The notes beneath the pieces were generated by a model, which did no database searches, was not told the origin of the DNA, and was given only the letters and a program-made list of their open reading frames with translations. Both the position numbers and the translations under genes were made by a program. From Pseudoxanthomonas sp. X-1 (GTDB taxonomy: Bacteria > Pseudomonadota > Gammaproteobacteria > Xanthomonadales > Xanthomonadaceae), in the NCBI RefSeq assembly GCF_020042665.1, contig NZ_CP083376.1:2392001-2456000 (forward strand): 64,000 bases of DNA, in the 5' to 3' direction. Positions 1 to 64,000 of the stretch are shown here, piece after piece. Within the stretch, counting starts at the first letter, position 1. Every line of letters starts with the position of its first letter.

Positions 1-224
1 AACGCCAGATCCATGTCGCGCGCGAAGCGGCCCTGGCCGATGCGCCCGGCCGCCAGATCCTCGGCGGCCATCACCGCCAGCACGTTGGCCGTGTCCACCA
101 GCGTGGACTCCATCGCCTGGCGCACGCCCGGCTTGACCTCGTCCACGAACACGCGCATGACGAAGAACGCCGCCAGGCCGGTGATCAGGAAGAACCCCAG
201 GAACAGCCGCAGGCCCAGCTTCAT
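1..224 (-). CDS. creC: Sensor histidine kinase CreC, N-terminal part (cut by window edge)
   Basis: Only the first ~74 codons lie in the window. Read from the ATG at 224 the protein starts MKLGLRLFLGFFLITGLAAF, a hydrophobic signal-anchor, and continues into a periplasmic stretch containing VDEVKPGVRQAMESTLVDTA. That is the usual opening of CreC-type inner-membrane sensor kinases. The start lies 3 nt after the creB stop, so the two genes form one operon and are probably translationally coupled. CreC is expected to phosphorylate CreB. The kinase core is outside the window, so activity cannot be judged. Confidence 0.85.
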   Translation of the reverse strand, partial: MKLGLRLFLGFFLITGLAAFFVMRVFVDEVKPGVRQAMESTLVDTANVLAVMAAEDLAAGRIGQGRFARDMDLA

Positions 225-227
225 CGG

Positions 228-899
228 CTAGAGCTCCAGCGAGTAGCCCAGCCCCCGGTGCGTGCGCACCGGATCGGGCTGCGCGCCGGCCGCGCGCAGC
301 TTGGCGCGCAGGGTCTTGATGTGCGTATCCACGGTGCGGTCGGCACTGTCGGCATCGCGGTCCCAGCCGCGGTCCATCAGCTGGGCGCGGCTGAGGATCG
401 CGCCGGGGCGCTGCAGCAGCGCGGCCAGCAGCGCGTATTCGTAACGGGTCAGGTCCAGCGGCTGGTCGCGGAAACGGATGCGATGGCCTTCGTGGTCGAT
501 GGTGAACGCGCCTTGCGCGCGCTCGGCCGGCGCCGCGCTGGCCGGCCGGCGCAGGCGGGCGCGCACGCGCGCCACCAGCTCGCGCGGGGAGAACGGCTTG
601 GCCACGTAGTCGTCCGCGCCCAGCTCCAGGCCCAGCACGCGGTCGATCTCGTCGTTGCGCGCGGTCAGGAACAGCACCGGCACCTGGCTGAAGGCGCGCA
701 GCTGCCGGCACACCTCGAAACCGCTGCCGTCGGGCAGGCCGACGTCCAGCACCACCACGTCGATGCCGCCGCCGCGCAGGCGCGGCACCACCTCGCGCGC
801 CAGCGCCACGTGCTCGGCCTGCAGGCCTTCGCTGCGCAGCGCATAGAGCACCGCGTCGGCGATGGCAGGCTCGTCTTCCACGACCAGGACCTTGGGCAT
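228..899 (-). CDS. creB: DNA-binding response regulator CreB (OmpR/PhoB family)
   Basis: A 223-residue two-component regulator. An N-terminal receiver domain (about 1-115) shows the acidic pair in VVEDEP, the phosphoacceptor Asp in VVVLDVGLPDG, a TAR switch residue motif and the KPF lysine. The C-terminal winged helix (about 130-223) ends in RTHRGLGYSL, typical of OmpR/PhoB proteins. An ATG 12 nt further upstream (911) is possible, but MPKVLVVEDEP is the normal family start. It is followed directly by creC. In Enterobacteria and Stenotrophomonas CreBC answers to cell-wall and carbon-metabolism signals and affects beta-lactamase expression. The targets here are not visible. It is divergent from rlmJ across a 47-bp gap. 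Confidence 0.88.
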   Translation of the reverse strand: MPKVLVVEDEPAIADAVLYALRSEGLQAEHVALAREVVPRLRGGGIDVVVLDVGLPDGSGFEVCRQLRAFSQVPVLFLTARNDEIDRVLGLELGADDYVAKPFSPRELVARVRARLRRPASAAPAERAQGAFTIDHEGHRIRFRDQPLDLTRYEYALLAALLQRPGAILSRAQLMDRGWDRDADSADRTVDTHIKTLRAKLRAAGAQPDPVRTHRGLGYSLEL

Positions 900-946
900 G
901 GCGCGCAGCATAGCCGTGCCCTGCCGCGCGCTCTATCCTTGCGCGC

Positions 947-1804
947 ATGAACTATCGACACGCCTTCCATGCCGGCAACCACGCCGACGTGCTCAAGCAC
1001 CTGGTCCTGGTCAACCTGCTGGAGGCGCTGAACCGCAAGGACAGCCCCTACTTCGTGCTCGACACCCACGCCGGGCGCGGCCACTACCTGCTGGCCTCGC
1101 CGGAGGCGCGCAAGACCTCCGAGGCCGAGCACGGGGTGTTCAAGCTGTTCGGCCAGCCGCAGCTGCACCCCAGCATCGAGGCCTACCTGCGCGCGGTGCA
1201 GGCGCACAACCCGGTCGGCGCGCTGGTGGCCTACCCCGGCTCGCCGCTGCTGGTGGCCCAGCACCTGCGCGAGGGCGACCGCCTGGCCGCCTGCGAACTG
1301 CAGCCCGAGGAGGCCCAGGCCCTGCGCGAGCTGTTCCACCGTGACGCGCGCGTGGCGGTGCATGCGCGCGACGGCTACGGCGCGATCAAGGCCCTGCTGC
1401 CGCCGCGCATCGGCCAGGTCAAGTACGGCCGTGGCCTGGTGCTGATCGACCCGCCCTACGAGGCGCAGGACGCCGAGTATCCGCAGATCATCGCCGCCGT
1501 GCGCGAGGGCCTGGCCCGCTGGCCCGGCGCCAGCTTCGCGGTCTGGTACCCGATCAAGCAGCGGCGCACGCTGCAGCCCTTCCTGCGCAAGGCCGCCGCG
1601 CTGCCGGCGCGCTCGGTCTGGCTGGCCGAGCTGCAGGTGCGCGCCGACGATTCGCCACTGCGGCTGGCCGGCAGCGGCATGCTGATGATCAACGCCCCCT
1701 GGCAGTTCGAGCAGGCCATCGCCCCGGCCCTGCCGCAGCTGCAGCAGGCCCTGGGCGAGGCCGGCGCGACCACCCGGCTGGAATGGCTGCGGCAGCCGGA
1801 CTGA
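947..1804 (+). CDS. rlmJ: 23S rRNA (adenine(2030)-N(6))-methyltransferase RlmJ
   Basis: A 285-residue SAM-dependent enzyme that methylates A2030 of 23S rRNA. The start MNYRHAFHAGNHADVLKH is the diagnostic RlmJ N-terminus. Next come the SAM-binding segment VLDTHAGRG and the amino-methyltransferase catalytic motif DPPYE within GLVLIDPPYEAQDAEYP. Length matches the family (about 280). It stands alone, divergent from creB and convergent with the TonB-dependent receptor gene, whose stop lies 3 bp from the rlmJ stop. There is therefore no room for separate terminators. Confidence 0.95.
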   Translation: MNYRHAFHAGNHADVLKHLVLVNLLEALNRKDSPYFVLDTHAGRGHYLLASPEARKTSEAEHGVFKLFGQPQLHPSIEAYLRAVQAHNPVGALVAYPGSPLLVAQHLREGDRLAACELQPEEAQALRELFHRDARVAVHARDGYGAIKALLPPRIGQVKYGRGLVLIDPPYEAQDAEYPQIIAAVREGLARWPGASFAVWYPIKQRRTLQPFLRKAAALPARSVWLAELQVRADDSPLRLAGSGMLMINAPWQFEQAIAPALPQLQQALGEAGATTRLEWLRQPD

Positions 1805-1807
1805 CGC

Positions 1808-4099
1808 CTAGAACTTCTTGCGCAGGGTCACGAACACCTGCCGCGGCGCGCCGGCCTGCATCGTGTTGTTGAGCGAGGCGGCGGTGTTGAAGAACTGCCC
1901 CGAGCCCAGCGCGGCGATATAGCGCTTGTCCAGCAGGTTGGTGGCGTTGAGCTGGATCTCGCTGTTGTCCCAGATCCCGCCGGCGAGGCGGTAGCCCAGC
2001 GTCGCATCGACCAGGGTGTAGCCGGGCGTGGTGACATCGCCGGTGTAGGTCACGTTGCGCTTGGAGGTGTAGGCGCCGGACAGGTTGCCGAACAGCGTGC
2101 CGTTGTCGTAGTTGAGCTCCAGCTTGGCCAGCTGCTCGGGCGTGTCGACCGGCCGCACACCGCGCGTGGGCACCGTGGTGGTGCCGTTGACGGTGTCGTC
2201 GTCGTACTGGCTGTCGTTGTAGGAATAGGAGCCGATCAGCGACAGCGCCGGGTCGATGCGCCAGGTCAGGCCGGCCTCCACGCCCTGGCTGGTGACGCTG
2301 CCCACGTTCTGCAGCACGCTGGGATTGCCCAGGATGTTGGCCGAGCTGAAGGCCGCCAGCAGGCGGTTCTCGAACTTGACGTGGTACAGCGTCAGCGAGC
2401 CGCGCAGCGCATCGGCATCGAAGCGCCAGCCGCCCTCCACCGTGCGCGAGGTCTCCGGCTTGAGCGTGCCGCGGATCGCCTCGAATCCCGCCTGGGTGGT
2501 GCCGAATGGCCCGCGGAATGAGCTCTGGAAGGCACGCATGTTCTCGGCATAGTTGGCGAAGAACTCGCTGCCGCCCACGCGCCAGGCCGCGCCCACCTGC
2601 GGCTGGAACCAGTCCTTGGCCTCGATATGGCCATTGATGAACGGCGTGCCGGCCCGGGTGACGATGCCGTTGCGCACCTTGGCGCCCTTGAAGCCGGCGT
2701 CGATGGTCAGCCGATCGTTGACCGACCAGCGATCGCTCAGCGACACCTGGTTGGTGATGGTGGTGAGGTCGGTGAGGAAGTCGCTGCGGAACGGATCGGA
2801 GAGGAAGTCGGTCACGTCCGGGCGGTGGCTCAGACTGGCCGCGTAGTAGTTGCGATCGGTCGAGCCACGGTTGTCCTCATACCAGTAGGTCGCCTGCACG
2901 CTGTGCGCGCCCAGCGTGGCGGTGGCCTCCAGCAGCGCGCCATCGCGGTCCACGCCGTATTCGGTGGTGCGCACCGACAGCGGGAAACCATCGGGGCTGA
3001 ACACCGCCGGCGTATAGATGCCGCCCGACCCCTTGTCGGTGTGACGGTAGTAGGTGCCCTTGAGGCTCAGCCAGTCGCCCACCGGCACTTCCAGCGTGCT
3101 GGCGCCCAGCCAGTCGCGGCGGATGCCGCCGCTGTCGTAATAGGTGTCGTTGACGGTCTTGTACGGCGCCGGGAACTGCGTGCCGGCCGACGGGAACGGC
3201 AGCGGCTTGCGCGCGGCGGCGGCCTTGCGGTTCGCATCGACCTGCGAGAGCAGGATCGCCGTGGCGTAGTCCGGCGCCAGGAAGTCCAGGTCGTAGCCGA
3301 TGGTGCGCAGCGTGGCCGGCGAGAGGTCGGCGTAGTTGCGCTCGCGGTGCAGCGAGTAGTTGACCCAGGTGGTCAGCGTGGCGCGGCCGATCTCCTGCTC
3401 CCACTTGGTGTTGAGCTTGCGGTCGGGCTGGGTGCCGCTGCCCTTCCACTTGTCCGCGTCGTGGTAGACGCCGGAGATGGACAGGCGCGTGCCGGTGGAC
3501 AGCTGGCCGGTCTCGGCGCGGGCGAAGACGTGCGTGGTCGCGTCGCTGCCATAGGTCGCGGCCACCTCGCCGCCGGCCTTGTCCTCCAGCGGCCGCGAAT
3601 GGAACTGCAGGCTGCCGCCCAGGTTGCTGGTCGAGGCCACGCCCAGCCCGCCGGCGCCCTGGGCGAACACCACTCGGTCGATGTTCTCGGCGGCGATGGC
3701 GCGGCTGATGTGCAGGCCGTTCCAGGTGTTGTAGAACATGTCGCCCAGCGGCACGCCGTCCAGGGTGTAACCCATCTGGCTCTGGTTGAAGCCGCGCACC
3801 GACAGGCGCGTGCCCAGCTCGTAGGTGCCGAACGGATCGGAGGACTGCAGCGCCACGCCCGGCAGCCGGGCGATGGCCTTCAGCGGCGAGCTGCCCGGCG
3901 CCAGCAGGTCGATGGCCTGGGCCGAGACCGTCTGCTCGGCGCGCACGGCGCCATCGCCGTACACCACGATCTGCGACAGCTCGGCGGGCTTGGAAGGATC
4001 GGTGGCGGCGGCGCCATCGGTGGTCTGGGCGTGCAGCGGCGCGGCCAGCACGGTCAGGACCACCGGCAGCCGCGAGGCGAACGCGAGGCGTGATGTCAT
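1808..4099 (-). CDS. TonB-dependent outer-membrane receptor
   Basis: A 763-residue receptor for TonB-energised uptake. The chosen start gives MTSRLAFASRLPVVLTVLAA, a signal peptide ending near LHAQ. A plug domain follows (about 40-170), with LKAIARLPGVALQSSDPFG, TRLSVRGFNQSQMGYTLDG and LGGSLQF. The 22-stranded barrel ends with RQVFVTLRKKF, the terminal aromatic residue recognised by the BAM machinery. The plug most resembles FecA/siderophore-type receptors, but no adjacent sigma/anti-sigma pair, siderophore genes or N-terminal signalling extension was seen. The substrate is therefore unknown. The longer frame open to 4168 adds residues incompatible with a signal peptide. Confidence 0.88.
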   Translation of the reverse strand: MTSRLAFASRLPVVLTVLAAPLHAQTTDGAAATDPSKPAELSQIVVYGDGAVRAEQTVSAQAIDLLAPGSSPLKAIARLPGVALQSSDPFGTYELGTRLSVRGFNQSQMGYTLDGVPLGDMFYNTWNGLHISRAIAAENIDRVVFAQGAGGLGVASTSNLGGSLQFHSRPLEDKAGGEVAATYGSDATTHVFARAETGQLSTGTRLSISGVYHDADKWKGSGTQPDRKLNTKWEQEIGRATLTTWVNYSLHRERNYADLSPATLRTIGYDLDFLAPDYATAILLSQVDANRKAAAARKPLPFPSAGTQFPAPYKTVNDTYYDSGGIRRDWLGASTLEVPVGDWLSLKGTYYRHTDKGSGGIYTPAVFSPDGFPLSVRTTEYGVDRDGALLEATATLGAHSVQATYWYEDNRGSTDRNYYAASLSHRPDVTDFLSDPFRSDFLTDLTTITNQVSLSDRWSVNDRLTIDAGFKGAKVRNGIVTRAGTPFINGHIEAKDWFQPQVGAAWRVGGSEFFANYAENMRAFQSSFRGPFGTTQAGFEAIRGTLKPETSRTVEGGWRFDADALRGSLTLYHVKFENRLLAAFSSANILGNPSVLQNVGSVTSQGVEAGLTWRIDPALSLIGSYSYNDSQYDDDTVNGTTTVPTRGVRPVDTPEQLAKLELNYDNGTLFGNLSGAYTSKRNVTYTGDVTTPGYTLVDATLGYRLAGGIWDNSEIQLNATNLLDKRYIAALGSGQFFNTAASLNNTMQAGAPRQVFVTLRKKF

Positions 4100-4672
4100 G
4101 GGGAGATGGCACAGATACGGGGCCAGCGACCATATCGGCGCTGCGCTGCAGCAATACGACGGGGACATGACAGTCCGGTGTGGGTGGCATGTCGGCGGCG
4201 CTGGTCCAACGCCGCGCGGCGATGGGCGAACGCCGCAGGCGCAACGCTTGGACGTCCATGGAGTCCCGCGTTCGCGGGGATGACGGTGGTGGTTGCCACC
4301 GTCGTTGACGTGGCTTGGCCGCTGCCAATGACCGGCAGGGGCGAAGTTGCGTCCGCGCCGTGTCAGCGCCGATCCCGTCGCGCAACGGTCATCAAACCCG
4401 CCTGGCCACGGCCTTCAGGCTGGAAAGCTCACCACGGCCATCGCGCCTTGAACCTCACCCTCGTCGTTCCCGGGCACGCGCGAACCCAGGCGCTTCCACG
4501 CGAACGGCTCAAGGTCCTGCCCCAAACGGCGCACGGGTGTCAGCCAGACGACCAACCCGTGTCCAAGCCATGTCACCCAAATGCGCCGCTCTCCCGGCCA
4601 CCCATCCCGTGTCCGCGCCCTCATCTTCCATGTCAATCCGGACTTCACCCGGCCCGTGCCAGCATCGCGACC
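4100..4672. other. Intergenic region, no supported gene
   Basis: About 570 bp between the divergent receptor and acetyltransferase genes. Open frames here are GC-driven and have no recognisable protein. It contains one REP-like palindrome near 4263-4285 and is otherwise unannotated. It must hold the promoters of both flanking genes, but no convincing -35/-10 pair could be picked. Confidence 0.6.
4259..4287. repeat. REP-like short palindrome
   Basis: A short inverted repeat (tcccgcg tt cgcggga-type core) followed by tgacgg. It belongs to the same family as the elements at about 12485 and 55013, whose general form is a 'ggattcccgc-loop-gcgggaatgacg' hairpin. These are common dispersed intergenic repeats in Xanthomonadaceae. 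Confidence 0.7.
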
Positions 4673-5254
4673 ATGAGCGGGCAAAAGCGACTGCCGCCGT
4701 GGCATGAGAACTTCCGGTTGCGTGACGGCCGGGAACTGCTGATCCGCCCCATCCGGCAAGAGGATGCGGCGCCGATCCGTGGTGCATTCGAGCTGCTGGA
4801 ACCGATCGAGATCCGCCAGCGCTTCCTCACGACCATGGCCGAACTTCCGGCGGACCAGGCCGCGCGCCTGTGCAGTCCGGACCCCAGAACCGAATTCGCC
4901 CTGGTGGCGGCCGAGCCCTTGCCGCCCGGCGAGGCGCTGGTGGGCGCGGTGGCCCGGGCGCGGGTGCTGCCCGAAGGCCAGCAGGCCGAGTACGCCGTGC
5001 TGGTCAGCCGCTTCATCGCCGGCCAGGGCATCGGACGCCATCTGATGCGCCGGCTGGTGAAGTGGGCGCGCGGGCGCAACCTGCGCCAGCTGCGCGGCGA
5101 TGTGCAGGACGACAACCAGCCGATGCTGCAGCTGGTCAAGTCGCTCGGCTTCCGCGTCCTGCCCGAGCGCCCGGCCCAGGGGTTGGTGCGCGTGGTGCTG
5201 GACCTGGACACCGCCGACGGCCGCCTGCCCGCCGAGACCGCCGGACCGGTCTGA
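4673..5254 (+). CDS. GNAT family N-acetyltransferase
   Basis: A 193-residue protein with a GNAT fold. The N-terminal part (RLRDGRELLIRPIRQEDA) resembles the GNAT domain of Pat-type protein acetyltransferases. The acetyl-CoA binding loop is in the segment AEYAVLVSRFIAGQGIGRHL (the Q-x-x-G-x-G/A-like QGIGRH), followed by the beta-5/alpha-4 region ending LVKSLGFRVL. The ATG at 4673 is taken because the homologous part begins just after it and the upstream frame is unstructured. The substrate is unknown. It lies 79 bp before mfd on the same strand, and there is no sign of functional linkage. Confidence 0.75.
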   Translation: MSGQKRLPPWHENFRLRDGRELLIRPIRQEDAAPIRGAFELLEPIEIRQRFLTTMAELPADQAARLCSPDPRTEFALVAAEPLPPGEALVGAVARARVLPEGQQAEYAVLVSRFIAGQGIGRHLMRRLVKWARGRNLRQLRGDVQDDNQPMLQLVKSLGFRVLPERPAQGLVRVVLDLDTADGRLPAETAGPV

Positions 5255-5333
5255 CGGCCGCGCCCTGCCCGGAGGTTCCGCGCCGTCGGCGTCACGCGGC
5301 CGGGCTCGCCGGCCACGTTAAAATGCCCGGCTG

Positions 5334-8300
5334 ATGAGCAAGCCCGTCCCTTCCCCGCCGCTGCCTCGCGCCGGCCACGCGCGCGCCTGGTGGCGCGCCC
5401 CCGCCTCCCCGACCGCCCTGGCCTGGTACCTGATCCAGGCCGCGCGCGCCCACGACGGCCCGCTGCTGGCCATCGCCGCGGACAACCACGCCGCGCACCA
5501 GATCGAATCGGACCTGCACACCCTGCTCGGCCCCGACGCCGCGCTGCCGGTGCTGCCGTTCCCGGACTGGGAAACCCTGCCCTACGACCGCTTCAGCCCG
5601 CATCCTGACATCGTCTCCCAGCGCCTGGCCGCGCTGAACCGCCTGCCCACCCTGGGGCGCGGCATCGTCGTCGTGCCGGTGCAGACCCTGATGCAGCGCC
5701 TGGCGCCGGTGGCGCGCATGTCCGGCAGCAGCTTCGACTACAAAGTCGGCGAGAAGCTGGACTTCGACACCGAGAAGCGCCGGCTGGAGGCGGCCAGCTA
5801 CCGCAACGTGCCGCAGGTGCAGGACCCGGGCGACTTCGCCGTGCGTGGCGGCCTGCTGGACGTCTATCCGATGGGCGCCAAGGCGCCGCTGCGCATCGAG
5901 CTGTTCGACGAGAGCATCGACACCATCCGCGCCTTCGACCCGGAGACCCAGCGCTCGCTGGAGAAGACCGAGGCGATCCGCATCCTGCCCGGGCGCGAGG
6001 TGCCGCTGGACCCGCGCAGCGTGGAGAAGGCGATGAACGCGCTGCGCGAGCGCTTCGACGTGGACACGCGCCGCAGCAGCCTCTACCAGGACCTCAAGTC
6101 CGGCCTGGCACCGGCCGGCATCGAGTACTACCTGCCGCTGTTCTACGAGCAGACCGCCACCCTGTTCGACTACGTGGGCGACAAGGCGCTGCCGGTGCTG
6201 GCCGATGCCGCGCTGGCCAACGCCGACGCGTTCTGGCTGCAGGCGCAGTCGCGCTACGAGCAGCGCCGGCACGACGTCGAGCACCCGGTGCTGCCGCCCG
6301 AGGAGCTGTACCTGGCGCCCAACCCGCTGCGCGAGCTGCTCAACCAGCGCCCGCGCGTGGAGCTGTGCGGGCCGACGCATCCGCGCGTGGAGGACGCCGC
6401 GCCGCTGGGCGAGGTCCCGCTGCCGCCGCTGCCGCTGGCCCCGCGCGACGCGCCCGCCGGCCAGGCGCTGCGCCAGTTCATCGAAGGCTACCCCGGCGGC
6501 GTGCTGGTAGCGGCCGATTCGGCCGGCCGCCGCGAGGCGCTGCTGGAGGTGATGCAGTCGGCCGGGCTGAAGCCGCAGGTGGTCCCCGACTTCACCGCCT
6601 TCCTCGGCGGACGCGCTGCCAGCGACGGCGATGCCGCGCCGCTGAAGTTCGTCATCGCCGTGTCGCCGCTGGAAGACGGCTTCGCCCTGGAGGCCCCGCG
6701 CATCGCGGTGCTGACCGAGCGCCAGCTGTTCCCCGAGCGCGCCAACCAGCCGCATCGCCGGCGCCGCAGCGGCAAGGAGCCCGAGGCGATCATCCGCGAC
6801 CTGGGCGAGCTGTCCGAGGGCGCGCCGATCGTGCACGAAGACCACGGCGTGGGCCGCTACCGCGGCCTGGTGACGCTGGAGGCCGGCGGCATGCCGGCCG
6901 AGTACGTGGAGATCGAGTACGCCAAGGGCGACCGTCTGTACGTGCCGGTGGCCCAGCTGCACCTGATCAGCCGCTACTCCGGCGCCTCGGTGGAGACCGC
7001 GCCGCTGCATTCGCTCGGCGGCGAGGCCTGGACCAAGGCCAAGCGCCGCGCCGCGGAGAAGGTGCGCGACGTGGCCGCAGAGCTGCTGGAAATCCAGGCC
7101 CGCCGTCAGGCCCGTGCCGGCCTGGCGCTGGACGTGGACCGCGCCATGTACGAGCCCTTCGCCGCGACCTTCCCCTTCGAGGAGACGCCGGACCAGCACG
7201 CGGCCATCGAGGCCGTGCTGCGCGATCTGGCCAGCAGCCAGCCGATGGACCGGGTGGTCTGCGGCGACGTGGGCTTCGGCAAGACCGAGGTCGCCGTGCG
7301 CGCGGCCTTCGCCGCGGCCAGCGCCGGCAAGCAGGTGGCCGTGCTGGTGCCGACCACGCTGCTGGCCGAGCAGCACTACCGCAACTTCCGCGACCGCTTC
7401 GCCGACTGGCCGCTGCGCGTGGAAGTGCTCTCGCGCTTCAAGTCGACCAAGGAGATCAAGGCCGAGCTGGCCAAGGTGGCCGAGGGCCAGCTGGACGTGA
7501 TCGTCGGCACCCATCGCCTGCTGCAGGCCGACGTCAAATTCAAGGATTTGGGCCTAGTGATCGTCGATGAGGAGCAGCGCTTCGGCGTGCGCCAGAAGGA
7601 GGCGCTCAAGGCCATGCGCGCCAACGTGCACCTGCTCACCCTGACCGCCACGCCGATCCCGCGCACGCTCAACATGGCCATGGCCGGCCTGCGCGACCTG
7701 TCGATCATCGCCACCCCGCCGGCCAACCGCATGGCGGTGCAGACCTTCGTCACCGTCTGGGACGAGGCGCTGCTGCGCGAGGCCTTCCAGCGCGAGCTCG
7801 CCCGCGGCGGCCAGGTGTACTTCCTGCACAACGACGTGGAGAGCATCGGCCGCATGCAGCGCGACCTGCAGGCGCTGGTGCCCGAGGCGCGCATCGGCGT
7901 GGCCCACGGTCAGATGCCCGAGCGCGAGCTGGAACAGGTGATGCTGGGCTTCCAGAAGCAGCGCTTCAACGTGCTGCTGTGCTCGACCATCATCGAGTCG
8001 GGCATCGACATCCCCAACGCCAACACCATCATCATCAACCGCGCCGACCGCTTCGGCCTGGCCCAGCTGCACCAGCTGCGCGGCCGCGTCGGCCGCTCGC
8101 ACCACCGCTCCTACGCCTATCTGGTCGCGCCGGAAACCCGCGCGCTGACCGACGACGCGCGACGCCGGCTGGAGGCGATCTCCTCGATGGACGAACTGGG
8201 CGCCGGCTTCATGCTCTCCACCCACGACCTGGAGATCCGCGGCGCCGGCGAACTGCTGGGCGAGGACCAGAGCGGCCAGATGGCCGAGATCGGATTCAGT

Positions 8301-8825
8301 CTGTACACCGAGCTGCTGGACCGCGCCGTGCGCTCGATCCGCCGCGGCCACCTGCCCGACGTGGACGTCGGCGAAGAAGCCCGCGGCGCCGAGATCGGCC
8401 TGCACGTGCCGGCCCTGATTCCCGAGGACTACCTGCCCGACGTGCACACCCGCCTGACCCTGTACAAGCGCATCTCCAGCGCCCGCGACGTGGACGAGCT
8501 GCGCGAGCTGCAGGTCGAGATGATCGACCGCTTCGGCCTGCTGCCCGACCCGGTCAAGCACCTGTTCGCCACCGCCGAACTCAAGCTCAGCGCCGACGCG
8601 CTGGGCATCCGCAAGCTGGAGCTGGGCGAGAGTGGCGGCCGCATCGTGTTCGAGGCCAAGCCCAAGGTCGACCCCATGACCGTCATCCAGCTGATCCAGA
8701 AGCAGCCCCGCATCTACGCCATGGACGGCCCGGGCAAGCTGAAGATCAAGCTGCCCCTGCCCGAGCCGGCCGACCGGTTCAACGCGGCCAAGGGGCTGAT
8801 GGCGGCGCTGGCGCCGGCGGGGTGA
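5334..8825 (+). CDS. mfd: Transcription-repair coupling factor Mfd
   Basis: A 1163-residue ATP-driven DNA translocase that removes stalled RNA polymerase and recruits UvrA to lesions. The UvrB-like region lies in the first ~350 residues. The RNA-polymerase interacting domain (about 480-550) includes EDHGVGRYRGL and EYVEIEYAKGDRLYVPV. The helicase domain carries Walker A GDVGFGKTE and the DEEQ box in VIVDEEQRFGVRQKE, followed by the TRG/motif VI segment LHQLRGRVGRSHHRSYAY. The C-terminal TRCF domain contains GAGELLGEDQSGQM. Length is normal for the family (about 1150). It is monocistronic in appearance. Confidence 0.97.
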   Translation: MSKPVPSPPLPRAGHARAWWRAPASPTALAWYLIQAARAHDGPLLAIAADNHAAHQIESDLHTLLGPDAALPVLPFPDWETLPYDRFSPHPDIVSQRLAALNRLPTLGRGIVVVPVQTLMQRLAPVARMSGSSFDYKVGEKLDFDTEKRRLEAASYRNVPQVQDPGDFAVRGGLLDVYPMGAKAPLRIELFDESIDTIRAFDPETQRSLEKTEAIRILPGREVPLDPRSVEKAMNALRERFDVDTRRSSLYQDLKSGLAPAGIEYYLPLFYEQTATLFDYVGDKALPVLADAALANADAFWLQAQSRYEQRRHDVEHPVLPPEELYLAPNPLRELLNQRPRVELCGPTHPRVEDAAPLGEVPLPPLPLAPRDAPAGQALRQFIEGYPGGVLVAADSAGRREALLEVMQSAGLKPQVVPDFTAFLGGRAASDGDAAPLKFVIAVSPLEDGFALEAPRIAVLTERQLFPERANQPHRRRRSGKEPEAIIRDLGELSEGAPIVHEDHGVGRYRGLVTLEAGGMPAEYVEIEYAKGDRLYVPVAQLHLISRYSGASVETAPLHSLGGEAWTKAKRRAAEKVRDVAAELLEIQARRQARAGLALDVDRAMYEPFAATFPFEETPDQHAAIEAVLRDLASSQPMDRVVCGDVGFGKTEVAVRAAFAAASAGKQVAVLVPTTLLAEQHYRNFRDRFADWPLRVEVLSRFKSTKEIKAELAKVAEGQLDVIVGTHRLLQADVKFKDLGLVIVDEEQRFGVRQKEALKAMRANVHLLTLTATPIPRTLNMAMAGLRDLSIIATPPANRMAVQTFVTVWDEALLREAFQRELARGGQVYFLHNDVESIGRMQRDLQALVPEARIGVAHGQMPERELEQVMLGFQKQRFNVLLCSTIIESGIDIPNANTIIINRADRFGLAQLHQLRGRVGRSHHRSYAYLVAPETRALTDDARRRLEAISSMDELGAGFMLSTHDLEIRGAGELLGEDQSGQMAEIGFSLYTELLDRAVRSIRRGHLPDVDVGEEARGAEIGLHVPALIPEDYLPDVHTRLTLYKRISSARDVDELRELQVEMIDRFGLLPDPVKHLFATAELKLSADALGIRKLELGESGGRIVFEAKPKVDPMTVIQLIQKQPRIYAMDGPGKLKIKLPLPEPADRFNAAKGLMAALAPAG

Positions 8826-8909
8826 TGCGGCACCGAGCCCGCGAACTGAGGTAGATTGGCGTCGTCGGGCCCGGCGGCGTGCCGGGGTCCTTTCCAAGGA
8901 GTTGGAATC

Positions 8910-9152
8910 ATGAAGCGCGAACGGTTGATCCTGCTGGCGGTATTTGTGGCCGCCCTTTTGGTCCATTCGCTCGGCGCACCAGCCACACACTTCGCCGACG
9001 ATGCATTCACCATGGGCTACCGCGTCGGGGCGGCCATTGGCGCGGCAGTGCGTGACATGGGTTACGCAGCCATCGGGCTGGTTCTGTTTCGCGCCCTGGA
9101 TCGACGCCGCACCGAACGCGCCATGACCGCGGGCACGCTGGGAGCGCGCTGA
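8910..9152 (+). CDS. Small hypothetical membrane protein
   Basis: An 80-residue protein preceded by a good ribosome site (aaggag, 8 nt before the ATG at 8910), which decides the start over an upstream in-frame ATG at 8856. It begins MKRERLILLAVFVAALLVHS, one clear hydrophobic segment, followed by a second hydrophobic stretch around AAIGLVLFRAL and an arginine-rich tail. No family was recognised. It follows mfd by 85 bp and precedes the low-GC cassette-like island. Confidence 0.6.
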   Translation: MKRERLILLAVFVAALLVHSLGAPATHFADDAFTMGYRVGAAIGAAVRDMGYAAIGLVLFRALDRRRTERAMTAGTLGAR

Positions 9153-9228
9153 GCCTTTTGAGACCCCGAAGCTGCCTGCATGCCAGTCTCGGCCCTCTCG
9201 TACTGTCGGCAGGACCTGATCATTCCGT

Positions 9229-9262
9229 CCTGACGTCGCTTTGCGGCGCGACTTAACTTAGA
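9229..9262. repeat. attC-like degenerate hairpin (site A)
   Basis: The sequence ctgacgtcgctttgcggcg followed by cgacttaacttagac forms an imperfect hairpin (cgtcgc/gcggcg). It ends in a heptamer close to the integron core GTTRRRY (cttagac). Sister sites are at about 9659, 9725 and 11409. It lies just before the ORF at 9276, where a cassette boundary would be expected. It is decayed, so this is an interpretation from resemblance only. Confidence 0.4.
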
Positions 9263-9275
9263 CCCAGGTGCTCGC

Positions 9276-9635
9276 ATGAAGTTGCTCGCACACTTAGTCC
9301 TCTTCGTTGCTCTTATGGCGATCTGCGCGACAGGGCGCGCGACCTCATCATTGTCGTTCGAGGGTCAAGGCTACTGGTTGGACCTTGAGATTGGACACAC
9401 CGATCAGCCAGTCGTAGCAAGCATCACTTTCCACAAGCCAGGAGACTCGAGGGGCGTCGTTCTGCGCGACAATTTTCTGGTGAAAGTTTTCGACGTCCGC
9501 AGCAAGAGACTGGTTCTTGACTACAAAGGCGGTGATCCTCGGGTAGGGCCGTTCACGCTCATCGTCCATGGTGAAAGAGCCACACTTGAAACGGCTGGAA
9601 CTCACATAAATTCTGATTTCAACTGGCTCATGTAG
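9276..9635 (+). CDS. Hypothetical secreted protein
   Basis: A 119-residue protein with an apparent signal peptide (MKLLAHLVLFVALMAICATG, cleavage near GRATS). The mature part is predicted to be beta-rich and ends HINSDFNWLM. It resembles nothing I can name. Base composition is visibly less GC-rich and codon use (ttg, aga, aca) differs from the flanking mfd and lhr, which suggests acquisition. It is bounded on both sides by attC-like hairpins, so it could be a former integron cassette gene. Confidence 0.55.
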   Translation: MKLLAHLVLFVALMAICATGRATSSLSFEGQGYWLDLEIGHTDQPVVASITFHKPGDSRGVVLRDNFLVKVFDVRSKRLVLDYKGGDPRVGPFTLIVHGERATLETAGTHINSDFNWLM

Positions 9636-9658
9636 ATGCGCGACCACGCACCTACCAG

Positions 9659-9701
9659 TTCATTCAAGCCAACACCGCTTCGCGGCGCTGGCTGACTTAA
9701 G
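9659..9701. repeat. attC-like degenerate hairpin (site B)
   Basis: ttcattcaagccaacaccgc, loop ttc, then gcggcgctggctgacttaag. The arms agccaacaccgc and gcggcgctggct match at 10 of 12 positions. This is the 'TTCAAGCC...CGCTTCGCGG...GGCTTAA' pattern typical of Xanthomonadales/Pseudomonas integron attC sites. Clear flanking R-box heptamers are not preserved. Confidence 0.45.
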
Positions 9702-9724
9702 ATTTTGCACGACGCGTGACCCCA

Positions 9725-9772
9725 CAAATTCATTCAAGCCGACCCACTTAGCAGGTCGCCCTACTTCATGCG
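9725..9772. repeat. attC-like degenerate half-site (site C)
   Basis: It repeats the attattcattcaagccgac-type opening of site B (aaattcattcaagccgaccc), with a weaker complementary arm (aggtcgccctacttcat). It lies 86 bp after site B and just before the ORF at 9787. It is read as a second, more decayed attC-like element. Confidence 0.35.
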
Positions 9773-9786
9773 ACAGGCACCAGGTC

Positions 9787-10056
9787 ATGCATACCGCGGA
9801 CGTTGAGATTTACTCAGACCAGACCAACGCAGCGGTGCTGCGGCATCCGGGACGGCGCTTTCCTGGCGTGCTGATCCAAGGTGATTCGCTCCACGCTCTC
9901 TGTGTGCAGGCGGACGATGCTTGTGCTGCAGCAAAGGGAAAGTTGGACTCTGATGCGTATGTGGAGCTCAACCACCTGCGCAATGCCCTTTGGGGCTATC
10001 TCAATCACTACAAATCTGTACTTGGTGAGCACGAGCTCCCCCTGCCGTTTGGTTAG
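9787..10056 (+). CDS. Small conserved hypothetical protein (resembles DUF6959)
   Basis: An 89-residue cytosolic protein. It carries VEIYSDQTNAAVLRHPGRRF followed by PGVLIQGDSLHALC, a pattern I associate with small uncharacterised proteins of the DUF6959 type, recalled from memory and not verified. Function is unknown. It is part of the less GC-rich island. The stop is embedded in ggttagg, with a gcctaat heptamer 7 nt on, as often seen where a cassette gene ends at its attC site. Confidence 0.6.
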   Translation: MHTADVEIYSDQTNAAVLRHPGRRFPGVLIQGDSLHALCVQADDACAAAKGKLDSDAYVELNHLRNALWGYLNHYKSVLGEHELPLPFG

Positions 10057-10165
10057 GACGCAAGTGCCTAATGATCAATTTAAACCACTTCGACCATTAC
10101 GAAGATAGTAGGCGTGCTAAGCAGCAGGCAGTAGACCTTCTATTGAATTGACCAAGCCAGTTTCC

Positions 10166-10828
10166 ATGAACTATCGAAGCATCTTGAAGACGGTCGGCGT
10201 GATGCTGGTGCTGTTCGGGCTGATCGACTTGGCATTGATGATCTACTGCGTGGTCAACGGCTTGGGCTACTCCTCGAGCTTCAACATCTTTGCCATCGCA
10301 GCGGGCGTCTTCCTGATGCGGGGCAGTCTCCGCGCCGCACACGTGATTACTGTGCTTTGCGCCTTCATCATGGGCGCGCTCATCGGCGTGACGCTCCTGA
10401 TCCTTCCATTTGTCCTACCGATCGGCTTGCTGGTGACGCAGGTCAAGCTGCATCCCGGACAGAGCCTCCTGTCATGGTTGGCAGCCCTGCTGTGCCTGGG
10501 TTTACTGGTCTGGACCTATCGCCAGCTGCGTAGAGCGCCCGTGCTGGAGGCGTCGCACGCGGCCGGCCGCCGCATGGCCCGGCCGTACTTCACTTTCGGA
10601 GTGGGCCTAGCGTTCGCCATTCTGATGGCCGCCCTGCTCCATGTGACGCTTCACGGCACAGCTGCCAGCAAGGCCGTCGCGCTGGTGCGACAACAACTGG
10701 GGCCTGGCTACAAGTACGCCACGCAATCCATCCAGTGGGGTGGCGGGCGTGGCCGTGCCGTCGTGGCCGCTTACAACGACCATGAGATCAAGTACGTTCC
10801 GGTGCAGTGGGATGATCAGGAACCCTGA
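10166..10828 (+). CDS. Hypothetical polytopic membrane protein
   Basis: A 220-residue protein starting MNYRSILKTVGVMLVLFGLI. About five hydrophobic segments are visible: roughly residues 7-28, 32-47, 51-77, 85-103 and 130-150. A soluble tail ends KYVPVQWDDQEP. A TTG at 10148 could add six residues, but the ATG at 10166 is the simpler start. No family was recognised, and its position in the cassette-like island gives no functional clue. Confidence 0.6.
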   Translation: MNYRSILKTVGVMLVLFGLIDLALMIYCVVNGLGYSSSFNIFAIAAGVFLMRGSLRAAHVITVLCAFIMGALIGVTLLILPFVLPIGLLVTQVKLHPGQSLLSWLAALLCLGLLVWTYRQLRRAPVLEASHAAGRRMARPYFTFGVGLAFAILMAALLHVTLHGTAASKAVALVRQQLGPGYKYATQSIQWGGGRGRAVVAAYNDHEIKYVPVQWDDQEP

Positions 10829-10953
10829 GGCTCCTGCACAGGAACTTTGCGCCTGAATCCGATTCCGTCCCACGGAAGCTCTGCGGACATTGGTATCCAT
10901 CAACCATACGACGCTGGGCGCGGCAGACGCCGCCATATAAAGAGCATTACCAA

Positions 10954-11404
10954 ATGAACATCCGTAAAGCGCAGCCAGAAGACCATCCATCGCTCCTTGG
11001 CATCTGGGAACAATCGGTGCGCGCGTCGCACGATTTCCTGTCGGAGCAAGACATCGAATCGGCTGCTTCGCCTCGTGCGCGATCATGCCTTGCCGGCTCT
11101 TGAAGTCTGGATCCTGTGCGACGAGGCGTCATCGCCGATCGGCTTCATGGAGTTGGACGATAACAAGGTGGAGGCATTGTTCATTGCTCCCACCAGCTTT
11201 CGGCGGGGCGGCGGAAAGGTCATGCTTGAGCATGCGAGAAAACTGAAAGGCGCCCTGAAGGTGGACGTCAACGAGCAGAATCCCCGTGCGGTCGCGTTTT
11301 ACCTCTCCAATGGATTTGTCATCTCTGGCCGCTCCCCCTTGGATGCCCAAGGGTTGCCATTCCCGTTGTTGCATCTGGATGAGGCCAGTCCGAGCGCCGC
11401 ATAG
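10954..11404 (+). pseudogene. Frameshifted GNAT acetyltransferase (YjaB-like)
   Basis: The reading frame opens at ATG 10954 with MNIRKAQPEDHPSLLGIWEQ and continues VRASHDFLSEQDIES. It then leaves the homologous frame at the gg of 11061-11062. Homology resumes one base later with LLRLVRDHALPALEVWILCD and the GNAT core containing VNEQNPRAVAFYLSNGF, and ends LPLLHL-like (PFPLLHL). This pattern matches E. coli YjaB, an acetyl-CoA-binding GNAT protein. One extra base near 11061 splits an otherwise intact gene. It is either a real pseudogene or a sequencing error. An attC-like hairpin follows at 11409. Confidence 0.75.
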
Positions 11405-11408
11405 CCGC

Positions 11409-11440
11409 TCGAACCAACGCCGCTTCGCGGCTCGGTTTCA
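11409..11440. repeat. attC-like degenerate hairpin (site E)
   Basis: cgaaccaacgccgc, loop ttc, gcggctcggtttcagg. Arms aaccaacgccgc/gcggctcggtt pair with one bulge, directly after the stop of the frameshifted acetyltransferase gene and before the lhr 3' end. It marks the right-hand boundary of the cassette-like island. Confidence 0.4.
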
Positions 11441-11469
11441 GGCCGGGGATGTGAGCGCTACAGGCGAAG

Positions 11470-15969
<4,500 letters not shown>

Positions 15970-16205
15970 GACGGGCACGCGGGGGGGTGACTCCAAGATG
16001 GGGACGGGCACGGCCGCGGTCAACACGGCCCGCCGGACCTGTTGTGACGCGATGCAGAACCCGAAATGAGACCGGCGCCTCGGAACCCCACGCCAAGCAA
16101 AGGCTTTTGCAACGCGGGGTTTGCGTTTTTTTTAGGTCCTCACCGATAGCGTCCTAATTGCCCGCCCCGGCATCCCCCGACGGAGCGCGAACAGGAGCAG
16201 GACCG

Positions 16206-16541
16206 ATGATGACGTTGAAACACGCCCACCATTCCCAGGACGAGGACACCCACCACACCGCCCCCCGCTGGTCGCAGCACGTCACCGAGACCAGCCATGC
16301 CCTGGCCCTCAAGCCCGGCATCTTCGAACAGGACGATCCCAAGGACATCGCCCACGGCCTGAAGCAGGCCGCCGATGCCAGCACCCGGCGCCGGGCCCCG
16401 CCCTTCCGCTCGGCCATGTCGATGCTGGTGTTCTACATCAACCGTGCCGGCCAATCCCTGCCCCGGCAGCGGCTGGACATCCTGGAACGCGCCAAGGACG
16501 AATTGCGCGCGCTCTACGGCAAACCGCGCAAGCTGGCCTGA
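16206..16541 (+). CDS. DUF3175 family protein
   Basis: An approximately 111-residue protein with a histidine-rich N-terminus (LKHAHHSQDEDTHH). The conserved DUF3175 core follows: WSQHVTETSHALALKPGIF, DDPKDIAHGLKQAA, then SAMSMLVFYINRAGQSLP and LERAKDELRALYGK. Function is unknown. The start ATGATG at 16206 follows aggagcagg, a plausible ribosome site; the ATG at 16209 is equally possible. It is divergent from lhr and convergent with the lipoprotein gene at 16593. Confidence 0.8.
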   Translation: MMTLKHAHHSQDEDTHHTAPRWSQHVTETSHALALKPGIFEQDDPKDIAHGLKQAADASTRRRAPPFRSAMSMLVFYINRAGQSLPRQRLDILERAKDELRALYGKPRKLA

Positions 16542-16592
16542 GCGAAACAACGGGGCGGCGCCGACGCGGCGCCGTCCCGCTCGCACCTTCCG

Positions 16593-17429
16593 TCAGCGGG
16601 AGAACAGCCCCGCATCCTCCGGCGCCAGATACGGTGCCAGCACCTGCGCGGGCACATCCACGGTCTGGGTGCCGTCCGAGTACGGGCCCACCTGATACGG
16701 CGGGAAGACGAACCGCAGCGCGGTGATCCTGCCGTCGGCATTCAGCACTGGCTGGAACAGGCTGAAGTTCTCCAGCTTCGGCGCGGTGCCCTCATCGATC
16801 ATCTGCGTCGCCGACTGCAGCAGGCTGGCGCGGTCCTCGGGCGACATGCCCGGATCGTCGCTGTTCAGCGAGGCGGCGGTGTGCAGCTGCTCGCGCACGT
16901 AGCTGCTGACCGCTTCCAGGCCCTTGCCCTGCGCCAGCAGCGACTGGGTGGTCAGCAGCGCCTGCCGCTGCGGCAGCCAGGTGAAGCGCGCCACCAGCGG
17001 CTCGCCATGGGCCCCGCCGGTGTAGCGGCTGCCGTTGCCCGCCACGGCCACGATCTGGGGCGTATTGGCGACCAGGTCGAAGGCCAGCGACAGTTCGTAC
17101 GGTGCGGTCGGCTTTTCCTGACCGAGGTCCTTCACGGCCTCCATCAGCCCCTGGCGCGCGGCGCCGGCGTAGTCGCCCACGGCTTTGGCCAGACCGGGGT
17201 ACTGGTTGATCTGCGGCGGATAGCTGATGCCGATGACGTAGCGCGGGTCGGATTCGGCCACGTCGGCCAGCGCGGCCTGTGCGGGCGGCGCCGAGACGGC
17301 CGGTGCGGTGCTCGCCGGCGTCGTGCCCCCGGCGGGCGTGCTGGCCTGGGGCGGCGCCGGAGACGGGCCGCACGCGGCCAGCAGGCCGGCGACCAGCAGC
17401 GGCGGGACGATGGTCTTTCCTTTACCCAT
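16593..17429 (-). CDS. Lipoprotein with DUF3298/RsiV-like domain
   Basis: A 278-residue protein. MGKGKTIVPPLLVAGLLAAC is a lipoprotein signal with the lipobox LLAAC (Cys at residue 20). A Pro/Ala/Thr-rich linker follows to about residue 55. The DUF4163/DUF3298-type domain then runs to the end, with ELSLAFDLVANTPQIVAVAG, NGSRYTGGAHGE and FVFPPYQVGPYSDG. Members of this group (RsiV, YtgN-like) are extracytoplasmic, and some bind lysozyme. No sigma factor lies next to it, so an anti-sigma role is not supported. It is probably a membrane-anchored periplasmic protein of unknown function. Confidence 0.8.
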   Translation of the reverse strand: MGKGKTIVPPLLVAGLLAACGPSPAPPQASTPAGGTTPASTAPAVSAPPAQAALADVAESDPRYVIGISYPPQINQYPGLAKAVGDYAGAARQGLMEAVKDLGQEKPTAPYELSLAFDLVANTPQIVAVAGNGSRYTGGAHGEPLVARFTWLPQRQALLTTQSLLAQGKGLEAVSSYVREQLHTAASLNSDDPGMSPEDRASLLQSATQMIDEGTAPKLENFSLFQPVLNADGRITALRFVFPPYQVGPYSDGTQTVDVPAQVLAPYLAPEDAGLFSR

Positions 17430-17492
17430 GGTGTCATTCCTTACTGGCGAAAAACGGCAGGAGTGTAGCCGGCGGCCGGCGGCATGGCGCCT

Positions 17493-17765
17493 TCAGGCGC
17501 GCAGGTCGGCGTACTCGGGATAGCGCTGCAGGAAGTCGGCGCTGTAGCTGCACACCGGCACGACCTTCCAGCCTTCCTGGCGGGCTTGGTCCAGCGCGGC
17601 GCGGACCAGTTCGCTGGCCAGCCCGCGGTTGCGCAGCGCATCGGGCACGAAGGTATGGGTGATGACCATCTGGGCGCCGTGGCGGCGGTACTCCAATGCC
17701 GCCCGCTGGCCGTCCTTGTCCAGGAAAAACTTGCCGGCGGCGGGATCATGCTGGACGTCGGACAC
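17493..17765 (-). CDS. Small GNAT-type N-acetyltransferase (COG2388, YidJ/GTN10 type)
   Basis: A 90-residue minimal GNAT protein. It shows the order typical of COG2388: FFLDKDGQRAALEYRRHG, VITHTFVPDALRNRGLASEL (acetyl-CoA site), DQARQEGWKVVPVCSYSADF and a terminal YPEYADL. The GTG at 17765 is chosen because family proteins begin with an xDVxHDPAAxxF stretch right there. ATGs at 17837 and 17849 would add unrelated residues. The substrate is unknown. It stands as a single gene divergent from the small ORF at 17983. Confidence 0.75.
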   Translation of the reverse strand: MSDVQHDPAAGKFFLDKDGQRAALEYRRHGAQMVITHTFVPDALRNRGLASELVRAALDQARQEGWKVVPVCSYSADFLQRYPEYADLRA

Positions 17766-17982
17766 GGGCGCTGGCCTCGCTGGCTCGCTGGAAAGGGTGC
17801 ACAGCGTGCCATGCCGGGCGTGAGACCGGCGCATGACAGGGTCTGACACGCAGCGTCACTTTCGCACCGCCGCCGAAGCGCCTGGCGGCGCGCAACGCCC
17901 GGTCCGGCGGGGGGCGAAACTGGCATGGAAGCTGCATGGGAGGTTCCCCACGAGCCAAGCGAACCGGAAGGGGGGACGTGCG

Positions 17983-18195
17983 ATGAGCCAGATCGAAGAT
18001 GCAGGCAGCGACGCCGGCGTGGCGTCCAGCGATTTCACCCTGCTCGAGGGCCTGTACCAGCTTTCCGTGAACGGCCACACCCAGGACTGGGAGTTCGAGC
18101 GCCTCAACAACGCCGTGTACGAGCGCCTGCTCTCGTCCTACGGCAGCGACGATGTTCCGTACGACCAAAGCAAGAGCGCGCTGGCAGGATCCTGA
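17983..18195 (+). CDS. Small hypothetical protein
   Basis: A 70-residue acidic protein starting MSQIEDAGSDAGVASSDFTL, with a possible helix around NGHTQDWEFERLNNAVYERL. A purine-rich ribosome site (ggaagggggga) precedes the ATG. A strong rho-independent terminator 37 bp after the stop supports a real transcription unit. No family was recognised and no signal or membrane segment is present. Confidence 0.6.
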   Translation: MSQIEDAGSDAGVASSDFTLLEGLYQLSVNGHTQDWEFERLNNAVYERLLSSYGSDDVPYDQSKSALAGS

Positions 18196-18231
18196 CCGGC
18201 CGCGCCATCGGATTCGCGTTTCACCATTGAA

Positions 18232-18259
18232 ACGGGCAACGGGGGTTGCCCGTTTTTTT
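18232..18259 (+). terminator. Rho-independent terminator
   Basis: Perfect 9-bp stem acgggcaac / gttgcccgt with a 4-nt loop, followed by seven T. It ends the transcript of the small ORF at 17983. Confidence 0.9.
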
Positions 18260-18420
18260 GTGCTTTGCGGAGGCGCGTGGCCGGTGACCGCGTTTCCGAG
18301 CAGGCTCCCCGACCGCCTCTAGCAGCCGAGCGTTGATCCTCTGCCAGCCCCCTGGCCGTGTCTTGGAATGGCCCGAGGCTCGCGCTCAGTGAAGGCCCGC
18401 TTCGGTGGAGCCCTGCTTCC

Positions 18421-18488
18421 GTGGGAGCCGCCATGGCGGCGATGAGGCGCTATCGGGAAAGCTCCATCGCCGCCATGGCGGCTCCCAC
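18421..18488. repeat. Perfect 24-bp inverted repeat
   Basis: Arms at 18421-18444 (opening gtgggagccgcc, with atggcgg following) and 18465-18488 are exact reverse complements, separated by 20 nt. Each arm also contains its own smaller palindrome, gccgccatggcggc. This resembles intergenic REP-type hairpins of Stenotrophomonas and Pseudomonas that start with GTGGGAGC. Confidence 0.85.
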
Positions 18489-18567
18489 AGGGATTCAGTG
18501 GACGCCCTGCCGAACAAGGCCTGCGAACCGAAAGATCAGGACTCTTCAACACGAAGCCCCTGCACCC

Positions 18568-18702
18568 GACGCGCGCGGCAGCGGCCGGCGGGCGGTGACC
18601 GCGCCTAGCGAGGCAGGATGCCGAGCGCCCGAGTCAGGGCAGGATGCCCTGACCGAGGGAAGAGCGGACACCGCCCGCCGGACCGCTGCCTCTCCGAAGC
18701 CA
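18568..18702 (+). repeat. Dispersed nested-palindrome repeat, copy 1
   Basis: About 135 bp, matching 35926-36061 in inverted orientation. The outer stem is ggcagcgg+ccggcgggcggtg (18577-18597), pairing with caccgcccgccgg (18669-18681) and ccgctgcc (18683-18690) with one bulged base. The inner hairpin is gtcagggca/tgccctgac around 18632-18652. Internal landmarks shared with copy 2 are gcgcctagcgaggc and gccgagcgcccgagtcaggg. Confidence 0.85.
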
Positions 18703-18790
18703 CGAAGCGCAACCGCCGCGCTCCGCGTCGAGCGGAGCGATCCTGCTAGAGAACCTGGCTTACGCCAGCGCGGCCAACCTCAGCCGGCGG

Positions 18791-18839
18791 CGCTGTCACT
18801 TAGCCTTGCCCGGGACCGCTGTTACTTGGCCTTGCCCTG
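18791..18839. repeat. Imperfect direct repeat duplicating the gpmA 3' end
   Basis: cgctgtcacttagccttgcc (from 18791) and cgctgttacttggccttgcc (from 18817) match at about 20 of 23 positions. The second copy contains the gpmA stop codon and its last codons (GKAK). The first is an outlying duplicate that also reads GKAK-stop in another frame. Confidence 0.65.
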
Positions 18840-19571
18840 ATTGGCCACCGCCTCGGCGGCACGCTTGGCCGCTTCCGGGTCGCCCAGGTAGCGGAAGGAC
18901 TTGACCTGCAGCTGGTCGTCCAGCTCGAACAGCAGCGGGATGCCGGTGGGGATGTTGAGCTCCAGGATCTCTTCCTTGCTCACGTGGTTGAGGTACTTGT
19001 ACAGCGCGCGCAGCGAGTTGCCGTGCGCGGTCACCAGCACCGTCTTGCCGTCCTTGAGCGCCGGCGCGATGGCATCGTGCCAGTAAGGCAGCACGCGCTC
19101 CAGCGTGGTGGCCAGCGACTCGGTCGCCGGCAGCGCGTTGCGGTCGAGCATGGCGTAGCGCCGGTCCTGCGCCGGATGGCCCGGGTCGGCCGCCTCCATT
19201 GGCGGCGGCGGGATGTCGTAGGAACGGCGCCAGATCTTGACCTGCTCCTCGCCGTGCTTGGCCGCGGTCTCGGCCTTGTCCAGGCCCTGCAACGCGCCGT
19301 AATGGCGCTCGTTCAGGCGCCAGCTCTTGTGCACCGGCAGCCAGTCCTGGTCCATCTCCTTCAGCGCGCCCTGCAGCGTGTGGATCGCGCGCTTGAGCAC
19401 CGAGGTATAGGCCACGTCGAACTTCAGGCCCTCTTCCTTCATCAGCTTGCCGGCCGCGGCCGCCTCGGCGCGGCCCTGCTCGGTCAGATCCACGTCCACC
19501 CAGCCGGTGAAGCGGTTGGACAGGTTCCATTCGCTCTGGCCGTGGCGCAGCAGGACAAGGGTTCGGCTCAC
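18822..19571 (-). CDS. gpmA: 2,3-bisphosphoglycerate-dependent phosphoglycerate mutase
   Basis: A 249-residue glycolytic enzyme interconverting 3- and 2-phosphoglycerate. It starts with GTG at 19571 ([15 protein letters not shown]), preceded by ggaga. The catalytic phospho-His lies in [10 protein letters not shown]. Further family motifs are [45 protein letters not shown] and [15 protein letters not shown] with the second His. Length equals the family norm (about 249). A much longer frame running upstream is an artefact of high GC, and homology begins at the GTG. Confidence 0.96.
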
Positions 19572-19630
19572 TGGGTGGTTCTCCGCGAAGCTGTCAGGGC
19601 CGCCGATTGTAAGGCCAGCGCGTGACGCGC

Positions 19631-20236
19631 CTACAGGCGGGGCCGGCTCAGTTCGGCCAGGAAGTGCTGCAGCACCTGCGGCTCCATGATCAGCATGAAC
19701 ATGATCCCGTAGGCCGCGCCGGCCAGGTGCGCGCTGTGATTGACGCGATCGCCGCCACGGCGGTCCATCCAGATGCTGTAGACCACGTAGAGCACGGCGA
19801 ACACGATGGCCGGCATCGGGATCACGAACACCAGGATCTGCGACCACGGCGCCAGCAGGATGAAGGCGAACAGCACCGCCGACACCGCGCCCGAGGCGCC
19901 CAGGCTGAAGTAGTTGGGGTCCTTCTGGTGCTTCAGATAGGTCGGCAGGATCGCCATCACCAGCGCCGAGAGATAGAACAGCGGATACGCCCACAGGGTG
20001 CCGGTCTGCTGCTCCATGAAGCCTTCGATCTGCCGGCCGAAGAAGAACAGCGTCAGCATGTTGAAGAACAGGTGCATGAAGTCGGCATGGATGAAGCCAT
20101 GCGTGATCAGCCGATCGTATTGATGGTGCCGATCGATGGCCGGCGGCCACAGGATCAGGCGGTCGGCGACGCGGCGGTTGTTCAGGGCCAGCAGTGAGAC
20201 GACCACGGTGATGGCGATGAGGATCAGGGTGATCAT
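19631..20236 (-). CDS. Rhomboid family intramembrane serine protease
   Basis: A 201-residue inner-membrane protein with six predicted hydrophobic segments. The conserved asparagine/histidine motif [12 protein letters not shown] is in TM2, the catalytic serine in [12 protein letters not shown] (GxSG), and the catalytic histidine in [12 protein letters not shown]. All catalytic residues are present, so it should cleave transmembrane substrates. It lies 33 bp after the peptide transporter gene on the same strand and 59 bp before gpmA. A common transcript with the transporter is plausible. Confidence 0.88.
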
Positions 20237-20269
20237 GCGGTTCCTGTGATCGGGACGAGGGGCGCGGTG

Positions 20270-21844
20270 CTACGCGACCCGGTAATTGTCCTGCATCGGG
20301 TAACGCCGTGCGTAGCCGGCGAAGGCCAGCGCCGCCAGGAAGGCGAACCCGGCGAAGAAGAACATCAGGAATGCCGCCTCGCTCAGGCCGCTGCCGTCGA
20401 TGTGCGCGGTCACCGTAGCGTTGCGCACGCCGGCGTTGGTCAGCAGCACCCACAGGCTGCCGAAAGTGCTGGCCAGGTACCAGAAGGCCATGATCACGCC
20501 CTTCATCGCCACCGGCGCCTGGCTGTAGGCGAACTCCAGCGCCGTGGCCGAGACCAGCACCTCGCCCAGGGTCAACAGCGCATAGGGCAGCGTCTGCCAG
20601 GCCAGCGAGACCGGCTCGCCCTCGTCCAGCGCCAGCTGCAGCACGCCCGCCACCACCCAGGCCATGCCGGCCAGGACGATGCCCGCGCCCATGCGCCGCA
20701 GCGGCGTGGGATCGAAGCCGATCCTGCGCAGCAGCGGATACAGCACCAGCGCATTGAAGGGGATGATCAGCATCACCAGCAGCGGATTGAGCGCCTGCAT
20801 CTGCGCCGCGTCCTTGACCAGCCAGCTCGGCCACCACGCCAGATGGTGCGGGATCTGCATGGCCTGGCCCTGCAGCACCCAGGTCGAGGCCTTCTGGTCG
20901 AACAGCGAGAAGAACGGCGTGGTCAGCGCGAACACGATCAGGATGCGCAGCACCGCGCGCACGCCGTCGACCGCCGCATCGGGGTGGACGCCACGCGCGC
21001 GCTCCAGCTGCAGCGAGGCTCCCGCGCCACCGAAGGCGATCACCAGCCCCAGCGCCAGGCACGCGGCCGCCACGAAGCCCAGCACCGGCGTGGCCGCCAG
21101 CGCGCCCACGGCCAGCACCGCGCCCACGCCCGCCAGCACCAGCCCCGGCCTGCCCTGCCCCGGCGCGCGGGCCAGCAGTGCGCTGCGCACCACCTTGAGG
21201 AAGGCATGCGGATCGGACGCCGCCGGCGGCACGTGCACGTAGCGGTGCCGGCCCATCCAGAACACGATCGTGGCGATCAGCATCAGCACCCCCGGCACGC
21301 CGAAGGCTACCGCCGGGCCGTGGCTGCGCAGCAGGATCGGCGCCAGCAGCGAGGCGAAGAACGAGCCGAAGTTGATGATCCAGTAGAAGGCGTCGAACAC
21401 CCTGCGCGCCAGGTGCTTGTTGGACTGGTCGAACTGGTCGCCGACGAAGGACACCACCAGCGGCTTGATCCCGCCCGAGCCCAGCGCGATCAGGAACAGT
21501 CCGGTGTAGAAGCCCTGCCGGTCATGCTCGAAGATCGCCAGGCAGGCGTGGCCGGCGCAGTAGATCAGCGAGAACCACAGCACGGTGTTGTACTTGCCGA
21601 AGTAGCGGTCGGCCAGCCAGCCGCCCAGCAGCGGGAAGAAGTACACCCCGATCACGAAGCTGTGGAACACGTCCTTGGCCATCGCCGCGCGGTCGGCTTC
21701 CGGCGCGTGCAGCAGCAGCGTGCCGACCAGGAACGAGGTCAGGATGTTGCGCATCCCGTAGAAGCTGAAGCGCTCGCAGCCTTCGTTGCCGATGATGAAG
21801 GGGATCTGGCGCGGCAGGCGGGCCGCGGGCGGGGTGGCGTGCAT
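20270..21844 (-). CDS. Proton-dependent oligopeptide (POT/PTR) family transporter
   Basis: A 524-residue MFS transporter with about 12-14 hydrophobic segments. The POT signature ExxER appears at the start of TM1 ([14 protein letters not shown]), followed by [15 protein letters not shown] and the PTR2 motif region [17 protein letters not shown]. It is closest to DtpT-like di/tripeptide:H+ symporters. The ATG at 21844 ([20 protein letters not shown]) is chosen; a frame open to 21886 adds 14 doubtful residues. With the M14 peptidase diverging from it, this area looks devoted to peptide use. Confidence 0.93.
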
Positions 21845-21999
21845 GGGAACTCGACGGCGAAATTCGAGCGCCAGCTTAGCGAGCACCCTGGCGCGCTTGG
21901 CTGACCACCCTGTCAGACCTCTCCTACCCGCGCGCGCAGGCCGTCGCGCGCGGGATCGCTGGCATGATGGCGACCCCTCACGCCACCCGCCCGGTCCCG

Positions 22000-23772
22000 A
22001 TGCGCCTGCGCCCCGCCCTGCTCGCCTGTCTGCTGTTGAGTCCCTGGATGCCGGCGGCCGCCGCGCCTGGCGATGCGGCGCTGGTCAGCGTCTCCGAAGC
22101 CTCCGGCTTCACCAGGACCGGCCGCTACGAGGAAGTCGGACGCCTGTGCGCCGCCTTCGCCGCGCGCTGGCCGCAGGCGGTGCGCTGTTTCGACTTCGGC
22201 ACCACGCCCGAGGGCCGCCCGCTGCAGGCCATGGCGATCTCCACCAGCGGCGCGCTCGATCCCGCCGCGGCCCGCGCGCGCGGCCTGCCGGTGGTGCTGA
22301 TCCAGGGCGGCATCCACCCCGGTGAGATCGATGGCAAGGACGCCGGCTTCCTCGTCGCCCGCCAGCTGCTGGAAGGCCAGCGCGCCAAGGGCGCGCTGGA
22401 CAAGGTGGTCTGGCTGTTCGTGCCGGTGTTCAACGCCGACGGGCACGAGCGCTTCGGCCCCTGGAACCGCCCCAACCAGCGCGGCCCGGAGGAGATGGGC
22501 TTCCGCGCCACCGCGCAGAACCTCAACCTCAACCGCGACTACATGAAGGCCGACGCGCCGGAGATGCAGGCGATGCTGGCCCTGGTCGACGCCTGGGACC
22601 CGCTAATCGCCATGGACCTGCACGTCACCGACGGCGCCAAGTTCCGCCACGACATCTCGGTCCAGGTCGAACCCTCGCACGAAGGCGACCCCACCCTGCA
22701 GCGCGACGGCCAGGCCCTGCGCGCGGCGATGATCGCGCAGCTGGACCGCCAGGGTTCGCACGCGCTGCCGTTCTACCCCTCGCTGGCCGAGAACGACAAT
22801 CCGGCCGCCGGCTTCGCCGACGAGATCTATCCGCCGCGCTTCTCGCACGGCTACTTCCAGCTGCGCAACCGCTTCGGCGTGCTGGTGGAGACCCATTCCT
22901 GGCTGCGCTATCCGCAGCGCGTGGCGATCACCGGCAATGCCATCGTCGCCGTGCTGCAGCAGGCCGCCGCGCACGGCGCCGCCTGGCGCGGCGATGCGGC
23001 CGCGGCCGATCAGGCCGCCACCCGGCTCGGCGGCCAGCCGCAGGTGCTGGACTGGAAGGCCAACAACACCCCGCGCATGATCGACTTCCTCGGCTATGCC
23101 TACACGCGCACGCCCTCGGACGTGTCCGGCGGGCTGATGACGCGCTACGACGAAAACACCCCGCAGGTCTGGCACATCCCGCTGCGCGACACGATGGAAC
23201 CGGCGGTGACCACCACCGCGCCGCGCGCCGGCTACCTGGTGCCGGCAGCCTGGGCGCCGATGGTCGAGCCCAGGCTGCGCGCGCACGGGCTGCAGTACCG
23301 CCGCCTCGACGCGGCCCTGGAGGCGCCGGCGCAGGCCTATCGCGCCACCCGCATCGACTTCGACAAGACCTCCACCGAAGGCCGCCAGCGCCTCAGGCTC
23401 GCCGGCGCCTGGGCCGACGAATCCGCGCAGCTGCCGGCCGGCAGCCTGTTCGTGCCCATTGCCCAGCCGCGCGCGCGGCTGGTGGTGGCGCTGTTGGACC
23501 CGGACGCGCCGGACTCGCTGCTGCAGTGGGGGCTGTTCAACGCCGCGTTCGAGCGCAAGGAATACATGGAGAGCTACGTGGCCGAGGACGTCGCGCGGCA
23601 GATGCTGCGCGATCCGCAGGTCAAGGCGGCCTTCGAGCAGCGCCTGAAGGACGATGCGACCTTCGCCGCCAGTCCGCGCGCGCGGCTGGAGTTCTTCGCC
23701 CGCCGCCATCCCTCCTGGGATCCGCGTTACGGCCTGTATCCGGTGCTGCGTACCGACCAGCTGCCGCGCTGA
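22000..23772 (+). CDS. M14 family zinc carboxypeptidase, exported
   Basis: A protein of about 590 residues. The start MRLRPALLACLLLSPWMPAA gives a signal peptide ending AAA; an in-frame ATGATG at 21964 would add 12 residues. Zinc ligands are seen in GGIHPGEIDGKDAG (H and E of the HxxE motif) and in MDLHVTDGAKF. The catalytic Glu is in GVLVETHSWLRYP. NADGHERFGP and NLNRDYMK are substrate-pocket motifs of M14 peptidases. It is probably periplasmic or secreted, trimming peptides. It is divergent from the POT transporter. Confidence 0.9.
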   Translation: MRLRPALLACLLLSPWMPAAAAPGDAALVSVSEASGFTRTGRYEEVGRLCAAFAARWPQAVRCFDFGTTPEGRPLQAMAISTSGALDPAAARARGLPVVLIQGGIHPGEIDGKDAGFLVARQLLEGQRAKGALDKVVWLFVPVFNADGHERFGPWNRPNQRGPEEMGFRATAQNLNLNRDYMKADAPEMQAMLALVDAWDPLIAMDLHVTDGAKFRHDISVQVEPSHEGDPTLQRDGQALRAAMIAQLDRQGSHALPFYPSLAENDNPAAGFADEIYPPRFSHGYFQLRNRFGVLVETHSWLRYPQRVAITGNAIVAVLQQAAAHGAAWRGDAAAADQAATRLGGQPQVLDWKANNTPRMIDFLGYAYTRTPSDVSGGLMTRYDENTPQVWHIPLRDTMEPAVTTTAPRAGYLVPAAWAPMVEPRLRAHGLQYRRLDAALEAPAQAYRATRIDFDKTSTEGRQRLRLAGAWADESAQLPAGSLFVPIAQPRARLVVALLDPDAPDSLLQWGLFNAAFERKEYMESYVAEDVARQMLRDPQVKAAFEQRLKDDATFAASPRARLEFFARRHPSWDPRYGLYPVLRTDQLPR

Positions 23773-23891
23773 CCCGCACGCCAGCGCGGGCGCCCGCCCA
23801 GACGTGAGTATCCGTGGCGGCGCGCCGCTCTCGGTTTACAAGCCGGGGCGCTGCGACCAAACTGCCGGCTCCAAGCTGAATGGGGAAAGGC

Positions 23892-24350
23892 ATGTCGGGT
23901 CGGGGTCCGCGCCCACAAGGATTCTGGCAAGGACGCGGCCGGCTGCTGCTGCTCGCCGTGGTGGCCGCCGCGGTCGCCTGGCAGGCCACGCGCGCGCCCC
24001 GGCCGGCCACCGAAAGCACACCGGCGCCGATCGCCACGTCCCAGGCCGGGGCGGCTTCGCCGGCCGATGCCCTGCCCGCCTTCCTGCCGCCCGAGGCGCG
24101 CGACACCCTGGCGCTGATCGCCCACGGCGGCCCCTTCCCGCATCCGCAGGACGGCTCGGTCTTCGGCAACTACGAAGGACGCCTGCCTGCCCAGCCGCGC
24201 GGCTGGTACCACGAGTACACGGTCCGCACGCCCGGCGTGCCCACGCGCGGCGCGCGCCGGATCATCACGGGGGGCACGCCGCCGCGCGAGTACTGGTACA
24301 CGGCCGATCACTACGGCAGCTTCCGCCGGTTCCAGGTGCCCCGCCGGTGA
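23892..24350 (+). CDS. Exported guanyl-specific ribonuclease (barnase/RNase Sa-type, N1/T1 family)
   Basis: A 152-residue protein with an N-terminal hydrophobic anchor or signal (RLLLLAVVAAAVAWQATRAP), an Ala/Pro linker, and a C-terminal microbial-RNase domain of about 90 residues. The domain contains LPPEARDTLALIAHGGPFPH, DGSVFGNYEGRLP, WYHEYTVRTPGV, ARRIITGG and YWYTADHYGSFRRF. The Glu in YHEYTV, the Arg in ARRIITG and the His in ADHYGSF match the catalytic Glu/Arg/His of the family. An in-frame ATG at 23880 is an alternative start. The gene overlaps the barstar-like gene by GTGA, so toxin and inhibitor are co-expressed. Confidence 0.88.
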   Translation: MSGRGPRPQGFWQGRGRLLLLAVVAAAVAWQATRAPRPATESTPAPIATSQAGAASPADALPAFLPPEARDTLALIAHGGPFPHPQDGSVFGNYEGRLPAQPRGWYHEYTVRTPGVPTRGARRIITGGTPPREYWYTADHYGSFRRFQVPRR

Positions 24351-24781
24351 ACGCCGACCAGGATCCGCACCTGGAGGATGCCAGCCGCGCCGGCGTGTAC
24401 TTCGTCGGCGCGCAGGATCTGGACGCCCTGGCCGCTTACGCCTTCACCGCGCGGCTGGTCCTGCGGCGCATCGACCTGATGGGCGTGCGCGACAAGCAGA
24501 CCCTGCTGCTGCGCATCGCGGTCGCGCTGGACTTCCCCCTGGGCACCGGGCGCAACTGGGACGGCCTGCTGGACTGCCTGCGCGACCTGGCCTGGCTGCC
24601 CGGCGCCGGCTATGCGCTGCTGCTGGAGAACGCCGGCGAGCTGCACGCGGGCAACGAGGCCGACTTCGACACGCTGGTGGCGGTGCTGGACCAGGCGCAG
24701 CTGGCCTGGCGCGAGCGCGGCGTGCCGTTCTGGGCATTCCTGGCGCTGCGCGACAAGGACATCGACGCGCTCGAGGACTAG
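24347..24781 (+). CDS. Barstar family ribonuclease inhibitor
   Basis: A 144-residue cytosolic protein. The start is the GTG at 24347 overlapping the RNase stop (GTGA). The barstar fold is indicated by the order LVLRRIDLMGVRDKQTLLLR, IAVALDFPLGTGRNWDGLLD, CLRDLAWLPGAGYALLLENA and a C-terminal FWAFLAL strand. NWDGLLDCLRD is the characteristic helix-loop that blocks the RNase active site. The adjacent overlapping RNase gene makes it the cognate immunity partner: it protects the cell from RNase not yet exported. The partnership is inferred from the overlap. Confidence 0.9.
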   Translation: MNADQDPHLEDASRAGVYFVGAQDLDALAAYAFTARLVLRRIDLMGVRDKQTLLLRIAVALDFPLGTGRNWDGLLDCLRDLAWLPGAGYALLLENAGELHAGNEADFDTLVAVLDQAQLAWRERGVPFWAFLALRDKDIDALED

Positions 24782-24868
24782 CGCAGGCGATGCACCGCGC
24801 CGGATCGCCAAGCCTTCCAAGCGCCGTCGGGAGCGCGAGCCGCAGGGTGCGCCATGCGATCATGGTGC

Positions 24869-26245
24869 ATGGATGATTTCTCGACACTGCCGCTGAGCGA
24901 CGCGCTGCGGCGCGGCCTCGACGCCTCCGGCTACACCCGCCCCACCGACATCCAGGCACGCGCGCTGCCGGCCCTGCTCGAGGGGCGCGATGTCATCGCC
25001 CAGGCGCCGACCGGCAGCGGCAAGACCGCCGCCTTCGCGCTGGGCCTGCTTTCGCGCGTGGACACCGGCCTGGTCAAGACCCAGGCGCTGGTGCTGTGTC
25101 CCACGCGCGAACTGGCCGACCAGGTCGCCCGCGCCGTGCGCCGGCTCGCCGTCGGCCTGCCCAACCTGAAGGTCTCGCTGCTGTGCGGCGGCATGGCCCT
25201 GGAGCCGCAGCTGGCCTCGCTCGAACACGACCCGCACGTGGTGGTCGGCACGCCCGGCCGCGTGCAGGAGTTGATGCGCAAGAAGGCCCTGCATCTGAAC
25301 GGCGTGCGCGTGCTGGTGCTGGACGAGGGCGACCGCATGCTGGACATGGGCTTCGAGGACCAGATCCGCGAGATCGTCGGGCGCACGCCCCGGACCCGCC
25401 AGAGCCTGCTGTTCTCGGCCACCTGGCCGGACGCGATCCGTGCCATCGCCCAGGACATGCTGCGCGAACCGCTGGAAGTGGCCGCCGCGGCGACCGCCGC
25501 CACCGCGCCGGACATCCTGCAGCGCTTCTGCGAGGTCGAACCCGCCCTGCGGCAGAAGGCACTGGCCGGCCTGCTGCTGGCCCAGCGCGTGGAGCCGGCC
25601 GTGGTGTTCTGCAATACCCGCAAGGACGTGGACGAGGTCGCCAACTCCCTGCAGGGCTACGGCTTCTCGGCCCTGGCCCTGCATGGCGACCTGGAGCAGC
25701 GCGATCGCGAGGAGGTGCTGGTGCGCTTCGCCGGCGGCAGCTGCAACGTACTGGTGGCCAGCGACGTGGCCGCGCGCGGCCTGGACGTGGAGGACGTGGC
25801 CGCGGTGTTCAACTACGAACTGCCGACCGACACCGACACCTATACCCACCGCATCGGCCGCACCGCCCGCGCCGGACGCAGCGGCCTGGCCTTCAGCCTG
25901 GTCGCCCCGCGCGAACTGCCGCGGGCGCGGATGCTCGAAGAGCTCTCCGGCGCGCCGCTGGAATGGATGAAGACCCCGCTGGCCACCGGCCGCCCGGCGC
26001 AGCCGCCGCGCGCGCCGTTCGCCACCCTGCGCGTGGACGGCGGCAAGAAGGACAAGCTGCGCCCCGGCGACCTGCTCGGCGCCCTGACCGGCGACGCCGG
26101 CCTGCCGGGCAGTGCGATCGGCAAGATCATGATCGGCCCGGTGCGCAGCTATGTCGCCGTGCAGGCCGGCCAGGCCGACAAGGCCGTGGCGCGCCTGTCG
26201 GCCGGCAAGATCAAGGGCCGCAGCTTCCGCGTGCGCAAGCTCTGA
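24869..26245 (+). CDS. dbpA: ATP-dependent RNA helicase DbpA
   Basis: A 458-residue DEAD-box protein of 50S ribosome assembly. Motif Q lies in YTRPTDIQARALP, Walker A in [14 protein letters not shown], motif Ia in PTRELADQV, motif III in SATW and motif VI in HRIGRTARAGR. The C-terminal DbpA RNA-binding domain (about 385-458), specific for 23S hairpin 92, contains KLRPGDLLGAL, IGKIMIGPVRSYV and IKGRSFRVRKL. The Walker B box reads DEGD rather than DEAD (LVLDEGDRMLDMGF). The start MDDFSTLPLS at 24869 is where homology begins. Confidence 0.95.
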   Translation: MDDFSTLPLSDALRRGLDASGYTRPTDIQARALPALLEGRDVIAQAPTGSGKTAAFALGLLSRVDTGLVKTQALVLCPTRELADQVARAVRRLAVGLPNLKVSLLCGGMALEPQLASLEHDPHVVVGTPGRVQELMRKKALHLNGVRVLVLDEGDRMLDMGFEDQIREIVGRTPRTRQSLLFSATWPDAIRAIAQDMLREPLEVAAAATAATAPDILQRFCEVEPALRQKALAGLLLAQRVEPAVVFCNTRKDVDEVANSLQGYGFSALALHGDLEQRDREEVLVRFAGGSCNVLVASDVAARGLDVEDVAAVFNYELPTDTDTYTHRIGRTARAGRSGLAFSLVAPRELPRARMLEELSGAPLEWMKTPLATGRPAQPPRAPFATLRVDGGKKDKLRPGDLLGALTGDAGLPGSAIGKIMIGPVRSYVAVQAGQADKAVARLSAGKIKGRSFRVRKL

Positions 26246-26260
26246 GGATCGTGCCGGCGC

Positions 26261-26665
26261 TCAGGGCGTCGGCCGCAGCTGCAGCGCGATCCAGGCGCCC
26301 AGCGCCACCAGCACCAGCCCACCGGCCAGGCTGACGCCCAGGTTGGCGAAGGCGACCATGCCGCGCCCGGTGCGTGCCAGCATCAGGCTTTCCATCATCA
26401 GCGAGGAAAAGGTGGTCAGTCCGCCCAGGATGCCGACCACCAGGAACGCGCGCAGGTACAGCGCCGAGGGCCCGCGGTTCTCCAGCCACACCAGCAGGAA
26501 GCCGCCGACCAGCGAGCCGATGAAGTTGGCCGCCAGCGTGCCGTAGGGGAAGCCGCTGCCGAACTGGCGCAGCATCTGCCCGCCGATCCAGAAACGCAGG
26601 CCCGCGCCCAGCGCACCGCCGCCCATCACCAGCGCCAGCTGCTGCCACCACAGGGACGGATTCAT
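26261..26665 (-). CDS. crcB: Fluoride efflux channel CrcB (Fluc)
   Basis: A 134-residue inner-membrane protein with four hydrophobic segments. Fluc landmarks are GGALGAGLRFWIG, YGTLAANFIGSLVGGFL with the conserved Asn, and the central Na+-site and fluoride-path motif GGLTTFSSLMMES. It forms antiparallel dimers that expel fluoride. The ATG overlaps the stop of a 21-codon leader ORF (ATGA). A fluoride riboswitch lies on the same strand about 115-185 nt upstream, which strongly supports the assignment and indicates induction by fluoride. Confidence 0.95.
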   Translation of the reverse strand: MNPSLWWQQLALVMGGGALGAGLRFWIGGQMLRQFGSGFPYGTLAANFIGSLVGGFLLVWLENRGPSALYLRAFLVVGILGGLTTFSSLMMESLMLARTGRGMVAFANLGVSLAGGLVLVALGAWIALQLRPTP

Positions 26666-26727
26666 GCCGCCCCCCGCGAGGCGCGCATCGAGGATTCAGG
26701 GGAAGCGGGCGAGGCGTGTTGCGGCAT
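26662..26727 (-). CDS. Short leader ORF coupled to crcB
   Basis: 21 codons starting MPQHASPASP and ending ASRGAA. The ATG at 26727 follows ggag with a 6-nt spacer, a better ribosome site than that of crcB itself. Its TGA overlaps the crcB ATG (ATGA). It lies between the riboswitch and crcB. It may exist to couple crcB translation to ribosome entry upstream. It could also be fortuitous, since no homologue is known to me. Confidence 0.45.
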   Translation of the reverse strand: MPQHASPASPESSMRASRGAA

Positions 26728-26780
26728 GACGGTCTCCGAAGGATCGAGGCCGGGGCACGCACCTGCCACCCCGGCGCGGG

Positions 26781-26849
26781 GTTGGGCAGGCATCATCAGC
26801 ACGGCGGTTCGCGCCGCCGGCGGTTCGAGGAGGAATGCCATCTCCTGTG
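26781..26849 (-). promoter_or_regulatory. Fluoride riboswitch (crcB motif)
   Basis: On the minus strand the RNA reads ggagatggcattcctcc (26845-26829), then cgaaccgccggcggcgcgaa, then gctgatgatgcctgc (26800-26786). These are the conserved 5' and 3' blocks of the crcB motif, including the GGNGATGG...AACCGCC pseudoknot strands and the terminal GCTGATGATGCC. A GC hairpin (accccg/cggggt) follows immediately and could be the expression platform. It sits between rarA and crcB and would switch on crcB when fluoride binds. Confidence 0.92.
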
Positions 26850-26868
26850 GGCCGCGACGATAGCCGCT

Positions 26869-28230
26869 TCAGCGCGCCTTGTCAGCCCGCGCCTGCGCGC
26901 GCGCCGCGCGCAGGGCATCGAGCTTCTGCTTGAGCTTGATCTCCAGCCCGCGCTCGACCGGCTGATAGTAGACGCGCTCGCCCATCGCATCGGGGAAGCC
27001 GGTCTGGTCCAGCGCGATGCCGCCCTCGGCATCGTGGTCGTACTGATAGCCTTGGCCGTAGCCCAGGCCCTTCATCAGCTTGGTCGGCGCGTTGCGCAGG
27101 TGCATCGGCACCTCCTGGGTGCCGGTCTCGCGGACCTCGGCCTTGGCCTGGTTAAAGGCGGCATAGCCGGCGTTGGACTTGGCGGTGGAGGCCAGGTACA
27201 GCACCAGCTGCGCCAGGGCGAGTTCGCCCTCCGGGCTGCCCAGGCGCTCATAGATGTCCCAGGCCTCCAGCGCCATCTGCTGGGCGCGCGGATCGGCCAG
27301 GCCGATGTCCTCGATCGCCATGCGCGTGAGGCGGCGCGCCAGATACGCCCGGTCGCAGCCGCCATCGAGCATGCGCGTGAGCCAGTACAGCGCCGAATCC
27401 GGATTGGAGCTGCGCACCGACTTGTGCAGCGCCGAGATCTGGTCGTAGAACTGCTCGCCGCCCTTGTCGAAGCGGCGCGTGCGGTCGGCCAGCACCTGCA
27501 CCAGCGTGGCCTCGGTGACCTGGCCGCCCTCGTCCACCGCCAGCTCGGCGGCGATCTCAAGCAGCGTCAGCGCGCGGCGCACGTCGCCATCGGCCGCGCC
27601 GGCGATCTGCATCAGCGCCTCATCGGAGACCTCCAGCCCCTGCCCGCCCAGCCCGCGATCGCTGTCTTCCAGCGCATGGCGCAGCGCCTGGGCGATGTCG
27701 GCCGGCGATACCGCCTCCATCACGTGCACGCGGCAGCGCGAGAGCAGCGCCGAGTTCAGCTCGAAGGACGGGTTCTCGGTGGTCGCGCCGACGAACAGGA
27801 TCGTGCCGCGCTCGATATGCGGCAGGAACGCATCCTGCTGGCCCTTGTTGAAGCGGTGCACCTCGTCGACGAACAGCACCGTGCGCCGCCCCTGGGCGAA
27901 GCGGTGCGCGGCCTCGGCCAGCACCTGGCGCACCTCCGGCAGGCCGGAGAGCACGGCGGAGATCGCCTTGAACTCCGCATCGGCGTACTGCGCCAGCAGC
28001 AGCGACAGCGTGGTCTTGCCGCAGCCCGGCGGCCCCCACAGGATCATCGAATGCACGCGGCCCGATTCGACCGCGCGGCGCAGCGCCGTGCCCGGCGCGA
28101 GCAGGCGGCGCTGGCCGACCATCTCGTCCAGCGTGCGCGGGCGCATGCGCTCGGCCAGCGGCTGCAGCGCGCTGCGATCGACGCTCAGCAGATCGTCGGT
28201 GGGAGGCGGGGAAGTGCGGGTGCGGGCCAC
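26869..28230 (-). CDS. rarA: Replication-associated recombination protein RarA (MgsA)
   Basis: A 453-residue AAA+ ATPase acting at stalled forks. PLAERMRPRTLDEMVGQ is the clamp-loader-like start. Walker A is WGPPGCGKTTLSLLL, Walker B FVDEVHRFNKGQQDAFLP, sensor 1 GATTENPSFELNSALLSRC. The C-terminal tetramerisation domain contains DISALHKSVRSSNPDSALYW-type sequence, ARRLTRMAIEDIGLADP and the PMHLRNAPTKLMKGLGYG block. Length is normal. It lies 45 bp downstream of lolA on the same strand, in the common order ftsK-lolA-rarA. Confidence 0.96.
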   Translation of the reverse strand: MARTRTSPPPTDDLLSVDRSALQPLAERMRPRTLDEMVGQRRLLAPGTALRRAVESGRVHSMILWGPPGCGKTTLSLLLAQYADAEFKAISAVLSGLPEVRQVLAEAAHRFAQGRRTVLFVDEVHRFNKGQQDAFLPHIERGTILFVGATTENPSFELNSALLSRCRVHVMEAVSPADIAQALRHALEDSDRGLGGQGLEVSDEALMQIAGAADGDVRRALTLLEIAAELAVDEGGQVTEATLVQVLADRTRRFDKGGEQFYDQISALHKSVRSSNPDSALYWLTRMLDGGCDRAYLARRLTRMAIEDIGLADPRAQQMALEAWDIYERLGSPEGELALAQLVLYLASTAKSNAGYAAFNQAKAEVRETGTQEVPMHLRNAPTKLMKGLGYGQGYQYDHDAEGGIALDQTGFPDAMGERVYYQPVERGLEIKLKQKLDALRAARAQARADKAR

Positions 28231-28275
28231 ACCGCCATTGTAGGCGGTGCGCGCCCAGCCGTCGTCGCGGCCGGT

Positions 28276-28905
28276 TTACTGCGCCGCGCCGACCACATCC
28301 ACGCCCGCGGCCGGCTTGTAGCTGAAGGTGCCGGCGGCAAAGGCCGGGTTGCGCTTCCAGCCGCTGAACTCCACCTCGGTGCGCTGGCCGACCGCATCGG
28401 TCACCTTCATGCGCTTGAGCTGGCCATTGGCGAAACCCAGTTCGGCCACCTCGAAACCGCTGGTCGCATCGTCCCGCTTGGGCGTCAGCGTCATCCACTC
28501 CAGGCCCCGCGCGGCCGGGGCCTGGGAGACGTCGAACTTCGCGTCCAGCTCCTTCGGCTTGAGCAGCGCGGCCAGCGGGCTGCTCTGCGCCTCGCTGCCC
28601 TGGTCGCGCACGGTGGCCTGCTGCAGGTCCGGCTCGTAGATCCAGACCTTCCGGCCGTCGGCCACGATCAGTTGCTCGTAGGGCTTGGAGTATTCCCAGC
28701 GGAACAGGTCCGGCGTGGACAGCGCCACGCGGCCGCTGGAGCGCTCCTTCACCGCGCCGTTGGCGTTGTAGACGGTCTGGCTGAACTGCCCGTCCAGGCC
28801 CTTGAGGCCGTTGGTGAAGGCGACCAGCTCGGCGCGCGCGTCGGCCAGCGCGGTGCCGGCCAGCAGCACCGTGCCCAGCACGGCCATTTTCAGCATGCGG
28901 ATCAT
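28276..28905 (-). CDS. lolA: Outer-membrane lipoprotein carrier protein LolA
   Basis: A 209-residue periplasmic chaperone that ferries lipoproteins from LolCDE to LolB. The signal peptide is MIRMLKMAVLGTVLLAGTAL with cleavage near ADA. The mature protein shows LKGLDGQFSQTVYNANG, GRVALSTPDLFRWEYSKPYE and VWIYEPDLQQATV, all LolA hallmarks. The ATG at 28905 with aggggtg upstream is preferred to a frame opening at 28968. It is part of the ftsK-lolA-rarA series, 184 bp from the ftsK stop. Confidence 0.94.
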   Translation of the reverse strand: MIRMLKMAVLGTVLLAGTALADARAELVAFTNGLKGLDGQFSQTVYNANGAVKERSSGRVALSTPDLFRWEYSKPYEQLIVADGRKVWIYEPDLQQATVRDQGSEAQSSPLAALLKPKELDAKFDVSQAPAARGLEWMTLTPKRDDATSGFEVAELGFANGQLKRMKVTDAVGQRTEVEFSGWKRNPAFAAGTFSYKPAAGVDVVGAAQ

Positions 28906-29089
28906 GCAAACACCCCTGATGTCGTGATGCGGCAAGTGTGACGCGTCCAATCTGAATCGGCGGGCCATGGCGGTGCCGCCGAACGGGCGGGATCGGCTGC
29001 AGGCCCGCGCGGCAGGCGAGGCAACCTCGACGATCCACGGAAGGATGGGCGGACGGCGCTACGCCGCTCCACCGAAGTTCCCCGCCGCT

Positions 29090-31453
29090 TCAGCGCGGCG
29101 GCGGTGCCAGGACGCTGCGGTCGCCGTTGTGCTCGGGCGCGCTGACCACGCCGGCCGCTTCCATCGCCTCGACCAGGCGCGCGGCGCGGTTGTAGCCGAT
29201 CTTCAGGCGGCGCTGCACGCCGGAAATCGAAGCGCGGCGCGTCTCGGTGACGATCTGCACGGCCTGGTCGTAGAGCGGATCGGCTTCCGGGTCGTCGCTG
29301 CCGGCCGATTCGGGCAGGCCGGTCGCGCCGACCACCACGCCATCGCCCATGGTCTGCACCTCTTCCAGCACGCCTTCGATGTAGTCCACCGGGCCACTGG
29401 CCTTGAGGTGCTCGACCACGCGGTGCACCTCCTCGTCGGAGACGAAGGCGCCGTGCACGCGGTCCGGCATGGCGGTACCCGGCGGCAGGTAGAGCATGTC
29501 GCCATGGCCCAGCAGGGTCTCGGCGCCGGACTGGTCCAGGATGGTGCGCGAGTCGATCTTGGAACTGACCTGGAAGGCGATGCGGGTCGGGATGTTGGCC
29601 TTGATCAGGCCGGTGATCACGTCCACCGAAGGGCGCTGGGTGGCCAGGATCAGGTGGATGCCGGCCGCGCGCGCCTTCTGCGCCAGGCGGGCGATGAGTT
29701 CTTCGACCTTCTTGCCGACGATCATCATCATGTCGGCGAACTCGTCGATGAAGATCACGATGAACGGCAGCGTGTCCAGCTGCCGCGGCATCTCGTCCAG
29801 GTCCGGATTGGGCTTGAACAGCGGATCCATGAGCGGCTGGCCGGCGTCCTGGGCGTCCTTGACCTTCTTGTTGAAGCCGGCCAGGTTGCGCACGCCCACC
29901 GCGCTCATCAGCTTGTAGCGGCGCTCCATCTCGGCCACGCACCAGCGCAGGCCGTTGGCGGCCTCCTTCATGTCGGTGACCACCGGCGCCAGCAGGTGCG
30001 GGATGCCCTCGTAGACGCTCAGCTCCAGCATCTTCGGGTCGATCATCAGCATGCGCAGTTCTTTCGGGCTGGCCTTGTAGAGCAGGCTCAGCACCATGGC
30101 GTTGACCGCCACCGACTTGCCCGAGCCGGTGGTACCGGCCACCAGCAGGTGCGGCATGCGCGCCAGGTCGGCCACCGTCGGCTGGCCGGCGATGCCCTTG
30201 CCCAGCGCCAGGGTCAGCGGGCTGGCCGACTTGTCGTATTCCTTGGAGCGCAGCAGCTCGGAGAGATAGATCATCTCGCGGCTGGTGTTGGGGATCTCCA
30301 GGCCGATCACCGACTTGCCCGGGATCACGTCGACCACGCGCACCGCCTTGACCGACAGGCCGCGGGCGATGTCCTTGTCCAGCGAGGAGATCTGGCTGAC
30401 CTTCACCCCCGGCGCCGGCTCCAGCTCGAAGCGGGTGATCACCGGGCCCGGATAGGCGCCGACCACCTGCACGTCGATGCGGAAGTCCTTGAGCTTGAAC
30501 TCGATCTGCCGCGAGAGCACTTCCAGCGTCTCTTCCGAATAGCCCTTGGCCTGCGGCTTGGGATCGTCCAGCAGGGCCAGCGGCGGCAGGCCGTCGGCCG
30601 TGCCGCCGGTGCCGTGGAACAGCGGGATCTGGGTCTCGCGCTTGGCACGCTCGCTCTTTTCCACCACCGGCGCGGCCGGCGGCTCGATCTTCACCGGCTC
30701 GCGCTTGGCGCGCACCTCGGCGTCGGCCTTGCGCACTTCCTGGCGCTGCTCGCGCAGGGTGCGGGTCTGCTGCCAGTCCTCGGCCTGCTTGCTACCCCGG
30801 CGCAGCAGGTCCGGCAGCGCCGACACGCCCTGCCCGATCCGCTCCATCACCGCGAACCACGACAGCCCGGTCGCCAGGGTCACCGACACCAGGAACAGCA
30901 CCAGCAGGAACAGGTTGCCGCCCAGCGCGCCGAACAGCATCTCCAGCGAGCGCCCGACCAGGCGCCCGAGGATGCCGCCGGGCCCGTTGGCGATGTCCAC
31001 CGCCGAAACGTGGCGCACGTAGAGCAGCCCCGAGGCGGAGATCAGGAATCCGACCATGCCCACCAGGCGCAGCGCCGGGCCCAGGTCCGACTCGCCGTCG
31101 CCGTCCTTGTCCATGCCGAACAGCGCGATCCAGGCGATCGCGCCCAGGATGATCGGCAACAGGAAGGCCACATAGCCGAAGAAGCCCAGCAGCAGGTCGG
31201 CCACGGTCGCGCCCACCCGGCCGCCGACGTTGTGGATCTGCCCGGTCACGCTGACCGACTGGGTCCAGCTGGGGTCGCTGGGCGAATAGGTGAACAGGCA
31301 GGCCAGCAGGTACAGCAGCACCGGCGCGATCACGATCAGCGCCAGGTCGCGCCACAGGCGCTGACGACGGGGATTGGGCGGCGTGGACGGCTTGGTGCGG
31401 CGCGCGGCGGGGGCGCCTTTGGATTTGCCGCGTTCCGGGAGCGCTTTTGCCAC
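29090..31453 (-). CDS. ftsK: DNA translocase FtsK
   Basis: A 787-residue septal translocase for chromosome dimer resolution. The basic N-terminus is followed by four membrane segments (about residues 35-200, e.g. [17 protein letters not shown]). A short linker follows; this is the compact FtsK/SpoIIIE form, not the very long E. coli linker. The motor has [20 protein letters not shown] (Walker A), [13 protein letters not shown] (Walker B) and [17 protein letters not shown]. The C-terminal gamma winged helix, reading KOPS, contains [18 protein letters not shown]. It is divergent from trxB. Confidence 0.96.
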
Positions 31454-32662
<1,209 letters not shown>

Positions 32663-32691
32663 CCCCGACCCAGGCGGTGGTCTCGCTGGGA

Positions 32692-33591
32692 ATGGACGCC
32701 CATGGCCTGCTGAGGGCCTGGGTGCTCGACGGCGGTTGGCTGGCCCTGCCGATCGCCGCCGTTCTGCTGTGGGGCCTGTGGCGGGCGCGCCGGCGTGGCC
32801 CGCGCGTGATGTTGGCCACCCTGCTCGCCGGCGATCTGCTGTTCGCCTGGGCACGCTTCGCCGAGCCGAATCTGCTGCGGACACGCCACACCGTGTTGGC
32901 GGGCACCGGCGCCAGCGCCCGCATCGCGCTGATCGGCGACCCGCATGTCGGCCTGTTCAAGGGCGCCGATTTTCTGAAGCGCGTGGTCGAGCGCACCAAC
33001 GCCGAACATCCCGACGCGGTCCTGATCGCCGGCGACCTCACCTACCAGCCGCAGGGCCAGTCGCTCGACGCGCTGCTGGCGCCGTTGGCCAGGCTCGAGG
33101 CCCCGACCTACGCCGTGCTGGGCAACCACGACCAGGGCAGGCCCGGCCGGGACATCGACCGTGCCCTGCGCCAGGCGCTGGCACGCCAGGGCGTGCAGGT
33201 GATCGAAGGCCGCGCGCTGCCGTTCAAGGGCTTCACCCTGGCCGGCCTGGGCGATCGCTGGGCGGGCAAGGACGATGCGCGCTTGCTCGATGCCCTGCCC
33301 GCCGACCGGCCGCTGCTGGTCCTTGCCCACAACCCCGACAGCGCCGACCGGCTGCGCAGCCGCCCGCATCTGCTGGTGCTGGCCGGGCATACGCACGGCG
33401 GGCAGCTGCGGATTCCGTGGCTGTACCGGCGCGTGCTGCCGGTTGAACACGGCTTCGACCAGGGCGAACAGACCTACGACGGCCCGCAAGGCCGCATCCG
33501 CGTGTACACCACCGGCGGCGTAGGCGAGAGCGGGCTGCCCCTGCGGCTGTTCAACCCGCCCACCATCGACCTGCTGGAGCTGAGCCCGTAG
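32692..33591 (+). CDS. Membrane-anchored metallophosphoesterase (YkuE/YaeI type)
   Basis: A 299-residue calcineurin-like phosphoesterase. An N-terminal hydrophobic segment (about residues 14-30, WLALPIAAVLLWGLW) is followed by the metal-site motifs in order: IGDPHVG (DxH), IAGDLTYQ (GDxx), VLGNHDQG (GNHD), VLAHNPDS and AGHTHGGQLRIPW (GHxH). All metal ligands are present. Related proteins include YaeI and YkuE, with phosphodiesterase or UDP-diacylglucosamine-type activities, so the substrate cannot be assigned. An in-frame GTG at 32677 is an alternative start. It is 29 bp after trxB, likely co-transcribed. Confidence 0.88.
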   Translation: MDAHGLLRAWVLDGGWLALPIAAVLLWGLWRARRRGPRVMLATLLAGDLLFAWARFAEPNLLRTRHTVLAGTGASARIALIGDPHVGLFKGADFLKRVVERTNAEHPDAVLIAGDLTYQPQGQSLDALLAPLARLEAPTYAVLGNHDQGRPGRDIDRALRQALARQGVQVIEGRALPFKGFTLAGLGDRWAGKDDARLLDALPADRPLLVLAHNPDSADRLRSRPHLLVLAGHTHGGQLRIPWLYRRVLPVEHGFDQGEQTYDGPQGRIRVYTTGGVGESGLPLRLFNPPTIDLLELSP

Positions 33592-33604
33592 CATCGGGGA
33601 TTCC

Positions 33605-34738
33605 ATGCTGAAGCTTCGTGCGCTGCCCTCGCTGTCGTCGATTCCGCCCGCCACCTGGGACGCGCTGTACGACGGCCGCAATCCCTTCGTGCGCCACGCC
33701 TTCCTGTCCGGCCTGGAGCAGACCGGCTGCCTGCGCAGCGACTGGGGCTGGACCCCGCACCACCTCACGCTGTGGGACGGCGATACCCTGGTCGCCGCCG
33801 CGCCGGGCTATCTGAAGACCAACTCGCACGGCGAGTTCGTGTTCGACCACGCCTGGGCGAACGCCTACGCGCGCTATGGCCAGGACTACTACCCCAAGTG
33901 GCTGTGCGCGGTGCCCTACTCGCCCGTGACCGGACCGCGCCTGCTTGCCCGCGACGCGGCGGCGCGCCAGGCGCTGCTGACGGCCATCTGCGGCTATGTC
34001 GCCCGCAACGACCTGTCCTCGGCGCATGTGAATTTCCATACCGAGGCCGAGGACGCGGCCTTCGACCCGACTTGGCTGGCGCGAACCGACCTCCAGTACC
34101 AGTGGCAGAACGTCGCCGGTTGGCAGGACTTCGACGGCTTCCTGGGCGCGATGGACCACAAGCACCGCAAGAACATCCGCCAGGAACGCGCCAAGGTCGC
34201 CCGGGCGGGCGTGCGCTTCCGCGTGGTCCATGGCGACGAGGCCAGCGAGGACGACCTGGAGGCGATGTACGGCTTCTATCTGCAGACCTTCCACGAGTAC
34301 GGCAACTCGCCGGCGCTGACCCTGGAATTCCTGCAGCACCTGGCGGCGACGATGCCGCGCGCGCTGGTGATCTTCCTGGCCCAGCACGAGGACCGCCCGG
34401 TCGCCGGCGCGCTGTGCCTGCGCGGCGGCGACACGCTGTACGGCCGCTACTGGGGCGCCGATGCGACCCTGGCCGGCCTGCATTTCGAGACCTGCTACTA
34501 CCAGGGCATCGACTACTGCCTGCGCGAGGGCCTGACCCGGTTCGAACCCGGCGCGCAGGGTGTGCACAAGATCGCGCGCGGCTTCCTGCCCACCTTCGTG
34601 CGCAGCCGGCACTGGATCGCCGACCCGGAGTTCCGCGCGGCGCTGGCGCGCTGGTGCCAGGAGGAGGAGGCCTCCGTGCGCGAACACGCCGGCATCCTGG
34701 CCGCGCGCGCGCCGTTCCGCGCCTCGCAGGCGGACTAG
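33605..34738 (+). CDS. COG3146/DUF482 GNAT-like acyltransferase
   Basis: A 377-residue protein of the family called 'peptidogalycan biosynthesis protein', a FemAB-like double GNAT fold. Family blocks are NPFVRHAFLSGLEQTGC, FDHAWANAYARYGQDYYPKW, AVPYSPVTGPRLL, DHKHRKNIRQERAKVARAGV, FHEYGNSPALTLEFLQHLA, YGRYWGADATLAGLHFETCY and FEPGAQGVHKIARGFLPT. No biochemical role is firmly established. It lies 13 bp after the phosphoesterase and 3 bp before aat, so trxB to aat probably forms one operon. Confidence 0.85.
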   Translation: MLKLRALPSLSSIPPATWDALYDGRNPFVRHAFLSGLEQTGCLRSDWGWTPHHLTLWDGDTLVAAAPGYLKTNSHGEFVFDHAWANAYARYGQDYYPKWLCAVPYSPVTGPRLLARDAAARQALLTAICGYVARNDLSSAHVNFHTEAEDAAFDPTWLARTDLQYQWQNVAGWQDFDGFLGAMDHKHRKNIRQERAKVARAGVRFRVVHGDEASEDDLEAMYGFYLQTFHEYGNSPALTLEFLQHLAATMPRALVIFLAQHEDRPVAGALCLRGGDTLYGRYWGADATLAGLHFETCYYQGIDYCLREGLTRFEPGAQGVHKIARGFLPTFVRSRHWIADPEFRAALARWCQEEEASVREHAGILAARAPFRASQAD

Positions 34739-34741
34739 CCG

Positions 34742-35482
34742 GTGACCCGACGCCTGCCGTTCCTGCTCGACACCGATCCGGCTTCGCCGTTCCCCGACCC
34801 GGCCCTGGCCCTGCGCGAACCGGACGGCCTGCTGGCCGTCGGCGGCGATCTGCACCCGGCGCGTCTGCTCAACGCCTATCGCGCCGGGGTCTTCCCCTGG
34901 TACTCGGAAGGCCAGCCGCTGCTGTGGTGGTCGCCCGATCCGCGCACCGTGTTCCGCACCGACGGCGTGCATCTGTCCAGGCGCCTGCGCCGCCAGCTGC
35001 GCGGCAACGGCTGGACGCTGCGCGCCGACACCGCCTTCGCCCAGGTCGTCGCCGCCTGCGCCAGCGCGCCGCGCCCCGGGCAGGACGGCACCTGGATCAC
35101 CGCGCAGATGCAGGCGGCCTACCTGGCCCTGCACCGGCTCGGCCAGGCGCACAGCCTGGAGGTCTGGGACGGCCCACGGCTCGCCGGCGGCATCTACGGC
35201 GTGGCAGTCGGGCGGATGTTCTTCGGCGAGAGCATGTTCAGCGCGGTCTCCGGCGGCTCCAAGGCCGCGCTCGCCGGCCTGGCGCACGTGCTGCGCGGCT
35301 GGGGCTGGCCGCTGATCGACGCCCAGGTCGAGAACGACCACCTGCTGCGCATGGGCGCGACCAGCATGCCGCGCGCCGCCTTCCTGGCCGAGGTCGCGCG
35401 CCAGGCCGCCCTGCCCGATGCCCCGGGCGCGTGGACCGACCGCGTCGGCGCGCTGCAGGTTGCTGATCTGGCAGGCATTTAA
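34742..35482 (+). CDS. aat: Leucyl/phenylalanyl-tRNA-protein transferase
   Basis: A 246-residue enzyme adding Leu/Phe to Lys/Arg N-termini and thereby creating N-degrons. It has a GTG start 3 nt after the preceding stop. Family blocks are [77 protein letters not shown] and [14 protein letters not shown]. The clpS and clpA genes lie less than 4 kb away, so the generator, adaptor and unfoldase of the N-degron pathway are clustered here. The arrangement aat-infA-clpA/clpS is common in Proteobacteria. Confidence 0.95.
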
Positions 35483-35490
35483 CGGGAATT

Positions 35491-35519
35491 TTGCGACAGG
35501 CCGCCGCGCGGGGTACAAT
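35491..35519 (+). promoter_or_regulatory. Sigma-70-type promoter of infA
   Basis: ttgcga (35491-35496) and tacaat (35514-35519) are separated by exactly 17 nt, beginning just after the aat stop and 52 nt before the infA start. It fits the consensus well and gives infA its own transcript. Confidence 0.75.
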
Positions 35520-35570
35520 ACCCGGCTTCGCGGGCCAGCACGTCCGCTCCCGCACTCTCAGCAGGCTTCC

Positions 35571-35789
35571 ATGTCGAAAGACGATTCAATCGAATTCGAA
35601 GGCGCCGTCACCGAGACGCTGCCCAACACCATGTTCCGCGTGCGCCTGGAAAACGGCCACGAGATCATCGCCCACATCTCCGGTCGCATGCGCAAGAACT
35701 ACATCCGCATCCTGACCGGCGACAAGGTCAAGGTCGAAATGACGCCCTACGACCTGACCAAGGGCCGCATCACCTACCGCATGAAGTAA
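35571..35789 (+). CDS. infA: Translation initiation factor IF-1
   Basis: A 72-residue S1-like OB-fold protein: [20 protein letters not shown], then [20 protein letters not shown] and [20 protein letters not shown], ending in RITYRMK. Full length and identical in architecture to other IF-1 proteins. It binds the A site of the 30S subunit during initiation. It has its own promoter and a strong terminator. Confidence 0.98.
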
Positions 35790-35811
35790 ACCGCCCCGGC
35801 GGTTTTCACCA

Positions 35812-35839
35812 AAGGCAGCCTCCCGCAGGCTGCCTTTTC
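35812..35839 (+). terminator. Rho-independent terminator of infA
   Basis: Perfect 10-bp stem aaggcagcct / aggctgcctt with a 5-nt loop cccgc, and ttttc at the 3' side, 22 nt after the infA stop. Confidence 0.88.
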
Positions 35840-35925
35840 GTTTGCGCGCGATTCGGTGCCCTTCTTCACGTGGGCTGAAAAAGATCCGTCTCTGGATCGA
35901 GAGCGACCGTTGCAAGTGCGTGTAC

Positions 35926-36061
35926 TGGCTTCGGTGGGACAGCGGGCCGGCGGGCCGTGGCCGCTTATCCCTCGATCAGGGCATCTTGCCCTGACTCGGG
36001 CGCTCGGCGTCCCGCCTCGCTAGGCGCGACCACGGCCCGCCGGCTCGCTGCCTCGCGCGTC
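35926..36061 (-). repeat. Dispersed nested-palindrome repeat, copy 2
   Basis: The reverse complement matches copy 1 (18568-18702) through gcgcctagcgaggc, gccgagcgcccgagtcaggg and the inner hairpin. The outer stem ccggcgggccgtgg (35947-35960) pairs perfectly with ccacggcccgccgg (36030-36043). Relative to copy 1 both strands of the stem changed together (C-G for G-C), keeping the pairing. It lies between the infA terminator and the clpA terminator. Confidence 0.85.
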
Positions 36062-36256
36062 ATGCTCCAACACTTCGTTCAAAGCAGTCCTGTTCTATTC
36101 GCAGCAGAGCCTCGACCCGGGCGGGCGCGCGGAGAGCGGACCAGGAATGGCCCGCGACGGCGAGTCAGCCAGGAGGGCGGACCGAGCCAAGGAGCCGTGC
36201 CAGGCCGGGGCAAGGCCGGTTGGCGGAGTCGCTTCCCGCTTTCGCTCTGCCGCAGG
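36062..36256. other. Remainder of infA-clpA intergenic region
   Basis: The infA-clpA gap totals 522 bp (35790-36311). Apart from two terminators and the repeat, this part holds no supported gene. It contains several cggaccgag/gagtcag-like GC motifs without clear meaning. Confidence 0.5.
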
Positions 36257-36288
36257 ACAAAAAGAAAGCGGCCCGAAGGCCGCTTTCC
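36257..36288 (-). terminator. Rho-independent terminator of clpA
   Basis: Perfect 10-bp stem gaaagcggcc / ggccgctttc with tetraloop cgaa (ttcg on the minus strand), followed on the minus strand by tttttg. It lies 24 nt past the clpA stop. Confidence 0.88.
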
Positions 36289-36311
36289 TGTTCTGGCACG
36301 CCGGACGGCGC

Positions 36312-38597
<2,286 letters not shown>

Positions 38598-38706
38598 GGA
38601 TGGCTCCCAACTGCTGTTGCCAACAATATGCGGCCTGTCGCCGGGATTTCCACAACCCCGTTGGAACTGGGTGTTCAGCCGGCGCTGGGGACCGGTCCGC
38701 CCTGGA

Positions 38707-39027
38707 TCAGGACTGTTCCATGGTGCACAGCAAAGGGTGCTGGCTCATCCGGGAATACTCGTTGACCTGGGCGACCTTGGACTCCGCCACCTCGCGCGTG
38801 TAGACGCCGCACACGCCGCGCCCGCGGGTATGGACGTGCAGCATCACCTGGGTGGCCTTCTCCAGGTCCATGTTGAAGAACTGCTGCAGCACCGTGATGA
38901 CGAAATCCATCGGCGTGTAGTCGTCGTTGAGCAGCAGGACCTGATACAGCGGTGGCGGCGCGACCTCGGGCTTGCCGGTCTCGACCAGGACGCCGTGGTC
39001 ATGCTCGTGTTGGGGGGAACGGGGCAT
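38707..39027 (-). CDS. clpS: ATP-dependent Clp protease adaptor ClpS
   Basis: A 106-residue N-degron adaptor. The flexible N-terminus ([20 protein letters not shown]) is followed by [20 protein letters not shown], with the Asn-Asp-Asp residues that hold the alpha-amino group of the substrate, and by [20 protein letters not shown], with the conserved His. It delivers Leu/Phe/Tyr/Trp N-terminal substrates to ClpA. The ATG at 39027 is used because a frame open to 39147 reads through the divergent promoter region. It is divergent from nudJ. Confidence 0.96.
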
Positions 39028-39173
39028 GGGGCAATTATACGGATTGGACGAGGTGCGTCTGCGCACGCACAATTTGCGCACCTTCGCGCGCGTTTCAAGC
39101 CGGACGCCGGCCTGGATTCGTCCGCCACTGTCCCGATATCGGGTCAATCTTCTTTCAAAGGAATCACCTTTCC

Positions 39174-39635
39174 GTGAGTGTCGCCGAAGACCGCATCTGG
39201 CAACCGGATACCACCGTGGCCACCGTGGTGGTGCGCGAGGGCCGCCTGCTGATGGTCGAGGAATACGCCGAGGGCCGGCTGGTGCTCAACCAGCCGGCCG
39301 GCCACCTGGAGCCGGACGAGCACCTGTTCGACGCCGCCGTGCGCGAGACGCTGGAGGAAAGCGCCTGGACGGTACGCCTGAGCCACTTCGTCGGCGCCTA
39401 CCAGTGGACGGCCGAGACCGGCCGCCAGTACCTGCGCATGGCCTTCGCCGGCGAGGCGGTCGCCCACCACGCCGAGCGCGCCCTGGACGAGGGCATCGTG
39501 CGCGCGCTGTGGATGACCCCGGACGAACTGCGTCAGGCCGCCCCGCGCCATCGCAGCCCGCTGGTGTGGCAGGTCGCGGCCGACTACCTGGCCGGCCGTC
39601 GCTTCCCGCTCTCGGCCGTGAGCCGGCTGGCATGA
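39174..39635 (+). CDS. nudJ: Nudix hydrolase NudJ
   Basis: A 153-residue pyrophosphatase. The GTG at 39174 ([20 protein letters not shown]) is the likely start, with aaagga upstream. The Nudix box is [20 protein letters not shown] (G-x5-E-x7-RE-x2-EE), with Ser-Ala in place of the usual final Gly. Position and sequence match phosphatase NudJ (thiamine-pyrophosphate/HMP-PP hydrolase) of the nudJ-mnmA-hflD cluster in E. coli. Its stop overlaps the mnmA start (ATGA). Confidence 0.9.
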
Positions 39636-40825
39636 GCGCGACCCCGCGCGTGGTGGTGGGCGTGTCCGGCGGCGTGGATTCGTCGGTGGCGGCGCTGCAG
39701 CTGGTCCGGTCCGGCGTGCCGGTGGCGGGCCTGTTCATGCAGAACTGGTCCGATGACGGTGCGGGCCAGACGCAGGACAGCGCGGGCGTCGCCGAAGGCG
39801 CGGCCGCCCTCCCCGGCGGACAGACCTCGACGGCGGGCGGATGCCGCGCCGAAGAGGATCGCCGCGACGCGGTGGCCGTCTGCGGGCGGCTCGGCATTCC
39901 CTTCCATTTCCGCGATTTCTCGAAGGAGTACTGGGACGGGGTGTTCGCCCACTTCCTGGCCGAGTACGCCGCCGGGCGCACGCCCAATCCGGACGTGCTG
40001 TGCAACCGCGAGGTCAAGTTCAAGCATTTCATCGATGCCGCGCGCACGCTGGGCGCCGAGAAGATCGCCACCGGCCACTACGCGCGCGTCGAGCAGCGCG
40101 GCGGCCGCTGGCACCTGCTGCGCGGCGTCGATACCGGCAAGGACCAGAGCTACTTTCTGCACCAGCTCGGGCAGGAGCAGCTGGCAGCCACGCTGTTCCC
40201 GGTCGGCCACCTGCACAAGCCGGACCTGCGCGGCCTGGCCCGCGAGGCCGGGCTGCCGGTGCACGACAAGAAGGACTCCACCGGCATCTGCTTCATCGGC
40301 GAGCGCGATTTCCGCCAGTTCCTGGGCCAGTACCTGCCGGCCAGAACCGGCGAGATGCGCGACCCTGACGGTGCGGTCATCGGCCAGCATCCGGGCGTGT
40401 TCTTCTTTACCCTTGGCCAGCGCGAAGGCCTGAACATCGGCGGCGTGCGCGGCCGCGCGGCCGCGCCGTGGTACGTGGTCGGCAAGGACGTCGCCGAGAA
40501 CGTGCTGTACGTCGACCAGGACAGCGCCAGCCCCTATTTGCAGTCCACGCGGCTGCGCAGCGAGACGATGCACTGGGTGGCCGGAAGCCCGCCCGCGGCA
40601 CGTTTCGACTGCCACGCGCAGACCCGTTACCGCCAGGCCGCGCAGGCCTGCACGGTCTATGTCCTGGAGGATGGAACGCTGGATATCCAATTCGCCCGCC
40701 CGCAGCGGGCCGTCACCCCCGGCCAGTCGGTGGTGCTCTACGACGGCGATGATTGCCTGGGTGGCGCGGTGATCGACCGCACCGACGCGCCGCTGGAACT
40801 GCGCCTGCGGGAGCGCGCCGCATGA
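39632..40825 (+). CDS. mnmA: tRNA-specific 2-thiouridylase MnmA
   Basis: A 397-residue enzyme making 2-thiouridine at the wobble position of Lys/Glu/Gln tRNAs. The PP-loop motif [16 protein letters not shown] is at the N-terminus. The catalytic cysteines are in [14 protein letters not shown] and [30 protein letters not shown] and [15 protein letters not shown] are family blocks. Oddity: about 27 residues rich in Ala/Gly/Gln (residues 44-70, bases 39761-39841) separate NWSDDG from [11 protein letters not shown], where most homologues have only a few residues. It overlaps nudJ and hflD by ATGA, giving tight translational coupling. Confidence 0.95.
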
Positions 40826-41436
40826 GCGCGCCCCTGCCCGAACGCGTGCTGGCCCTGGCCGCCCTGGCCCAGTCGCTGTCCCAGGTGCGCCGCATCGCCG
40901 AGACCGGTCATTCGGACAATGGCGCGACCGGCGTGGTGCTGGACAGCGTGTTCCGCATGGATGCCGAATCCACCGAAGCGGTCTACGAGCGCGTGGCCAA
41001 CCTCGGCCCCGGCCTGCGCCTGGTGCGCGACTACTTCAGTGGCGAGAACAAGGACGAATCGCTGCCGCGCCTGGCGCTGGCGGTGATGCAGGTCGAGCGC
41101 CGCTTCGTGCGCGATCGGGAAACCGTGGCCGCGGTCAGCGGTGGCCTGGAGGAGATCGCCCCGCAGGCCGGCGAACGCGGCAGCACCCATCCGGACGTGC
41201 TGATGGCGCTGGGCACGCTGTACGCCGACACCATCAGCCACCTGCGCCCGCGGGTGATGGTCCAGGGCAACCCGCACTATCTCGCCCAGCCGGGCGTGGT
41301 CTCGGAGATCCGCGCGATCCTGCTCGCCGCGGTCCGCGCCGCCGTGCTCTGGCGCCAGCTGGGCGGCAGCCTGTGGGACTTCGTGTTCGCGCGCAAGGCG
41401 ATGGTCAGCGCCGCGCGGGACTGGCTCAAGGCCTGA
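40822..41436 (+). CDS. hflD: High-frequency lysogenization protein HflD homologue
   Basis: A 204-residue mostly helical protein. It shows [55 protein letters not shown] and [20 protein letters not shown], the HflD family pattern. E. coli HflD is a peripheral membrane protein that affects lambda CII. Its native role is unclear, and it is co-conserved with MnmA. The start codon overlaps the mnmA stop (ATGA). Confidence 0.93.
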
Positions 41437-41472
41437 GTCGCGCCTGCGCGGGGCGCCTGGCGCGCTCTTCGC

Positions 41473-41512
41473 TCAGCGGCGCGCGGTCGCGTTCAGCGGC
41501 GCGCGGTCGCGT
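41473..41512. repeat. Exact 20-bp tandem duplication at a gene 3' end
   Basis: tcagcggcgcgcggtcgcgt occurs twice head to tail (41473-41492 and 41493-41512). The second copy encodes the last six codons and stop of the OmpA-like lipoprotein (NATARR-stop); the first copy duplicates them beyond the stop. Confidence 0.9.
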
Positions 41513-42329
41513 TCGCGCTGATCTCCACGCGCCGGTCCGGCGCCAGGCACGCGACCAGGGCCTTGTGCGCCTTGATCCTGGCGCAGTCGGCGAGCGGCTG
41601 GGTGCTGCCACGGCCTTCGGCACGGATCGCGGAGGCCGCGACCCCGCCCTCGACCAGGACCTGGCGCACCGCCTCGGCCCTGCGCTGGGAGAGCGTCAGG
41701 TTGTGGCGGGCATTGCCGAGACGGTCGGCATAGCCGACCACCAGGATGTCCTGCACCTGGCTCGCCCCGCGCACCTGCTGCAGCAGGCCTTCGATCCGCG
41801 CCCGCCCCTCGGCCGTGACCACGGCGCTGTCGAAGCCGAACAGCGCATCGGCCGACAGCCGCAGCGGCTGCTCGGGCAGCACGGCCGCCGCCTCCTGCCT
41901 GGGCTTGGGCGCGGGGGGATCGAGGATCGCGCTGCAGGTCTGCGGCTTCCAGTACTGCTGCTGGGCGATGCCCTGCTCGTCGAAGACCACCATGAACTGG
42001 CACTGGAACGGTTCCTGGCCGCGCGCGGAGCGGAAGTTGAACAGGTAGTTCCACGTGCGCACGCCCCACATGCCCTCGCCGAAATGCGGCGGGCCGAGCA
42101 GCGCGGAGAGCTGGCGCTTGCTCAGGCCGGGCGCGTACTGGCGTAGGTTGTCGACGTTCACGAAGGTGCCGCCGCGCGGGTAGGCGCGGGCGGGATCCGG
42201 GAACTCAGGCTCGGCCGCGGTCGCCGCACCGCTCTCGCGCGGCGGCGTGCCGGCGCACCCGGCGAGCGCCAGCGCCAGCAGCGCCGACCACGCGATCCAT
42301 CGCTTCGATCCTGCCCTGACCTTGTCCAT
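41493..42329 (-). CDS. Lipoprotein with BamE-like and OmpA-like domains
   Basis: A 278-residue protein. From MDKVRAGSKRW the signal ends in the lipobox LALAGC (Cys at residue 25). Residues about 55-135 resemble SmpA/BamE (LRQYAPGLSKRQLSALLGPP, GVRTWNYLFNF, FMVVFDEQGIAQQQYWKPQ). Residues about 160-278 are an OmpA-type peptidoglycan-binding domain (ADALFGFDSAVVTAEGRARI, VVGYADRLGNARHNLTLSQR, RRVEISANA). It lies 35 bp after the trimeric autotransporter stop on the same strand, so it is probably a dedicated assembly or anchoring lipoprotein for the adhesin. gggggatg precedes the ATG at 42329; in-frame ATGs at 42359 and 42371 are alternatives. Confidence 0.85.
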   Translation of the reverse strand: MDKVRAGSKRWIAWSALLALALAGCAGTPPRESGAATAAEPEFPDPARAYPRGGTFVNVDNLRQYAPGLSKRQLSALLGPPHFGEGMWGVRTWNYLFNFRSARGQEPFQCQFMVVFDEQGIAQQQYWKPQTCSAILDPPAPKPRQEAAAVLPEQPLRLSADALFGFDSAVVTAEGRARIEGLLQQVRGASQVQDILVVGYADRLGNARHNLTLSQRRAEAVRQVLVEGGVAASAIRAEGRGSTQPLADCARIKAHKALVACLAPDRRVEISANATARR

Positions 42330-42364
42330 GCCGCGCATCCCCCGTTGCGTCTCATCCATGCCGG

Positions 42365-45300
42365 TCACCATTGGATGCCAGCGCCGACCGACACGCCGGC
42401 ATCGCCGCGCGTGTTGGTCGTCCCGCTGAGCCGGTAGACCCAGCGGCCGCCCTCGGAGATCGCCGAGACGCCCAGCGCCACGCCGGCCTCGCCGTCGTAG
42501 CCGCTCACCGCCATCGCGGCCATGCTGCGGCCCGGTTCGTAGGCCTGCGGCAGGCCGGCGACCGCCATGGCCGAGGCCACGCCGGCCATGGCGCGATCGT
42601 CGACCCGCTGGATGTCGCGCCGGGTCTCGTTGAAGCGCTGGTCAACATAGTTGCGCGACCAGTCCTGCACTCCGGCCAGGCCGCGGTTGAACTGGGCGAA
42701 GTTGACGGCGTCGTTGTCGGCGGTGCCGGCGGCGACGTTGGTGATCTGCCGCTGCGCGCCGCTGCTGCCGACCGAGACCGTGCCGACCCGGTCGGCGACC
42801 GAGCCCGCGCCCAGCGCCACCGACCGGTCGGCGGTCGCCTGGGCGCCGCTGCCGATCGCGGTGCTGCCGCTGCCCGAGGCCACCGCGCCCGCGCCGCCGG
42901 CGGTGGCGTTGTCGCCGCTGGCCGCGGGCTGGCCCAGCCCGGCGGTATCGTTGGCGCGGAACATGCCGCCCGACTCCACCTGGATGTTCTGCAGCTGCTG
43001 ATCGGTATAGGCGTTGGCCCGGTCGATGGCGTAGTTCACCCCACCCTGCAGCTGGCCCACGTTGACCGCGTCGTAGCGATCCGAGCCGTCGGCGACATGG
43101 GTCACCTTGCGCTCGCCGCCCGTGCTGCCCACCGACACCTCGCCGGCCGAGTTGCTGCTGCCGGCGGCCACGTACGCGCCGTCATAGCCGCTCTGCGCGC
43201 CGACCGAGGTGGTGGAACCGGCCCCCAGCGCCACGCTGTTGTCCTGACCGGCGCTGGCCCCCGCGCCGACCGCCACGCTGCCGGCGCCCGCGGCCGCGGC
43301 CTCCGGGCCGATCGCGACGCCATCGGTACCGGTCGCGGTCGCAGCGGCGCGGGTCGACTGCACGGCCAGATACTTCGAGCTGTAGGTCGCCGACTGCAGC
43401 TGGCCGAGCCGGGTGTTGAGGTTGACCAGGGAGTTGCTGACCGCGCCGAAGGCATCGCTGACGTTGGTGTAGCTGCTTCCGACCGTGCCGCCACTGCCGT
43501 CGATCTGGGTGATGTTGAAGGTCGGCCCGGTCCAGGTGCCGGTGCTGCTGTCGTACTGCGTGGTTCCGCCGAAGAACTGCGAGATGGCGCCGTGGGTGGC
43601 GAACAGCTGCGCGCCGTTGACCGCATCGCTGCTGGAGGCATTCACCGCCCCGGCGGCCAGATTGGAAAGCCCGACCGGCGCGCCGGACCCATTCGCGCCC
43701 AGGGTGATGTGGTCGAGCACCGCACCGTTGGCATCCACGTCGTACTGCACCGCGCGCGCGTTGAGGCTGTCCATGTCCCCGCTGACCTGCCGCAGCTGGG
43801 CCATATTGACCGCATCTTCGTCCTGTTGGCCCGCCGCCACGCCGCTGAGCGTGCGCGCCTGGCCGGAGGCGTTGCGAAAGCTCACCTGCGTGCCGCCGGT
43901 CTGCCCGGCCACGCTGACCGCCAGCGAGGTCGGGTCCTGACGCACCAGGCCGGCGGTGCCGTCCAGCAGGTTGGCGATGTTGGTGGTGTTGCTGGTCGTG
44001 CGCCCGTCGAGGTTCTCCAGCGCGGTGCCGACATTGGTGTAGTTGGCGCGGGTGCCCGTGTTGGTGCCATCGTCCAGCGCGTACACCGGCCCGCTGACCG
44101 CACCGGTGGTCGGGTCGATCGCCGCTCCGCCGCCGAGCGCGGCCACCGCCGGCGCCAGCTGGCCCACGTTCACAGCGTCGGTCTGCGCCACGCCTGCGGC
44201 GACATTGGAGATCCCGACCGGCGTGCCCGAGCCCGCCGCGCCGAGGGTGACGTGGTTCAGCACCGTACCGCCGGCGTCCACGTCGTACTGCACCACCCTC
44301 GCGCTGAGATCGTCCACGCCCCCGGAAACCGCCCGCAGCTGGGCCAGGTTGACCGCGTCTTCGTCCTGCTGGCCCGCCGCCACGCCGCTGAGCGTGCGCG
44401 CCTGGCCGGAGGCGTTGCGGAGGTCCACCTGCGTGCCGCCGGTCTGCCCGGCCACGCTGACCGTCAGCGAGGTCGGGTCCTGACGCACCAGGCCGGCCGT
44501 GCCGTCCAGCAGGTTGGTGATGTTGGTGGTGTTGCTGGTCGTGCGCCCATCCAGATTCTCCAGCGCGGTGCCGACGTTGGTGTAGTTGGTGCGGGTGCCC
44601 GTATTGGTGCCGTCGTCCAGCGCGTACACCGGCCCGCTGACCGCACCGGTGGTCGGGTCGATCGCCGCGCCCCCGCCGAGCGCGGCGACGGCCGGCGCCA
44701 GCTGGCCGACATTCACCGCATCGGTCTGCGCCACGCCGGCGGCGACATTGGAGATCCCGACCGGCGCGCCCGAGCCGGTCGCGCCGAGGGTGACGTGGTC
44801 CAGCACGACGCCGCCGGCATCCACGTCGTACATCACCGCGCCATCGCCGATGGCCTGAATCTGCGACACCGCGCCGCGCAGCTGGGCGACATTGACCGCG
44901 TCGGTATCCTGATTGCCCGCGGCGACGTGGGTCAGCTGGCGCTCGTTCCCGGCGGCGCCGATCGCCACTTCGCCGGCCGAGGTCTGCGCCGCGGTCAAGC
45001 CGTAGGCGCTGTAGCCGCTGGCCGCGCCGCGGCTGGCATTGGAGCGGTAGCCCAGCGCCACGCTGTTGGCCTGGTTGGAAGTGGCATTCGCGCCGAGGAT
45101 GGTCTGGCCGTTGGCCGAGCCCGAGGCGCTGTCGCCGACCACCACCGAATGACCGAGCCTGGCGTCGTAGTTGGCATCGACGAAACCGCCGGCATACACG
45201 CTCGTCGCATCCACGCTCGGCAGGGTGTGGCTGGCGTTGGAACCGATCACCACTTCCTTGGAACCGTTCGCGGTCGCGCCTTCGCCGACCAGGGTCTGGT

Positions 45301-46462
45301 AGTCCTGGGCGGCGTTGACCGCCCAGCAGTCGGCGGTGATCACGCCCAGCACGTTGACGCAGTTGGTGGCATAGGCCGGTGATCCGTCCGGGAGCAGGAC
45401 GCCGAGCAGGCCACCGGGATTGCCGCTGTTGACATTGGTCAGGTAGCTGTTGGACACCACACCACCGACCAGGGTCAGGTGCGAATTGCCGCCGGTCGCG
45501 GCGCCGCCGAGCGCGCCCAGCGCCGCGCCCACGGGACTGAGGGTGACCGTGGGGATGCCGAGCACGTTGACGGTGGTATAGGCCTTCTGCACGTTGTCGC
45601 TGTTCAGCGCCTGGCTGCCGTTGATCACCCAGCCGTCGCCGCCGAGCACGCTGGACAGCACCGGATCGAGCAATTCGCCCACGCCGCCGACGACGCCGCC
45701 GTTGCCGAGGACCGTGCCGGTCGAGGCGCCGGCCAGGTTGGGGGCGCTGGTGGCCTGCGCGGACACGAGCGCCGGGGTGGACAGCCGTACGCTCGCCGTG
45801 GTGGCGGGGGTCGCCACGGTGGCGGGCACGGCGACGGTCGCCGTGGTGGTCGTGCCTGAGCCGGTGTCCGATTCGGAGGTGGAAAGCCGCAGGCTCGCGC
45901 TGCTGGTCGGCGCGGCGACCGCCGTTGGCCCGGCGACCGCAGCGGTCGTGATGCGGGTCGAGCCGTCGGTCGACCCGGCGGTGGCACGCTGCACGCCCCC
46001 CTTGCCGGGCGGGGGAACGGCGGCCTCGGGCGCGGCGGTGGTCGCGGCGACTGTGCTGGTCGAGTCAGCGTCCGCCGCGATGGCCGGGGCCGTCGCGCGC
46101 ACGGCGGCGCGGCGCTCGCTGGCCAGCGGCTCGGCACGCTTACCCACCGCCGATCGCGCCTGTGCCGGCGGGTTGGCAGCCTGGGGGGATGCAGGCTGGG
46201 GCACGTAGGCGTCGTCCGCGGTGGCGTACTTGTCCACCAGGGCCCGCAGGTCTTCCAGTCGCGGATCGACCTGCTGGGCGTGCAGACCGGCGCATGGCAA
46301 GGCCAGGAGTGCGGCCACGCAGGCGCCGGCCAGACGGCTGGCGGCGACACGTCGAGGCGTCCCGACACGCCGGGAGGTGGCTTGCCTGGGTCGCGCAAGT
46401 TCGGAGACGGCCACTAACGCGCCGAGCCTGAAGTTCCATATCAAGCGATAGATGCGATTCAT
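42365..46462 (-). CDS. Trimeric autotransporter adhesin (YadA/Hia-type)
   Basis: A 1365-residue surface protein. The extended signal region starts MNRIYRLIWNFRLGALVAVS (ESPR type), with the cleavage site near LHAQ around residue 63. The passenger has Thr/Ala-rich N-terminal repeats, YadA-head motifs (ANSVALGYRSNASRGAASGY, NSVALGAGS, STAIGSGA) and six or more neck motifs of the form xVAAGxxDxDAVNxxQL. The C-terminal anchor (about 1290-1365) ends GDAGVSVGAGIQW. Two consecutive 181-residue units in the stalk are nearly identical. It forms trimers mediating adhesion and biofilm. It is followed by a BamE/OmpA lipoprotein gene and preceded by an AraC-type regulator. Confidence 0.95.
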   Translation of the reverse strand: MNRIYRLIWNFRLGALVAVSELARPRQATSRRVGTPRRVAASRLAGACVAALLALPCAGLHAQQVDPRLEDLRALVDKYATADDAYVPQPASPQAANPPAQARSAVGKRAEPLASERRAAVRATAPAIAADADSTSTVAATTAAPEAAVPPPGKGGVQRATAGSTDGSTRITTAAVAGPTAVAAPTSSASLRLSTSESDTGSGTTTTATVAVPATVATPATTASVRLSTPALVSAQATSAPNLAGASTGTVLGNGGVVGGVGELLDPVLSSVLGGDGWVINGSQALNSDNVQKAYTTVNVLGIPTVTLSPVGAALGALGGAATGGNSHLTLVGGVVSNSYLTNVNSGNPGGLLGVLLPDGSPAYATNCVNVLGVITADCWAVNAAQDYQTLVGEGATANGSKEVVIGSNASHTLPSVDATSVYAGGFVDANYDARLGHSVVVGDSASGSANGQTILGANATSNQANSVALGYRSNASRGAASGYSAYGLTAAQTSAGEVAIGAAGNERQLTHVAAGNQDTDAVNVAQLRGAVSQIQAIGDGAVMYDVDAGGVVLDHVTLGATGSGAPVGISNVAAGVAQTDAVNVGQLAPAVAALGGGAAIDPTTGAVSGPVYALDDGTNTGTRTNYTNVGTALENLDGRTTSNTTNITNLLDGTAGLVRQDPTSLTVSVAGQTGGTQVDLRNASGQARTLSGVAAGQQDEDAVNLAQLRAVSGGVDDLSARVVQYDVDAGGTVLNHVTLGAAGSGTPVGISNVAAGVAQTDAVNVGQLAPAVAALGGGAAIDPTTGAVSGPVYALDDGTNTGTRANYTNVGTALENLDGRTTSNTTNIANLLDGTAGLVRQDPTSLAVSVAGQTGGTQVSFRNASGQARTLSGVAAGQQDEDAVNMAQLRQVSGDMDSLNARAVQYDVDANGAVLDHITLGANGSGAPVGLSNLAAGAVNASSSDAVNGAQLFATHGAISQFFGGTTQYDSSTGTWTGPTFNITQIDGSGGTVGSSYTNVSDAFGAVSNSLVNLNTRLGQLQSATYSSKYLAVQSTRAAATATGTDGVAIGPEAAAAGAGSVAVGAGASAGQDNSVALGAGSTTSVGAQSGYDGAYVAAGSSNSAGEVSVGSTGGERKVTHVADGSDRYDAVNVGQLQGGVNYAIDRANAYTDQQLQNIQVESGGMFRANDTAGLGQPAASGDNATAGGAGAVASGSGSTAIGSGAQATADRSVALGAGSVADRVGTVSVGSSGAQRQITNVAAGTADNDAVNFAQFNRGLAGVQDWSRNYVDQRFNETRRDIQRVDDRAMAGVASAMAVAGLPQAYEPGRSMAAMAVSGYDGEAGVALGVSAISEGGRWVYRLSGTTNTRGDAGVSVGAGIQW
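43736..44821 (-). repeat. 543-bp tandem duplication within the autotransporter gene
   Basis: The segment marked by cacgtcgtac recurs at 43736, 44279 and 44822, a period of exactly 543 bp (181 codons). The two complete units encode almost the same protein, including NVAAGVAQTDAVNVGQLAPA, ALGGGAAIDPTTGAVSGPVY, LENLDGRTTSNTTNI and SGVAAGQQDEDAVN. In-frame periodicity allows copy-number change without breaking the gene. Confidence 0.92.
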
Positions 46463-46866
46463 GCGCCCCCCTGATTACGTCAGTGATTTAAATTCCGTTA
46501 AATGGTCGTTACCTGCGTGTTGCGTGGGATTAGAGCGCGCGTCCAGGGCGAGTTAGAGCACCGTTCCGGCACGACCATAGGAAATAACGGGCAGCGAATA
46601 TCCCGTTTCGGCAAAGAACCGGCGGTTCACGTGGGTTTGACGCGACTAAATACGGGATTCGAGCGCCGACTTCGGAAAGCGGCAGCCTTCAAGGCGTGAA
46701 TATCGCTAACCGATCGGCGTTATTTCGAAAGTGCAGGCTCGCGCTGGTTACCGGAAGCGAAACAGGTAAGCAATACTGCTCATGCGACCGGCCACCGCCA
46801 CGACGCTCGCGGCAGCGGCGGGATTGCTAATCGATCAATCAGGGAACGGCGCGAACGCGCCGTTCT
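46463..46866. promoter_or_regulatory. Upstream region of the autotransporter gene
   Basis: 404 bp, clearly less GC-rich than the surroundings (for example gtgatttaaattccgttaaa near 46480-46500), with no supported gene. It should carry the adhesin promoter. A 10-bp inverted repeat (gaacggcgcg/cgcgccgttc, 46844-46865) abuts the stop of the AraC-type gene and may act as its terminator, although no T-run follows on the minus strand. Confidence 0.5.
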
Positions 46867-47880
46867 TCACATGCGCCAGAGGCCGACAGGTGGGCTGCGC
46901 AGCAGTGTGTCGCTCGGTAGTTCGCCGAAGAGCTGCCGATACTTGCCGGCGAACTTGGACAGGTCCCAGAGCCCGCAATTCAGGGCGATCGATTTGACCG
47001 AATGGCGGCTGGCGTCGCCGGCGGAGAGGCTGCGGTTTGCGATGGACAGGCGCAGCATGGACAGATAGCGGTTGGGCGAGATGCCCAGCAGGTCATCGAA
47101 GGTGTAGCGCAGCGTGCGCTCGCTGACGCCGACCGCATCGCAGATCTCCTGCATGTACACGTTCCTGTGCAGATGCAGGCGCATGAAATCCTCGGCGCGG
47201 CGCAGGATCCGGTAATGCATGAGCCTGCCGCGCGAACACCTGGGACGGTCGGTGGGCGCGGCGGCGAACTTGGCCATCAGATGCGCGCGCACGTAGGCGC
47301 TCGCACCTTCCTGGCGATCGCCTTGGCCCGGCGGCGGGCCGGGTTCCCGCACCCGCCTGGCGAGACGCGTGGCCAGTTGTTCCAGCCTGCGCGCGGTCGC
47401 CTCGCCGGAAGGCTTGAACAGGCGCACGTACTGCCCGACCGCTGGCAGCGAGGGCCCAAGACCGAGTTCGGAAAGATGCTGCCTCAAGGCGCTCTGCGGC
47501 GTCAGCACCAGCGTAAGCCTGGAACCCGCGCCGAGGACGAACTCGCTGCTCGCGCCCGGCAGTACGGTGAGCGCCACGCCCGTCTCCATGTCCACGCCGT
47601 GGCACCAACTGGCGTGAGGCTCGGTCTGATGCACGTAGCCGAACAGGCACCAGTCCGGCGGCAGCGTGAATCGCCCTCTGAAACGGAACGTGGTGCCCAC
47701 CGAATAGACCAGCGCGTCCTGATCGATGAACGTCTCCACCGTCGGGCGCGCCGCATGTCGCTCCAGCAGCACCACGTCCAGGTCGCAGACCTTCAACACA
47801 CCGGCCAGCGTGGCCAGGTCCAGCGGCGCCCCTCCAGCCTGATCCACTTTCGATATCCGCTTCGACCGCGCGTCTTCCAT
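46867..47880 (-). CDS. AraC-family transcriptional regulator
   Basis: A 337-residue protein. The C-terminal double helix-turn-helix (about 235-330) shows MRLHLHRNVYMQEICDAVGV, SERTLRYTFDDLLGISPNRY and VKSIALNCGLWDLSKFAGKY, ending FGELPSD. This is EutR-like, with a substituted Phe/Trp pattern. The N-terminal part is an effector domain of unknown ligand (ALVYSVGTTFRFRGRFTLPP). The ATG at 47880 with aaggggg upstream is preferred to the frame open to 47988. It is encoded upstream of the autotransporter on the same strand, making it a likely regulator of the adhesin; that link is inference from position. Confidence 0.85.
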   Translation of the reverse strand: MEDARSKRISKVDQAGGAPLDLATLAGVLKVCDLDVVLLERHAARPTVETFIDQDALVYSVGTTFRFRGRFTLPPDWCLFGYVHQTEPHASWCHGVDMETGVALTVLPGASSEFVLGAGSRLTLVLTPQSALRQHLSELGLGPSLPAVGQYVRLFKPSGEATARRLEQLATRLARRVREPGPPPGQGDRQEGASAYVRAHLMAKFAAAPTDRPRCSRGRLMHYRILRRAEDFMRLHLHRNVYMQEICDAVGVSERTLRYTFDDLLGISPNRYLSMLRLSIANRSLSAGDASRHSVKSIALNCGLWDLSKFAGKYRQLFGELPSDTLLRSPPVGLWRM

Positions 47881-48562
47881 CCCTGTCCCCCTTGGATTCC
47901 GGCCGTCGAAGTATCCCGAGACCGCGCGTTCCGCGCGAACCACGCAACGCGATGGATAAACTATGCACCGACTCTTACGGGTTGTCACATACCGGGATCA
48001 CATTCGACATTTGCGGTTCGCCTATTAAGCGCATTCCGCAAAGCGCAGCGCAGGCCACATCCCCCCGATGCATCCCGCCTTGGCGATGCTTATAGGTCCG
48101 CGACACCTGTTATCGATATGTATACACGGCTGCTGCGACCGCACATTCCATTATCTGGAACAACGCGCGATAACGCGGCAAGCGGTAATCGCTGGATGCC
48201 GTCCACGGACTTGCGACCGCTTCCCCGTCCCTCTCGGCGCGACGGGGCGTCACTACGCCGATCAGGATCCTTTCCTCGGACCATTGTCCAAGGCTCGCAT
48301 CCGACCGAAAAGCCCACGGACACATGGTCATACGGAATGGATGGCGTCGTACAGCGTTCAATGGCTGCACGCGTGTAATGGCGCAGGCCGGGTGATATCC
48401 GGCGGTGCTGGCCGCGCTCTCTCGTCACGGGCTCACGCTGCGCTCTCGCATCACGGACTCCCAACGCGCAGCGCGCTTGGCGACATCCCGAAGGCGGCCG
48501 CCATCGTGAGCGAGGGCCATTGAGGACCGCCGGAACGACCGCTGGATACGGCGCCCTGACGC
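47881..48562. other. Long intergenic region between araC-type gene and acnB
   Basis: About 680 bp with mixed, lower GC content (around 47940-48180) and no protein-like frame. It probably contains the promoter of the AraC-type gene near 47881-48000. I saw no repeat, tRNA or recognisable RNA element. Confidence 0.5.
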
Positions 48563-48591
48563 AGAAAGCCCGGCACGGGGCCGGGCTTTCT
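48563..48591 (-). terminator. Terminator hairpin of acnB
   Basis: Perfect 12-bp stem agaaagcccggc / gccgggctttct with a 5-nt loop, 24 nt beyond the acnB stop. The pyrimidine-rich ctttct end stands in for a T-run. Confidence 0.75.
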
Positions 48592-48614
48592 GGTGTCGCG
48601 CTTCAAGGGGACAA

Positions 48615-51203
48615 TCAGGCGGCGGTCTTCTCGCCGACCTGGTAATCCTCGATCTGGTCGAAGTTCATGTAGCGGTAGATGTCGGCGGCGTTGGCATCGA
48701 GCACGCCGATGTCGGCCATGTACTCGGCCTTGGTCGGGATGCGTCCCAGACGCGAGCAGATGGCGGCCAGTTCCGCCGAACCCAGGTACACGTTGGAGTT
48801 GCGGCCCAGGCGGTTGGGGAAGTTGCGGGTCGAGGTGGAGAACACGGTCGCGCCCTCCTTCACCTGCGCCTGGTTGCCCATGCACAGCGAGCAGCCCGGC
48901 ATCTCCATGCGCGCGCCGGCGGTGCCGAAGGTGCCGTAATGGCCTTCCTTGGTCAGTTCGGCGGCGTCCATCTTGGTCGGCGGGGCGACCCACAGCTTGG
49001 TCGGGATGTCGCGCTTGCCTTCCAGCAGCTTGGAGGCGGCACGGAAGTGACCGATGTTGGTCATGCACGAGCCGATGAAGACTTCATCGATCTTGGCGCC
49101 GGCCACTTCGGACAGGGTCTTCACGTCGTCCGGATCGTTCGGGCAGGCCAGGATCGGCTCATGCACGTCGGCCAGGTCGATCTCGATCACCGCGGCGTAC
49201 TCGGCGTCGGCATCGGCCTTGAGCAGCTGCGGATCGGCCAGCCACGCCTTCATCTTGTCGATGCGGCGCTGCAGGCTGCGCGGGTCCTTGTAGCCCTGTT
49301 CGATCATCCAGCCCAGCAAGGTGATGTTGCTGTTGATGTACTCGATGATCGGCTCCTTGTTGAGGTGCACGGTGCAGCCGGCGGCCGAGCGCTCGGCCGA
49401 GGCATCGGACAGCTCGAAGGCCTGTTCGACCTTCAGGTCCGGCAGGCCCTCGATCTCCAGGATGCGGCCGGAGAAGATGTTCTTCTTGCCCTGCTTGGCC
49501 ACGGTCAGCAGGCCCTGCTTGATCGCGTACAGCGGGATCGCGTTGACCAGGTCGCGCAGCGTCACGCCCGGCTGCAGCGTGCCCTTGAAGCGCACCAGCA
49601 CCGACTCGGGCATGTCCAGCGGCATCACGCCGGTGGCCGCGGCGAAGGCGACCAGGCCCGAGCCGGCCGGGAACGAGATGCCCACCGGGAAGCGGGTGTG
49701 CGAATCGCCGCCGGTGCCCACGGTGTCGGGCAGCAGCATGCGATTGAGCCAGCTGTGGATCACGCCGTCGCCAGGGCGCAGCGAGATGCCGCCGCGGGTG
49801 GAGATGAACTCCGGCAGGGTGTGGTGGGTCTTGACGTCCACCGGCTTCGGGTACGCGGCGGTGTGGCAGAACGACTGCATGACCAGGTCGGCCGAGAAGC
49901 CCAGGCAGGCCAGGTCCTTCAGCTCGTCGCGGGTCATCGGGCCGGTGGTGTCCTGCGAGCCGACCGAGGTCATCTTCGGCTCGCAGTAGGTGCCCGGGCG
50001 CACGCCCTGGCCTTCCGGCAGGCCGATGGCGCGGCCGACCATCTTCTGCGCCAGCGAGAAACCCTTGCCGGTGTCGGCCGGCTGCTGCGGCAGGCGGAAC
50101 AGGTCGGTGGCCGGCAGGCCCAGCGCCTCACGCGCCTTGGCGGTCAGGCCGCGGCCGATGATCAGCGGGATGCGGCCACCGGCGCGCACCTCGTCGAACA
50201 GCACCTCGGACTTGACCTTGAACTCGGCGATGACCTGGCCGTCCTTCAGCGCCTTGCCCTCGTACGGGCGCAGCTCGATCACATCGCCCTGCTCCATCTG
50301 CGACACGTCCAGCTCGATCGGCAGCGCGCCGGCATCTTCCATGGTGTTGTAGAAGATCGGGGCGATCTTGGAGCCCAGGCACACGCCGCCGAAGCGCTTG
50401 TTGGGGATGTACGGAATGTCCTGCCCGGTCCACCACAGCACGCTGTTGGTCGCGGACTTGCGCGAGGAGCCGGTGCCGACCACGTCGCCGACGTAGGCGA
50501 CCAGGTGGCCCTTGTCCTTCAGGTCGGCGATGGCCTGGATCGGGCCGCGCTTGCCGTCTTCCTCCGGCACGAACGGCGCGCCTTCGCGCTTGTTCTTCAG
50601 CATCGCCAGGGCGTGCATCGGGATGTCCGGGCGCGTGGTGGCGTCCGGGGCCGGCGAGAGGTCGTCGGTATTGGTCTCGCCCGGCACCTTGAACACCGTC
50701 AGGGTCATGGACGCCGGCACTTCCGGCTTGCTGGTGAACCATTCGGCATCGGCCCAGCTCTGCAGCACGGCCTTGGCGTTGGCATTGCCGGCATCGGCCT
50801 TTTCCTTGACGTCGTGGAACGCGTCGAACACCAGCAGGGTCTGCTTCAGGCCGTCGGCGGCGATGGCACCGACGGTGGCATCGTCCAGCAGCTCGATCAG
50901 CGGATGCACGTTGTAGCCGCCGAGCATGGTGCCCAGCAGTTCGGTGGCGCGCTCGCGGCTGATCAGCGGGTTGCGCTCGCTGCCGAACGCCAGCGCGGCC
51001 AGATAGCTGGCCTTGACCTTGGCCGCGTCGTCCACGCCGGCCGGCACGCGGTGGGTGATCAGGTCGACCAGGAAGTCGGCCTCGCCCGCCGGCGGGTTCT
51101 TCAGCAGCTCGATGACCTGCGCGGTCTGCTGGGCGGTCAGCGGCAGCGGCGGGATGCCCAGCGCGGCGCGCTCGGCAACGTGGTGGCGATAGGCTTCCAA
51201 CAT
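48615..51203 (-). CDS. acnB: Bifunctional aconitate hydratase 2 / 2-methylisocitrate dehydratase
   Basis: An 862-residue [4Fe-4S] enzyme of the TCA and methylcitrate cycles. The N-terminal HEAT-like domain starts [20 protein letters not shown]. The swivel domain contains [20 protein letters not shown]. Cluster cysteines are in [17 protein letters not shown] and [34 protein letters not shown] and SCxTN blocks complete the active site. Length equals E. coli AcnB (865). It lies on the minus strand, 40 bp downstream of the vapC-like stop. Confidence 0.98.
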
Positions 51204-51243
51204 GTGCGACTCCGGTACGTAACGTGTGTGAAGAGAAAGCGGG

Positions 51244-51642
51244 TCAGACCCGCGGCGCGATCAGCTTCAGTCCCTTGAAGTAGTCGCGGTAGAAGGCGTG
51301 GTTGTGGGTGATCAGCGCATCGCACTGCAGCAGCGCGTGGGCCCCGATCAGGAAATCGGGCAGCGCATGCGGCCCGCCGCCGCGCTGGCGGTAGCGGCGC
51401 TGCATCTCGCCCGCGCGCAGGGCCGACTTGGATTCCAGCGCGCTGAAATGGATGCCCATCTCCTCCAGCACCGTCAGCGCCTCGGCGCCGTTGCGCAGCG
51501 CGCTGCAGACTTCGGCCAGGGCGATGTCGCAGACCACCACCCGGCCGCTGGCCAGGCACTGGCGCAGGCAGGCCTCGGCCGCATCGGCCTGCGGACCGTC
51601 GGTCAGCAGGTCCACCAGCACGGGCGAATCGATGGCGATCAC
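51244..51642 (-). CDS. vapC: PIN-domain ribonuclease toxin (VapC family)
   Basis: A 132-residue PIN domain. GTG start at 51642 ([15 protein letters not shown]), 10 nt after the antitoxin stop. Acidic metal ligands are visible: Asp in AIDSPVLVD, Glu in [13 protein letters not shown] and Asp in [12 protein letters not shown]. The fourth position reads [12 protein letters not shown], with Asn where Asp is commoner. VapC toxins cleave tRNA or rRNA. Frames opening upstream of the GTG overlap the antitoxin gene. The target cannot be inferred. Confidence 0.88.
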
Positions 51643-51652
51643 GGCCGCGGAA

Positions 51653-51883
51653 TCAGCGCTTGGCCGGCTCGCGGGCGGCGCGCACGGCCGCTTCGGGCGA
51701 GTCGAACCCATCCAGGGCGAAACGGCCGCGCGCCTTGGAGATCGCATCGTCCACGCTCTTGCGCAGGACGATGCGGCTGCCGTCCAGTTCCACCTTGAGC
51801 AGCGTGCCCTTGGTCAGCCCCAGGGCGTCACGCACCGCCTTGGGCAGCGTGATCTGGCCGCGTTCGGCAACGGTGGCTTCCAT
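51653..51883 (-). CDS. vapB: AbrB/MazE/SpoVT-type antitoxin (VapB family)
   Basis: A 76-residue protein. The N-terminal swapped-hairpin DNA-binding domain is MEATVAERGQITLPKAVRDA followed by LGLTKGTLLKVELDGSRIVL. The C-terminal tail (ALDGFDSPEAAVRAAREPAK) would thread into the toxin. The ATG at 51883 is preceded by aggag. It overlaps a self-regulatory palindrome in its promoter. It is co-transcribed with the PIN toxin. Confidence 0.88.
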   Translation of the reverse strand: MEATVAERGQITLPKAVRDALGLTKGTLLKVELDGSRIVLRKSVDDAISKARGRFALDGFDSPEAAVRAAREPAKR

Positions 51884-51897
51884 CGGTGCTCCTCTTG

Positions 51898-51922
51898 AAG
51901 TATGCACGGATTATACATACTT
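51898..51922 (-). promoter_or_regulatory. Promoter -10 and operator palindrome of the vapBC pair
   Basis: Perfect inverted repeat aagtatg / catactt with an 11-nt spacer. The spacer contains tataat on the minus strand (51915-51910), a consensus -10 box. An AbrB-type antitoxin/toxin complex binding here would block the promoter, giving autoregulation. The -35 is poor. Confidence 0.75.
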
Positions 51923-52090
51923 GGATCTCCATACCGATAGCGGAATCGTGCGCCACCCGCCACATCCGGGGCCGCCCGGACACCCTTCAGTCACGCCGGA
52001 AGGCCGATACTGAACAGCGAGGCCGTCATCGAACAGCCAGCGTCGGGCCACCGGGTCGCGGCGCAAGTCACCTCGAACAGGAGCCCGAGC

Positions 52091-54859
<2,769 letters not shown>

Positions 54860-55314
54860 GGCCGGACCGCGTCGGACCAAGCTCCGCTCCTGCGCCCGCG
54901 CCGGAGCGGAGCATCGCGGCACGCTCCACCGCTTCCGCTGCCCCAGCGACAAATCCACCATCGACGTTCCCGCAGACGCGGGAACCTGGGGATTTCCGCA
55001 CCGCGCGCCAGGAACGCTGGATTCCCGCTTTCGCGGGATGGCGGGGGCCCGTCTGTCCGTCGCCGAGACGATCGAAGCGGGCGCTGCATAGGCTGCCCCT
55101 GCCCTCACCTCTCCCGCGCAAAGCCGCTCGACCGCGCTTCCTTTCCCCCTCGCTCAAGCCGCCGAGCCCAGCCGAGAGCCGCTGACCATTCGGAAAGGTA
55201 TGGAAAGATTCCGGTTTGCGGCGACTGCCGGTATGCTCATCGCGATTTTTCGGGGGAAACGCCGGATCGGCCGGCCGCGCCTCGACCCTAGCACCCTGGG
55301 AGGGGCTTGACACG
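54860..55314. other. Intergenic region between acnA and rpfB
   Basis: 455 bp without a gene. It holds two REP-like hairpins (54966-54985 and 55021-55039). The rpfB promoter probably lies in the last 120 bp, where the sequence becomes less GC-rich (gaaaggtatggaaagattcc), but no clear -35/-10 pair is visible. Confidence 0.5.
54966..55039. repeat. Pair of REP-like hairpins
   Basis: First hairpin gttcccgc-agac-gcgggaac (54966-54985). Second, gattcccgctttcgcgggat, starts at 55020. They lie 35 bp apart, inverted relative to one another in the style of paired REP elements. The same family occurs at 4263 and 12485. Confidence 0.8.
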
Positions 55315-57000
55315 ATGACGCAGGAACGGCCCTGGTTTGCCAGCTATCCCGCGGGAATTCCGCACGAAATCGACGTCGACGAGTACCGCTCGATCGTCGA
55401 TGTCCTGGAGACCGCGATCTCCAGCTACCGCGACAAGCCGGCGTTCTCCAACTTCGGCAAGGTGCTGACCTACGCCGACATCGATCGCCTGAGCCAGCAG
55501 ATGGCCAGCTACCTGCTGCATGAGCTCAAGCTCAAGCGCGGGGACCGCGTGGCGGTGATGATGCCCAACTGCCTGCAGTACCCGGTCTCGATCTTCGGCA
55601 TCCTGCGCGCCGGGCTGACCGTGGTGAACGTCAACCCGCTCTACACCGATCGCGAGCTGCACCACCAGCTGCACGATGCCGGCGTCTCCACGCTGATCGT
55701 GGTCGACAACTTCGGCGTCACAGCGCAGAAGGCGCTGGAAGGCAGCGGCGTGCGCCATGTCATCACCACCGCGCTGGGCGACCTGCTCGGCTTCCCCAAG
55801 GGCCCGCTGGTCAACTTCGTCCTGAAGTACGTCAAGAAGATGGTGCCCGATTACGAGATCGCCGGCGCCGTGCGCTTCAAGGACGTGCTGCGCCTGGGCA
55901 GCAGGCCGCTGCCCAAGCTGGACATCCAGCCCGAGGACATCGCCTTCCTGCAGTACACCGGCGGCACCACCGGCGTGGCCAAGGGCGCGATGCTGACCCA
56001 CCGCAACCTGGTGGCCAACATGCAGCAGGCCTCGACCTGGGTCGGCATCAAGACGCGGCCCGGCGAGGAGTACATCATCACCGCGCTGCCGCTGTACCAC
56101 ATCTTCGCGCTGACGGCGAACTGCCTGGTCTTCATGAAGTTCGGCGGCCTCAACCATCTGGTCACCAATCCGCGCGACATGAAGGGCTTCGTCAAGGAGC
56201 TCTCCAAGGCACCGTTCACCGCGATCACCGGCGTCAACACCCTGTTCAACGGCCTGCTCAACACCCCGGGCTTCGACCAGATCGACTTCAGCCATCTGCG
56301 GCTGACCCTGGGCGGCGGCATGGCGGTGCAGCGCAGCGTGGCCGAGCGCTGGAAGAAGGTCACCGGCGTCACCCTGATCGAAGCCTACGGCCTGACCGAG
56401 ACCTCCCCGGCCGCGTGCATCAACCCGATGGACCTGACCGACTACAACGGCGCCATCGGCCTGCCCGTGCCCTCGACCGACTGCTGTCTCAAGGATGACG
56501 ACGGCAACACCCTGCCCGGCGGCGACGACACCGTCGGTGAGCTGTGCATCAAGGGCCCGCAGGTCATGAAGGGCTACTGGAACCGCCCGGACGAGACCGC
56601 CAAGGTGATCGACGCCGAGGGCTGGCTGCACACCGGCGACATGGCCCGCATGGACGCGCGCGGCTTCTTCTATATCGTCGACCGCAAGAAGGACATGATC
56701 CTGGTGTCCGGCTTCAACGTGTATCCCAACGAGATCGAGGACGTGATCGCCGGCATGCCCGGCGTGCTGGAAGTGGCCGCCGTCGGCGTGCCCGACGAGC
56801 ACTCCGGCGAGGTGGTCAAGGTCTTCATCGTGCGCAAGGATCCGGCCCTGAGCGAGGCCGACGTCAAGGCGTTCTGCCGCGAGAACCTCACCGGCTACAA
56901 GCAGCCGCGCCGGATCGAGTTCAGGGACGAGCTGCCCAAGAGCAACGTCGGCAAGATCCTGCGCAAGGAACTGCGCCAGCAGGAGAAGGCCGCGCGCTGA
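55315..57000 (+). CDS. rpfB: Long-chain acyl-CoA ligase RpfB
   Basis: A 561-residue AMP-forming enzyme. Motifs: [18 protein letters not shown] (P-loop), [24 protein letters not shown] and [20 protein letters not shown], ending [13 protein letters not shown] with the catalytic Lys. In Xanthomonas RpfB is a FadD-like ligase involved in DSF turnover and fatty-acid supply. The ATG at 55315 follows gggagggg; the frame open from 55216 extends past homology. It is upstream of rpfF on the same strand with a 274-bp gap. Confidence 0.96.
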
Positions 57001-57098
57001 ACACGCCGGCAGGCGGTCGCCGGCATCACGCCGGCGCGCCACACATTTCGGGAAGTGTGCACCCGCCGCAGGCCGCCGACGAGGGCTTCTGCGCGCTT

Positions 57099-57116
57099 TG
57101 GTGATTGCTATCACAC
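57099..57116 (+). promoter_or_regulatory. Clp/CRP-type binding site upstream of rpfF
   Basis: ggtga-ttgcta-tcaca (57100-57115) matches the CRP/Clp consensus TGTGA-N6-TCACA at 9 of 10 positions. It lies 160-175 bp before the rpfF start and about 100 bp after the rpfB stop. In Xanthomonas Clp responds to cyclic di-GMP and regulates rpf-linked genes. A ttgacg hexamer at 57170 may be part of the promoter. Confidence 0.55.
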
Positions 57117-57274
57117 TAAAAACGGGCCTTCGACCGAGTTACTCTAAGTCATTGAGTCACGGGCTTTTTTTGACGCATTTAACACTTGGTTCAGGTGTAG
57201 GATCGGCGTCGCCGCGGCCCCCGACGCGGCGACGACCCCCTTCTCTCTCTCACGCCCTTCAAGAGATCGCCGCC

Positions 57275-58150
57275 ATGAACCTGATCGAAAAGCTCCAGCC
57301 GCGTCAGCGCACCTACTCCACCATCCGCACCGAAACGACCCACGAGGGCAACGCGCACTGGCTGTACATGCATGCCGATGCCGCCACCGGCGTGCGCCCG
57401 TGCTGCCGCAAGGACATGCTCGACGAGATGTGGTCGGTGATGAACCAGATCACCCTGCCCCCCTCGCAACGCGCCAGCGGCGCGCTGCGCCACTTCGTGC
57501 TGGCCTCGGATGCGGCCGCCTACAACCTGGGCGGCGATCTGAACCTGTTCACCCAACTGATCCGCGAAGGCAACCGCGACCGCCTGCTGGCCTATGCCCA
57601 GCGCTGCGTTGAGGGCGTGCACCACCTGCACGTGGGCTTCGGCGGCGACGTGCGCAGCATCGCGCTGATCCAGGGCGATGCGCTGGGCGGCGGCCTGGAG
57701 ATGGCGCTGGCCTGCCACACCATCGTGGCCGAGGAAGGCTGCGGCATGGGCCTGCCGGAGGTGCTGTTCGGCCTGTTCCCGGGCATGGGCGCCTATTCGT
57801 TCCTGTGCCGTCGCGTGGCGCCACAGGTGGCCGAGAAGATCATCCTGGAAGGCCGCGTCTACAGCAGCGAGGAGATGTACAAGCTGGGCGTGGTCGACAT
57901 CCTGGTGCCCAAGGGCCAGGGCGTGGCGGCCGTCGAGGACCTGATCCGCACCCAGCGCCGCATTCCGCACTCCTATCTTGCGATGAACGCGGCCCGCAAC
58001 CTGGCCCAGGCCGTCAGCTACGACGAACTGATGGAGATCACCAAGGTGTGGGTGGAGACCGCGCTGGCCCTGGGCGACAAGTCGCTGCGGACCATGGACC
58101 GCCTGGTCAAGGCGCAGACCCGCCGCGCCAGCCTGGACGTGGTCGCCTGA
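57275..58150 (+). CDS. rpfF: DSF synthase RpfF (enoyl-CoA hydratase/thioesterase-like)
   Basis: A 291-residue crotonase-fold enzyme that makes cis-2-unsaturated fatty acids (DSF) from 3-hydroxyacyl-ACP. The ATG at 57275 gives MNLIEKLQPRQRTYSTIRTE. GDALGGGLEMALACHTIV contains Glu142 and GLPEVLFGLFPGMGAY contains Glu162, equivalent to the catalytic glutamates 141 and 161 of Xanthomonas RpfF. Length and sequence match the family. It is convergent with rpfC, the sensor that also restrains RpfF by binding. Confidence 0.97.
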   Translation: MNLIEKLQPRQRTYSTIRTETTHEGNAHWLYMHADAATGVRPCCRKDMLDEMWSVMNQITLPPSQRASGALRHFVLASDAAAYNLGGDLNLFTQLIREGNRDRLLAYAQRCVEGVHHLHVGFGGDVRSIALIQGDALGGGLEMALACHTIVAEEGCGMGLPEVLFGLFPGMGAYSFLCRRVAPQVAEKIILEGRVYSSEEMYKLGVVDILVPKGQGVAAVEDLIRTQRRIPHSYLAMNAARNLAQAVSYDELMEITKVWVETALALGDKSLRTMDRLVKAQTRRASLDVVA

Positions 58151-58170
58151 GCCCGCAGGCATGGATCCCG

Positions 58171-58239
58171 GCCCGGCCGACAGGCCGGGCGGCCTCTGGG
58201 CCACACACGAAAGCAGCAGCGCCCCGTCGCCTGGGGCGC
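58171..58239. terminator. Hairpins between convergent rpfF and rpfC
   Basis: Two perfect stems: gcccggcc-gaca-ggccgggc (58171-58190) and gcgcccc-gtcgcct-ggggcgc (58219-58239). They lie between the two stop codons (96-bp gap). Neither has a good T-run, so factor-assisted or bidirectional termination is likely. Confidence 0.5.
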
Positions 58240-58246
58240 GGAAAGA

Positions 58247-60466
58247 TCAGCGCTCGCCGCCGTCGCGCGCCTTGCGGCGCTGCTGCGCGCGCACGGTCAG
58301 CGCCTCGCGGCCCATGCGGAAGTGGCCATCGAGCTGATGCATGCGCTGGCGCCATTCGGCCAGCATCTGCCAGTCGGCCATGCGCATGAACTGACCGCTC
58401 TCCTCGGCCAGACGCGACATGCCCAGGTTGCCGGCCACACCCTTGAGCGCATGGGCATGCTCGCGCATGCGGTCCCAGTCCTGCGCCTCGCCGGCGCGCA
58501 GCATGCCGTGGAAGCAGGCCTCGGCGTCGTTGAGGCATTGCTGGATGAATTCCTGCTCGAAGGTCTCGCCCATGCCCAACTGCAGGAGTTCGTCGAGCAC
58601 GCGCGGATCGAACACCTCGGCCTGGCTGGCGCCGGTCGGCTCGTTGCCGCGTACCACCGCCAGCTTGCCCTGAGGCTGGCGCAGGCTGCCGTTGACCGCG
58701 ATGTCGTTGAGCGTATCGAGCAGCTTGCTCGCGACCACCGGCTTGGCCAGGAAGGCATGGGCGCCGGCCTGTTCGCAGCTGCTGATCGACTGCGGGGTCA
58801 CATCGGCGCTGAGCACCACCACCGGCGTACGCGGCGCCCCGCCGGCCTGCATCACGCGCAGTTCCTTGAGCAGGTCCAGGCCGCTCATGCCGGGCATGTG
58901 CAGGTCGATGATCGCCGCGTCGTAATCGGTCACCGCCAGGGCGTCGAGCACCTCCTCGCCGCCGTTGACGCAGGCGACCCGGTGCCCCGCCTTCTGCAGC
59001 AGGCGCTGCAGCACCATGCGGTTGGCCTCGTGGTCGTCGGCCACCAGGATCTGCATGCTGCGCACGCGCGCCCGGTGGCGCAGGAAGGGATCTGAGAAGG
59101 CGATCACGTTCTCGGAACGCGCCTGCGGCGCGGCACCCGCCTCGGCGGCCTCCTCGGCGACATCGATCTCCTCGGCCAGTGCCGGCACCATCGGCGTGGC
59201 GCCGGATACGACCACGTCGAACGGTACCTCGACCCAGAAGGTGCTGCCCAGGCCGACTTCGCTTTCGAAGCCGATGGACCCGCCCATGGCCTCGGTCAGG
59301 CCCTTGGCGATGGCCGCGCCCAGGCCGGTGCCGCCGTAGCGGCGGCTCAGGCTCACGTCGGCCTGTTCGAACGCCTCGAACAGCCGATCCTGCAGACGCG
59401 GCGGGATGCCCACGCCGGTGTCGATCACGGTGAAGCGCAGACGCACGCGCGCGTCGATCGACGGCACGGTGGCGACCTGGATGCGCACGCCGCCGCGGTC
59501 GGTGAACTTGACCGCGTTGCCGACCAGGTTGATCAGCACCTGGCGCAGGTGGCGCGCGTCGCCCATCAGCGTGGCCGGCACGTCGTCGGCGAAGTGCACG
59601 GTGTAGTCCAGCCTCTTGGCCCTGGCCTGCGGCAGCATGATGAAGCCGACGTGCTTGACCAGTTCGCGCGGGGCGAACTCGCTGATGTCCAGGCGCAGCT
59701 TGCCGGCCTCGATCGCCGAGATGTCCAGCACCTCCTCCACCAGCGCCAGCAGGCTGCGGGCGGAGGCCTGGATGGTGTTCAGGCATTCGCGCTGCTCGGC
59801 ATCCAGGCGCGTGGTCGCCAGCACCTCGGTCATGCCCGACAGGCCGTTGAGCGGGGTGCGGAACTCGTGGCTCATGTTGGCCAGGAAGCGGCTCTTGGCC
59901 TCGCTGGCGCGGCGCGCATCGGCGCTGGCGCGGGTCAGCTTGCGCAGCAGGTTGGAGAAGTACAGCGGCACCGCGGCCAGGCCGCCGACCAGGCCGATCG
60001 CCAGCTTCAGATTCGCCAGCCAGTAGTCGGTCATCAGCACGGTCGTGGTGAAGCTGACCATCGCCATGGCCACGGCCAGGTACAGGTAGTTGTTGCCGTA
60101 GCGCATGCCGTTGCCGACGGTGACCCACATCACCACCACGTATACCCAGCTCAGCGGCTCGCCCATCTGGATCATGCCGGCGGCCATCAGCCCGTAGTCT
60201 GCCAGCATGCCGATGATCCGGCGCGTGTCCGAGCGCTCCGGGCGCAGCCACATCCACACCAGCAGCACGCAGCCCAGGCTCAGGCCGCTGAGCACGATGG
60301 CCAGCACGCCCTGGTACTGATGGACGGGCAGCTGTGCCCGCACCGGCGGCAGCAGCACGTACATCAGGATCAGGCTGATCAGCGCGATCCGGACCACCGC
60401 CTGGCCGTGCTCGTTGTCGCGGCGCACCGGCAGGCGCAGTTTGAACTGTTGCAGCAGGGCGGCCAT
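58247..60466 (-). CDS. rpfC: DSF-sensing hybrid histidine kinase RpfC
   Basis: A 739-residue membrane sensor. It has a short cytosolic N-terminus, then five hydrophobic segments (about residues 25-175) forming the DSF input domain. Next are HisKA with His200 (FLANMSHEFRTPLNGLSGM), HATPase (LINLVGNAVKFTDRGG, DTGVGIP, GGTGLGAAIAKGL), receiver with Asp521 (AAIIDLHMPGMSGLDLL) and HPt with His672 (HAHALKGVAGNLG). These correspond to the H-D-H relay of Xanthomonas RpfC. The ATG at 60466 is 5 nt after the rpfG stop, so rpfG-rpfC form one operon. Confidence 0.96.
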   Translation of the reverse strand: MAALLQQFKLRLPVRRDNEHGQAVVRIALISLILMYVLLPPVRAQLPVHQYQGVLAIVLSGLSLGCVLLVWMWLRPERSDTRRIIGMLADYGLMAAGMIQMGEPLSWVYVVVMWVTVGNGMRYGNNYLYLAVAMAMVSFTTTVLMTDYWLANLKLAIGLVGGLAAVPLYFSNLLRKLTRASADARRASEAKSRFLANMSHEFRTPLNGLSGMTEVLATTRLDAEQRECLNTIQASARSLLALVEEVLDISAIEAGKLRLDISEFAPRELVKHVGFIMLPQARAKRLDYTVHFADDVPATLMGDARHLRQVLINLVGNAVKFTDRGGVRIQVATVPSIDARVRLRFTVIDTGVGIPPRLQDRLFEAFEQADVSLSRRYGGTGLGAAIAKGLTEAMGGSIGFESEVGLGSTFWVEVPFDVVVSGATPMVPALAEEIDVAEEAAEAGAAPQARSENVIAFSDPFLRHRARVRSMQILVADDHEANRMVLQRLLQKAGHRVACVNGGEEVLDALAVTDYDAAIIDLHMPGMSGLDLLKELRVMQAGGAPRTPVVVLSADVTPQSISSCEQAGAHAFLAKPVVASKLLDTLNDIAVNGSLRQPQGKLAVVRGNEPTGASQAEVFDPRVLDELLQLGMGETFEQEFIQQCLNDAEACFHGMLRAGEAQDWDRMREHAHALKGVAGNLGMSRLAEESGQFMRMADWQMLAEWRQRMHQLDGHFRMGREALTVRAQQRRKARDGGER

Positions 60467-60470
60467 GGGA

Positions 60471-61610
60471 CTACTCCAATCCTGGGCGTGCTTGCAGCGT
60501 CGAATAGCGGTCGCAGATCTGGTCCAGCCGCTCGCGGCCGCGGAACAGCGCGTCCACGCAGGCCGGGTCGAACAGGCGCCCACGCTGCGCGTAGAGGTAG
60601 GCCAGCGCCGCATCGCGCGTCCAAGCCGGCTTGTAGGGACGCGCGGAGATCAGCGCGTCGAACACGTCGGCCACCGCCACGATGCGCGCCTCGATCGGGA
60701 TCTGCTCACCACGCAGCCCGTCGGGATAGCCGCTGCCGTCGAAACGCTCGTGGTGGCGCAGGGCGATGATCGCGCCGGTCTGGATCAGCCGGTTCTGGCT
60801 GCCGCTGAGCAGTTCGTGGCCGATCTTCGGGTGCCGGCGCATGATCGCCAGCTCATCGGCATCCAGCGGGCCGGGCTTCATCAGCACCGCGTCGGGGATG
60901 GCGATCTTGCCCATGTCGTGCAGCGGCGCGGCCAGCTCGATGGCGCGCACGTCCTCCTCGCCCATGCCCAGCTGCTCGGCCACCAGGGCGGCGATGCGCG
61001 CCATGCGCTCCAGGAAGGCGCTGGTGCCGCTGTCGCGGTACTCGATGGCGCGGGCCAGGCGCGAGAGCGTCTCGCGCTCGCGCTCCTCGACCTCGTGCAT
61101 GCTCGACAGCAGGCGCTGCTCCAGCGACAGGGCACGCTGTTTGACGTTCTCCGACTGCTGGCGCAGCTGCAGCAGGTTGCGGCAGCGGGCGCGCAGTTCG
61201 CGCGGGCGCACCGGCTTGACCAGAAAATCGATGACCCCGGCCTCCAGCGCGGCCTGGCGGATCGGTTCGTCGCCGACCACGGTGATCAGGATCACCGGGA
61301 TGTCGCGGTGCATCGGCAGGCGGCGGAAGCGTCGGGCGAACTCCAGCCCGTCCATGCCCGGCATGCGGTAGTCCAGCAGCAGCAGGTCGGTGCGGTGCTG
61401 GCTGCACCACTCCAGCGCCACCTGCGGGTCGCCGAAGTCGTGCACCGCCAGTTCGGTGGCGATGTCCTCGATCACGTGGCGCAGCATGGTGCGCGCGGAC
61501 GCCTGGTCGTCGATGATGACGATGTTCAATTCGCTACCTGCGCCATTGGGCCAGCGCTGCTGGTCCGTCGGGGAGGACACCGCTGTGAAGACGCGGCTCG
61601 GGGTCAGCAT
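60471..61610 (-). CDS. rpfG: Response regulator RpfG with HD-GYP cyclic di-GMP phosphodiesterase domain
   Basis: A 379-residue protein. The receiver domain has NIVIIDDQASARTML and phosphoacceptor Asp80 in DLLLLDYRMPGMDGL. The HD-GYP domain has HDMGKIAIPD (His231-Asp232) and ALRHHERFDGSGYPDGL (the HHExxDGxGYP motif). Phosphorylated RpfG hydrolyses cyclic di-GMP and so turns on extracellular enzymes and motility. The ATG at 61610 (MLTPSRVFTA) is chosen; an upstream frame open to 61739 lacks homology. It is followed by rpfC with no rpfH between. Confidence 0.96.
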   Translation of the reverse strand: MLTPSRVFTAVSSPTDQQRWPNGAGSELNIVIIDDQASARTMLRHVIEDIATELAVHDFGDPQVALEWCSQHRTDLLLLDYRMPGMDGLEFARRFRRLPMHRDIPVILITVVGDEPIRQAALEAGVIDFLVKPVRPRELRARCRNLLQLRQQSENVKQRALSLEQRLLSSMHEVEERERETLSRLARAIEYRDSGTSAFLERMARIAALVAEQLGMGEEDVRAIELAAPLHDMGKIAIPDAVLMKPGPLDADELAIMRRHPKIGHELLSGSQNRLIQTGAIIALRHHERFDGSGYPDGLRGEQIPIEARIVAVADVFDALISARPYKPAWTRDAALAYLYAQRGRLFDPACVDALFRGRERLDQICDRYSTLQARPGLE

Positions 61611-61915
61611 GAAACACCACCTCTCGGGGGATACGAGGCTGCCAGGATGTGAAGGGAACCCGCCGCATCGGGTTCCCCCGCCCCTGACGCCGACGTGTTT
61701 CCACGGGTCGAAGGCTCTACCAAGCATGAAGCATGCCACCGAACCCGCCGTGAGCGTATCAGTGCGGCATGCCCCGTATCCCTTGGCGGAAACGTCCGAC
61801 CCGTCCGCGAGCGGCCAGACGCGCCATTTCCGGCGTCAGCCGCCCGCGAGGCATTTTGTTTCTTTTGCAACCATCAAGGCGTCCAGGCGGCCGGCGTGCC
61901 CGGATGCGTCACTTT
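61611..61915. promoter_or_regulatory. Upstream region of rpfGC
   Basis: 305 bp between lysS and rpfG on the minus strand, with no gene. An exact 8-bp inverted repeat gggaaccc / gggttccc with an 8-nt loop (61654-61677) lies 44 nt upstream of the rpfG start, within the probable leader. The rpfGC promoter must be here but was not placed. Confidence 0.45.
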
Positions 61916-63433
61916 TCAACCCTGGGCCTCGGGCCGCATGTAGGGGAACAGCAGCACGTCGCGGATCGAGGAGGTGCCGGTCAGCAGCATGACCAGGCGG
62001 TCGATGCCGATGCCCAGGCCGCCGGTCGGGGCCAGGCCGTACTCCAGCGCGCGGATGTAGTCGGCGTCGAAATGCATGGCCTCGTCGTCGCCGCTGTCCT
62101 TGGCCTCGACCTGGGCACGGAAGCGCGCGGCCTGGTCTTCCGGGTCGTTGAGCTCGGAGAAGCCGTTGGCGATCTCCTTGCCGTTGATGAACAGCTCGAA
62201 GCGGTCGGTGTACCCCGGCTCGGTATCGCTGGAACGCGCCAGCGGCGAGACCTCGACCGGGTGATCGGTGATGAAGGTCGGCTGCACCAGGGTGTGCTCG
62301 ACGGTGGCCTCGAAGATCTCCAGCAGCAGCTTGCCCCAGCCCCAGGACGGCTTGACCCGGATCCCCAGCCGCTCGGCGTGGCGCCGCAGCGCATCGCGGT
62401 CGGTGCAGTCGGCCGCGCTGATCTCCGGGTTGTGGTGGCGCACGGCCTCGTCCATGCGCCAGCGGCGGAACGCCGGGCCCAGGTCGATCCGCGCACCGTC
62501 CCACTCGACCTCGGTGGTGCCGAGCACGGTCTGCGCGGCATGGCGGATCACGCCCTCGGTCAGGTCCATCACCTCGTGGTACGTGGCGTAGGCCTCGTAC
62601 AGTTCGAGCATGGTGAACTCGGGGTTGTGGCGCGTGGAGACGCCTTCGTTGCGGAAGTTGCGGTTGATCTCGTACACGCGCTCCAGGCCGCCGACGACCA
62701 GGCGCTTGAGATACAGCTCCGGCGCCACGCGCAGGTACAGCTGCAGGTCCAGCGCGTTGTGATGCGTGGTGAACGGCTTGGCCGTGGCGCCGCCGGGGAT
62801 GTAATGCATCATCGGCGTCTCCACTTCCAGGAAGCGGCGCGCGTCGAGCCAGGCGCGGATGGCGCGGATGATCTTGCTGCGCTTGATGAACACCTCGCGC
62901 GACTCGGGCGTCACGATGAGATCGACGTAGCGCTGGCGATAGCGCTGCTCGACATCGCTCAGGCCGTGCCATTTGTCCGGCAGCGGGCGCAGCGACTTGG
63001 TCAGCAGGCGCAGCGCGGTGGCCTTGACCGACAGTTCGCCGGTCTTGGTCCGGGTCAGCGTGCCTTCCACCGCGATGATGTCGCCCACGTCCCAGCCCTT
63101 GAACGCGGCATAGGCCTCGCCCAGCGTATTGCCCTGCAGGAACAGTTGTATGCGACCGGACTCGTCCTGCACCTGCGCGAAGCTGGCCTTGCCCATCACC
63201 CGCTTGGCCATGAGCCGCCCGGCGAGCTTGACGTGGCGGTCCAGGCCCTCGAGCACCTCGGCGCTGAAGGTGTCCGCATCGGCGAACTCGGCCTGCAGGT
63301 CGCCGGCGTAGCTCTCACGCTTGAAGTCGTTGGGATAGGCGATGCCCTGCCCGCGCAGCGCGGTGAGCTTGCCGCGGCGCTCGGCGATGAGGCTGTTCTC
63401 GTCGGTGGGCGTGGTGGTGGGCTGGTCGGTCAT
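61916..63433 (-). CDS. lysS: Lysine--tRNA ligase (class II)
   Basis: A 505-residue class II synthetase. The OB-fold anticodon domain contains [20 protein letters not shown] and [13 protein letters not shown]. Class II motif 1 is in [16 protein letters not shown], motif 2 in [20 protein letters not shown] and motif 3 in [16 protein letters not shown]. The ATG at 63433 ([10 protein letters not shown]) is used. It lies 118 bp downstream of prfB, the same prfB-lysS pairing as in E. coli. Confidence 0.97.
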
Positions 63434-63551
63434 GGGGGGAGGAGTGAGTGGAGAGGAGTGAGGAGTGGGCAAGAGCGGGAGGCGGCCAGCGTGGCGGCAG
63501 GAACGGCACGCCTCGACACGCTGCGCATTCCGCTGCGCTCACTCCCGTGCT

Positions 63552-64000
63552 TCAGGCATCGATGCGCTTGGCGCCCGCATCCAGGCCGGACTTCAGGCTC
63601 GCCTCGAGGAACTCGTCCAGGTCGCCGTCGAGCACCTTCTGCGTGTCCGAGCGCTCCACGCCGGTGCGCAGGTCCTTGATGCGGCTCTGGTCGAGCACGT
63701 AGTTGCGGATCTGGCTGCCCCAGCCGATGTCGGACTTGGTGGCCTCCAGCGCGTTCTTCTCGGCGTTGCGCTTCTGGATCTCGATCTCGTAGAGCTTGGC
63801 CTTGAGCATCTTCATGGCGCGGTCGCGGTTGGCGTGCTGGCTGCGCTCGGTCTGGCAGGCCACCACCACGCCGGACGGCACGTGGGTGATGCGCACGGCC
63901 GACTCGGTCTTGTTGACGTGCTGGCCGCCGGCGCCGGAGGAACGGTATACGTCGGTCTTCAGGTCGGCCGGGTTGATCTCGATGTCGATGTTGTCGTCGA
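63552..64000 (-). CDS. prfB: Peptide chain release factor 2, C-terminal part (cut by window edge)
   Basis: The last ~148 codons of RF2. The catalytic GGQ lies in [20 protein letters not shown], followed by [20 protein letters not shown] and [15 protein letters not shown], ending AGAKRIDA. It continues beyond the right window edge, so the programmed +1 frameshift site expected near the 5' end of prfB cannot be checked. It is upstream of lysS on the same strand. Confidence 0.95.

Follow-up and report, generated by a model that had tools for sequence, protein, structure and literature searches.

We identified a family of repeats of about 150 bases, previously unnamed as far as the literature that we searched tells, whose copies are scattered through the genome of Pseudoxanthomonas sp. 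X-1. The copies share a fold in which a long outer stem closes a three-way junction with two hairpins. The fold evolves through compensatory substitutions, as in a structured RNA, although its copies are dispersed as those of a mobile element would be. The reading that we rank first, at a little under an even chance, is a mobile repeat, small and non-autonomous, that would spread and be recognized as a folded single strand by a trans-acting enzyme. A role as RNA is ranked second, and both could be true.

We analyzed a stretch of 64,000 nucleotides from this genome ("the window"), in which a first-pass annotation had reported two mutually inverted copies, at 18568-18702 and 35926-36061. Both lie where it placed them, but the element is probably slightly longer. 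Copy 1 (18552-18701, plus strand) runs from a 5' CGAAG (18552-18556) to a 3' CCGAAGCC (18694-18701), and the covariance model R1, which was built from 31 copies, matches it at 18546-18704 (plus strand). Copy 2 (35927-36077, minus strand) begins on the forward strand with GGCTTCGG (35927-35934), the complement of the 3' CCGAAGCC end, and finishes with CTTCG (36073-36077), the complement of the 5' CGAAG. Copy 1 is flanked by a convergent pair of genes, one for a 70-amino-acid protein (without an NCBIfam match) and one for a phosphoglycerate mutase, and copy 2 sits between infA and clpA, which are also convergent. When folded as DNA, each copy was more stable than 200 of 200 dinucleotide shuffles (z of -6.09 and -5.07).

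The annotation had described an outer stem with one inner hairpin. The stem is there: in copy 1, its 5' arm is at 18577-18602 (26 nucleotides, one base less than the 27-column consensus) and its 3' arm is at 18664-18690, both on the plus strand. The interior, though, is a pair of hairpins in a three-way junction, of which only the second had been named. On the plus strand, hairpin 1 (18608-18626) has a tandem G.A mismatch and the loop AGGAT; hairpin 2 (18628-18659) has a tandem G.A mismatch, a covarying pair (n-n'), a bulge, and the loop AGGAT. In copy 2, on the minus strand, the 3' arm (35938-35964), the core with hairpins 1 and 2 (35965-36025), and the 5' arm (36026-36052) follow in that order along the window.

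The annotation had considered the repeat to be two-copy and had proposed a genome-wide search, which instead found many more. A DNA search gave at least 40 full-length matches, including copy 1, with 86-100% identity (these were the best 40 of 183 candidates). Using R1, we found at least 61 matches of 55 bits or more, at no fewer than 60 places in the 4.5-Mb genome, among the best 150 of 10415 candidates. All of the 60 copies are intergenic: 34 lie between convergent genes, 15 have both neighbors on the strand of the element, 10 have both on the opposite strand, and just 1 lies between divergent genes (the neighbors are from codon-usage gene calls that were trained on the window and are independent of any annotation). 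The copies are mostly at the 3' ends of genes. Across 58 rows from this genome, conservation averages 0.76 and 0.79 in the flanks and 0.93-0.94 in the helices, and most of the inner unpaired positions reach 0.91-1.0 (two are at 0.77 and 0.81, and four at 0.41-0.63). This high conservation implies that the core was copied from a common source or is still selected. One place (L197, genome positions 2992599-2992758) scored high with the structure model on both strands (115.6 and 83.4 bits) and is perhaps two fused inverted copies. We also considered a replication-strand bias, which we dropped: 38 of the 60 copies run against the fork here, yet the listed rows of two other carriers, G162 and G276, mostly run with it (origins were assumed, and the rows of G162 and G276 were counted by eye).

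Within the genus, 4 of 38 genomes have matches: X-1 itself (69), G035, which we take to be P. winnipegensis NML 130738 (67), G002, which is presumably P. composti GSS15 (22), and G036 (six divergent copies of 38-100 bits). Across the Xanthomonadaceae, structural relatives were found in at least 49 of 297 genomes and at least 17 of 54 genera, from at most the 9 best candidates per genome. Their stems differ widely from those of X-1 and still pair. At the level of the class, the core model R2 matched 5 of 369 genomes when the best 12 candidates per genome were scored: X-1, one other member of the family, and three marginal cases (1e-4 to 7e-4). When 14 carriers were searched deeply, each had 3 to 111 matches with E of 0.001 or better, a count that includes weak matches and opposite-strand double counts. 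A wider scan found at least 119 stretches, with a loose pattern that gave many chance matches in actinobacteria; we retested 35 of these loci, and the 17 that match the core model are all from P. winnipegensis or P. composti. One pattern and one 80-nucleotide query gave no hits in collections of phages, plasmids, or viruses, so we rejected a phage or plasmid origin. No earlier name for the family turned up in the titles and abstract openings of papers on REP/REPIN/RAYT, Rickettsia, Xanthomonadaceae repeats, and RsmA.

The first-pass annotation had proposed, from the two copies, that the folded form is under selection, as either DNA or RNA. The many copies, with covariation both within the genome and between genera, support this. 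In the consensus, the outer stem has 27 bp (26-27 bp across copies); hairpin 1 carries a tandem G.A and the loop AGGAn, and hairpin 2 carries CCC, a tandem G.A, the variable n-n' pair, a bulge, the TCAGGGCA stem, and the loop AGGA. In 31 copies, 96.3% of the pair cells hold standard pairs, the outer arms are paired in 95.3% of cells, and the tandem G.A positions are preserved in 29-31 copies. The n-n' pair is GC in 12 copies, AT in 10, CG in 4, and something else in 5. The swap in the outer stem on which the proposal rested, GGGCGGTG/CACCGCCC versus GGGCCGTG/CACGGCCC, is real and polymorphic (GC in 25, CG in 4, and unpaired in 2 of the 31 copies), and the adjacent A/A of copy 1 is indeed G-C in copy 2. 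Both sides of a pair have changed in 32 cells, versus 10.3 in shuffles. The annotation had also suggested checking covariation with a covariance model, and stem changes do covary: within the genome, covariation was 0.081 versus 0.036 when shuffled (0/500), and in 24 aligned cores, which compare genera, it was 0.392 versus 0.132 (0/500). The shuffles leave relatedness in, and gene conversion among copies could contribute to the signal within the genome. When the partners were slid by 1-3 columns, the between-genera value fell to 0.056-0.071. The 24 cores have 81 cells with double changes, versus 17.9 when shuffled. Together with the folding z-scores against shuffles, the covariation rules out a chance palindrome. 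Alignments A2, A4, and A5 were made to a model, and their pair counts lean towards that model. Alignments A1 and A3 were made with MAFFT: the rows of A1 came from sequence search, and those of A3 from the structure model, except for three copies from X-1. A3 leaves out 9 of the 30 rows of A2 (the six weakest, two that aligned poorly, and L355).

We also compared 26 sites that X-1 and P. winnipegensis have in common (26 of the 35 X-1 copies with a flank match, some on one flank only). Paired positions differ from one Watson-Crick pair to another in 24 cases, with a mismatch in one genome in 63, and with a wobble in 25. Two polymorphic pairs account for 18 of the 24 Watson-Crick changes, and identity between the paired elements is only 79-99%, so copies may have exchanged sequence by gene conversion.

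From one genus to another, the sequence of the stems has been replaced and yet remains paired, and the A(N)GGA loops, the tandem G.A, and the junction bases are nearly invariant. In the 24 cores, hairpin 1 has GGA in all 24; in the loop of hairpin 2, the A, the second G, and the A are present in 24 and the first G in 21. The tandem G.A of hairpin 2 is found in 24 and 23 cores, the two junction A's in 24, and the bulged base is C in 21 and T in 3. Hairpin 1 of the relatives is in most cases a simple stem capped by the loop ATGGAT, and the tandem G.A of hairpin 1 is seen in the three X-1 copies of the set. In two sets that span the family, G.T outnumbers A.C by 23:3 and 105:28; the ratio is weaker in X-1 with P. 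winnipegensis (87:60), and there is no excess in the 31 copies found by BLAST (18:15), two sets in which structure played a smaller part in the selection. The near-invariant unpaired bases and the family-wide excess of G.T over A.C point to one acting strand.

Do these copies belong to a known class of repeats? REP, REPIN, and BIME repeats are similar in being dispersed, mostly intergenic palindromes with inverted pairs, compensatory changes, and lineage-specific copies (excerpts of PMC3686654 and PMC2817692), and the inverted-pair arrangement of BIMEs and REPINs is found in this family as well. The repeat could be a classical REP or REPIN that was moved by a RAYT since lost from X-1. It resembles REPs in its intergenic palindromes, its inverted pairs, and its compensatory changes, and the loss of a RAYT is known to leave orphan REPs (PMC3686654, excerpt). 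However, RAYT (PF01797) is absent not only from X-1 but also from 9 of the 14 carriers, including G162 and G117, which have uniform copies (it is present in the other 5). In the genus, 35 of 38 genomes have RAYT, versus 4 of 38 with the repeat, and the core model has 0 matches in 27 RAYT loci. Also, the same source defines a REP or REPIN as a short palindrome with a conserved GTRG tetranucleotide on its 5' side (PMC3686654). The 31-copy consensus has no GTRG at the base of the stem; the X-1 arm does contain a GTGG, which is missing from the arms of G162. The unit, a three-way junction, is several times the size of a REP. We therefore consider the lost-RAYT origin very improbable, and we rejected an ordinary REP or REPIN on the absence of RAYT, the distribution, and the lack of core matches at the 27 RAYT loci. 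The absence of RAYT and the unlinked distribution speak against a REP driven by RAYT but do not weigh against mobility. The first-pass annotation had not recognized the repeat as a named REP family and had noted that it is larger than a typical REP. It had also asked whether the repeat matches a known REP class or a transposon end: the repeat does not fit the definition of a REP, and the transposase search covered the Y1/RAYT family.

Other evidence bears on how the copies spread. In X-1 and P. winnipegensis, CGAAG lies near its expected 5' place in 77 of 98 rows and near its 3' place in 82 of 98. CGAAG is also found, 5' and 3', in 9 and 6 of 14 rows of G162, 9 and 11 of 11 rows of G117, and 3 and 4 of 9 rows of G156, but not in G067 (0 and 0 of 4) or G046 (0 and 0 of 2), with fewer than one expected from shuffles in each of these five genomes. 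In single elements these ends are direct repeats, and the pairing outer arms lie 4-20 nucleotides inside them. Many elements are arranged head to head. In P. composti, the unit is about 305 bp, and its 5' part consists of another element, divergent and inverted; we had considered that this 5' module was a separate repeat, which we rejected once it proved to be a second inverted copy. Such pairs occur at 9 of 14 P. composti loci, or 11 of 14 if copies found only in the genus-wide search are counted, and similar pairs occur in other genera. In X-1, an inverted partner was found at 9 of 61 loci (E of 0.05 or better), including copy 2, whose partner is a decayed element of subfamily B at 36125-36200 (plus strand; 19.2 bits, E of 0.011). 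This partner is weak alone, but it aligns with the better-preserved partner module of P. composti.

At five loci, the element lies inside a single open reading frame that we read as hrpB, antisense at L351, L355, and L356 and sense at L359 and L352. The proteins of L355 and L352 pass the cutoff of TIGR01970 (HrpB, from NCBIfam); the best-matched HrpB stretch starts at residues 279 and 429, respectively, beside inserts at 235-283 and 384-421. Insertion is therefore tolerated in both orientations. In L351 and L356, gaps of about 700-800 bp separate inverted copies; these lie in or just before hrpB, and we rejected a transposase open reading frame there. The Rickettsia palindromic elements (RPEs) are comparable, as palindromes of about 150 bp that are found in frame within protein genes (part of PMC10969869), and the insertions in hrpB are of this kind. 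In contrast to RPEs, this repeat is from other bacteria and is mostly intergenic. RPEs are not known to have this GGA-loop core. Correia/NEMIS, ERIC, and other bacterial MITEs are also small, folded, and non-autonomous, and some are processed as RNA (part of PMC10969869), but the repeat differs from them by its inner GGA-loop core.

These observations favor mobility: there are many dispersed copies with a patchy distribution, and those in some genomes are very uniform; the fold is conserved in a strand-specific way, and its arms diverge in sequence without losing their pairing; copies form inverted pairs; CGAAG marks the ends in several genera; the element has inserted in both orientations, in hrpB among other places; and it has no link to RAYT. 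If the repeat is mobile, the three-way-junction core, with its two GGA-loop hairpins, tandem G.A step, and fixed junction bases, would be the recognition feature, and the long arm-to-arm stem would hold it in place. An enzyme acting in trans would read the folded repeat, probably as single-stranded DNA, and mobility rather than a host function would maintain the fold.

The comparison with P. winnipegensis suggests decay more than gain, and we graded mobility slightly lower because of it. We queried eight sites in that genome, and at none of them did we see a fresh Pseudoxanthomonas insertion: three have known copies, four have truncated remains, and one has no match. The truncated remains, at sites L028, L022, L029, and L030 (stretches L451, L452, L453, and L454), score 18-36 bits and have no core match; the core seems to have been lost repeatedly while an arm remains. 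At site L023, the P. winnipegensis spacer matches neither model, though both flanks are 97-98% identical. Stretches from G032, G027, and P. composti for the eight sites gave no model match. Between infA and clpA, the gap between matched ends in 12 relatives ranges from about 74 bp (P. composti) to about 1210 bp (G036). In eight relatives, the spacer consists of short native sequence, of other filler, or (in P. winnipegensis) of a decayed copy, and the spacers of G032, G027, P. composti, G016, and G001 are short and without the repeat. These repeat-free spacers, like the one at L023, count in favor of mobility. No target-site duplication was legible in the three sites that were aligned by eye, as the repeat-free sites are too diverged. 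No larger autonomous version was seen either. Recent spread is suggested by G162 and G117, in each of which many copies score identically with the core model; the aligned copies of G162 have unlike outer flanks, and those of G117 share a longer upstream stretch. These results indicate that the family is mostly old and eroding within Pseudoxanthomonas; recent spread is suggested only by the uniform sets of G162 and G117. Separately, the decayed P. winnipegensis copy between infA and clpA (L253) is in the opposite orientation, and its hairpins were apparently lost between short repeats, a trace that slippage over a folded template would be expected to leave (the loss was read by eye, and the core model finds nothing in L253).

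Several copies in P. winnipegensis are decayed rather than absent, as they might be if the repeat were an immobile relic, such as a bidirectional terminator or a chromosome-structure site, that multiplied by recombination and that host selection has preserved. The 34 convergent and 1 divergent locations among 60 copies would fit this too, as would the consensus copy, which folds very stably on both strands. However, the loss of insertions from promoters would explain the location equally well, and the baseline in the window (8 convergent and 8 divergent among 45 gene pairs) is too small to calibrate it. Neither the insertions in hrpB nor the uniform copy sets of single genomes fit a relic, and at infA/clpA, native terminators adjoin the element. 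We consider a relic improbable.

The loops suggest another possibility: that the repeat acts mainly as a structured RNA, with transcription coming from neighboring genes and two hairpins per copy that bind CsrA/RsmA, and that it serves as a dispersed RsmA sponge or as regulatory sites at 3' ends. By NMR, the high-affinity site for CsrA/RsmE is an ANGGAX hexaloop directly on a stem, and binding is weaker without the N (PMC4005645, excerpt). The loops of the repeat are of this published A(N)GGAX type and alternate between ATGGAT and AGGAT. Among 118 distinct copies, the strict CAN0-1GGANG rule holds for hairpin 1 in 103 and for hairpin 2 in 72, and 79 of the 81 copies with two such motifs have a GGA-to-GGA spacing of 26-29 nucleotides. 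The family-wide excess of G.T over A.C also favors RNA, but the BLAST-found copies do not show it. An RsmA-binding sRNA derived from a 3' untranslated region is known in Xanthomonas; however, a Xanthomonas RNA with all four of its GGA motifs changed still bound RsmA, so the number of GGA motifs is a poor predictor (both from part of PMC7694677). Furthermore, where both neighbors are codirectional, the element is sense in 15 cases and antisense in 10 in X-1, and 9 and 9 elsewhere (24 versus 19 in total, p = 0.54; the tally leaves out P. winnipegensis, where the upstream gene was uncalled in 25 of 40 short loci). This lack of preference, which also fits a mobile repeat, and the presence of the element in hrpB in both orientations argue against a cis-acting RNA.

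Known CsrA/RsmA-binding RNAs include CsrB, RsmZ, and those named TwoAYGGAY and CsrB motif. Like them, the repeat forms hairpins whose loops carry A(N)GGA (part of PMC4005645), but it has tens of dispersed copies and a 26- to 27-bp closing stem. Covariance models for CsrB, RsmX/Y/Z, and TwoAYGGAY did not match the window at the gathering threshold, one X-1 copy down to E of 5, or one relative down to E of 10; no other Rfam family fit the repeat in these scans, and we rejected a known Rfam RNA. We consider a primarily RNA role a strong rival, though less probable than mobility. A combination, in which a mobile repeat disperses two-site RsmA-binding hairpins, would be a transposon-borne RNA sponge, moved by a kind of enzyme not yet linked to palindromic repeats; this seems rather unlikely. 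If it were true, bursts of copies would rewire or titrate the Csr/Rsm regulon.

Either a new hairpin mobilizer or a mobile RsmA sponge would make the family useful. It is a structurally conserved repeat found across at least 17 genera. As the arms have been replaced between genera and the core kept, the family offers a natural experiment in what is recognized by an enzyme that reads hairpins or by a protein that binds RNA.

Finally, we noted some other features. In 7 of the 118 distinct copies, the loop of hairpin 2 is ACGA or ATGA, with C or T for the first G (L350, L348, L389, L430, L437, and L438), so that the GGA rule is broken repeatedly. Next to copy 1, at 18418-18490 of the window, is another dispersed palindromic repeat, REP-like and of the GGAGCCGCCATGGCGGC type, which has many matches in G027 and G032. 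The window also contains a fluoride riboswitch (RF01734) on the minus strand at 26780-26854 (44.6 bits).
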